From an uncultured Oscillospiraceae bacterium (GTDB lineage Bacteria > Bacillota > Clostridia > Oscillospirales > Oscillospiraceae): 46,584 nucleotides of DNA. Within the stretch, counting starts at the first letter, position 1; each line of letters opens with the position of its first letter. Positions 1 to 46,584 of the stretch are shown piece after piece. Position numbers and translations under genes: made by a program. The DNA lies in assembly GCA_947631865.1 (NCBI GenBank), contig CANRNF010000016.1, positions 1 through 46,584 of the forward strand, read 5' to 3'. The notes under the pieces were generated by a model. That model was not told where the DNA came from. It worked only from the letters and a program-made list of their open reading frames with translations, and searched no databases.

Positions 1-77
1 TCGATCCTCGTCTCCCGGATCCGTTTGCCGAGCACCTGTAGGACCTCTTCATTGGATGATCGTGCTGTTAGCTTCAT
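1..77 (-). CDS. Partial XRE-type HTH regulator (N-terminus only)
   Basis: An open reading frame begins with ATG at 77 and runs leftward out of the window, so only about 25 residues are visible. They include EEVLQVLGKRIRETRI, which resembles the first helix of XRE/Cro-type HTH domains. The start is supported by an AAGGAG ribosome binding site upstream on the minus strand. The gene is divergent from the Spo0A-like gene at 330. The HTH assignment is inferred from a very short stretch, and the rest of the protein lies outside the window. Confidence 0.5.
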   Translation of the reverse strand, partial: MKLTARSSNEEVLQVLGKRIRETRI

Positions 78-298
78 TCTGTGCGCTCCTTCAAGTCAGT
101 GAGTATATAAAAGGTAAGACATTTCATTTTAAAACGCTTTTTAAAATATAATACGCTATGGATTACATTTTATATGGTTTGTGCCTGCGCGTCAAGTCCT
201 TAATGAAACTGGCATCATATGACAATATGTGCGGCGTCAGTTTTTGTCAGCAACCGTCAAATGCGGTCAAAACGGGAGATAATTCCACGAGAAAGTTT

Positions 299-304
299 TA
301 TAAT
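299..304 (+). promoter_or_regulatory. Candidate -10 box in the 78-329 intergenic region
   Basis: A perfect TATAAT lies 25 bases before the start of the Spo0A-like gene at 330. No good -35 box stands 16-18 bases upstream, so either another sigma factor or an activator would be needed, or the match is chance in an AT-rich spacer. The remaining 78-329 spacer is AT-rich around 110-155 and shows no convincing gene; a 69-codon open frame from 158 has no ribosome binding site and no recognisable sequence. Confidence 0.3.
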
Positions 305-329
305 TCCGGCTGGCAAAATGTAGGAAGGG

Positions 330-659
330 ATGGTTCGTTTGCAGGAGATCATGCAGCTGGTGACTGAGATCAGCGGTAGAAGGAACAAGGAGTGCTACTA
401 TGTGCTGTGCTGGGCTATAGAGGTGGTGAGGGATCGCCAGCCTGACGGGATGCAGATGAAAGAGGTGTGTGCCGTGATCAAAAAGAACGCTGGCATGACG
501 CCTGGGGCGGCGGCAAAAGCGCTATCGAGGGCCGTGGATGACATATGGGACAATGGAAACCGCGAAAAACTCTGTGAGATATATGGCCGTCCGCTGTTGG
601 AACGCCCGTCGCCGAAAGAGCTGATCAATGTGCTGGCGCAGCATCTCTGGAAAGAGTGA
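330..659 (+). CDS. Spo0A C-terminal-domain-like small DNA-binding protein
   Basis: A 109-residue protein lacking a receiver domain. Its second half resembles the DNA-binding domain of Spo0A: an AAKALSRAV recognition-helix-like segment, a IWDNGNREKL stretch comparable to the aWsrGN motif, and a final PSPKELINVLAQHL comparable to the PTNSEFIAMVADKL end of Spo0A. The start at 330 is favoured over the ATG at 351 because the second copy on the opposite strand (ending at 914) has the same arrangement, a purine-rich GGATGG start and then VTE-SGRRNK-CYYVLC. The gene overlaps the following small gene by GTGA. It probably binds DNA, but without a phosphoacceptor domain its input is unknown; it is not the master regulator itself. 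Confidence 0.6.
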   Translation: MVRLQEIMQLVTEISGRRNKECYYVLCWAIEVVRDRQPDGMQMKEVCAVIKKNAGMTPGAAAKALSRAVDDIWDNGNREKLCEIYGRPLLERPSPKELINVLAQHLWKE

Positions 660-874
660 GCCCAGTGAGCGGGGTGGTATATCGAATAGTAATATGTGGT
701 TTCACAGGAAAATATGGCATCCTGGCGCAGGACACCGAGAGCCAGGTATGTGCTATGGCAGCCCCATTTACCGATGATAAAGATAGTGTCGATCGTCTCA
801 TCACAGGGCTGGAGAGGGAGAAAGCCTCTCTGGAGGATTTTGAGAATGCGTTTCTGCGGGGAGACCTCACATAA
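656..874 (+). CDS. Small DUF6514-like protein
   Basis: A 72-residue protein starting at a GTG that overlaps the stop codon of the Spo0A-C-like gene, so translation is probably coupled. The sequence has a short beta-like N-terminal half (GKYGILAQ) and a helical end (DRLITGLEREKASLEDFENAFL). This pattern reminds me of the DUF6514 family of small Firmicute proteins, but the match is from memory and weak. No enzymatic motif or membrane segment is visible. The tight overlap is the best evidence that it is a real gene and a functional partner of its neighbour. Confidence 0.45.
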   Translation: MSPVSGVVYRIVICGFTGKYGILAQDTESQVCAMAAPFTDDKDSVDRLITGLEREKASLEDFENAFLRGDLT

Positions 875-876
875 AA

Positions 877-906
877 TTGCCGCCAGCCAATTATGGCAGG
901 CGGCAA
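877..906 (-). terminator. Hairpin terminator for the leftward Spo0A-like copy
   Basis: TTGCCGCC at 877-884 pairs with GGCGGCAA at 899-906 around a 14-base loop. Read on the minus strand the stem is followed by TTTTATG, so it fits intrinsic termination of the leftward gene ending at 914. It also sits 3 bases past the stop of the rightward gene, so it may serve as a shared barrier. Confidence 0.6.
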
Positions 907-913
907 GGAAGAT

Positions 914-1292
914 TCAGGATACAGGGCTCAGGGAGAGGATGGACTTGGCATGAGAACCGTTTTCCAGCGCCTGACAGTACATGGCCAGGACGGAGACCAG
1001 TTCTTTAGGCGTTGGCTGTTCCAGGACGGGGCGGCCGTATATCTGCTGTAGTTTGTCCCTGTTGCCGTAGACCCAGATGTCGGCGGTGACCCGGGAGAGT
1101 GCCTTGGATATGGCTTTGACAGACATACCGGTGCTGGTTTGGACCATAGCGCAGATCGTGTTCATCTTTGGTTCCGCCGGAAGGCAGTTTCGTGCGGCCT
1201 CAACAGCTCGGCAGAGAACATAGTAGCAGGACTTGTTGCGCCGGCCGCTCAGTTCAGTTACAGTGCGTTGGATCGTGTGTATGGGGGACCAT
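914..1292 (-). pseudogene. Frameshifted second Spo0A C-terminal-like gene
   Basis: This leftward copy is clearly related to the gene at 330-659, sharing VTELSGRRNK, CYYVLC, ISKALSRV, IYGRPVLEQPTPKEL in order. A ribosome-binding-like AAGAGAGG and an ATG at 1292-1290 match the start of the intact copy. The frame is broken after the second codon by a run of five C on the coding strand (five G at 1283-1287 on the plus strand): as written translation stops after about a dozen residues. Removing one C gives a continuous 126-residue protein aligned end to end with its sister. From the internal ATG at 1165 only the C-terminal half could be made. It is either a recent pseudogene, a slipped-strand OFF state, or a sequencing error. 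Confidence 0.6.
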
Positions 1293-1333
1293 CCTCTCTT
1301 GCTGGATTATTCTCGCGGGAACAGGGGAAAAAA

Positions 1334-1783
1334 TCACTTCTTGGCAGTGGCATAGCCAGTGATGTATTCCCTAGTGCTGCTTCCACCGTCTTTTGCTGCG
1401 TAGCATTTCACGGCTGCGTAGTATTTCTCACCGGGCGTCACAGTGAATGTATATGAGTTGCCGTAGAGGACGCGATAGTGACCCAGCATGGATGCGGTAT
1501 AGCTGGAGGAGAGGGAGCCTACCGGCTGTGTGCTGTTCCATTTGTAGACAACGATTGATGTTGCCCCAATGGAATCCATGGGGCTTGTTCCCGTGGTGCT
1601 AAAGTCTACAGTAACCGTGCCCTTACTGTAACTACCGATAGAAGCATAGTACCCAGCAATATAGGCATCCGACTGGGGTTGCGTAGGGGCGGGAGCGGAA
1701 GCCGTCGCCGCCGCAGCTGGGATGGAAAACACGGTCATTAGTACCAGGATCAGGACTGTGACATGGATAAAACGTTTATTCAT
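1334..1783 (-). CDS. Small secreted protein of the ECF sigma operon
   Basis: A 149-residue protein with a clear signal peptide: MNKRFIH, a hydrophobic core VTVLILVLMTVFSI and a PAAAATA cleavage region. The mature part is rich in Ser, Thr, Tyr and Gly with alternating hydrophobics (SYTFTVTPGEKYYAAVKCYA), suggesting a beta-rich exported domain. The start at 1783 is chosen over an upstream one because GGAGGTG lies correctly before it and the signal peptide then begins properly. It overlaps the end of the anti-sigma factor gene by 8 bases and is the last gene of the leftward operon, so it may be the exported product or sensor partner. I do not recognise the family. Confidence 0.65.
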   Translation of the reverse strand: MNKRFIHVTVLILVLMTVFSIPAAAATASAPAPTQPQSDAYIAGYYASIGSYSKGTVTVDFSTTGTSPMDSIGATSIVVYKWNSTQPVGSLSSSYTASMLGHYRVLYGNSYTFTVTPGEKYYAAVKCYAAKDGGSSTREYITGYATAKK

Positions 1784-2657
1784 TTTGCACCTCCATATAG
1801 AGTGAATCAATTGTTTTGATTAAATCGTCTCTGTTCTCATAGCCATAGAGAAAACACTCAAAATTCTTCCTCCACCAGACAGCACCATAACTGTCCATGT
1901 TAGTCAGAATACTATGGTCTATGCCGCCGGCAGTGTAGACATCAGGAGAATCTTCATCGATAGAATATGAGTACGCATTACTATTTGAGTATGATGAGAG
2001 TTGTAATATGATCCACTGCTGATCTGCATTGCCGAAACTGAACGCGTATGAGGACGTTGAGGCCGTCGTAGTGGATTCGCGGGTAAGCATCTCATACCCC
2101 TCCGGCATCCATAGCGGGATCATGTGCGCCGGTGCATCGATGGAATCCAGAGCCTCAGCTATCTCATCATAGTACGCAGGCTTGGGCAGGGCGGTCGCCT
2201 GCGCTGGCGTCGTTTCGCGGGCCTGCCGTGCCCACAGTTCCTCTGTGTTCCATGTGTGGAACCAGCCGATCTTAGCCGCGGTAAAAGCCGTAGCGGATAT
2301 CAGAAGTGTTACGGCTGCAGCGATAAGAGAGAGCCGCAGCAAGCGGCGTTCTGCTTTTGGCCTGACAGAAGAGGCACTGACCGGCTCAACGGGATCGGAC
2401 AGTATCTCCTCATATAATGTCTTTTTGCCGGCGTTGGGCAGGTAGGACCGTTCAAACTCTTTCCAGGCAGCATCTGTGACTGGGGTGTGCTCCCGAGATG
2501 CTATCACCCCGGCTATGTATAGGGTCGCGTCGATATCTAGGCTGGCATCCGCCTCCTTTTTAAGTGCATCGTTTCTGAGGAGCTCCCGCAGTTCATCTGT
2601 GGTCATAGAGTCAAACTGGTAGAGATCCTGACGGCGTTGCTGTTCTGAACCTTGCAT
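1776..2657 (-). CDS. Membrane anti-sigma factor with DUF4367-type C-terminus
   Basis: 293 residues. The cytoplasmic N-terminal 105 residues are helical and charged (TTDELRELLRND and DAAWKEFERSYL). A single membrane helix (LSLIAAAVTLLISATAFTAA) follows, then an extracytoplasmic domain with PLWMPEGYEML and an alternating beta pattern typical of DUF4367, a domain often found on anti-sigma factors. It lies directly downstream of an ECF sigma gene with a good AGGAGGG binding site. The arrangement implies a membrane-anchored regulator holding the sigma factor until an envelope signal arrives. The signal is unknown. Confidence 0.7.
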   Translation of the reverse strand: MQGSEQQRRQDLYQFDSMTTDELRELLRNDALKKEADASLDIDATLYIAGVIASREHTPVTDAAWKEFERSYLPNAGKKTLYEEILSDPVEPVSASSVRPKAERRLLRLSLIAAAVTLLISATAFTAAKIGWFHTWNTEELWARQARETTPAQATALPKPAYYDEIAEALDSIDAPAHMIPLWMPEGYEMLTRESTTTASTSSYAFSFGNADQQWIILQLSSYSNSNAYSYSIDEDSPDVYTAGGIDHSILTNMDSYGAVWWRKNFECFLYGYENRDDLIKTIDSLYMEVQNE

Positions 2658-2710
2658 CTTAACCCTCCTATAGCGTATATGTCGAAAAGCGGCGTTTAGG
2701 GGACAGTGGA

Positions 2711-3205
2711 TCAGTCTTTTTTGAGTTTTTCTTTCAGCCGCTTATGAGAGCGCTGGAGACGCTTTTTGGCGGCCTCCCGGGAGATCCCCATGGAATCGGC
2801 GACATCCTGGACAGACATATGATGAAGCAGAAAGCTTTTGAGCATGCGCCAGTCCTCTTTACCCAAAAGGTCTTCACAGATGACGTCAAGTTCCAACTCA
2901 CCCAAGCGCAGAGAGCCATCGGCAAGCGGAACCTCCTGATAATAAAGAAGCAGGGCGCTCAGCTTAGCCCTGCCTCGGATCATATTATTAATGGTGTATT
3001 TCAAGGTCTGCATCAGCCAGCCGGGAGGATTCGGGTGACTGAGCAAGACCTCCGGTTTCGTGCAAGCGATAAGAAAAGTGTCCTGCACCGCTTCCTTGGC
3101 AAGGCTCTCGTCATGGAGAAGTGACCGGGCGTAAGCCAGGAGCTTTGGGTACTCCTGCAGATAAAGCGTGTGAATGCCCTGCCGCTGTTCCTCTGTCTCT
3201 ATCAT
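2711..3205 (-). CDS. ECF-type RNA polymerase sigma factor
   Basis: 164 residues with the two-domain ECF layout. Region 2 includes LYLQEYPKLLAYARSLL, AKEAVQDTFLIA and WLMQTLKYTINN. Region 4 at the C-terminus has the helix-turn-helix MSVQDVADSMGISREAAKKR followed by a basic tail. It overlaps the upstream XRE regulator gene by 4 bases (ATGA), so the two are coupled, and the membrane anti-sigma gene follows after 53 bases. It probably directs RNA polymerase to an envelope-related regulon; targets cannot be deduced from this window. Confidence 0.85.
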   Translation of the reverse strand: MIETEEQRQGIHTLYLQEYPKLLAYARSLLHDESLAKEAVQDTFLIACTKPEVLLSHPNPPGWLMQTLKYTINNMIRGRAKLSALLLYYQEVPLADGSLRLGELELDVICEDLLGKEDWRMLKSFLLHHMSVQDVADSMGISREAAKKRLQRSHKRLKEKLKKD

Positions 3206-3564
3206 TGGAGCACTTCCTCTCTGTGCTCCTTTTCCTGACGCTCCTTCTCGGCGAGCATGAAACGGATCATGTTCTCAACTGAGGTGAGGAAGCTGTCCGG
3301 CTGATATTTCAGAATGGCAAGAATGTTGAGAATGTGTGCGTCGCAATCACTGCCATAGAGGATGCCATCGGCGCTGACGCGGAGTACATTGATGATCCTG
3401 TATAGGTTGTATACACCCATACCCTTGTGCCCGAGTTCTACGTTTGTGTAGAAGGAAGTACTGATGCCCGCCTTCTCAGCAAGCTGTTCCTGGGTCATGT
3501 GAGCGTTGATCCGCGCTTGATACAGGTTGCTGCCAATGTTCTCTTGTAATTCGCTTTTGTTCAT
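3202..3564 (-). CDS. XRE-family transcriptional regulator
   Basis: 120 residues with an N-terminal Cro/C1-type HTH (IGSNLYQARINAHMTQEQLAEKAGIS, NVELGHKGM) and a charged C-terminal helix (LAEKERQEKEHREE). It is the first gene of the leftward operon XRE, ECF sigma, anti-sigma, secreted protein, and overlaps the sigma gene by ATGA. Its ribosome binding site GGGAGGG lies inside a perfect 14-bp inverted repeat (3563-3595), so its synthesis may be controlled by RNA folding or by self-binding of the regulator. Confidence 0.8.
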   Translation of the reverse strand: MNKSELQENIGSNLYQARINAHMTQEQLAEKAGISTSFYTNVELGHKGMGVYNLYRIINVLRVSADGILYGSDCDAHILNILAILKYQPDSFLTSVENMIRFMLAEKERQEKEHREEVLQ

Positions 3565-3595
3565 ATAATCATCCCTCCCTAAGGGATGATTATAT
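3563..3595 (-). promoter_or_regulatory. 14-bp perfect inverted repeat over the XRE gene ribosome binding site
   Basis: ATATAATCATCCCT at 3563-3576 is the exact reverse complement of 3582-3595, with a 5-base loop. On the minus strand it covers the Shine-Dalgarno sequence and reaches into the ATG of the XRE regulator. In RNA it could hide the ribosome binding site; in DNA it is a plausible operator for an HTH dimer. On the plus strand it is followed by TTTT, but no rightward gene ends here. Confidence 0.65.
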
Positions 3596-3744
3596 TTTTC
3601 GCGGGAAAGAGTTTAAATAAGCTAAAGAGCAATTCGATATTTCCTTGAGAAATATAGGGGCAGCGGTTTTAGAATAATAAGATGAAGGCAGCCAGGTTAT
3701 ACTGGCCGCCAATGCCTTGAACAGATCAGAGGAATAATCCCTCC

Positions 3745-3769
3745 AAAAAGGCACTTCATCCGAAGTGCC
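3745..3769 (-). terminator. Intrinsic terminator of the leftward small HTH gene
   Basis: GGCACTTC (3750-3757) pairs with GAAGTGCC (3762-3769) around a 4-base loop. On the minus strand the stem is followed by five T (the A run at 3745-3749). It lies 15 bases after the stop of the gene at 3784-4014. The 3600-3744 spacer has no other gene that I can support. Confidence 0.85.
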
Positions 3770-3783
3770 ATTTGCTTATGTGA

Positions 3784-4014
3784 TTATTCCGTGGGGAAAT
3801 TCGGCAGTTCCTCCAGGAGCTTCATCACCAAATGTTGTCGGAGGTCGGAATCAACAAACTGCCGTGTGGTCCCGTCCTGGTTGTGGACTTCGACAGTCGC
3901 ATAAGAATCAATGACATCAGCGTAATGTGACAGCAGTGATTCAACTGCCTGCTGATTGCCCGAGATGGCGTCCCGGATGGTCTTATCATCAGGAAAATCT
4001 TTTTCTTCACTCAT
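3784..4014 (-). CDS. Conjugative-element-type small helix-turn-helix protein
   Basis: 76 residues. The pattern IRDAISGNQQAVESLLSHYADVIDSYATVEV followed by a polar turn and LRQHLVMKLLEELPNF is typical of the short HTH proteins (HTH_16 type) carried by Tn916-like conjugative transposons. These often lie near element integrases and act in regulation of the element. Here it is leftward, ends in its own terminator, and is divergent from the tyrosine recombinase at 4106. It may be a leftover of an integrated element that brought the neighbouring region. Confidence 0.65.
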   Translation of the reverse strand: MSEEKDFPDDKTIRDAISGNQQAVESLLSHYADVIDSYATVEVHNQDGTTRQFVDSDLRQHLVMKLLEELPNFPTE

Positions 4015-4054
4015 TCTGTTAAACAGCTCCCGCTAATGTGGTTGTGTCTAAGGC

Positions 4055-4096
4055 CCTCCTCAGAATGGTAAAATGGTAGATATCAAAATGAGGAGG
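4055..4096 (+). promoter_or_regulatory. Inverted repeat around a -10 box and the recombinase ribosome binding site
   Basis: CCTCCTCA at 4055-4062 is the reverse complement of TGAGGAGG at 4089-4096, which is the Shine-Dalgarno sequence of the recombinase. The 26-base loop contains TGGTAAAAT (4066-4074), an extended -10 like element with no clear -35. If transcription starts upstream, the left arm would mask the binding site; if it starts at the internal box, the left arm is absent from the RNA and the site is free. That would make translation depend on promoter choice. This is inference from the sequence only. Confidence 0.4.
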
Positions 4097-4105
4097 TACC
4101 CCAAC

Positions 4106-4945
4106 ATGAAAAGGAAGTTGAAATGCTATGAAATCGAATCATTTGCGGCTTATCTGCGGAGGGAAGAACGAAGCGAGGGGACTGTAAGTGCATATTTGGC
4201 AAATGTCCATTCCTTTGCAAAATGGCTGGGGGATGGTCATGTCACAAAGGAGGCGGTGGTTGCCTGGAAGGATGAACTGGCCCAGCATTATGCTCCGGCC
4301 ACGGTGAACGTGAAGCTGGCGGCTGTGAATGCTTTCTTTAAGTTCTGCGGCCGGCAGGACTGCTGCGTCAAGGCCCTGCGGCTCCAGCGCCGGGCCTTCC
4401 GGGACCCGGGGAGGGACCTGACAAAAACGGAATATGAAAAGCTGGTGGCGGCGGCGAGAGACAGCGGGCGGCCCCGTCTAGCGCTGCTCATGGAGACCAT
4501 CTGTGGCACGGGCATCCGTGTGTCGGAGGTGCAGTACATAACGGTAGAAGCTGCCCAAATGGGACGGGCGGAGATTGCACTGAAGGGGAAGATACGGACC
4601 ATCATGCTGCCGGGAAAGCTATGCCGGAAACTCCTAAAGTTCGCCAGGAAAAATAGGATTGCTTCCGGCGAGATATTTCTCACCAGAAGCGGAAAAAGCC
4701 TGAGCCGGCGGCAGATATGGTCGGAGATGAAGGCGGTATGCAAGATGGCAGGCGTGGAGCCGTCCAAGGTGTTTCCCCACAACCTGCGGCACCTGTTCGC
4801 CACCACATTCTACCGGGCCTGCCATGATATCGTGAAGCTGGCGGACGTGCTGGGGCACTCCAGCATCAACACGACGCGCATCTACCTCATCACCACCGGC
4901 GCGGAGCATGCCAAGACGCTGGAGCGGTTGGGTTTGGTCAGTTAG
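4106..4945 (+). CDS. Intact tyrosine recombinase, candidate invertase of the adjacent promoter
   Basis: 279 residues, the usual size of XerC/D-like recombinases. The N-terminal SAM-like core-binding domain (about residues 1-85) includes TVSAYLANVHSFAKWL. The catalytic domain contains all expected elements: Arg in GTGIRVSE, Lys in LKGKIR, His and Arg in HNLRH, His in LGHSS, and the nucleophilic Tyr in TTRIYL. The start at 4106 is chosen because AGGAGG stands 10 bases upstream, whereas the earlier in-frame ATG at 4073 has none. The gene ends 11 bases before a 12-bp inverted repeat bounding a promoter-bearing segment. Dedicated tyrosine recombinases are commonly next to the promoters they invert, so this is the likely enzyme. 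Confidence 0.85.
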   Translation: MKRKLKCYEIESFAAYLRREERSEGTVSAYLANVHSFAKWLGDGHVTKEAVVAWKDELAQHYAPATVNVKLAAVNAFFKFCGRQDCCVKALRLQRRAFRDPGRDLTKTEYEKLVAAARDSGRPRLALLMETICGTGIRVSEVQYITVEAAQMGRAEIALKGKIRTIMLPGKLCRKLLKFARKNRIASGEIFLTRSGKSLSRRQIWSEMKAVCKMAGVEPSKVFPHNLRHLFATTFYRACHDIVKLADVLGHSSINTTRIYLITTGAEHAKTLERLGLVS

Positions 4946-4956
4946 CGGAATAACAA

Positions 4957-4968
4957 CAGAATTGCACT
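4957..4968. repeat. Left inverted repeat of the invertible promoter segment
   Basis: CAGAATTGCACT, the exact reverse complement of 5228-5239. It starts 11 bases after the recombinase stop codon. A 12-bp perfect match over so short an interval is unlikely by chance (expected well below 0.01 by my rough count). The match does not extend further on either side. Confidence 0.75.
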
Positions 4969-5011
4969 ATCGTTTCCCATAACAGAGGTTTGACCCTTCC
5001 AAAATGAAAAG

Positions 5012-5042
5012 CCCATCCTGCATGTGGACCATACAGGATGGG
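5012..5042 (-). terminator. Hairpin inside the invertible segment, terminator-like on the minus strand
   Basis: CCCATCCTG (5012-5020) pairs with CAGGATGGG (5034-5042). On the minus strand the stem is followed by CTTTTCATTTT, which resembles an intrinsic terminator; on the plus strand no T tract follows. In the present orientation it would block leftward transcription into the recombinase gene. After inversion it would face the polysaccharide operon. Confidence 0.5.
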
Positions 5043-5071
5043 AGAATGAGAAGCCACGGGCACAGGAAAGC

Positions 5072-5102
5072 AGGCCGTTGAAGGATGTCGTTTCAACGGC
5101 CT
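5072..5102. repeat. 11-bp inverted repeat inside the invertible segment
   Basis: AGGCCGTTGAA (5072-5082) and TTCAACGGCCT (5092-5102) form a perfect 11-bp stem with a 9-base loop. No clear T tract follows on either strand, so it may be a protein site (accessory recombination or operator) or a weak terminator. It is separate from the 12-bp boundary repeats. Confidence 0.6.
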
Positions 5103-5158
5103 TGATGCGTATGCCAATATTGCTTGATTTGGATGTTTTTTACTGCCGCATACAGAGC

Positions 5159-5194
5159 ATACCACTTGATTAATGCGAAGGGATGTGGTATTAT
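5159..5194 (+). promoter_or_regulatory. Sigma-A promoter of the polysaccharide operon with an overlapping dyad
   Basis: TTGATT (5166-5171), a 17-base spacer and TATTAT (5189-5194) give near-consensus sigma-A boxes with ideal spacing. Transcription would start near 5201 and cross the right boundary repeat before reaching the first gene at 5279. A dyad ATACCAC (5159-5165) and GTGGTAT (5185-5191) overlaps both boxes symmetrically and could be an operator for a dimeric regulator. Confidence 0.75.
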
Positions 5195-5227
5195 TCTCTC
5201 AATTGTTAGCTGGGATCGTTGTATGTA

Positions 5228-5239
5228 AGTGCAATTCTG
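5228..5239. repeat. Right inverted repeat of the invertible promoter segment
   Basis: AGTGCAATTCTG, the exact reverse complement of 4957-4968. It lies between the promoter at 5166-5194 and the first operon gene, where the boundary of an invertible promoter should be. The ribosome binding site and start codon of that gene are outside the segment, so inversion changes only the promoter. Confidence 0.75.
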
Positions 5240-5278
5240 ACCTATCCCTCTGCCGGCGGAGAAAGGAGACCCGAGAAG

Positions 5279-6649
5279 ATGTGGACTGTGGGCGCGGATA
5301 TCACCCGGGAGGAGTATCTGCATCTTCTGGACACGGCGAAACTGCTGGACCGGGAACAGGCCTATCTGCTGGTGAAGGTGATGGCTACCACCGGCGTGTC
5401 TGTCCTGGGCCTGCCGAGGCTGACAGTGGAAGCCGTCCAAGACGGAGAACTGAAAGTAGAACATGACGTCGTGCCGCTGGCAGCCGGCCTGCGGGATGAG
5501 CTCACGGCCTATGCGGAGTGGAAGAATATCCAAACAGGGCCGGTGTTCTCCTCTAGCAGCGGGAAGCCTTACAACTCGACACAGGTATCCAGATTCCTGT
5601 ATGACCTGTGCCGCTCGGCGGGACTGGAGGAAGAAAAGTGCCGTCCAAGCGCGCTGAGGAAACTGTATCGGACCACGAAGGTGAAGATAGAGGCCAGGGC
5701 TGCCGACATGGTGGAACAGATCATGAACCAGCAGGCAGATGCCGAGCGTCTCCCTGTTTTGCCAAAGGTTCATGAAAAAACGTTTCCGGCGCAAAAGACT
5801 GCCGGAACGGAAGGTAAGCCGGAAGAGAGCGGCGTTCCATGGTCTGCGCCCGATGACCCCGGCGTTCTGATGACCCACGAGGATATTGATGGGTACATGA
5901 TCATCCTGCGCGCCAAAGGGCGCACAGCGGCTACCCGTCAGTACGGAAGCATCCTGAGGCAGCTCTACAATGACCTGCCGGAGGACAAATGCATCCGCAG
6001 GGGGACCCTGGCCCGATGGGTCGAATTGCTGCAGGAAAAAGGCTATGCACCCAACACGATCAACAGTTTCGCCATCGTGGCGAATGGGTTTCTGGACTAT
6101 ATCGGCCATCGGGAGTATCAGCTTTCGGACCTGCCAAAGCAGGAGAAGAATCCTCAGCCGGAGCTGACCCGGAGTGAGTACCTGCAGCTGCTGCAGGCGG
6201 CGAAGCGGCTGGACAGGGAGCGGGAGTACCTGATGGTGAAGTTATTTGCCTCATGCGACCTGCCGGTGCAGCAGCTTGGGAAGGTAACGGTGGAGGCAGC
6301 CCGTGCCGGCAGTCTGACAGTGGAATCCAGCGGCACACGAAGCGTACTGCATTTGCCTGGATGCCTGTGTCGGGAGCTTTTGTCATACGCGGAGCGGGAG
6401 GGCGTCGGCACCGGACCAATCTTTCTGTCTAACCGGGACAAGGCTATGTGCCGCGCCAGCGTTGTGAAGTCCATCACAAGACTGAGCGAGGAGGCGGGAG
6501 TGCCCAGCGTGAAGGGAAACCCCGCATGTCTGCGCCGGCTGTTTCGTAGCACACAGGCGGCGGTGGAGGCCAGCTTTGCGGTCTTTGTGGAGCAGGCAAT
6601 GGACAGGCAGGCGGAGCAGGAGCAGCTCATAGCAGGCTGGGAGGTATAA
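5279..6649 (+). CDS. Degenerate tandem tyrosine-recombinase-like protein (no active site)
   Basis: 456 residues from the ATG at 5279, chosen because AAGGAG lies 10 bases upstream and an earlier in-frame ATG lies inside the invertible segment. It contains two recombinase-type catalytic domains (about residues 7-155 and 288-440) separated by a SAM-like core-binding domain (about 195-280, with TRQYGSILRQLYNDLP and YAPNTINSF). Neither catalytic domain keeps the active site: GTGIRVSE of the neighbour becomes TTGVSVLG and SCDLPVQQ, HNLRH becomes SALRK and ACLRR, and no C-terminal LGHSS or Tyr box is present. It can still plausibly bind recombinase-type sites or the intact enzyme. As first gene behind the switch it may modulate inversion or silence related loci; that role is inferred. 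Confidence 0.7.
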   Translation: MWTVGADITREEYLHLLDTAKLLDREQAYLLVKVMATTGVSVLGLPRLTVEAVQDGELKVEHDVVPLAAGLRDELTAYAEWKNIQTGPVFSSSSGKPYNSTQVSRFLYDLCRSAGLEEEKCRPSALRKLYRTTKVKIEARAADMVEQIMNQQADAERLPVLPKVHEKTFPAQKTAGTEGKPEESGVPWSAPDDPGVLMTHEDIDGYMIILRAKGRTAATRQYGSILRQLYNDLPEDKCIRRGTLARWVELLQEKGYAPNTINSFAIVANGFLDYIGHREYQLSDLPKQEKNPQPELTRSEYLQLLQAAKRLDREREYLMVKLFASCDLPVQQLGKVTVEAARAGSLTVESSGTRSVLHLPGCLCRELLSYAEREGVGTGPIFLSNRDKAMCRASVVKSITRLSEEAGVPSVKGNPACLRRLFRSTQAAVEASFAVFVEQAMDRQAEQEQLIAGWEV

Positions 6650-6651
6650 GG

Positions 6652-7215
6652 ATGCAGGAGATACCGCGTAGTCAAAAACTGATACAGCGTCATCCAGTTA
6701 GACAGGCCCCCGAGGAGCCCGCGTTTATCCCGGAACCGGCGCCGAAGGAACTCACCCGGGACCAGTACATCGAGCTTTTGAAGATGGCGAGGAAGATGCG
6801 CAAGGTGCTGGCATATCTCGCTATGCGGGCCTTCGTCAGCACGGGCATTCAGCAGCAGGAGCTTCTGGTACTGACGGTGGAGGAGGTCAAGACCGGCGAG
6901 ATCCGGACGGAGGATAGGACCATCCGTCTGCCGGACAGCCTGCGGGAGGAGCTTTTGGCCTACGCCCGGCGCAATGGCGTCTCCAGCGGAGCGATATTTG
7001 TAAACAAGACCGGTGTGCCCACGAGTGTGATAACGGTCCGGGAACAGATTAGGGATGTGAGCCGGGCTGCAGGTATTGACGACAGCGCGACAAGCGCACG
7101 GGCGCTGCAGAACCTGTACAAGACCACCCGGGCGGAATTGATGGCCGAGACTGTGCAGCGGCTCATGAAGGAACTGCTGGACGAAGAGCAGGCGGAACAC
7201 GGGTGGGAGAATTGA
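6652..7215 (+). CDS. Second degenerate recombinase-like protein, catalytic domain only
   Basis: 187 residues, starting 2 bases after the previous stop. It resembles the two catalytic-like domains of the gene before it: LTRDQYIELLKMARKM, LTVEEVKTGEI, LLAYARRNGVSSGAIFVNK. The catalytic Arg position reads STGIQQQE, the HxLRH box reads ARALQNL, and no nucleophilic Tyr box remains. The N-terminal 35 residues are proline-rich and unlike a core-binding domain. Conservation of the fold without the active site in two successive genes suggests a regulatory or decoy role, not decay, since both frames are fully open. Confidence 0.65.
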   Translation: MQEIPRSQKLIQRHPVRQAPEEPAFIPEPAPKELTRDQYIELLKMARKMRKVLAYLAMRAFVSTGIQQQELLVLTVEEVKTGEIRTEDRTIRLPDSLREELLAYARRNGVSSGAIFVNKTGVPTSVITVREQIRDVSRAAGIDDSATSARALQNLYKTTRAELMAETVQRLMKELLDEEQAEHGWEN

Positions 7216-8331
7216 GTGAAGGTCGTCGTCAACGCATTGCAGTATAAGCCGAACAACTCGGGGATCGGGGTGATGATCCGGGAGCTGTTCGGGCCATATA
7301 CGCATATCACGGCGCGCAAGTGCCAAGTGGTGCTTTCCAAGGATTCGCCGGCGTTCCCGGCAAAGGAGGGCACGGAGCTCATCCGCTCCCCCTGGGACAA
7401 CGGCCAGGGCCTGCGGCGGATGTTCTTTCAGAGCTTTCAGATGGGCCGGTGGTACTGCCATGACGCGGTGCTATTGACCACGGACTCCAAGACGCCGTTT
7501 TTCCTGCCGAAGAGCTGCGTACTTGTCCCGCTGGTGACGGATCTGGCAGTATACCGGCTGCCGGAGGCATATCAGCGGTCACGGGTGCTGTGGTGGCGGC
7601 TGCAATACAGGTATATACGCCGGCGGGCGGACTCTTACCTCGCCATCTCTGAGTTTACGAAACGGGAGATGACGGAGATACTGGGCATCCCTGCGGAGCG
7701 CATCCACGTTGTCCCCTGCGCTTGCTCGGAGGAGATGCGGCGGGTGGAAGATCCGACGACGCTTGCCGCGGTGCGGGAGAAGTACCATCTCCCGGAGCGG
7801 TACGTGCTGTTCGTAGGGAACAGCAACCCGCGAAAGAATCTGAGACGGATGATACAGGCCTTCGACCGGATGAAGGAACGGACGGGCCTTGTCCATCAGC
7901 TCATCATCGCGGGGGAGCAGGGCTGGCGTTTCGACAGGGAAAAGGCCGTGGAGGGCGTGAAGCACCGGGAGGACGTGCGGTTCATCGGGTTCGTACCGGA
8001 TGAGGACATGCCGGCGCTGTATTCCGGCGCTGAACTGCTTGTATTCACCACGCTGTATGAAGGTTTCGGTGTGCCGGTATTGGAGGCACAGCGGTGCGGA
8101 GTGCCGGTGGTGACCAGCAGCGTATCCGCCCTGCCGGAGACGGCGGGAGACGGGGCCGTCTACGCTGAGCCCTATGACGTGGAGAGCATAGCGGGGGCCA
8201 TGCGGTCCGTGCTGGAGGACAAAGCCCTGGCCGCGGAGCTTGTACGCAAGGGCTATGCCAACGCTAAACGTTTTTCCTGGCAGGCGTCGGCGGAGAAACT
8301 GAACGAAGTGATAGAGAGGCAGATCGTGTAG
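7216..8331 (+). CDS. GT4-family glycosyltransferase
   Basis: 371 residues, starting with GTG directly after the preceding stop. GT-B fold of family GT4: an N-terminal acceptor half, then LFVGNSNPRKNLRRMIQAF at the start of the nucleotide-sugar half, FIGFVPDEDMPALYSGA, and the E-x7-E type motif in YEGFGVPVLEAQ. The RKN-type pattern is frequent in mannosyl/rhamnosyl transferases of O-antigen clusters. It is expected to act on the cytoplasmic face, adding a sugar from an NDP donor to the lipid-linked glycan. Donor and acceptor cannot be told from sequence; GDP-activated sugars made by the same operon are candidates. Confidence 0.85.
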   Translation: MKVVVNALQYKPNNSGIGVMIRELFGPYTHITARKCQVVLSKDSPAFPAKEGTELIRSPWDNGQGLRRMFFQSFQMGRWYCHDAVLLTTDSKTPFFLPKSCVLVPLVTDLAVYRLPEAYQRSRVLWWRLQYRYIRRRADSYLAISEFTKREMTEILGIPAERIHVVPCACSEEMRRVEDPTTLAAVREKYHLPERYVLFVGNSNPRKNLRRMIQAFDRMKERTGLVHQLIIAGEQGWRFDREKAVEGVKHREDVRFIGFVPDEDMPALYSGAELLVFTTLYEGFGVPVLEAQRCGVPVVTSSVSALPETAGDGAVYAEPYDVESIAGAMRSVLEDKALAAELVRKGYANAKRFSWQASAEKLNEVIERQIV

Positions 8332-9432
8332 ATGCGGGTAGCGCTGGAATTGCAGCCCTGCTGCGGGCCGCGCACGGGGATAGGGAACTATACATATGAG
8401 CTCGCCCGCCGTCTGGCGTCAGGCCCTGAAATCACTTATCAGGGGAATGTCTTCAACTACCGGGGACGGGTCGATACCGCAGACGCGCTGGCGGGGGTCG
8501 ACATGGACATTCGGGAAAACCGCTCCATGCAGTACGGCGTGTACCGGCGGATATGGAGGTTTGTTCCCCTTCGCTATGAGAGTCTGTTTCCTCCGGCAGA
8601 CGTGACGCACTTTTTTAACTACATCGTGCCGCCCCGGATAGATGGGACCGTCGTCACGACGATTCACGACATGACCTATCTGCGCTATCCGGAGACGGTG
8701 AACAGGTCGAATCTGCGCCGCATCCGGGAGGGCATCGCCTACAGCGTGGAGAGGAGCAGCCTGATCGTCACCAGTTCCCAATTCTCCAAAGGGGAGATCG
8801 TGGAGCTTTTGAAGGTACCGGCGGAGCGCATAGCTGTTGTTCCGGCTGCTGCGTCCGTTAACGATGAGTGGATGAAGGAGACTCCCGTCACAGGGCCATA
8901 TATCCTCTATGTGGGAGCCATCGAGCCACGGAAGAATCTTCAAAGGCTTTTGAAGGCGTTTGAACTGTTGAAGCGCGAGGCGGGGGTACCCCACAAGCTG
9001 GTGCTGGCAGGCGGCCGGGGCTGGAAATGCGAGGATATATACCGGACGGCGGAAAGCATATATGGTTCGCAGGACGTGCTCTTTCGGGGCCATGTCCCGG
9101 AGGCGGAGAAAAATGCTTTGTACGCCAGCGCGGCGGCGTTCGTATTCCCATCGCTGTATGAGGGCTTCGGGATACCACCGCTGGAGGCCATGCACTGGGG
9201 GACACCGGTGGTGTGCTCCAATGCCGCGTCTTTGCCGGAGGTAGCGGGCAACGCGGCCTGCTATGTGGACCCGCTGTCCGTGGAGAGCATCGCGGAGGGG
9301 ATATGGCGGGTGCTCAGCGATGAGGACTATGCGGAAAAACTGCGGGAACAGGGAAGGAAACGGACGCGGTGCTTTTCATGGGACCGGTCCGCGGAGCTGC
9401 TGCACGGCATTTATTGCTCTTTTTTACGATGA
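8332..9432 (+). CDS. GT4-family glycosyltransferase, mannosyltransferase-like
   Basis: 366 residues; the ATG follows the previous stop codon without a gap. The N-terminus has the [14 protein letters not shown] motif common in GDP-mannose-type GT4 enzymes such as WbdA/WbaZ-like O-antigen mannosyltransferases. The C-terminal half shows [36 protein letters not shown] and [15 protein letters not shown] with the two conserved glutamates. It overlaps in design with the preceding GT4 but is clearly diverged. Because the operon makes a GDP-heptose derivative, a GDP-sugar donor is plausible but not shown. Confidence 0.85.
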
Positions 9433-9457
9433 AGCGGACCCCGGGGAGGTCAGTCTG

Positions 9458-10525
9458 ATGAGAGTCATACAGGTGTTGAGCAGCTTGGGCTACGGGGACG
9501 CGATAGGGTATCACGCAGTCGCCATGAAACACATCCTGCAAAAAGCCGGCTATTCCACGCAGATATACGCCCAGAGCATAGACGACCGTTATCCGCGTGA
9601 TACGGCGAAACTTTTGTTTTGCATGGGGAGACTGCGGAAGGATGATGTGCTGATCTATCATCTGTCGGACGGATCGCCTTTAAATATGCGGCTGAAAAAA
9701 TGGAAGTGCCGCAAGATATTGATGTACCACAACATTACGCCGCCGCACTTCTTCACACCATATGACGCACAGCTCGCTGCGGCGACCAAAAATGGACTGG
9801 ACCAAGTGAGACAGCTTTCCGGCGATGTGGAGCGCTGCGTGGTTTTTTCGGAGTTCAGCAAACGCGACCTTGTCTCCATGGGCTACAGCGAAGACAGGAT
9901 ATGGATTATGCCTTCCTGCCTGATCCCCTTTGAGGACTATGCCGCGCCGCCGGATCAGGACACGCTTCGGCAGTATAGCGATGGATGGACAAATATCCTC
10001 TTTGTTGGGCGGCTGGCGCCAAACAAAAAACAAGAGGACGTGATTCGCGCCTTTGCCTATTACAAGAGATTCATCGACAAACGCTCGCGCTTGATCCTGG
10101 CCGGAGCGTCGTCTGTCGCTGATTATACAGAGGCACTCCGGGTGTATATGGAAGAACTGGGTGTCTCCGACGTGATATTTCCGGGACACATCAGCATTGC
10201 GCAGCTTATCGCGTTATACAGAAGAGCCGACGTTTTCCTGTGTATGAGCGAGCATGAGGGGTTTTGTGTGCCGCTTGTGGAGGCTATGCACTTTGATGTG
10301 CCGATCATTGCGTACCGAGCGCCGGCCGTGCCGGAAACTCTTGGCGGGAGCGGCGTCCTGCTGGATGAGAAGGACCCGCGCCTGATCAGCGCCTGGATCA
10401 AACGCCTGACTACTGATGCTGTCGTGCGGGAACGGGTGCTTGCGGGACAGGGGATGAGACTGAACGACTTCCAGCCGCAGAATGTGGAGAAGGCGCTGGT
10501 GGCATATATGAAGGAGATCGCATAG
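9458..10525 (+). CDS. GT4-family glycosyltransferase
   Basis: 355 residues beginning MRVIQVLSSL at 9458. This start is selected because GGGGAGG stands upstream and the sequence matches the N-terminus of the related gene at 19249 (MRVIQLIDAL). Conserved pieces include HNITPPHFF, LFVGRLAPNKKQEDVIRAF, FPGHISIAQLIALYRRADVF and MSEHEGFCVPLVEAM. It is a paralogue of the 19249 gene, so the two may add the same or related sugars at different positions. The preceding 25-base gap holds only the binding site. Confidence 0.85.
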   Translation: MRVIQVLSSLGYGDAIGYHAVAMKHILQKAGYSTQIYAQSIDDRYPRDTAKLLFCMGRLRKDDVLIYHLSDGSPLNMRLKKWKCRKILMYHNITPPHFFTPYDAQLAAATKNGLDQVRQLSGDVERCVVFSEFSKRDLVSMGYSEDRIWIMPSCLIPFEDYAAPPDQDTLRQYSDGWTNILFVGRLAPNKKQEDVIRAFAYYKRFIDKRSRLILAGASSVADYTEALRVYMEELGVSDVIFPGHISIAQLIALYRRADVFLCMSEHEGFCVPLVEAMHFDVPIIAYRAPAVPETLGGSGVLLDEKDPRLISAWIKRLTTDAVVRERVLAGQGMRLNDFQPQNVEKALVAYMKEIA

Positions 10526-10534
10526 GGGACGGCA

Positions 10535-10972
10535 GTGAACGAGATAACTTCTGATGTCAATAAGATCACGGGAGAGCTGAAAGCTGAGATCACAGCAAAA
10601 GATGACCTTGAGACCATTCCTTCCTTCGAGCAGGTGATCTTTGGCGACCCTGCCAGCACTGCTGCGGAGCTTGCTTCCCTGCGGAGAGAGATCAATTCGC
10701 TCCGGGAGAGGGAGATTCACTTTTTCCGGGAGATCGATTCGCACCATAAAGTCCTTACGCCGGCCATTATATTCATCAAACGAGTGATCCGTAAGCTGGG
10801 GAGATTCATGATCGAACCCATCGTAAACGAGATCAACAATTACCACATACACGTCATTCGCGCGCTGGACCACACGTTGAACTTGCTGGATCAGATAAGC
10901 GCCCATGCCGGTATGACTGAGCCAAAAGCGCAGGGACCTGAGAGGCAGGAAGAAAAGGAAAGAGACACATGA
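10535..10972 (+). CDS. Small coiled-coil protein of unknown function
   Basis: 145 residues from a GTG start. The middle (about 40-75) is a predicted coiled coil, LASLRREINSLREREIHFFREI. It is followed by an amphipathic basic region FIKRVIRKLGRFMIEPIVNEI and further heptad-like residues, with a charged C-terminal tail. The basic segment resembles the KRVFRKFMNSFITFQLDFN part of the coiled-coil protein at 17852, so both may attach to the membrane or to the same partner. It overlaps the heptose kinase gene by ATGA. Coiled-coil proteins in ABC-exported O-antigen systems can act as scaffolds or chain-length rulers; that role here is a guess. Confidence 0.6.
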   Translation: MNEITSDVNKITGELKAEITAKDDLETIPSFEQVIFGDPASTAAELASLRREINSLREREIHFFREIDSHHKVLTPAIIFIKRVIRKLGRFMIEPIVNEINNYHIHVIRALDHTLNLLDQISAHAGMTEPKAQGPERQEEKERDT

Positions 10973-11982
10973 TCATCACACAGACGCCGTTTCGTATGTC
11001 GTTTTTTGGCGGCGGGACGGACGTGGAGGAGTTTTTCAGAGAATACGGAGGGGCGGTCATCTCCACGACCTTCGATAAGTATTGCTACGTGACAGTGCGG
11101 CATCTGCCGCCGTTTTTCGAGTATTCCACGGACATCACCTACTCAAAGTCGGAGCGGGTGAGGGCGGTGGAGGATATAGAGCATCCGGCGATCCGCAACG
11201 CCATGCAGATGCTGGACATGCACGAGCTGCGGCTTACATACGACGCGGACCTGCCGGCCCGGTCCGGGCTGGGTACCAGCAGCTCCTTCGCGGTGGGGAT
11301 GCTGAACGCGTTCTACGCGCTGAAAGGGAAGTACGCGGGCAAGAAAAAGCTGGCGGATGACGCCATCTATTTGGAGCGGACGCTGTGCGGAGAGGCCGGG
11401 GGCTGGCAGGACCAGATCGCGGCGGCGTACGGCGGGCTGAACCGGATCGAGTTCCGGGAGGACGGATATGAGGTGCTGCCCATCGTGATCTCTCCGGAGC
11501 GAAAGCGGCTGCTCAACGAAAACCTCATGCTGTTCTTCACGGGCTTTACCCGGTTCTCCTCGGACATCCAGAAGGCGAACGGCGGGGCGAAGGGAGATAA
11601 GATCGCGAAGCTGAAGGATATGTACGCGCTGGTGGACGAGGCGGAAAAGGTGCTCACCAACAAGTACGCCGATATGGACGACTTCGGCAGGCTGCTGCAT
11701 CAGACTTGGGAGCTTAAGCGGGGAACAGGGAAAGCGGTATCCACCGGGGAGGTGGACATGCTCTATGAAAGGGGCATGAAAGCCGGAGCGCTGGGAGGCA
11801 AGCTGCTGGGCGCCGGAGGCGGTGGATTTCTGCTGTTCTATGTGCAGCCGGAGCGACAGGCGGCTGTCATGGAGGCTATGAGAGATCTTCTGTATATCCC
11901 GTTCCAGTTCGAGACCGGGGGCAGCCAGGTGGTCCACTACGCGCCGGAGGAATACGTGAGGCGGGAGCGGGTCGCGGGATGA
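10969..11982 (+). CDS. hddA: D-glycero-alpha-D-manno-heptose 7-phosphate kinase
   Basis: 337 residues of the GHMP kinase superfamily. The N-terminus ITQTPFRMSFFGGGTD is typical of HddA; the phosphate-binding motif is RSGLGTSSSFAVGML and the C-terminal motif LGAGGGGFLLFY. It phosphorylates D-glycero-D-manno-heptose 7-phosphate at C1 to give the alpha-1,7-bisphosphate. It sits directly upstream of the HddC-GmhB fusion and GmhA, completing the four activities for GDP-D-glycero-alpha-D-manno-heptose. Start and stop overlap both neighbours by ATGA, so the group is translationally coupled. Confidence 0.88.
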   Translation: MIITQTPFRMSFFGGGTDVEEFFREYGGAVISTTFDKYCYVTVRHLPPFFEYSTDITYSKSERVRAVEDIEHPAIRNAMQMLDMHELRLTYDADLPARSGLGTSSSFAVGMLNAFYALKGKYAGKKKLADDAIYLERTLCGEAGGWQDQIAAAYGGLNRIEFREDGYEVLPIVISPERKRLLNENLMLFFTGFTRFSSDIQKANGGAKGDKIAKLKDMYALVDEAEKVLTNKYADMDDFGRLLHQTWELKRGTGKAVSTGEVDMLYERGMKAGALGGKLLGAGGGGFLLFYVQPERQAAVMEAMRDLLYIPFQFETGGSQVVHYAPEEYVRRERVAG

Positions 11983-13268
11983 AGACGGTGATCATGGCCG
12001 GAGGCATGGGCACGCGCATCGCGGAGATAGCCCGGGACATCCCTAAGCCCATGCTGCCGGTGGCGGGCATGCCGGTGCTGGAGCATGAGATAAACTGCCT
12101 GCGGGACCAGGGTTTCCGGGACATCATCCTCACGGTGGGGCACCTGGGCCAGGTGATCGTGGACTACTTTGGGGACGGCCACGGCATATCCCCGGCTACG
12201 GGAGAGCCCTTTGGGGTGAGCATTGAATACTACTTCGAGCGGGAACCTCTGGGCAACGCGGGAGCGCTGCTGCGGCTGCGGGACAAGCTCACGGAGGACT
12301 TCTTTCTTCTCAACGGGGACGCCATGTTCTGCGTCGACTTTGAGCGGATGGCGGCGTTTCACCGGGGACACGGGGGTCTGGCGACGCTGCTGACCCATCC
12401 CAACGACCACCCCTATGACAGCGGCCTCATCGTTACGGATGGGGACAGGCGGGTCACGGGGTGGCTGACGAAGGAGGACCCGCGTCCGACTTGGTACAAG
12501 AACCGGGTGAACGCCGGCGTCCATATCCTGTCGCCGAAGCTGCTGGAACGGGACTTTGATACGGTTAAAGTGGACCTGGACCGGCAGATATTGAAGCTGC
12601 TGGCGGGGACGGGGGCCATGTATGCCTATGACAGCCCGGAGTACGTGAAGGACATGGGCACGCCGGAGCGGTACGGCCAGGTGTGCCGGGATTTTGACAG
12701 CGGCCTCATAGAGGGGAAGAGCCTGCGGAACCGCCAGAAAGCGGTGTTCCTGGACCGGGACGGGACGCTGAACAAGTATGTGGGCTTTCTGCGGGACATA
12801 GACGAGCTTGAGCTGCTGCCGGGCGTATCGGAGGCGGTGCGGGCCATCGACCGGAGCGGATATCTGGCGGTGGTGGCGACGAACCAGCCGGTGATCGCCC
12901 GGGGCGAGGTGACGGTGCCGCAGCTGGAAGAGATACACGCGAAACTGGAGACGCTGCTGGGCGCGGAGGGCGCCTATCTGGACGGCATCTACTACTGCCC
13001 CCACCATCCACACAAGGGGTATGAGGGAGAGGTCCCGGAGCTGAAGATAGAGTGCGATTGCCGGAAGCCGAAGCCGGGGCTGTTGCTGCGGGCGGCGGAA
13101 GAGCTGAACATAGACCTCGCCCGGTCCTGGATGGTGGGCGACGGCGAAGCGGATATGTTGGCCGGGAAGGCGGCGGGGTGCCGCACGGCGCTCATAGGCG
13201 AAGGGAACTTCGGTCAGGATGTGTCCGTGGGGAGCCTGCTGGAATTTACGAAGGGATATTTGAAGTGA
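11979..13268 (+). CDS. Fused heptose-1-phosphate guanylyltransferase / heptose-bisphosphate phosphatase
   Basis: 429 residues combining two enzymes that are usually separate. Residues 1-235 form a sugar-nucleotidyltransferase (IMAGGMGTRIAE, PKPMLPV, LLNGDAMF) like HddC, which makes GDP-D-glycero-alpha-D-manno-heptose. Residues 250-429 form a HAD phosphatase like GmhB (VFLDRDGTLN, VVATNQP, CDCRKPKPG, MVGDGEADM) with a Cys/His-rich loop YYCPHHPHKG as in GmhB. The order in the pathway is GmhA, HddA, GmhB, HddC, so the fusion channels its last two steps. No internal ribosome site or frame break separates the halves. Confidence 0.88.
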   Translation: MKTVIMAGGMGTRIAEIARDIPKPMLPVAGMPVLEHEINCLRDQGFRDIILTVGHLGQVIVDYFGDGHGISPATGEPFGVSIEYYFEREPLGNAGALLRLRDKLTEDFFLLNGDAMFCVDFERMAAFHRGHGGLATLLTHPNDHPYDSGLIVTDGDRRVTGWLTKEDPRPTWYKNRVNAGVHILSPKLLERDFDTVKVDLDRQILKLLAGTGAMYAYDSPEYVKDMGTPERYGQVCRDFDSGLIEGKSLRNRQKAVFLDRDGTLNKYVGFLRDIDELELLPGVSEAVRAIDRSGYLAVVATNQPVIARGEVTVPQLEEIHAKLETLLGAEGAYLDGIYYCPHHPHKGYEGEVPELKIECDCRKPKPGLLLRAAEELNIDLARSWMVGDGEADMLAGKAAGCRTALIGEGNFGQDVSVGSLLEFTKGYLK

Positions 13269-13269
13269 T

Positions 13270-13914
13270 ATGAGGGCATTGGATGGGCTGCTTACGCGGC
13301 ATCCGGAGCTGAAGCCGATACAAGAGGATATCGTGGCGGCGTACCGGCTGATAGAGGAGGCCTATAGCCGGGGCGGGAAGCTGCTGATCGCAGGCAACGG
13401 CGGGTCGGCGGCGGACGCGGAGCACATCGCCGGGGAGCTGATGAAGCGGTTTCGAAGCCCCCGGCCGGTGAGCCCAACCTTTGCGGAAAAGCTCATATCT
13501 GTGGATGCGGAACGGGGCGCGAAGCTGGCGAAGAACCTGGAGCGGAGCCTGACGGCGATACCGCTGGTGGCCCATGAGGCGCTGACGACGGCGTACATAA
13601 ACGACGTGGACGGGCTGGGGGTATTTGCCCAGCAGCTCTTCGGCTACGGCCGGGCGGGAGATGTATTTCTGGGCATCTCCACCTCGGGAAACAGCGAGAA
13701 CATCCTGAACGCGGCGGTGGCGGCGAAGGCGATGGACATTCGTATCGTTGGTCTTACAGGCGCGTCCGGCGGAAAGCTGGCGGAGCTGGCGGACGTGACG
13801 GTATGCGCACCGGCGGAGGAGACATATCTCATCCAGGAGCTGCACCTGCCCATCTACCACTGCTGGTGCATGATGCTGGAAGAGCGTTTTTTCGGGGAGG
13901 GTGAGCCGGCATGA
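13270..13914 (+). CDS. gmhA: Sedoheptulose 7-phosphate isomerase
   Basis: 214 residues, SIS-domain isomerase. GNGGSAADAEHIAGEL at about 50-65 and ISTSGNSENIL at about 133-143 are the GmhA phosphosugar-binding motifs, and HLPIYHCWCMMLEE near the end carries a conserved active-site type His. It converts sedoheptulose 7-phosphate to D-glycero-D-manno-heptose 7-phosphate, the first step of the heptose branch. It follows the HddC-GmhB fusion by one base and overlaps the next gene by ATGA. Confidence 0.9.
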   Translation: MRALDGLLTRHPELKPIQEDIVAAYRLIEEAYSRGGKLLIAGNGGSAADAEHIAGELMKRFRSPRPVSPTFAEKLISVDAERGAKLAKNLERSLTAIPLVAHEALTTAYINDVDGLGVFAQQLFGYGRAGDVFLGISTSGNSENILNAAVAAKAMDIRIVGLTGASGGKLAELADVTVCAPAEETYLIQELHLPIYHCWCMMLEERFFGEGEPA

Positions 13915-14756
13915 AGGTGGCATTGGTGGGAAGTACGGGCTATATCGCCGGGTTCCTCCTGAAGAAGTTTGAGAGCGAGGGCTGGCAGACCCTGCCCATA
14001 GGGAGAAGGGAACCGGCGGAGGCAACCCTGCATCTGGAAGAGGCAGAGCGTTTCGACTACGGGACATTGGATGGCGTGGACGCGGTGGTGTTCACGGCGG
14101 CGGTGTCCGGCCCGGACAAGTGTGCCAACGAGTTCGAGGCGTGCTGGAAAATCAACGTAGAGGGGACCAGGCGCTTTATCCAAGAGGCCATGGCGCGGGG
14201 GTGCCGGGTGCTGTTTTTCTCCAGCGACGCGGTGTTCGGGGACGTGCCGGGCGTGGTGTATACGGAGGATTCCGAGACCCTGGCTGCCACGCCCTACGGC
14301 CGGATGAAGAAAGCCGTGGAGGACGCGTTCCGGGGCCAGCCGCTGTTTAAAGCCATCCGCCTGCCCTATGTGGTGTCGGCAAAAGACCGGTTCGTGTCCG
14401 GCTGTCTGGCGGCCATGGAAAGCGGGGAGGAAACGGAGGCATTTCACCCCTTTTACCGCAGCTGCGTGGTGGTGAGCGACGTGGCGGACGCGGTGGCATG
14501 GCTGCTGAAGAACTGGGAGACATACGATCCCACAGTGCTGAACGTGGCGGGACGGGAACTGGTGAGCCGGGTGCGTATCGCGGACGAGCTGAACCGCGTC
14601 TTTGACGGAAGACTGAAGTATCGGATCGTGGACCCCGGGGCGGCCTTTTTCCAAAACCGACCCCGGATAACGGAGATGCGAAGTTTGTATTTGGAGAAGC
14701 TGGGTATCGTGAGCGATGCGGGCTTCAGTGAAAAAATAAGGAGAGAGCTGACATGA
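13911..14756 (+). CDS. NAD(P)-dependent SDR, likely GDP-4-keto-6-deoxyheptose reductase
   Basis: 281 residues. Rossmann motif GSTGYIAG at the N-terminus, SSDAVFG for the catalytic Ser/Thr region and YGRMK for the Tyr-x3-Lys pair. The layout resembles RmlD/GDP-sugar reductases. It lies between the GDP-heptose biosynthesis genes and a 4,6-dehydratase, matching the DmhA/DmhB arrangement in which a dehydratase and a reductase convert GDP-manno-heptose to GDP-6-deoxy-manno-heptose. The 4-keto reductase role is inferred from position; an epimerase role is not excluded. Confidence 0.65.
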   Translation: MKVALVGSTGYIAGFLLKKFESEGWQTLPIGRREPAEATLHLEEAERFDYGTLDGVDAVVFTAAVSGPDKCANEFEACWKINVEGTRRFIQEAMARGCRVLFFSSDAVFGDVPGVVYTEDSETLAATPYGRMKKAVEDAFRGQPLFKAIRLPYVVSAKDRFVSGCLAAMESGEETEAFHPFYRSCVVVSDVADAVAWLLKNWETYDPTVLNVAGRELVSRVRIADELNRVFDGRLKYRIVDPGAAFFQNRPRITEMRSLYLEKLGIVSDAGFSEKIRRELT

Positions 14757-15790
14757 GCAAAAAAGCGTTGATCACCGGCGTGACGGGTATGGTGGGGTCC
14801 CATCTTGCGGACTTCCTGCTGGCCAATACGGATTGGGACATATACGGCGTATGCCGGTGGCGCAGTTCCCTGGATAACGTGGAGCACCTGCTGGAACGGG
14901 TGAACGAAAAGGACCGGGTCTTTTTCGAGTATGCGGACCTGAACGACCAGATATCCCTGATGACGGTGATAGAGAAGGTGCGGCCGGACTATGTGTTCCA
15001 CCTGGCGGCCCAGAGCTATCCCCTGACCAGCTTTACCGCTCCCATAGATACGCTGAACACGAATATCCTCGGCACCTGCCGGCTGCTGGAGGCCATCCGC
15101 CATGCCATGGAGGCGGACAGCGGCTATAAGCCGGTGGTGCATGTGTGCGCGTCCTCGGAGGTGTTCGGGAAGATACCGGCGGAGAAGAAGCCGGAGACAG
15201 GCATCCACGAGGAGTGCCCCTTCCATCCGGCCAGCCCCTACGCCATCTCCAAGGTGGGTACGGACCTGCTGGGCCGGTACTACGCCGAGGCCTACGGCAT
15301 GACGGTGATGACCACCCGGATGTTCACCCACACGGGCCCCCGGCGGGGCGACGTGTTTCACGAGAGCACCTTTGCCAAGCAGATCGCCATGATCGAGGCG
15401 GGGCTCATCGAGCCGGTGGTGAAGGTGGGCAACCTCAAGAGCCTGCGGACCTACGCGGACGTGCGCGACGCGGTGCGGGCCTATTACATGCTGGTGACGG
15501 TGGACCCGGTACCGGGAGAGTACTACAACATCGGCGGCAGTTATACCTGCGAGGTGGGGGACACGCTGCACACGCTGATCTCCTACTCGCCCATGAAGGA
15601 CCAGATCCGTGTGGAGACGGACCCGGAGCGGCTGCGTCCAATCGACGCGGACCTGCAGGTGCCGGACTGCCGGAAGTTCAAGGCCCACACCGGCTGGGAG
15701 CCGCAGATACCCTTTGAGACGACCATGCACGATCTGCTGGACTACTGGCGGGAGAAGATAAAGACCGGGGCCATGTTCCTGACGCGGTAA
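14753..15790 (+). CDS. GDP-mannose/GDP-heptose 4,6-dehydratase
   Basis: 345 residues of the extended SDR family. ITGVTGMVGSHLADFL binds the cofactor, CRWRSSLDNVEHL is the GMD-type RRSS region, SSEVFG carries the catalytic Thr/Ser-Glu area and YAISK the Tyr-Lys pair. It is close to GDP-mannose 4,6-dehydratases. Since the four genes before it make GDP-manno-heptose and no GDP-mannose genes are present in the window, the heptose is the likelier substrate (DmhA/WcbK type). GDP-mannose from elsewhere in the genome remains possible. Confidence 0.75.
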   Translation: MSKKALITGVTGMVGSHLADFLLANTDWDIYGVCRWRSSLDNVEHLLERVNEKDRVFFEYADLNDQISLMTVIEKVRPDYVFHLAAQSYPLTSFTAPIDTLNTNILGTCRLLEAIRHAMEADSGYKPVVHVCASSEVFGKIPAEKKPETGIHEECPFHPASPYAISKVGTDLLGRYYAEAYGMTVMTTRMFTHTGPRRGDVFHESTFAKQIAMIEAGLIEPVVKVGNLKSLRTYADVRDAVRAYYMLVTVDPVPGEYYNIGGSYTCEVGDTLHTLISYSPMKDQIRVETDPERLRPIDADLQVPDCRKFKAHTGWEPQIPFETTMHDLLDYWREKIKTGAMFLTR

Positions 15791-15818
15791 AGGGCGATTT
15801 CATAGGTGGGGACGACGC

Positions 15819-16586
15819 ATGATACAGAAGCTGAAGCGGAACCAGTTCCTGTTTTCGGAACTGGTGAAGCGGGACTTCACAAAGAAATACAAGAGAACGA
15901 TCCTGGGCATGGCCTGGAGCATCCTGGCGCCGCTGATGAACCTTCTCATCATGTGGCTGGTGTTCAACAACTTCTTCGGCAACAATGTGGACCACTATGT
16001 GGTCTACCTGTTCGCCGGCCAGCTTGTGTTCTCCTACTTTACGGACGCCACAAACCTGGGCATGAGTTCTTTGGTGGGCAACTCAGGCATCTTCACGAAG
16101 ATCAATATCCCCAAGTATCTGTTCCTGTTTTCCCAGAACGTGTCGTCCCTCATCAACTTTGGGCTGACGCTGCTGATTTTCTTTGCCTTTGTGGCCATTG
16201 ACGGCATCCCTTTCACATGGAAATTCCTTCTGTTGGTGTACCCGATAGGATGCCTCATCGTGTTCAACCTGGGCGTGGGGCTCATCCTCTCGGCGCTGTT
16301 CGTGTTCTTCCGGGACATGCAGTATTTGTGGGGCATTCTGACCCAGCTCATCATGTGGATGAGCGCGATCTTTTACACCATCGACGGCTACAGTCAAACG
16401 GTGCAGTATCTGTTCCTGCTCAATCCTCTGTATTTATACATTCGCTATTTCAGAAAGATCGTTATAGACAGCGTGATACCGACGCCGCAGTTCCATCTGC
16501 TGGGGCTTGCCTACGCGCTGGTCGCCTTCGGCGTCGGGGCATGGATGTATAAAAAGTACAACCATCGTTTCCTGTACTATGTGTGA
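15819..16586 (+). CDS. Polysaccharide ABC transporter permease (Wzm type)
   Basis: 255 residues with an ABC-2 type permease layout. The cytoplasmic start RDFTKKYKRTILGMAWSILAP is the signature of Wzm/TagG/RfbA permeases, followed by about six membrane helices (NLLIMWLVFNNFF, LINFGLTLLIFFAF, LIMWMSAIFYTI and others). It exports a lipid-linked polysaccharide finished in the cytoplasm, together with the ATPase at 22552, which is unusually far away in the same operon. The presence of this pair, and no Wzx/Wzy in the window, points to the ABC-dependent export route. Confidence 0.88.
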   Translation: MIQKLKRNQFLFSELVKRDFTKKYKRTILGMAWSILAPLMNLLIMWLVFNNFFGNNVDHYVVYLFAGQLVFSYFTDATNLGMSSLVGNSGIFTKINIPKYLFLFSQNVSSLINFGLTLLIFFAFVAIDGIPFTWKFLLLVYPIGCLIVFNLGVGLILSALFVFFRDMQYLWGILTQLIMWMSAIFYTIDGYSQTVQYLFLLNPLYLYIRYFRKIVIDSVIPTPQFHLLGLAYALVAFGVGAWMYKKYNHRFLYYV

Positions 16587-16666
16587 GGCGGCGCCTGAAA
16601 AGATCAAAATCATCAACATCCCAAGGATAACGAAGAGTGCCGGATCCGAAAACCGGGAGGAGATCA

Positions 16667-17794
16667 ATGGAACCAATATACGGTGGTTACCGGTGGAATA
16701 AAAAAACAAAAGAGCATCTGGAGGATTCTGTTTTTCTGGAGCAGTACGGATACAAGGTGTATTCCCAGAACGATGAGGACGGGATCCTTCAGGAAATATT
16801 CGACCGGATCGGAACGACCGATAAGCGTTTTATTGAATTTGGCGTGGAGAACGGGCTGGAGTGCAACAGCCATTACCTGCTGTTCAAGGGCTGGACGGGC
16901 CTCTGGATCGAGGGCTACCGGCCGTATTATGAGCAGATCCAGGAGAAGTTTTCCAGCGTGATCTCTACCGGCGCGCTCAAGACGGACTGCGCGTTCATCA
17001 CGAAGGACAACATCAACCGGCTCTTTGTGAGAAACGGCTTCCAGGGCGACATCGACCTTCTGAGCATCGACGTGGACGGCAACGACTATTACGTATGGGA
17101 GGCCGTCACGGCCGTCCGGCCGCGGGTGGTGTGCATCGAGTATAACGGCAAGTTCCCGCCGGACTGCCAGTGGGTCATGCCATATTTCGCCGCCCATCTG
17201 TGGCAGGGGAACGACAACCAGGGCGCGTCGTTGAAGTCGCTGGAGCTTTTGGGCAGGGCCAGGGGCTATCAGCTGGTGGGGACCAATATAACCGGCGTGA
17301 ACGCGTTTTTTGTGCGGGAGGAGCTGGCGGAGGATAAATTCCCGTTCCCGGCAACTGCTGAGAATCTTTACAATCCTCAATGCTGCGTACTTCCGTCCCA
17401 TGTAACAGGTCATCATGCGGATTACTGCATTATGGGCGAGAGCGTTCTGTCCAGGCGCAACGATTACCTGGACAAAATGCAGTATACGAACGGCGCATGC
17501 AGGGATGGCGGCCAAATCGTCATCCCTGCCGGTGGGACGGTATACGGCCCGTATACGACGATCCCGGCCGGGGATTATAAGCTCGTGATGGAGGTCGAAC
17601 TGGGTGACGCCGGCCTTCCTGTCACAGGAAAGGTAACGGCCGATTCGGGGAAGACGTTTTTGGGTGGGCTTTTGCTGGAAGGCGGCAAAAAAGAGTACGA
17701 GTTCAAGCTTTGGAAGCAGTTTGACGACGTGGAATTCGTCATCAACAACGTGACGGGTACCGAGATCACCATAAAGCAGATATATCTGATTTGA
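16667..17794 (+). CDS. FkbM-like methyltransferase-family protein with a C-terminal beta-domain
   Basis: 375 residues from the ATG at 16667, supported by GGGAGGAG; an in-frame upstream ATG at 16637 lacks one. Residues 30-240 resemble a methyltransferase-like family (YSQNDEDGILQEIF, RFIEFGVENGLECNSHYLL, LLSIDVDGNDYYVW). Residues 277-375 are a separate beta-rich domain, with IPAGGTVYGPYTTIPAGDY, that recurs in four other proteins of the operon. In E. coli O9a-type systems a methyltransferase caps the chain before Wzt recognition; a similar capping role is possible but unproven. I cannot identify the methyl acceptor. Confidence 0.65.
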   Translation: MEPIYGGYRWNKKTKEHLEDSVFLEQYGYKVYSQNDEDGILQEIFDRIGTTDKRFIEFGVENGLECNSHYLLFKGWTGLWIEGYRPYYEQIQEKFSSVISTGALKTDCAFITKDNINRLFVRNGFQGDIDLLSIDVDGNDYYVWEAVTAVRPRVVCIEYNGKFPPDCQWVMPYFAAHLWQGNDNQGASLKSLELLGRARGYQLVGTNITGVNAFFVREELAEDKFPFPATAENLYNPQCCVLPSHVTGHHADYCIMGESVLSRRNDYLDKMQYTNGACRDGGQIVIPAGGTVYGPYTTIPAGDYKLVMEVELGDAGLPVTGKVTADSGKTFLGGLLLEGGKKEYEFKLWKQFDDVEFVINNVTGTEITIKQIYLI

Positions 17795-17851
17795 CATTAT
17801 AAAAGGCTTGACGATACAAACGGTGAGATACGGAGAGCGGAGGAGCAGAGA

Positions 17852-19243
17852 ATGACACATAGTCGCGTCGACAGAATCATGAAAAAGGTCGAGGAGTATC
17901 ACCGCGGCGATTTTGTGGTAAACGACGACTGGGAGTATTCGCAGACCCTTGCGAAAAAGTACCGCGCACAGTATGCCAATCGGTTTAATGGCACGAACGG
18001 CGTGTTCACGACCGGGAGAATGTCCTGCACCGAGGGCTGTGCTCGGGAGGAGGACCGGATCAGGATACCCGCCGGCGGCACGGTATTCGGCCCCTATTTC
18101 GCGTTTCCCGCCGGTGATTACACAGCTGTCTACGAGCTGTCCGGCGACCTTCGAGGCTGCGCGGTGGAGGCGGGGTGCCAGACGCTTGGATGCATCGCCT
18201 CGGGCGATGCGGAGGCCCTGCTGCAGGACGGCAAAGTGGTCCTGCCGTTTACATTGCAGGTGGATGTGCCCGATTTGGAATTGAAAACGATCAACAGGGG
18301 AGACGGAGAGGCCGTTTTCAACGCGGTCACCGTCAGCGGCAGCGCGAGCAAGACGCATAGGGCGGAAGAGGCGGCGCAGGAAGCGGCACTGCCGGAAATG
18401 CGGCCAGAGATAGGGCCGGAGGAATGGCCGGAAGAGGTGGCCCCCGGCCGGGTGGAGGAGCGGCTCCGGGAGCTGCAGGATATGCAGAGAGGCAGCGCCC
18501 TGGCGCACCAGGGCCTGCAGGTGGCCGCCGAATGCACGCTGCCGCAGAGGACCCGTTTCCGCGCGGTGAAGCGGGTGTTCCGGAAGTTTATGAACTCCTT
18601 TATCACCTTCCAGCTTGACTTCAACCGGCGGACCGCGGCGCTCTTTGGGGACCAAAGCTATCAGATGCAGGTGCTGGCGGCCGCCGTCGCGGATGAAGCC
18701 GAAGATGTGCGGGAGAAACTTTACGGAAGGTTCGACAGCCTGAACCGGATAATAGCGCGGCAGAACGAGCAGATCAGCCAGCTGCAGGAGGAACTTCGCG
18801 CCTGCAAACAGGCGCGGCAGGAACGGGAAGCGAATACCAACGACACGCGAAGGACCGAAGCGAGGCTTGCGGCGCTGGAGAGCGATCTGACCGGCCTGTC
18901 CCGGTCGGTGGAGGACATGGAGGCCGCCGGCGTGCGGCTGGACCAGGCCGAGCGGAAGTTGACCGGCCTGTCCCGGATGGCAGTGGACTTGGAGGCCGCC
19001 GGCGTGCGGCTGTCCAAAGTCGAGGCCGATCTGCAGGGGTTGGCGGAAAGCGTGAACGGCTCCTGCGCCAATGACGACAGGCTGGAGGAGATCGGCCGCC
19101 TGTGGGCCAGGATAGAGGACGCGGTCAGGCTCCTTCACGAGCGTGATCAGGAGAAAAAAGCCGAACAGACGAACAACACGCCGGCGCAGGGGACTGGAGA
19201 AGTGCCTGACGGAGAGACAGAGACTGAACAGACAGAGGAGTGA
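17852..19243 (+). CDS. Beta-domain plus long coiled-coil protein, candidate chain-length ruler
   Basis: 463 residues. Residues 50-170 carry the operon-specific beta-domain (IPAGGTVFGPYFAFPAGDY). After a proline/glutamate-rich linker comes a basic amphipathic stretch (RAVKRVFRKFMNSF), then a coiled coil from about 285 to 440 (SLNRIIARQNEQISQLQEEL). It includes a nearly perfect 24-residue tandem repeat, LTGLSRSVEDMEAAG and LTGLSRMAVDLEAAG, encoded by 72-bp DNA repeats from 18889. No enzymatic motif is seen. In the WbdD system a coiled coil acts as a molecular ruler for O-antigen length; the same idea fits here, as inference only. It follows the methyltransferase-like gene with which it shares the beta-domain. 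Confidence 0.65.
   Translation: MTHSRVDRIMKKVEEYHRGDFVVNDDWEYSQTLAKKYRAQYANRFNGTNGVFTTGRMSCTEGCAREEDRIRIPAGGTVFGPYFAFPAGDYTAVYELSGDLRGCAVEAGCQTLGCIASGDAEALLQDGKVVLPFTLQVDVPDLELKTINRGDGEAVFNAVTVSGSASKTHRAEEAAQEAALPEMRPEIGPEEWPEEVAPGRVEERLRELQDMQRGSALAHQGLQVAAECTLPQRTRFRAVKRVFRKFMNSFITFQLDFNRRTAALFGDQSYQMQVLAAAVADEAEDVREKLYGRFDSLNRIIARQNEQISQLQEELRACKQARQEREANTNDTRRTEARLAALESDLTGLSRSVEDMEAAGVRLDQAERKLTGLSRMAVDLEAAGVRLSKVEADLQGLAESVNGSCANDDRLEEIGRLWARIEDAVRLLHERDQEKKAEQTNNTPAQGTGEVPDGETETEQTEE
18889..19032 (+). repeat. Two 72-bp direct repeats in the coiled-coil gene
   Basis: The units start at 18889 and 18961 with GACCGGCCTGTCCCGG and share GAGGCCGCCGGCGTGCGGCTG further in. Each encodes 24 residues, so unit loss or gain keeps the frame and changes the coiled-coil length. 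Confidence 0.75.
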
Positions 19244-19248
19244 AGATC

Positions 19249-20325
19249 ATGCGAGTGATCCAACTGATCGATGCGCTGGATTTCGGCGACGGCGTCAGCA
19301 ATGAAGTGATCTCTATACAGAGCCTTCTGAATGATATCGGAATTAAGAATCAGATCTATTCAAAATGGTGGGATAAAAAAGTTGCAAATTATACACGGGG
19401 TATTGAAAAATGCTCTCCGAGAGGAGAGGATTTGGTGCTGTACCATTTTTCAGGAAGAAGTGCCATTCTGGAAGTCGTAGCGGGTTTTCCGTGCAAAAGG
19501 ATCATCCGATACCATAATGTCACGCCGCCTGAATTTTTCCGGGGTACGAATCCACAGATATTTCAAGCGTGCAAGGAGGGATTGCGTCAAATTCAGGAGA
19601 ATTTCCAGCGCTTCGATGGCTTCTGGGCTGTTTCTCCGTTTAATGCAAGGGATATTATCTCCTATGGCGCCGATCCGTCCGAGGTGGATGTGTTCCCCAA
19701 TATCCTTGACTTCTCTCAGATGGAGAATCAAACATATGACAAGGCTCTTCTGAAGCGGTTGAAAAGCGAAGACCCATACATATTGTTCGTTGGCAGAGTA
19801 GCGCCAAATAAGTGCTTTGAGGATATTTTAGCTGCATTTGAGAATTATTACCGTTATCATGACAAGAACGTAAAGCTGTATCTGGTCGGCAATATAGAGC
19901 AGAGCAGTGACTATGCGAAAAAAATATTGCGCAAGTTGGAGCATATGAGTGCAAGAAGTCAGGTCATTTTTGCGGGAAAAGTCAGCGATGAAGAGCTGTA
20001 CGCATACTATCGGGGAGCGTCGGCATTCCTTTGTATGAGCGAACACGAAGGCTTTTGCAGACCACTTTTGGAAGCCCAGTATTTCAATATCCCCATCGTT
20101 GCTTATTCGGCGTCTGCCGTGCCGGATACGATGGGCGGGAGCGGCGTGCTGCTGTACAAGAAGGACCCGGCGTTGGTCGCCTGCCTGTTGGACAGCGTTT
20201 TGCATGATGAGGAATTGAGAGATTCCATCGTCGAGAAGCAGCGGGAAAACCTGGAGCAATACAGGCGGGCGGCGGTAAGAGCGCGTCTGGAGGCGCTGCT
20301 GCAAAAGTGGGGGGTCAAACAATGA
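19249..20325 (+). CDS. GT4-family glycosyltransferase
   Basis: 358 residues from the ATG at 19249, eight bases after GAGGAG; a GTG at 19240 overlaps the previous stop and is an alternative. Closely related to the GT4 enzyme at 9458: MRVIQLIDAL, HNVTPPEFF, ILFVGRVAPNKCFEDIL, FAGKVSDEELYAYYRGA, MSEHEGFCRPLLEA. The base composition is visibly more AT-rich than the flanking genes, suggesting a separate origin from its paralogue. It probably extends the glycan in the cytoplasm; donor unknown. Confidence 0.85.
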   Translation: MRVIQLIDALDFGDGVSNEVISIQSLLNDIGIKNQIYSKWWDKKVANYTRGIEKCSPRGEDLVLYHFSGRSAILEVVAGFPCKRIIRYHNVTPPEFFRGTNPQIFQACKEGLRQIQENFQRFDGFWAVSPFNARDIISYGADPSEVDVFPNILDFSQMENQTYDKALLKRLKSEDPYILFVGRVAPNKCFEDILAAFENYYRYHDKNVKLYLVGNIEQSSDYAKKILRKLEHMSARSQVIFAGKVSDEELYAYYRGASAFLCMSEHEGFCRPLLEAQYFNIPIVAYSASAVPDTMGGSGVLLYKKDPALVACLLDSVLHDEELRDSIVEKQRENLEQYRRAAVRARLEALLQKWGVKQ

Positions 20326-22511
20326 ACGTTAAGCCCAGGGTATCTGTCATTATCAACACGCACAACCGCGCCTATCACCTCAAGCGCCTTCTGGATTGCC
20401 TGACAAGACAGACCTATGACGATTTTGAGGTCATCGTGGTGAACGGTCCCTCCACAGATCACACCGAACAGGTCCTGAAGGACTATGCCGCTGCCATCCG
20501 CACGGAGACATGCCCGGAGGTGAATCTGTGCATGTCCCGGAACATCGGTGTCCGGGCGGCGGCGGGGGAGATCGTGGCCTTTATCGACGACGACGCTGTT
20601 CCGGGCGGGCCGACGTGGCTGGAGGAGCTGTGCAAACCGTTCAAGGACAGGACGGTCGGCGCCGTGGGCGGCCAGTCCTACCGGATGAACGGTCTGCACG
20701 AGTTCAGCCGCGGCACGTTTACGATCTGGGCCGGGGGCAAGAGCGTCAACGCGAGGAGCCTCCCGCCGCAGAAAAAGACGGCGGAGGAGTTCAACGGCGT
20801 CATCGGCTGCAACTGCGCTTTCCGGCGCTCTGCCGTCGTTGAAGCCGGCGGCTTTGACGAATACTACACCTATTTCCTGGACGAGACGGACCTGTGCTAC
20901 CGCATCGCGATGCTTGGCTATCATATCGCGCACAGCGACGCGGCGCTGGTCTACCACGAGGCGGCAGGCGGCGCGAACAGAAAGTCACAGTACCACCTGA
21001 ACTGGCGGGTGATCGCCCGGTCCCGTGGCTACTATGTGATGAAGGCCACGGAGGACCGGGACCTCACCGTGGAGGAACGCCGCAAGGGCGCTGTGGATGC
21101 CTGCGGCCTGCTTGGCACTGAATTTGACTGGATGCTCTCGGAGAAGAAGATCACCAAGAGCGAGTATAAGCAGTTCAACAAGGACATGGAGGAGGGGCGC
21201 GACGAGGGCATAGCGGCGGGCCTGTCCGACGAGCGCCGGCTCCAATGGGATATGTCCGGAACAAAAAGCCGGTTCAAGCGCTTTGATAAGGCCGCAGGGA
21301 ATGGCAGCCTGAATATTTGCCTGCTATGCGAGGTGGATGCGGTCGAGCCCATCGGCGGCGTGGGCGTGCAGACAAAAGCGCAGGCATACGGTCTGGCACA
21401 GCGCGGCCACAATGTCTACATCATTACCAGGGGAGAGCAGGAGCACGTCAGCAATATAGACGGCGTGAATTACTGCTATGTCGTACCGGAAAGACTGCCT
21501 ATCGAGGAGTTGTACGGATTGCCTGCGAGCCAGGACAGAGTGGATTTTTCCTATGCGTGCTTCAGAAAGCTGCGGGAATATAAAAACTGTTTCTGCCTGG
21601 ATATAGTGGAATCTCCCATTTGGGATTCTTACGGTCTTGTGATCTCCTATCTGGAACATGACGTGCCCCTGGCGGTCCGCCTCCAGACGCCTATGAAGAT
21701 GTGGATGCAGACGTTTCAGAAGCAGGAGACGGAAGACCTTGAGATGCTGACGGAGTTTGAAACGGCCATGATGGAAAAGGCAGACCGGATCATAACGATC
21801 AGCGACTGCATACAGGAGACGATACAGGATTTGTATGGGATCCAGTTTACGCAGCCCGTCTCCAAAAACTATCTGGGGTTCGACCCGGCGGTCCACGTGG
21901 TCCCGCAGAGGGAAAAGGACGACGGGAAATTGATCGTCTTTTTCGTCGGGCGTCTGGAACGGCGCAAGGGGATCGACAGCATTCTGGCGGCGGCGCCGGC
22001 TCTTTTGAAAAAGTATCCGAATCTGGAACTGCATCTGGCCGGCGACTGCGAAATCTTCGACGACGTCATAGGGGATACATACAAGCACAAGTTTTTGAAG
22101 GATAACCGGGGCGCCAAGTGGCTCCGCCGCGTGCGCTTCATGGGCAAGATCTCCGAGGAGCAGAAGGAGCAGGAATACGCGGACTGCGACGTGTTCGTCT
22201 CCCCGTCCCTTTATGAATCGTTCGGGATAATTTTCGTCGAGGCGATGCGCCATGGGAAGCCCGTCATCGGCTGCAATGCCGGCGGCATGCGGGAGGTCAT
22301 TGAGGACGGCGTGACAGGCCTACTGTGCGAGCCGGAGGACCCGGTCAGCTTTGAGAAGTGTCTGGACAGGCTCTTGAGCGACGCGAAGCTTCGCGCGTCG
22401 ATGGGAAAGGCAGGCCTGGAGCGTATGCACAGAATGTTTACGGACGCCGTGATGTGCGAGCAGTGCGAGAAGATATACCGGGAAACGATGCGGGGCTATA
22501 GAAAGGCATGA
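20322..22511 (+). CDS. Bifunctional GT2-GT4 glycosyltransferase
   Basis: 729 residues, starting at an ATGA overlap with the preceding gene. Residues 1-290 are a GT2 (GT-A) domain: VSVIINTHNRAYHLKRLL, VVNGPSTD, the DxD-type FIDDDAVPGG and FDEYYTYFLDETDLCYRI. Residues 330-729 are a GT4 (GT-B) domain: GGVGVQTKAQAYGLAQRGH, FFVGRLERRKGIDSIL and SPSLYESFGIIFVEAM. Such two-domain enzymes often build an alternating disaccharide backbone or add two successive sugars. Both halves keep their motifs, so both are probably active. Confidence 0.85.
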   Translation: MNVKPRVSVIINTHNRAYHLKRLLDCLTRQTYDDFEVIVVNGPSTDHTEQVLKDYAAAIRTETCPEVNLCMSRNIGVRAAAGEIVAFIDDDAVPGGPTWLEELCKPFKDRTVGAVGGQSYRMNGLHEFSRGTFTIWAGGKSVNARSLPPQKKTAEEFNGVIGCNCAFRRSAVVEAGGFDEYYTYFLDETDLCYRIAMLGYHIAHSDAALVYHEAAGGANRKSQYHLNWRVIARSRGYYVMKATEDRDLTVEERRKGAVDACGLLGTEFDWMLSEKKITKSEYKQFNKDMEEGRDEGIAAGLSDERRLQWDMSGTKSRFKRFDKAAGNGSLNICLLCEVDAVEPIGGVGVQTKAQAYGLAQRGHNVYIITRGEQEHVSNIDGVNYCYVVPERLPIEELYGLPASQDRVDFSYACFRKLREYKNCFCLDIVESPIWDSYGLVISYLEHDVPLAVRLQTPMKMWMQTFQKQETEDLEMLTEFETAMMEKADRIITISDCIQETIQDLYGIQFTQPVSKNYLGFDPAVHVVPQREKDDGKLIVFFVGRLERRKGIDSILAAAPALLKKYPNLELHLAGDCEIFDDVIGDTYKHKFLKDNRGAKWLRRVRFMGKISEEQKEQEYADCDVFVSPSLYESFGIIFVEAMRHGKPVIGCNAGGMREVIEDGVTGLLCEPEDPVSFEKCLDRLLSDAKLRASMGKAGLERMHRMFTDAVMCEQCEKIYRETMRGYRKA

Positions 22512-22551
22512 CCTGTCGGGCGATGTTCTTGTCCGGAAGTAGGAGACAGAT

Positions 22552-24063
22552 ATGAGCGTTCTGGAAGTCAATAACGCATCCATCCGGTATATGACGGGCG
22601 ATTTTAAGGACATTGGCCTTAAAGAGTATGTCACCAGACGGATGACGCATAACTATTCCGTCACCGAGTTCTGGGCCGACCGGAATGTCAGCTTTTCCCT
22701 GAAAAAGGGCGATATGCTGGGCATCATCGGAAGCAACGGCGCGGGGAAGTCCACCCTGCTGAAGGCCATTGCGGGCATTATGGAGCCGACATACGGAAGC
22801 GTCCGCCGTGAGGGGAGCATAGCGGCTCTTCTGGAGCTTGGCAGCGGTTTTGACGGAGATCTTACCGTGCGGGAAAACACATATCTCCGGGGCGCCATGC
22901 TGGGCTATACGCGCAAGTTCATGGATGATACATACGATTCGATCATTGAATTCGCTGAGCTTGAGGATTTCCAGGACCGGCCCTTTAAACAGCTGTCGTC
23001 AGGTATGCAGTCCAGGCTGGCTTTTTCCATAGCCAGCCTCGTTCGGCCGGATATCCTGATTCTGGATGAGGTCCTCTCCGTGGGCGACGGCGCTTTTCGC
23101 AAAAAGAGCGAGGAAAAGATGAAGGAAATCATCCGCGGCGGTGCCACGACGATCCTCGTCTCCCATTCGCTGGATCAGGTGCGGGAGATGTGCACGAAGA
23201 TCCTGTGGCTGCACAAGGGAGAACAGATCGCCTTCGGCGAGGACGTACAAGGCATATGCGACCAGTATGAGGCTTTTCTGGCGGGCAAGATCGAACTGCC
23301 GAAGCGCCCCGTTCAAGAGGTGAAGGAAGAGATCAAAGACGTCGTGCCGGAGGGGGAAGCGGAGAGCCGCGAGGATACGGACGAGACAGCGTCAGGAGGA
23401 CAGATGAGTTTTAAGGAAGAAGTTCGGGACGAGGCTTCCGGTTTTAAAGACTACCTTTCCAGGAGCCGCAAGTGGATACTGGCATCTCTGCTGGTCCTGA
23501 TAGGCGCGTACAGCGCCTGGCTGATCTATTTGGAACTGCGCCCTGACCGCGATATCACCGCGGAGGACAGGGTCGTTCAGGAAGTAGTTGAGGACCAGAT
23601 AACAGCAGAAGACCAGGCGGCGGCCGGGGATCAGACGGAGGCCGAGGACACTGTGGAAGCTGTCCCGGCCGGGCTCCCGGACGAGCAGACCAACAAAAAG
23701 ACCGATCATCCCACAGACAGCGGGTTTATGTATGGCAATGCCGAGATGAACGACTCCGGCGAACTCGTCTCCAGCGGACAGGAGGGCCACATCCTCTGGG
23801 GGCCGTATTCCAAGACCGTACCAGGAACGTATAACATCACGTTGCATTACTGTGTCGACTCCTTCACAGACTCGGACGAGGGGATCTTTGACGTCGCGCT
23901 GGATACGGAGCAGGCAGCCGAAGCACACTTTACGTCCCAGGAGACATCTGTAACCATGGAGGGCGTCACCATGGAGGGCGGTCATGAATTCGAGGTCCGG
24001 GTATGGGTCCCGGCGGGCATGATCGTGCGGGTGCAGTCCATCGAGTATGAGCGGGTGAACTGA
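22552..24063 (+). CDS. Polysaccharide ABC transporter ATPase with transmembrane helix and exterior beta-domain
   Basis: 503 residues, about twice a bare ATPase. Residues 1-245 are the Wzt-type ATPase (Walker A GSNGAGKST, signature LSSGMQSRL, Walker B ILILDEVLSVGD, switch His in ILVSHSLD). An acidic linker leads to a membrane helix (about 308-328, ILASLLVLIGAYSAWLIYL). Residues 390-503 are a beta-domain (ILWGPYSKTVPGTYNITLHY and VQSIEYERV) almost repeated at the end of the protein at 24104. In classical Wzt the C-terminal glycan-recognition domain stays in the cytoplasm; here it would lie outside the membrane. No stop or frame break separates the parts, and the pairing Wzm is at 15819. Confidence 0.8.
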   Translation: MSVLEVNNASIRYMTGDFKDIGLKEYVTRRMTHNYSVTEFWADRNVSFSLKKGDMLGIIGSNGAGKSTLLKAIAGIMEPTYGSVRREGSIAALLELGSGFDGDLTVRENTYLRGAMLGYTRKFMDDTYDSIIEFAELEDFQDRPFKQLSSGMQSRLAFSIASLVRPDILILDEVLSVGDGAFRKKSEEKMKEIIRGGATTILVSHSLDQVREMCTKILWLHKGEQIAFGEDVQGICDQYEAFLAGKIELPKRPVQEVKEEIKDVVPEGEAESREDTDETASGGQMSFKEEVRDEASGFKDYLSRSRKWILASLLVLIGAYSAWLIYLELRPDRDITAEDRVVQEVVEDQITAEDQAAAGDQTEAEDTVEAVPAGLPDEQTNKKTDHPTDSGFMYGNAEMNDSGELVSSGQEGHILWGPYSKTVPGTYNITLHYCVDSFTDSDEGIFDVALDTEQAAEAHFTSQETSVTMEGVTMEGGHEFEVRVWVPAGMIVRVQSIEYERVN

Positions 24064-24103
24064 GTTTGGCAGAAAAGTATCCATCAGGAGGATCAGAACG
24101 AAG

Positions 24104-26140
24104 ATGAAGATCGGCCTGAAAGACATGAAGCGCAGGACCATGATCACCGAGATCATATTGGGCTGCTGCCTCTTGTCGGCACTGGCCTACACAGGCTATC
24201 TGATTTTTGCGAAGCTTGATCCGTATTGCCTGGATTCCGATGTCGTCAATGAAATATCGTACCGGCAGGCAAGCTGGGAACAGAAAACGCTGTTTCCAAA
24301 GGAGTTTTACAGCGGTAATGAATCGCTGGGGACGAGGCCGATACTGCTGTATTGGCTGTTTTACGGGATCACACATAACTTCCTGCTCTCCTTCCAGCTG
24401 GAAGACATGTGCACGCTGCTGCTGGAGCTGGCGCTGATCGGTAGACTGATGAGGGAGCTTGCGCTGTCCCGGAACATCAGGCTTCTTTGCCTGTTTATGT
24501 TTGTGGTCACGCTGCCCGCTGCAATCAGATACATGAATTACTGGTGGATGAACGCAAATGTCAATTTTGCGATGATCGTTTTTGTAGTATTGGCGTTGCG
24601 GCTCGTTTTACAAAAAGCGATTGAAGACCAAAGGACCCGAGGGAAGGTACTTATTCCACTGGTCGGCATTCTCTGGCTTGCCGCGGTCAGCGGATATGGC
24701 ACGATCCGCCTTATGATGTGGGTGTTTTTCCCAGTCATGGTTTTGGATGTGGGAAGGGCGCTTCTGAACTATATGAAAAACGTCCCGCAGAACAAGGCCA
24801 ATCTCGTCATGGCCGGCGTAAGCATCGCGGCGGCGTGCTTGAATATTGCTTTCTATGCAGTATTCCTGCATTTTCATGGCGATCTTATCTACACACCCGC
24901 AGTTGGTATAGTTGACGCCGCTGATTGGCTTGATTGGGACGTGATTTCGGAGCAACTGTATAACATCATCGCGATTTTTGGTCTCGCGGAAACAAAAGCG
25001 GCAGGAGCCTTTGGACTGGCGAAGTTCCTGCTGTCTGCCTGCGTGGCGGGACTGGAGCTTGTGTCGGTGCTCTGGCTGTTCTTCTGGAAAAAAGCTGATC
25101 CGAAAAGGCGCGATCTGGCATGGATCTGGCTGATAGGAGTCATAGTTACCTTTATTTACCTTGTAATTTCAAACGGATATGCTCCAATACGCTATTATAC
25201 GACGGGGGCGCTTCTCCTGCCGGTGTTGAGCGGGTGCGCGATCAGCGACTGGACAGATAAGGGGAGCGGAAGGGTGGATAATTGGCCGTGTTTGGTGATC
25301 GCGGCGGGGATCGCAGTCTTCTTGGGTGCGAATATCAGGATGGATGCGATACAGTTTTTTGCCTCGCCTCCGTATTTGGCGTCGGTGGCGGCGTACATCG
25401 AAGACAATGGATATAAGTATGTGACAGGGTCATATTGGAACGCGGGTGTGATCAAGGGCTATTCGAACGGCGCTGTCGAAGCGCTGCACTGCGGTGTTCA
25501 GCCGGAGCATATTGAAACACTGACGCCGTATTTTTGGGCGATCGACGGCAGGGGGTTTTCAGAGGAGCGGGATGGAGTCCCCAACATACTTCTTCTGACC
25601 GATGATGAAGAGACACGGATAGAGGAAAGAAATGGGGCTGTGAGCCGGATGCTCCGCGAGAACGCCGAGAAGGTACAGGAGATCGGACAGTATAATCTTT
25701 ATGCGCTCAAACAGAATCCATTCGTGCTGACCCAGCGGTACAATGCTGGCCTTCCACCGAAGACGATGAGCAACAAAACTGTTTATCCGGACAATGAAGG
25801 CTTTATCTTCAGCAACGCCGAGGTAAATGATAAACACGAACTCGTCTCCAATGGGACGGAAGGATGTATCCTCTGGGGACCTTATTCAGAGAGCATACCG
25901 GGAACGTATGACGTCACGCTGCATTACAGCGTCGATTCCTTTGCGGACTCTGATGAGGGAACATTTGACGTTGCGCTGGATTCACTGCGGGTAGCCGACT
26001 GCTCCTTTACGGCACGGAAAACATCGGTAACGATCAAGGGCGTTGTATTTGAGAGCGGACACACATTTGAGGCTCGTGTGATCGTCCCGTCGGGCATGAT
26101 CGTGCGGGTGCAGTCCATCGAATATGAGCGGGTGGGCTGA
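24104..26140 (+). CDS. Polytopic membrane glycosyltransferase-like protein with C-terminal beta-domain
   Basis: 678 residues. About ten membrane helices occupy residues 12-425, starting with IILGCCLLSALAYTGYLIF and followed by an exterior loop with LDSDVVNEISY, the acidic first-loop position typical of GT-C or GtrC-like enzymes. A soluble region follows, and residues 567-678 form the same beta-domain as in the Wzt at 22552 (CILWGPYSESIPGTYDVTLHY, VQSIEYERV). It likely uses an undecaprenyl-phosphate sugar made by the GtrB-like enzyme at 30989 to decorate the exported polysaccharide outside the membrane. The enzyme class is inferred from topology; no poly-G tract is present in this gene. Confidence 0.6.
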   Translation: MKIGLKDMKRRTMITEIILGCCLLSALAYTGYLIFAKLDPYCLDSDVVNEISYRQASWEQKTLFPKEFYSGNESLGTRPILLYWLFYGITHNFLLSFQLEDMCTLLLELALIGRLMRELALSRNIRLLCLFMFVVTLPAAIRYMNYWWMNANVNFAMIVFVVLALRLVLQKAIEDQRTRGKVLIPLVGILWLAAVSGYGTIRLMMWVFFPVMVLDVGRALLNYMKNVPQNKANLVMAGVSIAAACLNIAFYAVFLHFHGDLIYTPAVGIVDAADWLDWDVISEQLYNIIAIFGLAETKAAGAFGLAKFLLSACVAGLELVSVLWLFFWKKADPKRRDLAWIWLIGVIVTFIYLVISNGYAPIRYYTTGALLLPVLSGCAISDWTDKGSGRVDNWPCLVIAAGIAVFLGANIRMDAIQFFASPPYLASVAAYIEDNGYKYVTGSYWNAGVIKGYSNGAVEALHCGVQPEHIETLTPYFWAIDGRGFSEERDGVPNILLLTDDEETRIEERNGAVSRMLRENAEKVQEIGQYNLYALKQNPFVLTQRYNAGLPPKTMSNKTVYPDNEGFIFSNAEVNDKHELVSNGTEGCILWGPYSESIPGTYDVTLHYSVDSFADSDEGTFDVALDSLRVADCSFTARKTSVTIKGVVFESGHTFEARVIVPSGMIVRVQSIEYERVG

Positions 26141-26203
26141 GCTTGGTCCGCCCGATACAGGTTCAAAAATTGCGATCAAAAATCATCAAGGATGGAGTAG
26201 CAG

Positions 26204-28177
26204 ATGAAAAAGAAACCGAAGCTTGTGAAAAAGAACTGCATCGCCGGTGCGATACAGGAGCTGAACCAGGATAAGACCGGGTATGTGTTTTTGCTGGTTT
26301 TCGTGCTGCTGTTTGCCTTGGTCTGCGCCGATAACTGGGTCTATCTTGCGCAGAGGACAAATTCCGATATCGGCGGTGAATTCCTGTATATGCAAAAAGT
26401 CTGTGAGACAGGAAATCCCTTTACTCCTGAATATGTCGCCGGTGTCGAGTTGTTCTTTTCCCGGCCGTGGATGATTTTTGCGCTGTTTTACGCGTTTGGG
26501 AAGAATATGATCCTCAGTGCAAAATTGACTGTCATTACGACTTGGCTTTTGATGGTCCTGTCCACCGGCTACATGTTCCGTATGTTTGGCTGGAGATGCC
26601 AGGATATTCTGTTGGCGTTGTCGGTCCTGTTTGGAATGGCGTGTTTAGAGATTAGGATATTCCTCTATATGGCTAATAGCGGATATGGATTACTTTTCAT
26701 CGGGCTGACAATGAGTCTGGGAATATTGGCGGACGCTCACCGGCAGGGGTGCCTTAAACATTGGCAGGCAGCAACATATATTGGTGTTGCGTTCTATTTT
26801 GGTTTATGCAGCATCCGCATGTTCTTCTGGCTATACGGACCGGTCTTTCTTGTTGAATTTGTCCGATATATTCGGGACCGCCTGAAAGGCGTACTGAGCA
26901 GCAGCACCCCCAAAATTTTGGTATGGGGGGGGGTAATAGCTAACTTAACAGGCATGGGAATATTTAACTTTGTGCTAATACCATATATGCATGCTGTTAA
27001 ACTGCACTTCACAACGATCTCTATGAGTTCGTTATGGCAGAAACTTACAGATGAGTTAATAACAGTTTTAAGGGCGTTTGGCATAGAGCTCACAGGAGCA
27101 TCAGTTTTCTCACTGGCGGCGATTGCACCGATATATATGATCATCTTGGCAGGCGTTTTGATTTGGGGCGTTGGAGTGCTGAAAAAGGAACAGTATTTTT
27201 CCGAAACGGAGAATAGGCTCCTGCTTTACCTTCTTGTTTCCCTATGTCTGATGATTTTTGCTGCCACGATCACAACAACGGAAACGGGACTACGTTATTT
27301 GATTGCACTTCCGGTCATAACTGCCATTGTGTCTGTAAGTATCTATCGTTATTTGAACGAACGGCGCGATTTGCGGTCTCTGCGCTGGCTGTTTTGTGTC
27401 TTTCTTGCGGCGGGGGTCTGTGTTTCTACCGCCAATATATACCGAAAACCGGCGGACATCACACCGGAAATGCAGGTGGCAGAGCACTTGCAGGATACAG
27501 GAGTGGATAGAATAGCAGGAACATATTGGAACATCAATATTCTTAAGTTTTTGAGTAACGGCAAATTGAAGGGCAATGCGTTTGTAGACGCTGAGCCCCT
27601 CCCTATGTATGACTGGTGTACCGACCGGACCCAGTACGTGAACGACGACGAGCCTATCACACTGATACTGACCCCGGCGGAGAGGGATGACTGGCAGGCC
27701 AGCGAAAAGAGGGGGCATCTCCTGTCGCTCGCGGATGGTGAAGAGGAGGTGGCCGGATACACTCTTTACCATTATCAAAATAATCCTTTGGGATTCGACC
27801 TGCTTGCACATGGCGTTGATGCGCGGTTCAACTTCCTGTCACTCGGTTATTTTGGGGGCGCCTATTTGGAGGACGATAAGATCGTGCTGCCGACGGGCGC
27901 TACGCAATGCGGTCCCTTCATTTCGCTGCCGGCCGGGACCTATGACGTCGTGATCAGAGGCGAGGATCTGACGAGCGGGACCTTTAGCTTGCTTTCAAAC
28001 GGGACAGCGCTGGAGGTGAATGATCTGACGATCGGGCCGGATAAGGTGACCTATTCGTTTGAGACAGACACTGATCTGCCTTCAGTCGAATGCGCATGCG
28101 TGAATTACGGGGAGGTGGAACTCGGGATAAAGGACATAACCGTTACGCCCCGCGACAGGGTGCCGATCTGGGAATAA
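26204..28177 (+). CDS. Polytopic membrane glycosyltransferase-like protein with internal G9 tract
   Basis: 657 residues with roughly ten membrane helices (GYVFLLVFVLLFALVCA, LLLYLLVSLCLMIFAATIT and others), an exterior soluble segment and a C-terminal beta-domain (554-650, IVLPTGATQCGPFISLPAGTY). It is arranged like the protein at 24104 and is likely a GT-C or GtrC-type enzyme decorating the glycan outside the cell. Nine G at 26925-26933 encode the WGG around residue 241. The gene is in frame as written; with 8 or 10 G it meets TAA at once or after three codons. The gene is AT-richer than the sugar-nucleotide genes, suggesting transfer. Confidence 0.65.
   Translation: MKKKPKLVKKNCIAGAIQELNQDKTGYVFLLVFVLLFALVCADNWVYLAQRTNSDIGGEFLYMQKVCETGNPFTPEYVAGVELFFSRPWMIFALFYAFGKNMILSAKLTVITTWLLMVLSTGYMFRMFGWRCQDILLALSVLFGMACLEIRIFLYMANSGYGLLFIGLTMSLGILADAHRQGCLKHWQAATYIGVAFYFGLCSIRMFFWLYGPVFLVEFVRYIRDRLKGVLSSSTPKILVWGGVIANLTGMGIFNFVLIPYMHAVKLHFTTISMSSLWQKLTDELITVLRAFGIELTGASVFSLAAIAPIYMIILAGVLIWGVGVLKKEQYFSETENRLLLYLLVSLCLMIFAATITTTETGLRYLIALPVITAIVSVSIYRYLNERRDLRSLRWLFCVFLAAGVCVSTANIYRKPADITPEMQVAEHLQDTGVDRIAGTYWNINILKFLSNGKLKGNAFVDAEPLPMYDWCTDRTQYVNDDEPITLILTPAERDDWQASEKRGHLLSLADGEEEVAGYTLYHYQNNPLGFDLLAHGVDARFNFLSLGYFGGAYLEDDKIVLPTGATQCGPFISLPAGTYDVVIRGEDLTSGTFSLLSNGTALEVNDLTIGPDKVTYSFETDTDLPSVECACVNYGEVELGIKDITVTPRDRVPIWE
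26910..26921. repeat. 12-bp palindrome beside the G9 tract
   Basis: CCAAAATTTTGG is perfectly palindromic and ends three bases before the nine-G run. Together with the preceding C run it could form a hairpin that pairs C with part of the G tract and promotes polymerase pausing. This is suggestive only. Confidence 0.4.
26925..26933 (+). repeat. Poly-G tract (G9) inside a membrane glycosyltransferase gene
   Basis: Nine consecutive G in the context GTAT-G9-TAATAGCTAA. The following bases give TAA in both alternative frames, so any slip other than a multiple of three ends translation at about residue 243. Homopolymeric G runs of this size are established slipped-strand mispairing sites in other bacteria. 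Confidence 0.8.
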
Positions 28178-28198
28178 AGCTGACAAAAGGAGAGAGTG

Positions 28199-30328
28199 AT
28201 GGTCAGAACATATGAAATAATACGATATGCAATAGAAATGCTGCAAATTGTCATGGGGGGGGGGTATATCTGGCATAAGAAAATCCCGCGTCATCAACGG
28301 GCGTTTTTCAGCGCTGTGCTCCTTGCCTTGGGGGTCATGGCCGGCGTCATGTCCGGGCTCATGCCGCCCCTGCGGGATGAAGTCACGCTGACGGCTCTGG
28401 GGGAGAGACGCAAAGGGGCTTCCGCAGAGGAGGTCGTACTGGCCGGCTTTACGGTGGACGGAATGGAGTACGTCGGCGGTAAGGATTTGGAGGTCCGCGA
28501 CGGCAAATGGTTTTGGTCGGAGGAGGCCTATTGCTGGCGAATCGAGACGGATACCCGCCAGCCGGAGGGCGTGACGCGGTCCATAACCGTAGGCATCCCC
28601 GTCGGCGTGGAACGGACGCTGAACTTCAGCAGCGATACCTGGCGGGGCCTGGTGGAGATATCCGCCGGCGGCGATACCTGGACAGTCGATACTTACAGCA
28701 ATACTCCCGGCGGAAAAGCCGTGGATATTGGCAGGAGCAGCACGGTCAAGCTGATTTGTGAACCTCTGCAGCATGTTGCTGCGTTCGCCGTCCTGTTTTG
28801 GGTCGCATACGCGTTTTTGCTGATCTATGTGCGCCGGGCAGGTGATCCTTCCTCAAAAAGGCTTGAGAAAGACGCAGGAAAATGGATTTATGGCGGGATC
28901 GCGGTCATAACGTGCGCGCTGCTGTTCCACTATGCGAAACTCTTTCCAATGTGGAACGATGAATTGATGACCCTCAGCTATGCGCAGGGACCGCTGTCAG
29001 ACGCGATAAAAGCAGCTCTGAAAGGAATTGACATTACGCCTCCGCTATTCGCAATCTGCGCCCACTTCTGGTACCGCATTGCACCCTATGGAGAACAGTG
29101 GTTGTTGCTGCTCTCTATCATCCCGGTCGCTGTTGCTGTCTATTTTGCAGGTCTGAGCGGAGAGACGTTATACGGAAAAACATGCGGTGCTCTTGCGGCT
29201 GTGTTTCTTGCCTTTTCCATAACGGTCTGGGGCGACGCAGCCCTTGAGTTCAGGACGTACGGCTTTATGATCCTGTTCTCATCACTCACTTTGTACTGCC
29301 ATATAAAGAAGAATCAGACGCATGAGAAAAAGCGCTGGCTGCTGCTTTACAGTTGTTCCATGCTGTGCCTCGCCATGAGCCACTACTTCGGGATGCTCGC
29401 ATGTGCTCTGCTATTCCTGGCTGATGTCTCTCTTGCTTTTCGCAAGAGAGTTACCCGGAAATTTATTCTTCCGTATCTGCTTCCGGGCGCCGTGAGCGCG
29501 GTGTGGCTTTTCCTGTTTTGGTTTATAACGCTCCGGCATCACGCGACGGGAGAATTGGCCAATTTTTATCCAATACCTTCAGTGGGAGACTTCAGAGCGC
29601 AGTTATATGATCTGCCGGGAAAACTGGAGCTGAACTATTGGATAGCTATACTTGGCATAGGTTTTGCAGCGGCCTTGCTTCCCCGTATTCTGAAAAAGGC
29701 AGATGCGGCGTGGGAGGACATATACCAGTGCCTTTGCGCGGGGATGTTCGTCGGAACATTGATCCTGCTTTACATATATGGAAATTGCATCAACAGGGAA
29801 TCGACGATGTGGAATTACCGATATTTCCTGTTCCTCGTCCCTTATATCGCTTTGCTCTGTGCGCTGACAGTCGTTAGACTTTGCAGGATGAAGGATACGG
29901 GAATGAACCGGATATTGGAGAATGCTGTATCGGTATTCTTTGGTATTTTCCTGGTTTTGAACTGCATGATCAACGCGGCTTGGTGCAATGTGAATTTCCC
30001 GTATAGGGAAGAGGCGGACACCCTGTTTAAGTATGCTGATTACATTTACAATGACGACAACGTGGTCATTTCGATGTTGGGAGAAAATGATCCGGCGCTG
30101 GAGGGCTGGAAGGAATACTATGTCACAAGACAGGGACGCCGGGATACGTTGAATGTCATCTCCCAATGGGTGGTGGATGAAGAAGTACTGGGCAAGTATA
30201 ACTCGGTACTGCTGCCATACAATTCGGAATCCGATATCACACAACAGTTGCAGCAACTGTTGAATGAAAACTTCTCAGAAGGAACGAGCAGTCCGAACGT
30301 GAAACTGTATCTGAGAAAGAATACATAG
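28199..30328 (+). CDS. GT39/ArnT-like membrane glycosyltransferase with early G10 tract
   Basis: 709 residues from the ATG at 28199 (AAAGGAGAGAG upstream; a GTG at 28196 is the alternative). After a first helix comes an exterior beta-rich region (about 60-185), then a polytopic GT-C module whose first loop has MWNDELMTLSYAQGPL with the catalytic-type Asp-Glu and DITPPLFAI, as in PMT/ArnT enzymes. It should transfer a sugar from a polyprenyl-phosphate donor outside the membrane. Ten G at 28255-28264 encode GGG at residues 20-22. As written the frame is open; with 9 G it ends after about 64 codons and with 11 G after about 27. The acceptor is unknown. Confidence 0.7.
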   Translation: MVRTYEIIRYAIEMLQIVMGGGYIWHKKIPRHQRAFFSAVLLALGVMAGVMSGLMPPLRDEVTLTALGERRKGASAEEVVLAGFTVDGMEYVGGKDLEVRDGKWFWSEEAYCWRIETDTRQPEGVTRSITVGIPVGVERTLNFSSDTWRGLVEISAGGDTWTVDTYSNTPGGKAVDIGRSSTVKLICEPLQHVAAFAVLFWVAYAFLLIYVRRAGDPSSKRLEKDAGKWIYGGIAVITCALLFHYAKLFPMWNDELMTLSYAQGPLSDAIKAALKGIDITPPLFAICAHFWYRIAPYGEQWLLLLSIIPVAVAVYFAGLSGETLYGKTCGALAAVFLAFSITVWGDAALEFRTYGFMILFSSLTLYCHIKKNQTHEKKRWLLLYSCSMLCLAMSHYFGMLACALLFLADVSLAFRKRVTRKFILPYLLPGAVSAVWLFLFWFITLRHHATGELANFYPIPSVGDFRAQLYDLPGKLELNYWIAILGIGFAAALLPRILKKADAAWEDIYQCLCAGMFVGTLILLYIYGNCINRESTMWNYRYFLFLVPYIALLCALTVVRLCRMKDTGMNRILENAVSVFFGIFLVLNCMINAAWCNVNFPYREEADTLFKYADYIYNDDNVVISMLGENDPALEGWKEYYVTRQGRRDTLNVISQWVVDEEVLGKYNSVLLPYNSESDITQQLQQLLNENFSEGTSSPNVKLYLRKNT
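28255..28264 (+). repeat. Poly-G tract (G10) near the start of a GT-C gene
   Basis: Ten consecutive G in TCAT-G10-TATATC, about 56 bases after the start codon. This is the longest homopolymer in the window. Position near the 5' end makes it an efficient ON/OFF site: 9 G gives a stop at 28389-28391 and 11 G gives TAA eight codons after the tract. Confidence 0.8.
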
Positions 30329-30393
30329 TGCAACCTGGTCCGGACAGGCGTATTGAGCTGGAAATATACAAATATTCAAAATGAGGTGAGAAC

Positions 30394-30975
30394 ATGTCAG
30401 AAGAGCTGAAAAAACTGTTATATGCGGTTGTTGTGTGCATCTGCATGTGTCTGGTCATCGCGGCTATCGTGGCGCTGCTGCTTCGCACACCACTGTTGGC
30501 GGGGCAGAAGGCGTATCTGTACCGGCTTCTTGTCCTTGATGCCGTCGCCTGCGTGGTGCTGCTGGCGGTGCTGGTGCCGGTGACGGTCAAGCGTGGGAGT
30601 CTGTTTGGGTTGGGTCTGTCCTCCGTGGTGATGTGCGTGGGGCTTTCCACGCTGCTCATGGCGCTGTTCCTGGCCTTGGGGCCTATGCCCATTGAGCGGT
30701 CCTATACTATTTTCTCCTTGGCTGATATGGCGGAGGAACCGGAGACGGTGCTGACCACGGAGGAGATGAAAGCGCAGTTCGTCAACGGGTTTATTGAAGA
30801 GGCGGGAGAGACACAAAAGCGCATAGATGAGCAGGTGTACATAGGCAACCTGGAGGAAACGGACGGCGGATACCGGATCACGGCTAAGGGCCAGCGGCTC
30901 ATCAAGCTCATGCGCCTGGTGGAAAGCATCTTCCCAGTGCCGGATGAGACCTGCATTTATCCCAACGGAAAGTAG
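30394..30975 (+). CDS. Membrane protein of unknown function
   Basis: 193 residues. Three membrane helices fill the N-terminal half (AVVVCICMCLVIAAIVALLL, LLVLDAVACVVLLAVLVPV, GLSSVVMCVGLSTLLMALFLAL), followed by a soluble half of about 95 residues (TEEMKAQFVNGFIEEAGETQ, YRITAKGQRLIKLMRLVESIF). The binding site GAGGTGAGAAC precedes the ATG. It lies between the membrane glycosyltransferases and the GtrB-like gene. A flippase role like that of GtrA would suit the context, but GtrA is shorter with four helices, so I leave the function open. Confidence 0.6.
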   Translation: MSEELKKLLYAVVVCICMCLVIAAIVALLLRTPLLAGQKAYLYRLLVLDAVACVVLLAVLVPVTVKRGSLFGLGLSSVVMCVGLSTLLMALFLALGPMPIERSYTIFSLADMAEEPETVLTTEEMKAQFVNGFIEEAGETQKRIDEQVYIGNLEETDGGYRITAKGQRLIKLMRLVESIFPVPDETCIYPNGK

Positions 30976-30988
30976 AGAAGGGGCAGAT

Positions 30989-31963
30989 ATGAAAAAGATA
31001 AGCGTGACCATACCGACATACAGCGACGAAAAGTGCGTGCCGGTGATGTATGAGCGGCTGACGAAGGTGTTCACGGAGCAGCTGCCGAACTATGACTATG
31101 AGATCATCTTCGTGGACGACTACTCCCCGGACAGCACCCGGGAGGTGATACGGGAGTACTGCGCGAAGGACAAGCATGTAAAGGCGGTGTTCAACGCCCG
31201 GAACTTTGGGTATACCCGCAACGTGTTCGCCACGATGCAGTATGGCACGGGAGACGCCACGTTCCTGCTGTTCAGCGACCTGCAGGACCCGCCGGAACTG
31301 CTGCCCAAAATGGTGGAACTGTGGGAGCAGGGCCACAAGGTCGTGGTCGGCCAAAAGACGAAGAGCAAGGAATCGAAGATACTGTTCTTCCTCCGCACGA
31401 TCTATTACGACGTGATCGGGAAATTCTCCGACACGAAGCAGATCCAGCATTTTGACGGGTTTGGCCTGTACGACCGTGCGTTCATAGATGTTATGAAGCA
31501 GATAGACGACCCGTATCCGTATTTCAAGGGCCTGGTCAGCGAGTACGGCATGAACATAGCGGTGGTGCAGTATGAGCAGGCGGCCAGCCTGCGGGGCAAG
31601 TCCGGTCAGAACTTCTGGAAGGTGTATGACGCGGCCATGGTCGGCATCACGTCATATACGAAGATACTCATGCGTATCGCCACCTTCATCGGCGCGATAT
31701 TGGGTATCATCAGCGCTCTGTTGGCTATCTTTGTCCTCTTCAGCAAACTGTTTCATTGGTATGAGTATCCCTACGGAACAGCGTCGATCATCATCGGTGT
31801 GTTCTTCATCGGGGCGGTACAGCTGTTTTTCCTGGGTATCCTGGGGGAGTACATACTGGGCATTAATACCCGGACTATGAGGCGACCGCTGGTGGTCGTA
31901 GGTGAGAAGATCAACTTTGAAGAGGACGAGCCCAAAAAGCTGAAAGAGGACGAGCAGTCATGA
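30989..31963 (+). CDS. GtrB/DPM1-like polyprenyl-phosphate glycosyltransferase
   Basis: 324 residues from the ATG at 30989 (GAAGGGG upstream). GT2 domain with VTIPTYSDEKCVPVMYERL, IIFVDDYSPDSTREVI and FLLFSDLQDPPELLPKM (the DxD-type motif), then two C-terminal membrane helices (IGAILGIISALLAIFVLF and SIIIGVFFIGAVQLFFLGIL) as in GtrB, Csb and YkcC proteins. It should load a sugar from an NDP donor on undecaprenyl phosphate at the inner face, providing donors for the GT-C type enzymes at 24104-30328. It overlaps the next gene by ATGA. Confidence 0.85.
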   Translation: MKKISVTIPTYSDEKCVPVMYERLTKVFTEQLPNYDYEIIFVDDYSPDSTREVIREYCAKDKHVKAVFNARNFGYTRNVFATMQYGTGDATFLLFSDLQDPPELLPKMVELWEQGHKVVVGQKTKSKESKILFFLRTIYYDVIGKFSDTKQIQHFDGFGLYDRAFIDVMKQIDDPYPYFKGLVSEYGMNIAVVQYEQAASLRGKSGQNFWKVYDAAMVGITSYTKILMRIATFIGAILGIISALLAIFVLFSKLFHWYEYPYGTASIIIGVFFIGAVQLFFLGILGEYILGINTRTMRRPLVVVGEKINFEEDEPKKLKEDEQS

Positions 31964-33354
31964 GCGTGAAGGATACTCTCCTGTCCATCGCTAAAAGCTG
32001 GTGCGAGACGGAGGGAAAAGTGCATACGACGGCGGAGATATTGGACTGGGTGCGGGAGCGGAACGAGAATACATACGTCTCCATTCAGCCTGTCTCCCTG
32101 GAACAGTGCGAGCCTTGGTACTACGACGAGGCCAGCGGTCAGATACGCAACCGGAATCTGAGCTTCTTCCAGATCGCGGGCCTGAAGCAGGAGAAAGCGG
32201 ACGGTTCCATAGCCATGCAGCCGGTGATCCTCCAGGAGGAGATAGGGTTTCTGGGTGTGCTGTGCCGGGAGATAGACGGGGTCATGCACTTTCTCATGCA
32301 GGCGAAGATTGAGCCGGGGAATGTGAACTGCGTGCAGATATCGCCCACCATCCAGGCGACCCTGAGCAACTTCACCCGCAAGCACGGGGGCGCCACGCCG
32401 CCGTATCTGGAGTACTTTCTGAACTTTGACCGGTACGAAGTGGTAGTGGACCAGATCCAGTCGGAACAGTCTGCCCGGTTTTATAAAAAGCGCAATCGGA
32501 ACATCATGATCCGGGTGGAGGAGGACGTTCCGGTGCTGCCCAGCCACTGCTGGATGACGCTGGGGCAGATCAAGCAGCTGATGCGCCGGGACAATCTGGT
32601 GAACATGGACAGCCGGACGGTGCTCTCCTGCATCCCGTATGCGAAGCTCCGGCTTACGGAGCGGGAACTGCTGGACCTCGCCGAGCGGTTCCACGACAAG
32701 ACCCTGTTCCGGTCGCTGTTCATCCGGACGGGGGAGGACGCCCTGCCGCGGATGTATCAGAGACTCAACAGCTACAAGATGTTCCAGTCTTTCCAGCAGA
32801 CGGTGGTGCCGCTGTCGGAACTGACCGACTGGGAGATGAGGGACAAGGAACTGGTGTGCAAGCATCCGTACCCCTTCCGGGTGATCTTCTGCGATATCGC
32901 CATCGAGGGGCGCGAGGTGCGGCGGTGGACCCAGCCGCTGTTCGCGTCCAACGGGGAGTCCCTGTTCGGGCTTTTGTGCTGCGAGATGGACGGAGTGCTG
33001 AAGTTCCTGGTGCGGTTCAAGCAGGAGATAGGAGTGTTCGACACGGTGGAGCTGGGCCCCACGGTGCAGACAGAGGCTGGGATGGAACCCATGGAGGACG
33101 CTGTGACCAAGCTCTTTGAGACGCAATTGGAACAAGGCGTAGGCGTGATGTACGACCACATGATGAGCGAAGAGGGCGGCCGGTTCTACCACGAGCAGAA
33201 CCGGAACGTGCTGCTGCGGGTGCGGGAGGACGAGCTCCCCGTCCTGCCGGATGGATACTTCTGGCTGGACTACCAGTCCCTGAACGAGATGCTGCAGATC
33301 AACAACATCCTGAACATCCAGCTGCGGAATCTGCTGGCGCTGTTGGAGGCGTGA
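31960..33354 (+). CDS. NDP-hexose 2,3-dehydratase
   Basis: 464 residues made of two related halves, as in TylX3/EvaA-type enzymes: IRNRNLSFFQIAGLKQE with GVMHFLMQAKIEPGNVNCVQISPTIQAT, repeated later as the region of RRWTQPLFA and GVLKFLVRFKQEIGVFDTVELGPTVQTE. This family removes the C2 hydroxyl of dTDP-4-keto-6-deoxyglucose, committing it to a 2,6-dideoxyhexose. The unstable 3,4-diketo product is normally reduced by a partner 3-ketoreductase, and a Gfo/Idh/MocA enzyme follows immediately. The family is best known from antibiotic pathways; its position inside a surface polysaccharide operon is notable. Confidence 0.85.
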   Translation: MSVKDTLLSIAKSWCETEGKVHTTAEILDWVRERNENTYVSIQPVSLEQCEPWYYDEASGQIRNRNLSFFQIAGLKQEKADGSIAMQPVILQEEIGFLGVLCREIDGVMHFLMQAKIEPGNVNCVQISPTIQATLSNFTRKHGGATPPYLEYFLNFDRYEVVVDQIQSEQSARFYKKRNRNIMIRVEEDVPVLPSHCWMTLGQIKQLMRRDNLVNMDSRTVLSCIPYAKLRLTERELLDLAERFHDKTLFRSLFIRTGEDALPRMYQRLNSYKMFQSFQQTVVPLSELTDWEMRDKELVCKHPYPFRVIFCDIAIEGREVRRWTQPLFASNGESLFGLLCCEMDGVLKFLVRFKQEIGVFDTVELGPTVQTEAGMEPMEDAVTKLFETQLEQGVGVMYDHMMSEEGGRFYHEQNRNVLLRVREDELPVLPDGYFWLDYQSLNEMLQINNILNIQLRNLLALLEA

Positions 33355-33356
33355 AG

Positions 33357-34319
33357 ATGAAAGTAGGCATATTGGGCACATCGGATATCGCGTTCCGGAG
33401 GTTTTTGCCGGCGCTCAAAAAATGCGGGGACATCACCTATGCGGGTGTGGCCAGCCGGACGCCGGAGAAGGGCAGGCCCTTCCGGGAACAGTACGTCGGG
33501 GAAATATATGACGGCTACGACACTCTGCTGGCGGATGAGAGCATCGACGCGGTATATGTGCCGCTGCCGCCGGCGCTGCATGCCCAGTGGGGCGAAAGAG
33601 TGCTGGAAGCCGGCAAGCACCTGCTCATGGAGAAGCCGTTCACAACGTGCCCGGAGGATACGGAAAAGCTGCTTTCCCTGGCAAAAGAAAAGGGCCTGGC
33701 AGTCCATGAGAACTACATGTTCCTTTACCACAGCCAGCTCCAAAAGATCAAGGACCTCATTGCGGCTGGTGAACTGGGAGACATCCGGCTGTACCGGATG
33801 GCGTTCGGATTCCCCAAGCGTGGCGGGAACGATTTCCGGTATGTGAAGGCCCTGGGCGGCGGGGCGCTGCTGGACTGCGGCGGGTATCCGGTGCGTCTGG
33901 CGCTGGAGCTGCTGGGGCAGAGCGCCCAAGTGGTGCAGGCGAAGCTCACGACGCCTGTCGGCTATGAGGTGGACCTGTACGGCAGCGCGGTGCTGGAGAA
34001 TGAGGCGGGCCAGTGCGCTCAGATATCCTTCGGCATGGACAACGCCTACCAGTGCCAGCTGGAGGTGTGGGGGAGCAAGGCGACCCTCATCGCGCCCCGC
34101 ATCTTCACAGCGGGAGTGGATGTGAAGCCTGGCCTGATCCTGCGTACCTCCACCGGCGAGAGCGCTATGGAACTTCCCGCGGATGACCAGTTCCTCCACT
34201 CCATAGAACGATTCAAAAAGAGCGTGGAGGACAAGGCGGCACGGGAGGATATGTATATGGCCATCCGCCTGCAGGCACAGCTCCAGGGGATGGTATTTGA
34301 GAAGGGAGAAGGCAAATGA
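33357..34319 (+). CDS. Gfo/Idh/MocA oxidoreductase, likely dTDP-sugar 3-ketoreductase
   Basis: 320 residues from the ATG at 33357, seven bases after GGAGG. VGILGTSDIAFRRFLPAL is the nucleotide-binding start and LLMEKPFTTCPED holds the family Glu-Lys-Pro motif with the catalytic Lys; GGGALLDCGGYPVRLALELLG is a further family signature. In 2,6-dideoxysugar pathways this family reduces the C3 ketone left by the 2,3-dehydratase, setting C3 stereochemistry. The direct adjacency supports that role. It overlaps the following epimerase gene by ATGA. Confidence 0.8.
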   Translation: MKVGILGTSDIAFRRFLPALKKCGDITYAGVASRTPEKGRPFREQYVGEIYDGYDTLLADESIDAVYVPLPPALHAQWGERVLEAGKHLLMEKPFTTCPEDTEKLLSLAKEKGLAVHENYMFLYHSQLQKIKDLIAAGELGDIRLYRMAFGFPKRGGNDFRYVKALGGGALLDCGGYPVRLALELLGQSAQVVQAKLTTPVGYEVDLYGSAVLENEAGQCAQISFGMDNAYQCQLEVWGSKATLIAPRIFTAGVDVKPGLILRTSTGESAMELPADDQFLHSIERFKKSVEDKAAREDMYMAIRLQAQLQGMVFEKGEGK

Positions 34320-34873
34320 CGGTAACAGAACTGGCGCTGCCGGGCGTGAAGGTCATAGAGCCTACGTATTTTGAGGATTTCCGGGGCTATTACTGCGAGA
34401 CCTACTCCAAGCGAACGCTGGCGGAGTACGGCATTGACTGCGAATTTGTCCAGGACAACCACTTCCTCTGCCTGACCCGGGGCACGGTCCGGGGCATCCA
34501 CTTTCAAAATGACCCCCATGCTCAGGCAAAGCTCATCCGCTGCACCCGTGGAAGTCTCTTCGACGTGGCGGTGGACCTGCGGAAGGGTTCCCCTACATAC
34601 AAAAAATGGGTGTCAATCATCCTGAGCGCGGAGAACCGGAAGCAGCTGTTCATCCCCCGGGGGCTTGGTCATATCTGCATGTCGCTGGAGGACCACACGG
34701 AGGGCCAGTACAAGGTGGACGCGCTGTATGCCCCGGTCTACGATAGGGCCATCGCGTGGAACGACCCGGACATTGGCATCCAGTGGCCGCCCATTGAGGC
34801 CGTCGTGTCGCCCAAGGACCAGGTGGCTCCCACCCTGACCCAGAGCGACGTGAACTTCGTATACGAGCCATGA
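34316..34873 (+). CDS. RmlC-like dTDP-4-keto-6-deoxysugar epimerase (copy 1)
   Basis: 185 residues, cupin fold of the RmlC family. VRGIHFQNDPHAQAKLIRC carries the catalytic base His62, the Tyr at about 132-138 (YKVDALYAP) is conserved, and LSAENRKQLFIPRGLGHI and AWNDPDIGIQWP are family signatures. RmlC epimerases act at C3 and/or C5 of dTDP-4-keto-6-deoxyhexoses. In a 2-deoxy pathway it would be a 5-epimerase giving the L-series. It forms a coupled pair with the reductase at 34870 (ATGA overlap), a pair duplicated downstream. Confidence 0.82.
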   Translation: MTVTELALPGVKVIEPTYFEDFRGYYCETYSKRTLAEYGIDCEFVQDNHFLCLTRGTVRGIHFQNDPHAQAKLIRCTRGSLFDVAVDLRKGSPTYKKWVSIILSAENRKQLFIPRGLGHICMSLEDHTEGQYKVDALYAPVYDRAIAWNDPDIGIQWPPIEAVVSPKDQVAPTLTQSDVNFVYEP

Positions 34874-35838
34874 GAAGAGCGATTGTGACAGGCGCGTCCG
34901 GATTTATCGGAAAGGCGCTGACGAAAAGATTATTGTCGGAGGGCGTTGAGGTCTGGGCGGTTGTGACCGGCTATGGGAAGATGGCGGACATCGTCTCGGA
35001 CCGTATGCATGAGGTCGCCTGCGATTTTATGCGTTACGGAGAACTGGCGGAACTGCTCCCGCGCGATGTGGAGTGGTTCATCCATGCTGCTTGGGCGGGC
35101 TTTTATGGCCCCCAGAGCCGGGACCTTGCTGTGCAGGCAGAAAACATATTGGCCGCCGCAGCTGTTATGGAACAGGCGAAGCGCATAGGCGTGAAGCGTT
35201 TTTTGTTCCTCGGGTCTAGCTACCAGTACCGGATGGAGCTGGTGAAGGAGGATGGACGGGAGGTGTTCATCCGCAACAACATATATGGCATCGCCAAGGA
35301 GGCAGCCGGGAGGATGCTCCGGGCCAAAGCGGCGGAGTATGGGATCGCGTTCAACAGCGTGCTGTTCACAAACGTCTTTGGTGTGGGTGACAAGTCTACC
35401 CGTTCAACAAACACGATGATCCAGCAACTGTTGAAGGGTGAATCGCTGCGGCTCATATCCGGGGAGCACCTGCATGACTGGACGTATATCGACGACGCGG
35501 TGAGCGGCATGATGGCGGTGCTGGAGCGCGGCGCGGTCGGTGTGGAGTATTACATAGGAAAACGTCAGCCGGAGACGTTTCGGGAGATCGTGACCCGCGT
35601 CCGGGATACGCTGGCGCCGGAGGCGGAGCTTCAATTTGGTGCTTACGAGGACAGAGCATATATCGATTACTCGCTGATTGATCTGGAACGCCTATACCGC
35701 GATACGGGCTTTGAGTGCAAGGCGGATTTTGAGGAGAGCATACGAAAAACAGCCGCATGGCTGCTGAAGGAGGATACAAAGATGAACGGGACGGTCAATA
35801 ATATGGCAAAAATTACCATCGGGGGGGGGTCAATGTAG
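34870..35838 (+). CDS. SDR 4-ketoreductase, module 1, with G9 tract at its 3' end
   Basis: 322 residues. Extended SDR: TGASGFIGKALTKRLL, LFLGSSYQY and YGIAKEAAGRML with the Tyr-x3-Lys pair. The enzyme domain ends near AAWLLKE; the last 25 residues are a tail that includes GGG encoded by nine G at 35821-35829, then SM and stop. It overlaps the epimerase gene before it. It should reduce the 4-keto group of a dTDP-6-deoxy or 2,6-dideoxy sugar, or epimerise it. The tract lies past the enzyme domain, so slippage should spare activity but change where translation ends relative to the next gene. Confidence 0.72.
   Translation: MRRAIVTGASGFIGKALTKRLLSEGVEVWAVVTGYGKMADIVSDRMHEVACDFMRYGELAELLPRDVEWFIHAAWAGFYGPQSRDLAVQAENILAAAAVMEQAKRIGVKRFLFLGSSYQYRMELVKEDGREVFIRNNIYGIAKEAAGRMLRAKAAEYGIAFNSVLFTNVFGVGDKSTRSTNTMIQQLLKGESLRLISGEHLHDWTYIDDAVSGMMAVLERGAVGVEYYIGKRQPETFREIVTRVRDTLAPEAELQFGAYEDRAYIDYSLIDLERLYRDTGFECKADFEESIRKTAAWLLKEDTKMNGTVNNMAKITIGGGSM
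35821..35829 (+). repeat. Poly-G tract (G9) at the end of reductase module 1
   Basis: Nine G in ACCATC-G9-TCAATG. With 9 G the stop is at 35836-35838, 57 bases before the next start. With 8 G the frame stays open for 23 more codons and stops at TGA overlapping the next ATG (35896) as ATGA. With 10 G it stops at about 35883. Confidence 0.8.
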
Positions 35839-35895
35839 TTATTACATTGCCGCATTTCTTCCTGTCTGCGCGGTGCGCGTGAGGGAGGTGCGGCA

Positions 35896-36459
35896 ATGAA
35901 TGTTACAGAACTGGCCCTGCCGGGCGTGAAGCTCATCGAGACGACCTATTTTGACGACAACCGGGGCTACAGCACGGAGGCCTACGACGACAAAACTCTG
36001 CTGGACTTTGGCATCACCACGAAATTTGTGGTGGACTATGAGTGCTATAACCGTGACGCGGGGACCATCCGGGGCATCCACTTCCAGAACAACCCCCATC
36101 CCCAGGTGAAGCTTGTGCGGGTGCTGCACGGGGCGGTGCGGGACTTCATCGTGGACCTGCGGAAAGATTCGCCCACGTTCAAGAGGTGGATATGCCAGGA
36201 GGTTTCCGCAACAAACCGGAAGCAGCTATATCTGCCCAGCGGGTTTGGGCACGCATATGTGACGCTGGAGCCGGAGACGGTGGTGCTGTACAAGTTTGAC
36301 GATTACTATGACCGGGAGCTGGTGCGGGCCATCCGCTGGAACGACCCGGAGATCGGCATCGACTGGGGCGTCGCGGAGCCCATCCTGTCGCCTTCGGACG
36401 CCAAGGCGCCTTTTTTGCGGGACAGCGACGTGAACCTGACGGTGGGAGGCAACTCCTGA
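35896..36459 (+). CDS. RmlC-like dTDP-4-keto-6-deoxysugar epimerase (copy 2)
   Basis: 187 residues, clearly related to the copy at 34316 (VTELALPGVK, RGIHFQN, VDLRK-SPT, WNDP-IGI-W) but diverged over most of its length. His62 in TIRGIHFQNNPHPQVKLVRV is kept; VLYKFDDYYDREL contains the active-site type Tyr residues. The binding site is GGAGGTG, identical to that before the third reductase at 37461. It forms a coupled pair with the reductase at 36459 (TGATG). It probably has a different epimerisation outcome (C3 or C5) from copy 1. Confidence 0.8.
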   Translation: MNVTELALPGVKLIETTYFDDNRGYSTEAYDDKTLLDFGITTKFVVDYECYNRDAGTIRGIHFQNNPHPQVKLVRVLHGAVRDFIVDLRKDSPTFKRWICQEVSATNRKQLYLPSGFGHAYVTLEPETVVLYKFDDYYDRELVRAIRWNDPEIGIDWGVAEPILSPSDAKAPFLRDSDVNLTVGGNS

Positions 36460-37403
36460 TGAAGACAGCGGTAGTGACCGGCGCGACGGGGTTCATCGGA
36501 GCGCGTCTGACGCGGCTGCTGTCCGCTGGCGGCGTACAGGTCCAGGCCGTGGGCCGGGACGAGAAAAAGCTGGCGGCGCTTTCGGCTCTGGAGGGCGTGA
36601 CGGCCGTCGCGGCGGATTTTGCTGAGTATCCCTGGCTGGAGGAAAAGCTGGAGGCAGAGCCGGACGTGTTCTATCACTGCGCTTTTGCCGGCGGCTTCGG
36701 CTCGGAGGCGGTGCGGGACTATGGGATGCAGATCGAAAACGCAAAGTATGCCTGCGACGCCGTGGCCTGCGCTATCCGGCTGAAGGCAAAGAAATTCGTG
36801 CTGGCCAGCACAGTGAACACGGTGGAGATACGCAGCTTCGTTGGAAATGAGAGCTTTTCGCCGCGATATACCTGTGTCTACTCTACAGGGAAGCTGGCGG
36901 CGGAGCTGATCGGCAAGACGCTGGCCCATAACAGCGGCCTTGCCTATTGCACAGCGCTGATCGCCATGCCCTATGGCGAGGGCAACCGGGCCCGGACGCT
37001 GCCCAACATCGTGATGGAGCAGCTCATGGCAGGACAAAAGCCCAGGCTCATTGAGGGCAATAACCTCTATGACCTCATCTACATAGACGACGTGGCGCGG
37101 GGGCTGCAGGCCATAGGTGAGAAAGGCCTGGATTTCCGCGACTACTATGTGGGGCACAGAAAGCTGGACACGTTCAAAAACTGGATGATGTGTATACGGG
37201 ATGTGCTGTCGCCGGAGACGGAGCTGGGCTTCGGAGAGTACCCGGACGCCCCGGCGCTGGACTATGGCTTGGTGGATCTGGACGCGTTGTATAACGACGC
37301 CGGCTTTGAGTGTAAGACAAATTTTGAGGAGAGCATAAAAATGACGGCAAAGTGGCTGAAGGATATGGAAGAAACTCCCATGGGGGGGGGTAATACTCAC
37401 TAG
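36459..37403 (+). CDS. SDR 4-ketoreductase, module 2, with G9 tract at its 3' end
   Basis: 314 residues. TGATGFIGARLTRLL at the start, VLASTVNTVEIRSF around the catalytic Thr and YSTGKLAAELI with Tyr-x3-Lys. The enzyme part ends at about KWLKDMEE, then a short tail PMGGGNTH is encoded across nine G at 37382-37390. Its paralogues are at 34870 and 37461. Like them it probably reduces or epimerises C4 of a dTDP-6-deoxysugar, so different active copies could give different stereoisomers. The tract is beyond the catalytic domain and likely acts on the following gene. Confidence 0.72.
   Translation: MKTAVVTGATGFIGARLTRLLSAGGVQVQAVGRDEKKLAALSALEGVTAVAADFAEYPWLEEKLEAEPDVFYHCAFAGGFGSEAVRDYGMQIENAKYACDAVACAIRLKAKKFVLASTVNTVEIRSFVGNESFSPRYTCVYSTGKLAAELIGKTLAHNSGLAYCTALIAMPYGEGNRARTLPNIVMEQLMAGQKPRLIEGNNLYDLIYIDDVARGLQAIGEKGLDFRDYYVGHRKLDTFKNWMMCIRDVLSPETELGFGEYPDAPALDYGLVDLDALYNDAGFECKTNFEESIKMTAKWLKDMEETPMGGGNTH
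37382..37390 (+). repeat. Poly-G tract (G9) at the end of reductase module 2
   Basis: Nine G in CCCAT-G9-TAATACTCAC. With 9 G the stop is at 37401-37403, 57 bases before the next start. With 8 G the frame runs 24 codons further and ends at TGA overlapping the ATG at 37461. With 10 G it meets TAA immediately after the tract. Confidence 0.8.
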
Positions 37404-37460
37404 TGTCTGTCATTCCATTGTTGTAGCTGCATTGCCAGTTTCCTTTGTGGAGGTGCGGCG

Positions 37461-38369
37461 ATGAAGACGGCGGTAGTGACCGGCGCGACGGGGTTCATCG
37501 GCAAGGCGCTGACAGAGCATCTACTGGAAAACGGCTATCACGTGTATGCGGTCGGACGGGACGTGTCCCAGCTGGGGGAGTTGGAGGGCTCCGCGCTGAC
37601 ATGCGTCAAAGCGGGCTTCTTCGATTATGATACGCTCCATGAGCGCATCCCGGGAGCGGATACCTTCTATCACTTGGCTTGGGATGGGGCCTACGGCCCC
37701 AAGACGGCGGACTACGCCCTGCAGATGGACAACGCCCGGCACGCCTGTGACGGACTTATGCAGGCGATGAAGATCGGATGCAAAAAGTTCGTGCTGGCGG
37801 GCACGGTGGCGGAGCTGGAGATACTGGAGCATATCGACAAAAACGTGTGCCATCCCCGGGGTACGTGCATCTACGCGGCGGCGAAGCTGACGGCGGAGAT
37901 GATGTGCAAGACGCTGGCGGCCCAGAACGGCATCGGGTTCAACTGCGGCCTGTTCGCCAACATAGTCGGCCCGGGGGATAGGTCCAAACGGTCCACCAAC
38001 AGCATCCTGCACCAGTTTCTGGAGGGAAAAGCTCCCAAGCTGGTGAAGGGCGAGGGACTGAACGACTGGCTGTACGTGAAAGATGCCGTGCGGCTCATCC
38101 GAGCCATGGGCGAGGCCGGCGTGAACATGAAGACGTACTACATAGGGCACACCGACCTGTGGCCGCTGCGGAAGATCATAGAGCGGGCGCGGGACGTGGC
38201 GGCGCCGGGATTGGAGCTAACGTTCGGAGAGATACCGGACCAGTTCCTGACGGACTACAGCTATATATCCACCCGCGCTCTCTGGGAGGATACCGGGGTC
38301 AGAGCGGAGTACGACTTTGACACGGCCATCCGGGAGACGGCCGAGTGGGTAAAAACATTGGAATTCTGA
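37461..38369 (+). CDS. SDR 4-ketoreductase/epimerase, third copy, without poly-G
   Basis: 302 residues. TGATGFIGKALTEHLL, VLAGTVAELEILEHI and YAAAKLTAEMM with Tyr-x3-Lys; closely related to the reductases at 34870 and 36459. It ends right after the enzyme domain (ETAEWVKTLEF) and has neither the tail nor the G tract. The start uses GGAGGTG and can be reached by a frame-extended module 2. No RmlC-like gene accompanies it. It probably provides a third C4 outcome for the dTDP-sugar. Confidence 0.75.
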   Translation: MKTAVVTGATGFIGKALTEHLLENGYHVYAVGRDVSQLGELEGSALTCVKAGFFDYDTLHERIPGADTFYHLAWDGAYGPKTADYALQMDNARHACDGLMQAMKIGCKKFVLAGTVAELEILEHIDKNVCHPRGTCIYAAAKLTAEMMCKTLAAQNGIGFNCGLFANIVGPGDRSKRSTNSILHQFLEGKAPKLVKGEGLNDWLYVKDAVRLIRAMGEAGVNMKTYYIGHTDLWPLRKIIERARDVAAPGLELTFGEIPDQFLTDYSYISTRALWEDTGVRAEYDFDTAIRETAEWVKTLEF

Positions 38370-38380
38370 CAGGAGAACAC

Positions 38381-39553
38381 ATGGAGAAGATCATCGTGGT
38401 AGGCAGCGGATTTTCCGGGGCGATACTGGCCCGGAAGATCGCAGAGGAGCTGGGGCGGCAGGTCCTGGTGGTGGAAAAGCGGGCCCACATCGGCGGGAAC
38501 ATGTACGACGAGGTGGACGAGCACGGTATCCTCGTGCAGAAGTACGGGCCGCATTTTCTCAACACCAACAACTACGCCGTTATCAAGTACCTAAATCAGT
38601 ACGCAGAGCTGTTCCCCTTCGCGGTGCAGCTTTTGAGCTTCATAGACGGGCGGTATGTGCGCCTGCCGTTCAACTTTGAGACGGTGCAGCAGCTCATAGG
38701 CCCAGAGAAGGCGGAGAGGCTGCTGGCCAAGCTGCGGAAAGCCTTCGTTGGCCGGGACCGGGTGCCCATCCTGGAACTGGTGGACCACGAGGATAAGGAC
38801 ATCAGCGACTACGGGAATCTTCTCTTTGAGAAGGCGTATCGGACGTACACCAGCAAGCAGTGGGGCCTCCAGCCGGAGCAGATCGACAAGTATGTGCTGG
38901 ACCGGGTGCCCATGGCCATGGGGTATGACTCGCGGTATCTGAACAAGGACTTCCAGTACTTGCCGGTGCATGGGTTCACGAAACTGTTTGAAAATTTGCT
39001 GGACCACCCCAACATCACGGTGCAGCTCGATACGGACGCGCTGGAGCATCTGAAGCTGGCGGATGGCAAGGCCTGGTATGACGGGGAAAAAGTGGAGTGT
39101 CTCATCTACACGGGCCCCATAGACGAGCTGTTCGGCGGCATGTATGGTCCCCTGCCGTACCGGTCCCTGGATATCCGCTACACCTATGAGGACAAGCCCA
39201 GCATTCTGCCGACCCAGATCGTGTCCTATCCCCAGGCGCCGGGTTATACCCGCAGCACGGAGTACCGGAAAATCATGTACGACGACAGCGCGGTGCGGGG
39301 CTCCGTGGTGGCTACGGAGTATCCCCTGGCCTACGATCCCCACGCGGAGGTTGGCAGCATCCCCTATTACCCCGTGGTGACGGAGGAGAGCACCGCCGCG
39401 TACCGGAAGTATCTGGGCGAGGTGGCGAAGTACGATAATCTCTTTCTGTGCGGGCGGCTGGCGGAGTTCAAGTATTACAACATGGATATCTGCATAGAGC
39501 ACGCGTTGGCGTACTTTGAGAATGTCCGGGCGTATCTGACAAGAGAGAAATAA
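38381..39553 (+). CDS. glf: UDP-galactopyranose mutase
   Basis: 390 residues from the ATG at 38381, which has AGGAGAACAC upstream; an earlier in-frame ATG at 38345 is inside the previous gene. FAD-binding [18 protein letters not shown], then [15 protein letters not shown], the [10 protein letters not shown] loop and [11 protein letters not shown] are hallmarks of Glf. It interconverts UDP-galactopyranose and UDP-galactofuranose, so the polysaccharide very likely contains galactofuranose. Confidence 0.92.
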
Positions 39554-39564
39554 GAGGAGACCGT

Positions 39565-40440
39565 ATGAAAGGCATCATCTTGGCCGGGGGCTCCGGCACG
39601 AGGCTGTATCCCATTACCAAGGGTGTATCCAAGCAGGCGCTGGCCATTTACGACAAACCCATGATCTACTACCCGCTGTCCACGCTGATGCTGGCGGGGA
39701 TACGGGAGGTGCTCATCATCTCCACGCCCCGGGACGTGTCAGTGTTTGAAGAAATATTGGGGGACGGGACCCAGCTGGGGATGCAGTTCAGCTACGCGGT
39801 GCAGGAACATCCCAACGGCCTGGCGGAGGCGTTTCTCATCGGGGAGAAGTTCATCGCCGGAGACAAGGTATCCTTGGTGCTGGGGGACAACGTGTTTTAT
39901 GGCGGCGGCTTCTCGGCATTCCTGGCGGAAGCGGCGTCGCTGACAGTGGGGGCGGTGGTGTTCGGCTATCCGGTACACAACCCCTCCGACTTCGGCGTGG
40001 TGGAGTTCGATGACAGCGGCAGGGTGCTGTCGCTGGAGGAGAAGCCCAAGTGGCCAAAGTCCAGGTTTGCCGTGCCGGGGCTCTACTTCTATGACGAGCA
40101 GGTGGTGGACATCGCGAAGGGGATAAAACCCTCCGCCCGTGGGGAGCTGGAAATCACGGCGGTGAACAACGAATATCTGCGGCGGGGCCAGCTGCGGGCG
40201 GTGCGGTTTTTCCGGGGCATGGCCTGGCTGGACACGGGTACATATGAGGGCCTGCAGGAGGCGGCCCAGTTCGTGAGCATCATCCAGAAGCGGCAGGGGC
40301 TCTATGTATCCTGCATCGAGGAGATCGCCTATCGGCGGGGGTTCATAGACAAGGAGCAGCTCTTGAAGCTGGCGGAGCCCATGATGAAAACGGAATATGG
40401 GCAGTATCTTGTGGCCATCGCGGAGGGGGAGGACATATGA
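39565..40440 (+). CDS. rmlA: Glucose-1-phosphate thymidylyltransferase
   Basis: 291 residues, the normal RmlA length. [17 protein letters not shown] is the nucleotide-binding motif, followed by [33 protein letters not shown] and [20 protein letters not shown]. It makes dTDP-glucose for RmlB, which overlaps it by ATGA. It feeds the dideoxyhexose branch at 31960-38369. Confidence 0.93.
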
Positions 40441-41492
40441 AAAACATACTGGTGACCGGCGGGGCCGGGTTCATAGGGTCCAATTTCGTCCATTATGTGC
40501 TGCAGACCCGGGATGATATCCAAAGGCTGGTGAATTATGACCTGCTGACCTATGCGGGGAATCTGGAGAACCTGAAGGACATAGAAAAGGACCCGCGTTA
40601 CACCTTCGCCCGGGGGGATATCCGGGACCGGAAGGCTGTAAAGGAGCTGTTCAACGAATATGACTTCGACACGGTGGTGCATTTCGCGGCGGAGAGCCAT
40701 GTGGACCGGAGCATCACAGAGCCGGAGGTGTTTCTGACCACCAACGTGATGGGGACCCAGACGCTGTTGGACGCGGCCAAGGACCACTGGAAGCTGGCCC
40801 CGGAGGACAAGTATTCGCGGGAGTACAAGCCCGGGGTGCGGTATCTGCAGGTGTCCACGGACGAGGTATACGGCGCTCTAGGCAAAACCGGTATGTTCAC
40901 GGAGACGATGCCGCTGGCGCCCAACAGCCCCTATTCGGCGTCCAAGGCGGGAGCGGATATGGTGGTGCGGGCTTATGGTAGCACCTATGGCCTACCGGTT
41001 AACATAACGCGCTGCTCCAACAACTACGGTCCCTGCCAGTTCCCGGAGAAGCTGATCCCCCTCATGATCCACAACGCGCTGGGGGACAAGGCGCTGCCGG
41101 TGTATGGGGACGGAATGCAGATTCGGGATTGGCTACATGTGAAGGACCACTGTGCGGCCATCTGCGCGGTGCTGGACCGGGGCCGCGTGGGCGAGGTATA
41201 CAACATCGGCGGGAACAATGAGAAGGCGAATCTGGACATCGTGCGGCTGATACTCAGTGCCTTGGACAAGCCGGAGAGTCTGATCGCCCATGTGGCGGAC
41301 CGGCCGGGGCACGACCGGCGGTACGCCATAGACAATGGGAAAATCACCAGTGAGCTGGGATGGAAGCCGGAATACACTTTTGAGCAGGGCATGACCGAGA
41401 CCATCCAGTGGTATCTGGACCACCCCGCTTGGGTGGAGCACGTCACCAGCGGCGCGTACCGGAACTACTATAAGAGAATGTATGGGTCGTAA
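40437..41492 (+). CDS. rmlB: dTDP-glucose 4,6-dehydratase
   Basis: 351 residues. [39 protein letters not shown] and [15 protein letters not shown] are diagnostic RmlB motifs. It converts dTDP-glucose to dTDP-4-keto-6-deoxyglucose, the branch point for the RmlC-like epimerases, reductases and the 2,3-dehydratase. It is the last recognisable polysaccharide gene. The 68 bases after it contain only a weak CATAAC/GTTATG hairpin without a T tract, so I see no clear operon terminator. Confidence 0.93.
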
Positions 41493-41560
41493 GACCGTTT
41501 AAAGAGTCAAGCAATCCATAACAAAGGTTATGCACGTAGAAGCAGAAAGGAGGGCAGCGT

Positions 41561-44116
41561 ATGAGTATCACGTTGTTTGAACACAACGACCATGCTTATC
41601 ATGCCGCCCTCGCCATGCTTTGCCAGACCGGTAAAGCTGCCGTGATCCACCCCACCGGGACGGGAAAATCCTTCATTGGTTTCAAGTTCTGCGAGGACTT
41701 CCCTGAGAAAAACATCTGTTGGCTCTCCCCCTCCGAGTACATATTCAAGACACAGCTGGAGAATTTGGCAGCGGACAGCGGGTCTGTGCCGGAGAACATC
41801 ACATTTATTACATACGCCCGGCTCATGACGATGGAGGAGGACGAGATCGCTGCCATCAAGCCCGACCTTATCATCCTGGATGAGTTCCACCGCTGCGGCG
41901 CGGAGCAATGGGGCGTGGGCATCCAAGCGCTCCTTACTGCTTATCCCTTTGTCCCCATTCTGGGCCTTTCTGCAACGAACATCCGGTTTTTGGACAACCA
42001 GCGGGATATGGCGAAGGAACTGTTCGACGGCTGCGTCGCGTCAGAGATTACCTTGGGCGAGGCCATCGCACGGAATATTCTGAAGCCTCCGAAGTACGTG
42101 CTCTCCGTCTACTCCTTCCAGAAGGACCTGGAAAAATATGAGGCCCGCGTGGATAAGCTGCGCGACCCTGTTCGCCGTGACCGGGCAATGGAGATGCTGA
42201 AGACGCTCCGCCGGAGCCTGGAGGACGCGGATGGGCTGGATGTAGTATTTGCCCGTCATATGCCCGAGCGCCACGGAAAATATATCGCGTTCTGTTCCAA
42301 TGTGGCGCATATGAACCGCATGATCGCCTGTGTGCCGGATTGGTTTTCACAGTTTGACACCCAGCCGCATATCTATCGGGCCTACTCCCCGGACCCGGCC
42401 ACCAGGGAGGCGTTTGCACAGTTCCGGGAGGATGAGAGCGACCATTTAAAGCTGCTGTTCACCATTGATATGCTCAATGAGGGTATCCACGTGGCGGATG
42501 TGGACGGCGTGATCCTGTTCCGGCCGACAGTCTCCCCCATAATCTATAAGCAGCAGATCGGTCGGACTCTCTCGGCAGGGAGTGAAAAGACGCCCGTGAT
42601 CTTCGACGTTGTAAACAATATCGAGAATCTGAGCAGCATCGGCGCGTTGGAGCAGGAGTTTGAGGAGGCCGTCCTGCGGACTGGAGGCAGCAAACAGGAG
42701 CAGGAGGAAATGCTCCGGCGTTTTCAGATCATCGACGAGGTACGGGATTGCCGACAGCTCTTTGAGCGGCTGAACAATGTCCTGACCGCTTCCTGGGAGG
42801 ATATGTACCGCTGTGCGAAGGCGTACTATGAGAAAAAGGGCGATCTGAATGTTCCCGTTGCATATAAGACGGAGGACGGGTATTCTCTGGGCACTTGGAT
42901 TTACACCCAGCGTGCCGTCCGAAAGGGACTGCAGCGTGGCATACTCACCGAGGAGAGGATCGCGTTGCTGGATGAGATCGGGATGCTGTGGACCGTCCGG
43001 GAACAAGACCGCTGGACGGAGTATTATGGGGCAGCAAAAGCCTATGCCCGGGAATATGGGCATCTCTGCGTTCCTGCACTTTATGTGTCACCGGACGGCG
43101 TGAAGCTGGGGGAATGGCTCAACACTTTGAAGACACAGCGCAAACGTAATGGCAAGGGGCGTTATCTGACGAAGGAACGCATTGCCCTGCTGGACGAGCT
43201 CGGCATGGCTTGGGATGTGGACGAGTATCGGTGGGAATGTAATTTCCAGGCTGCACAACGGTATTATGAGGAACATGGCAATCTTGAAGTGCCGAGCCAC
43301 TATCTGACGCCAGACGGAGTGAGTCTTGGCGGCTGGATACAATCCGTTCGGAGAAACTATAAAAATGGGCGCCTGGATGCGGACAAGATCCAGCGCTTGG
43401 AGTCTATAGGTATGCTCTGGAATATGGAGCAGGCACAATGGGAACGGCAGTACCAATTAGCTGCGTTTTATTATCATGAGCATGGGGATCTGGATATACC
43501 GTCCGCCTATGTAACGGAGGAGGACATCAAGCTGGGACAATGGCTCCAGCGGATGCGCCGCGACTACAAAAAGGGCGTTTTGGAAAAAGATCGCATCGAG
43601 CGGCTGGAGAATATTGGTGTCACATGGGATATGCAGGAGAATCAATGGGAGAAATATTACGAGGCTGCGCGGCGATTTTATCAGGAAAACGGAGATCTTA
43701 AGGTCGCGCCGAGATATGTGTCCCCGGACGGGATCCGCCTGGGATCATGGATACAGCGGGTACGCAAATGGTACAGAGCGAATAAACTGACAGCCGAACA
43801 AATCAAACGCTTGGAATCCATAGAGATGGTTTGGGATGGAGCGTCAGACAGGCGAGAGCGAAACTATCAGGCGGCGCTGGATTACTATCATGAAAATGGC
43901 GATTTGAATGTTCCCTATGACTATATGACCGGCGATGGCCTGCACCTTGGCTGGTGGGTGAAATACATACGCAAGGCGTATTGGGCCGGAAAACTGGATA
44001 GAGAACAGATCAAATACTTAGAAAACATCGGCATGATGTGGGGCCCGCCGCGGAAAGATAAAAAGTCGACCAAAGTGGACCCTAGATATACCCAGACGGC
44101 CTCTGGAGCCGGGTGA
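41561..44116 (+). CDS. DEAD-like helicase with six Helicase-Associated repeats
   Basis: 851 residues. Residues 1-390 form a superfamily 2 helicase core: Walker A VIHPTGTGKSF, DEFH box LIILDEFHRCG, LGLSATN, and the C-terminal motif IYKQQIGRTLS. Residues about 405-835 contain six repeats of 63-70 residues with the pattern A--YY--GDL-VP--Y---G--LG-W, each ending in IGM-W or similar, the Helicase-Associated (HA) domain. HA repeats are thought to bind nucleic acid. The binding site AAAGGAGGG precedes the ATG. It is not an obvious polysaccharide function and may belong to a mobile or defence-type flank. Confidence 0.85.
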   Translation: MSITLFEHNDHAYHAALAMLCQTGKAAVIHPTGTGKSFIGFKFCEDFPEKNICWLSPSEYIFKTQLENLAADSGSVPENITFITYARLMTMEEDEIAAIKPDLIILDEFHRCGAEQWGVGIQALLTAYPFVPILGLSATNIRFLDNQRDMAKELFDGCVASEITLGEAIARNILKPPKYVLSVYSFQKDLEKYEARVDKLRDPVRRDRAMEMLKTLRRSLEDADGLDVVFARHMPERHGKYIAFCSNVAHMNRMIACVPDWFSQFDTQPHIYRAYSPDPATREAFAQFREDESDHLKLLFTIDMLNEGIHVADVDGVILFRPTVSPIIYKQQIGRTLSAGSEKTPVIFDVVNNIENLSSIGALEQEFEEAVLRTGGSKQEQEEMLRRFQIIDEVRDCRQLFERLNNVLTASWEDMYRCAKAYYEKKGDLNVPVAYKTEDGYSLGTWIYTQRAVRKGLQRGILTEERIALLDEIGMLWTVREQDRWTEYYGAAKAYAREYGHLCVPALYVSPDGVKLGEWLNTLKTQRKRNGKGRYLTKERIALLDELGMAWDVDEYRWECNFQAAQRYYEEHGNLEVPSHYLTPDGVSLGGWIQSVRRNYKNGRLDADKIQRLESIGMLWNMEQAQWERQYQLAAFYYHEHGDLDIPSAYVTEEDIKLGQWLQRMRRDYKKGVLEKDRIERLENIGVTWDMQENQWEKYYEAARRFYQENGDLKVAPRYVSPDGIRLGSWIQRVRKWYRANKLTAEQIKRLESIEMVWDGASDRRERNYQAALDYYHENGDLNVPYDYMTGDGLHLGWWVKYIRKAYWAGKLDREQIKYLENIGMMWGPPRKDKKSTKVDPRYTQTASGAG

Positions 44117-44124
44117 CATGATGA

Positions 44125-44382
44125 GTGCAGAAATGTGTTACGGCATTCCTGCGCTATGACAAGCTGATAGCGATTTTCAACGGCTTGGAGGTCTCTGCAG
44201 ACGCGCTGTTCTGTGACGTTGTGGAGCATGGGACAGAGTATAAGGCATCACGGCTATCCCGGCTCATTGAAGGAGTCTCCAGCGAGGAACAGCACCGCAT
44301 CCTTGAAATGGTGGAGCTGATGGTGAAGCAGGCGAGAGGTCCTCGGCGGGAGAAGGAAATTAGTCGACTCTATACATCTTGA
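44125..44382 (+). pseudogene. Remnant of an XRE-type regulator (C-terminal part)
   Basis: 85 codons from a GTG. The segment GLEVSADALFCDVVEHG and YKASRLSRLIEGVSSEEQHRILEMVELMVKQAR matches the end of the HTH and the C-terminal helix common in Firmicute XRE regulators (VSADYLL then a LSSEEQ-RIL helix). The HTH itself is missing: the residues before it do not form the usual two helices. It looks like a truncated gene joined to the end of the helicase region. It has no good ribosome binding site. Confidence 0.5.
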
Positions 44383-44407
44383 CTTAAACTCCATTCTGTT
44401 ATATTTT
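44379..44407 (+). promoter_or_regulatory. Sigma-A type promoter before a short terminated transcript
   Basis: TTGACT (44379-44384), 17 bases, TATTTT (44402-44407). Transcription would start near 44414 and meet a strong terminator at 44451-44492, giving an RNA of about 80 bases without an open reading frame. The boxes overlap the stop of the XRE remnant. Confidence 0.45.
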
Positions 44408-44450
44408 CTATTTGCTTGAAATCTGCATGTGGATCGCATATCAGAAACGT

Positions 44451-44492
44451 TGGTCGCCGCAGAGGTGGAGCTCTGCGGCGGCCAGCTTTTTA
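44451..44492 (+). terminator. Strong intrinsic terminator
   Basis: A GC-rich stem, GGTCGCCGCAGAG with CTCTGCGGCGGCC (one G-T pair), with a 6-base loop, followed by AGCTTTTTAA. It is well formed for rightward transcription. It lies 45 bases before the IS element, so it also shields the neighbours from read-through. Confidence 0.85.
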
Positions 44493-44537
44493 ATAGGGCA
44501 CGTCCTGCCGTTCATTGGTATTGTGCTTATCTGCTCA

Positions 44538-45895
44538 GGTAGTGTAGAATAAGTTGCGCAAAAAGGAATAAGCAGAAAAAGAGACAAGGTTTGCAGTCTC
44601 TGGTAGAATGAGGTTACCACACTAAACATTCTTGAAAGGAGAAAGCAAACCATGTCCGAGAAGATTGTACAGCTGAACGAGGAAGTAATCAAGGGCCAGA
44701 TCAAAGAATTGGTCCGCGGGAGCGTGGAAGAAACACTTAACGAACTGCTGGAGGCGGAAGCCGAGAAGCTGACCCAGGCAGCCCGGTATGAGCGCAGCGA
44801 GGCCCGCCAGGGCTACCGCAGCGGCCATTATGACAGGAATCTTACCACGACCTCCGGCAATGTCACCTTGCATGTGCCGCGCCTCAAGGGCGTTTCCTTC
44901 GAGACAGCCATCATAGAGCGGTACCGCCGGTGGGAGAGCAGCGTGGAGGAAGCGCTCATAGAGATGTATCTGGCAGGCGTCTCTGTCCGCCGGGTGGAGG
45001 ATATAACAGAAGCCCTCTGGGGAACGAAGGTCTCGCCGTCTACAATAAGCGAGCTGAATAAGAAAGCATATGTGCATATCGAGGACTGGCGGAATCGTCC
45101 GCTGCAGGGCGGGAAATATCCGTATGTCTATGTGGATGGGATCTATTTGCGCCGGAACTGGGGCGGAGAATATGAAAACGTAGCCATTCTGGTCGCCATT
45201 GCTGTCAACGAAGATGGTTACCGTGAGGTCCTGGGCGCTGCCGAGGGCATGAAAGAGGACAAGTCCAGCTGGGTGAGTTTCTTCCAGTGGCTCCGTGGCC
45301 GTGGGCTGGACGGTGTGAAACTCATTATTGGGGACAAGTGCATGGGGATGCTGGAGGCCGTGGGCGAAGTATACCCGGACGCCAAGTACCAGCGCTGTAC
45401 CGTCCACTTTTACCGGAACGTTTTCTCAGTCATTCCCAGATCCAAGATGAAAACGGTGGCCAGGATGCTCAAAGCGATCCACGCCCAGGAGAGCAAGGCC
45501 GCCTGCCGGAAGAAGGCGAAAGAGGTGGCGGAAATGCTCCGGGCTATGCGACTGCCTGAGGCAGCCAAAAAAATAGAGGACGGTGTGGAGGAAACGCTGA
45601 CCTACACCGACTTCCCCTCCGAACATTGGACACGCATCCGAACGAACAACGTTCTGGAGCGGCTCAACCGCGAAATCCGCCGGAGGACGAGAGTGGTTGG
45701 CTGCTTCCCGGACGGGAACTCCGCTCTCATGCTGGTCTGTGCCCGCCTGCGCCATGTTGCCGGCACCCAATGGGGCAACAAGAAATACATGAACATGAAG
45801 CACCTGGAGGCCATGGAGGAATCCCCCTCTATTGCCTGCTGAACTTACCTCCCAGAGACTGCAAATTAATTTTGCGCATAATCCTTGACATTACC
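44538..45895 (+). mobile_element. Complete IS256-family insertion sequence
   Basis: A 1358-bp element. The ends are imperfect inverted repeats: GGTAGTGTAGAATAAGTTGC at the left and, on the other strand at the right, GGTAATGTCAAGGATTATGC, both continuing with GCGCAAAA. The element is flanked by TCTGCTCA at 44530-44537 and 45896-45903, an 8-bp target duplication typical of IS256. It contains one intact transposase gene. The insertion lies just after a terminator and breaks no recognisable gene. Intact ends and duplication suggest recent insertion. Confidence 0.88.
44652..45842 (+). CDS. IS256-family (Mutator-type) transposase
   Basis: 396 residues, full length for the family. The DDE residues appear in YVYVDGIYLRR, LIIGDKCMGMLEAV and NNVLERLNREIRRR; the MRLPEAAKKIEDGVEETL and RWESSVEEALIEMYL stretches are typical. 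AAAGGAGAAAGC stands before the ATG. The protein should catalyse transposition of the surrounding element. Confidence 0.93.
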   Translation: MSEKIVQLNEEVIKGQIKELVRGSVEETLNELLEAEAEKLTQAARYERSEARQGYRSGHYDRNLTTTSGNVTLHVPRLKGVSFETAIIERYRRWESSVEEALIEMYLAGVSVRRVEDITEALWGTKVSPSTISELNKKAYVHIEDWRNRPLQGGKYPYVYVDGIYLRRNWGGEYENVAILVAIAVNEDGYREVLGAAEGMKEDKSSWVSFFQWLRGRGLDGVKLIIGDKCMGMLEAVGEVYPDAKYQRCTVHFYRNVFSVIPRSKMKTVARMLKAIHAQESKAACRKKAKEVAEMLRAMRLPEAAKKIEDGVEETLTYTDFPSEHWTRIRTNNVLERLNREIRRRTRVVGCFPDGNSALMLVCARLRHVAGTQWGNKKYMNMKHLEAMEESPSIAC

Positions 45896-45920
45896 TCTGC
45901 TCAAAACAAGGTTGCAAATC

Positions 45921-45963
45921 AACACCGCCACCAGGCGCCCATGGAGGACCTGGTGGCGGTGTT
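45921..45963. terminator. Long hairpin, probable terminator for the leftward genes
   Basis: AACACCGCCACCAGG (45921-45935) pairs with CCTGGTGGCGGTGTT (45949-45963), a perfect 15-bp stem with a 13-base loop. It lies 3 bases beyond the stop of the leftward gene at 45967. Neither side has a strong T tract, so termination strength is uncertain. Confidence 0.55.
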
Positions 45964-45966
45964 CTA

Positions 45967-46236
45967 TTATCCTGCGGTGCGTCTTTCCACGAACCACCGA
46001 CCAATGACATTACCGGTCAGATCGGTGCTTCTCTCGAAGAACAGACAGCTCTCACGGCCCCGCACCCTTATGGTGTATCGGTCGCCCTGGCCGCCCACAC
46101 GGGATGCTGCCTGGCGGATATCTACGACCTTATCAATCACATACCGGGTGCCGTCCTCCCAGGTGATTACCTTGGGGAGCATTCGCCCTTCAGGGTCGTG
46201 GTCAACGAGCACTTCTACATATACTTTCTGGCTCAT
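45967..46236 (-). CDS. Small conserved protein of unknown function
   Basis: 89 residues. The start at 46236 is chosen because AGGAGG stands 10 bases before it. The sequence MSQKVYVEVLVDHDPEGRML, ITWEDGTRYVIDKVVDIRQA, GGQGDRYTIRVRGRES, LFFERS and GRWFVERR matches a small Firmicute family I recall next to HTH regulators in mobile or accessory regions; its function is not known to me. Its beginning overlaps the end of the XRE gene at 46202 by 35 bases, so the two are one transcription unit. Confidence 0.7.
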   Translation of the reverse strand: MSQKVYVEVLVDHDPEGRMLPKVITWEDGTRYVIDKVVDIRQAASRVGGQGDRYTIRVRGRESCLFFERSTDLTGNVIGRWFVERRTAG

Positions 46237-46471
46237 TCTGTGAAAACCTCCTCGCCTGTGGCCCGGGCGGGTCCTTTCTCTCCGTGAAGAACTCATACAT
46301 GGGGATCCCAAGGCCCTGGCAGATGCGTTCAATGGTGTCGACTGTCAGCTGGCCGTTGCGTGAGACAGTGTTCTTCAGTGTGGAATATGAGATGTCGCAT
46401 ATTTTTGCCAGCTTATAGAGGCTCATATTCCGCTCTTTCACAAGCTCTTTTACTCGTTTCATAGTGTCCAT
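46202..46471 (-). CDS. XRE-family HTH regulator
   Basis: 89 residues from the ATG at 46471. HTH: MKRVKELVKERNMSLYKLAK, ISYSTLKNTVSRNGQLTVDTIERICQGLGIPMYEFF. The start at 46471 is preferred to the one at 46519 because the latter falls almost on the predicted transcription start. It shares a transcript with the small gene at 45967. It is probably an autoregulating repressor; an ACAAC-AGCC-GTTGT dyad overlaps the promoter upstream. Confidence 0.8.
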   Translation of the reverse strand: MDTMKRVKELVKERNMSLYKLAKICDISYSTLKNTVSRNGQLTVDTIERICQGLGIPMYEFFTERKDPPGPQARRFSQNEPESICRSAR

Positions 46472-46529
46472 CTGTATCCTTGCTTTCACGAACCATGAGT
46501 GGGTCAACGTTGAATGCAAAAGAGAAGGT

Positions 46530-46557
46530 AATATAAAATATCATCCTATGCATACAA
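46530..46557 (-). promoter_or_regulatory. Candidate promoter of the leftward XRE gene
   Basis: On the minus strand TTGTAT (46557-46552), 16 bases, TATATT (46535-46530). It is placed 60 bases before the start at 46471. A GTTGT dyad overlaps the -35 side and could be the regulator's own operator. The spacer is one base short of ideal. Confidence 0.45.
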
Positions 46558-46584
46558 CGGCTGTTGTGTGCCGAATACAGGCGA

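Follow-up and report, generated by a model that had tools for sequence, protein, structure and literature searches.

A putative invertible promoter with an adjacent tyrosine recombinase and catalytically degenerate paralogues ahead of a polysaccharide unit in gut Oscillospiraceae

Overview of the locus

The window, i.e. the whole 46,584-nucleotide stretch of DNA analysed here, which is contig 16 of a host assembly of 3.0 Mb in 150 contigs (87% complete), very probably carries a phase-variation switch of the adjacent-recombinase inverton type, as judged from its sequence and from that of related loci. Specifically, a tyrosine recombinase (REC) adjoins a pair of inverted repeats that enclose an outward promoter and an opposed terminator, and the unit behind the switch opens with two catalytically degenerate recombinase paralogues (DEAD1 and DEAD2), followed by polysaccharide genes. 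The features are located as follows:

4106-4945, + strand: REC, tyrosine recombinase, XerA/XerD-like, catalytic residues R-K-H-R-H-Y; Pfam Phage_integrase (4e-25) and SAM-like domain
4957-4968, + strand: left inverted repeat, composed of the outer half-site CAGAAT, the spacer TGCA and a final CT
4969-5227, no strand: putative invertible segment of 259 bp, ON orientation; 7 of 13 related loci carry it flipped
5012-5042, - strand: intrinsic terminator, 13-pair stem then CTTTTCATTTT; faces the operon once the segment is flipped
5072-5102, no strand: conserved dyad in mid-segment, AGGCCGTTGAA, 9 bases, TTCAACGGCCT; in 10 sequences, 8 of its 11 pairs do not vary
5166-5194, + strand: sigma-A-type promoter TTGATT-17-TATTAT, TG before the -10; flipped relatives have its equivalent on the opposite strand
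5228-5239, - strand: right inverted repeat, exact reverse complement of the left repeat
5279-6649, + strand: DEAD1, 456-aa catalytically degenerate recombinase, CAT-SAM-CAT; Pfam Phage_integrase
6652-7215, + strand: DEAD2, 187-aa catalytically degenerate recombinase, CAT only; Pfam Phage_integrase
7216-41492, + strand: polysaccharide genes by Pfam (not every gene scanned; 4 scanned genes without a Pfam match)
41561-44116, + strand: helicase carrying six HA repeats; final gene ahead of the terminator
44449-44486, + strand: intrinsic terminator of 16 pairs, end of the unit

Recombinase, promoter and terminator

The original prediction had placed an intact tyrosine recombinase before the left repeat, and REC fits this description: 11 bases separate the end of its stop codon, at 4945, from the repeat. 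Its frame is open from 4073, and the ATG at 4106, preceded by GAGGAGGT, is the more probable start codon. The recombinase next to the repeats carries the catalytic R-K-H-R-H-Y, whose columns are kept in 72-74 of the 74 aligned active relatives (the lysine as K or R), and its dN/dS against 8 relatives is 0.09-0.19. REC matches the NCBIfam model recomb_XerA_Arch at 1e-41, under the curated cut-off of the model, and its best named matches come from bins of the rabbit gut ("Lapin") that are labelled Oscillospiraceae or Lachnospiraceae. Upstream of REC, the minus strand encodes a DUF4367 protein, a sigma-70-like factor and an HTH protein (1776-3564).

Between the repeats lies the predicted near-consensus outward promoter (TTGATT-17-TATTAT, matching the consensus at 9 of 12 positions), which is the sole promoter-like match in a scan of both strands of the segment, so that the locus has inverted repeats around a promoter. 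It points out across the right repeat, in agreement with the prediction that the window would represent the ON orientation. The terminator at 5012-5042 faces away from this promoter and has a T-rich tail after its stem, which is preserved by covariation: in 10 of the 13 members of the window's cluster (L063, L096 and L066 were left out of the alignment), 7 of 13 pairs are changed on both sides and 99.2% of cells are paired. More widely, among the 42 segments that remain once 21 of 63 with a promoter score <9.5 are dropped, a terminator is opposed to the promoter in 22, half of which (11) belong to the window's own cluster, and in the same direction in 5, with 0.4 expected from shuffles; no terminator is found in 20 of the 42. 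The promoter of L063 scores equally on both strands, and assigning it by cluster orientation turns the opposed and same-direction counts into 21 and 6. Since an opposed terminator in the segment should block read-through in the flipped state, OFF would probably be doubly off, with a reversed promoter and an operon-facing terminator. After the mid-segment dyad (5072-5102), no T tract is seen in the window.

Inverted repeats and core sites

The perfect 12-bp inverted repeat of the original prediction is present: the left arm (4957-4968) reads CAGAATTGCACT, the right arm (5228-5239) is its exact reverse complement, and this 12-mer occurs in only two places in the whole genome assembly, namely the two repeats. 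When the 336-bp region 4943-5278 is shuffled with dinucleotides preserved, a reverse-complement match of at least 12 bp with at least 150 bp between the arms arises once in 2000 shuffles. Comparison with relatives indicates that the repeats of the window are degenerate forms of a putative recombinase core site made of a half-site and a 4-nt spacer. The site is clearest in the relatives, in which arms such as ACCACATAAT and ATTATGTGGT are separated by 4 free bases; compared with many of them, the 12-bp repeats of the window are short, and their inner half-sites are poor.

Related loci were collected from 88 recombinase rows, which come to 76 after removal of 12 duplicates and to 70 after removal of 6 with <300 bp downstream. 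In 63 of these 70 loci, a repeat pair lies at the recombinase stop; among 400 control frame ends (sampled from 505 open frames, real genes or not), 41 have one. With a score of at least 12, the counts are 55 of 70 against 13 of 400. The other 7 loci fail the repeat rule, leaving 63 segments. Among housekeeping Xer genes, 1 of 7 (L087) passes the rule, at the lowest score.

Tyrosine recombinases require identity in the crossover region, and the window has identical left and right spacers there, as an inverton should. Between loci, the 4-nt spacer mismatches at 67-75%; within a locus, left and right spacers agree in 61 of 62 loci (L063, at a contig end, is missing from the table of 63), in pairs chosen by identity. 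Because the pairs were picked in this way, the spacer test was redone with right half-sites found by motif alone: the left half-site is absent in 18 of 70 loci, and among the 52 scored the spacers agree in 41 and do not agree in 11, compared with 0.3 expected and 1.3 with swapped partners. Across relatives, the repeat sequences vary, yet they do so in pairs matched left to right at the spacer, a form of conservation that leaves the predicted switch standing.

Both orientations among relatives

Both orientations are visible in the comparison of related loci; a scan of genome contigs gives 37 loci that encode REC relatives, and genus-wide, some REC match is found in 35 of 35 genomes. In the close relatives read directly, the segment is flipped between collinear flanks in L003, L005, L007, L008 and L011, with the promoter towards the recombinase gene (OFF), and unflipped in L004, L006, L010 and the window. 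The 13-member cluster of the window divides into 6 members with its orientation and 7 flipped ones. By blastn, the 63 segments form 10 clusters with at least 2 members, of which 7 hold both orientations, and no pairwise strand-sign conflict occurs among the clusters; in ON members the promoter reads outward across the right repeat, and in OFF members it faces the recombinase. Both orientations thus occur in nature, among relatives that carry the same segment either way between unchanged flanks, which bears out the earlier reading of an invertible phase switch as far as genome comparison can.

A few recombinases are broken or truncated: one lies beside a 17-bp repeat pair (L038:3301-4181), another beside a dead paralogue (L122, contig 23 of the host genome, G000), and in L066 the gene is cut short or in pieces and the segment is flipped. 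The switches with these broken recombinases are possibly locked.

The unit behind the switch

The first gene lies just outside the right repeat, as predicted, and starts at 5279 behind the ribosome site GGAGAAAGGAGA. From here, the chosen frames run on one strand to 44116 with gaps of at most 68 bp. The original description of a 36-kb polysaccharide operon therefore holds as regards a same-strand unit with glycosyltransferases from 7216, and needs amending in two respects: its first two genes are degenerate tyrosine recombinases, and its length may be ~39 kb with the helicase gene at 41561-44116, which is possibly in the same unit as the polysaccharide genes. The region 7216-41492 encodes glycosyltransferases (groups 1 and 2), a GHMP kinase, SIS proteins, NTP-transferases, epimerases/dehydratases, an ABC-2 permease and an ABC ATPase.

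Counted over both strands, terminator-like sites within the unit are in excess of shuffles (25 against 14.8, and 25 against 14.1); on the + strand, no site with both 7 pairs and 5 G-C pairs is found before 44449, and the terminator at 44449-44486 satisfies both limits. A Mutator-family transposase (44652-45842) lies downstream of it. In an Rfam scan of the whole window, no family reaches its gathering score.

Catalytically degenerate recombinase paralogues

PHROGs gives matches to integrase families alone. The family of DEAD1 and DEAD2 has lost the residues of catalysis. None of 43 modules from the head-gene family keeps the first Arg, and none of the 42 in which the His can be scored keeps it; the second Arg survives in 31 of 43, and in every module the match ends before the last His and the Tyr. 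Fourteen further genes from the wider family show the same losses, with the exception of L167, which retains the first Arg and keeps neither His nor Tyr.

The paralogues accompany the switch. DEAD1 and DEAD2 stand behind it in all 9 window-type loci that run past it, further DEAD modules are present in L093 and L094 (same genus), and eight loci of a separate group begin with a large protein, which is followed by a single dead paralogue; two of these large first proteins, when scanned, have FIVAR domains. The number of modules differs between loci. Of 200 genomes of the family, at least 13, the host included, have DEAD matches of at least 190 bits. Among 14 wider-family loci, recombinase, repeat and dead paralogue occur together in 10 (repeat score at least 12 in 8, weaker in L157 and L164), and the recombinase is absent from the stretch examined in 4; in L166 the dead paralogue lies 2 kb further on. 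Six loci from other genera have polysaccharide or S-layer-type surface genes downstream. In the host genome, six contigs carry a dead paralogue: an active recombinase adjoins it in three (contigs 14, 16 and 59), contig 23 has a recombinase in pieces beside it, and in the stretches examined of contigs 102 and 44 the recombinase is absent.

A class-wide DEAD search (391 genomes, E 1e-45) matches 6 genomes, the host and 5 others, and as these five matches have active motifs, no dead paralogue is found outside the family in that sample. DEAD-like genes are also present in four loci whose bins bear other labels, namely Lachnospiraceae (L006 and L011), Acetatifactor (L024) and Peptococcaceae (L018), through either mislabelling or transfer, and one DEAD relative (L181) is found in a pattern-based scan of viral contigs. 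Between the window and L003 (4136-6649), silent divergence is high in the REC gene (dS 0.55) and low in the next gene (dS 0.13), a contrast that suggests exchange of the operon head between strains.

Other switches in the same genome

The host genome holds 12 switches with 9 different spacers: TGCA (the window), CGGT, TCGC, CAGC, TGGC, TCGT, GTTC, CCAC and CTAC. Such differences would be expected to prevent recombination between most of the switches. Isolation by spacer is not absolute, since spacers are shared between loci: CAGC is common to two contigs 95% alike, CCAC to three contigs 87-93% alike, and TGAA to two loci (L090, L092) of genome G020.

The cargo of these switches is diverse. On contigs 1, 2, 96 and 106 of G000 (L109, L112, L111 and L113), the switch heads large helicase-like genes, and its promoter is the consensus TTGACA-17-TATAAT, three being ON and one OFF in the assembly. 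HA repeats are shown for the L112 helicase, and a similar helicase closes the unit of the window (41561-44116); PADLOC gives only partial matches for the HA helicases, to helicase-bearing models. A 2236-aa protein with seven DUF7601 stretches (L109:3545-10252) and a protein of >2900 aa (L114:3066-11888) each lie behind a switch that is OFF by the promoter found. In many switches with helicase or adhesin cargo, the dead paralogue is absent from the stretch seen.

Proposed mechanism and alternative explanations

From these observations, we infer that REC itself does the flipping and that expression differs between ON and OFF. REC would bind the core sites in both repeats, exchange strands within the shared spacer and invert the 259-bp segment. 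In the ON state, the promoter would fire across the right repeat into the ~36-39 kb surface-polysaccharide unit; in the OFF state, it points towards REC, and the terminator, turned to the operon, would stop read-through. The dead paralogues would be made only in ON and could feed back on REC by protein contact, as hetero-oligomer or decoy, thereby biasing or locking the orientation of the segment. This feedback is proposed tentatively, with somewhat less than even confidence; against it count the many switches that lack a dead paralogue and the dead paralogues found in stretches that have no recombinase. Whether it would lock ON or return the segment to OFF cannot be told from sequence.

The charge of the proteins bears on how the paralogues might act. 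Active enzymes have a median net charge of +21 (+15 to +25) and dead modules of +3 (-2 to +10), whole DEAD1 and DEAD2 being at -3 and 0, and on account of this lost positive charge an action on the recombinase is preferred over DNA binding. The paralogues may instead be DNA-binding transcription or elongation factors for the operon, in a position like that of UpxY, and not regulators of inversion, an explanation that is unlikely and yet keeps some weight: the DEAD genes come first in the unit and profiles recognise their SAM and catalytic-fold regions, to which one can oppose that Pfam finds no NusG-type domain and that their low charge, in itself a weak argument, is unexpected for a DNA binder.

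That the paralogues are decaying duplicates devoid of function is improbable. The loss of catalytic residues and the variable number of modules would fit decay, but the frames are open and dN/dS stays at 0.2-0.3. Specifically, DEAD1 has a dN/dS of 0.21-0.28 against 8 relatives; for DEAD2 the value is missing for 4 of the 8, in which an overlapping frame was picked and DEAD2 is present. By these substitution ratios, the dead paralogue family is under purifying selection. It also forms one clade with its own conserved C-terminus across genera: a single branch (support 100/100) separates all 30 active from all 35 dead domains in a tree, with the labels taken from profile scores and with a warning from the program about long DEAD branches.

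Feedback of the paralogues on REC would also fit the agreement between partner distances, in which REC and DEAD correlate at r 0.656 over 30 loci (best of 2000 permutations 0.348) and, in partial agreement, at r 0.535 over 10 window-clade loci (0 of 2000 permutations); this correlation could arise from shared descent alone. A broader reading, held with slightly more reserve than the feedback itself, is that of a two-component inverton in which DEAD proteins as non-catalytic subunits may set the bias or the lock and in which about a dozen switches, through spacers that mostly differ, coexist with little crossing; within it, cross-inhibition between coats is possible.

Two further explanations concern the switch as a whole. 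A fossil switch, whose repeats and recombinase persist after inversion was lost in this lineage, is very improbable; the shortness of the repeats (only 12 bp) and their degenerate inner half-sites would suit it, but REC has an open frame with its catalytic residues present and under purifying selection, and both orientations, each with matching spacers, are found among relatives at 89-93% identity. Lastly, REC belongs to the integrase family and a Mutator-family transposase lies at 44652, but an integrase of a mobile element, with the repeats as attachment-site remnants and no regulatory switch, can hardly be entertained, as the repeats are inverted with an outward promoter between them in many loci, the cargo varies while recombinase and repeat stay paired, and one pattern-based scan of viral contigs finds no REC relative.

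Relation to known switches

In Bacteroides, capsule promoters are flipped by the trans-acting serine invertase Mpi, and the first genes of the operons are UpxY/UpxZ. The predicted match to such gut capsule promoters stands as a likeness of function, in that a promoter flips before a polysaccharide operon whose first genes are not sugar genes, and probably not as one of kinship: a tyrosine recombinase adjoins the segment, the first gene is not UpxY, and Phage_integrase is the only Pfam match of the two recombinase-like head genes. UpxY is described near Bacteroidota invertons (PMC11892184).

Another parallel is a clostridial inverton group (group 139) with tyrosine invertase group 35, presented in a study in Microbiome 2025 (PMC11892184); it includes Intestinimonas butyriciproducens, with orientation shifts measured in culture. 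The likeness, compared by description with repeat motifs aside, lies in clostridial invertons with a tyrosine recombinase nearby. Intestinimonas butyriciproducens has a REC relative (L015, 65% identity) with a repeat pair.

In the fim switch of E. coli, FimB and FimE are two active recombinases; as here, the promoter is on the invertible segment and recombinase genes are in the locus. For fim, a recombinase gene is followed by an orientation-dependent terminator (PMC2784873). The window differs from fim in having one active and several dead recombinases, the dead ones behind the switched promoter. In C. difficile, recV is not known to be adjacent to the cwpV switch. The cwpV/RecV system is similar in its clostridial tyrosine recombinase, short inverted repeats and OFF-linked terminator, as given in the same paper, in which the cwpV promoter is outside the inverted region (PMC2784873); in contrast, promoter and opposed terminator are here both inside the segment.

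Literature searches on inactive recombinases in inversion and on clostridial or gut invertible promoters return no dead inverton recombinase among the matches listed; moreover, the word "inactive" is absent from the main text of PMC11892184, whose passages used here do not mention a dead recombinase. Measured against these sources, clostridial tyrosine-recombinase invertons are already in print and the inactive partner is the new element.

Biological significance

Gut Oscillospiraceae, and thus bacteria other than Bacteroidota, have in these loci a coherent family of promoter switches with polysaccharide, surface-protein and helicase cargo. The sequence rule that describes them, i.e. spacers matched left to right and variable between loci, can serve to find switches and to predict which sites are able to recombine. 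If it is true that the DEAD proteins act on REC, the ON/OFF bias of an inverton would become directly testable, and the family would represent a domesticated inactive recombinase that controls phase variation.
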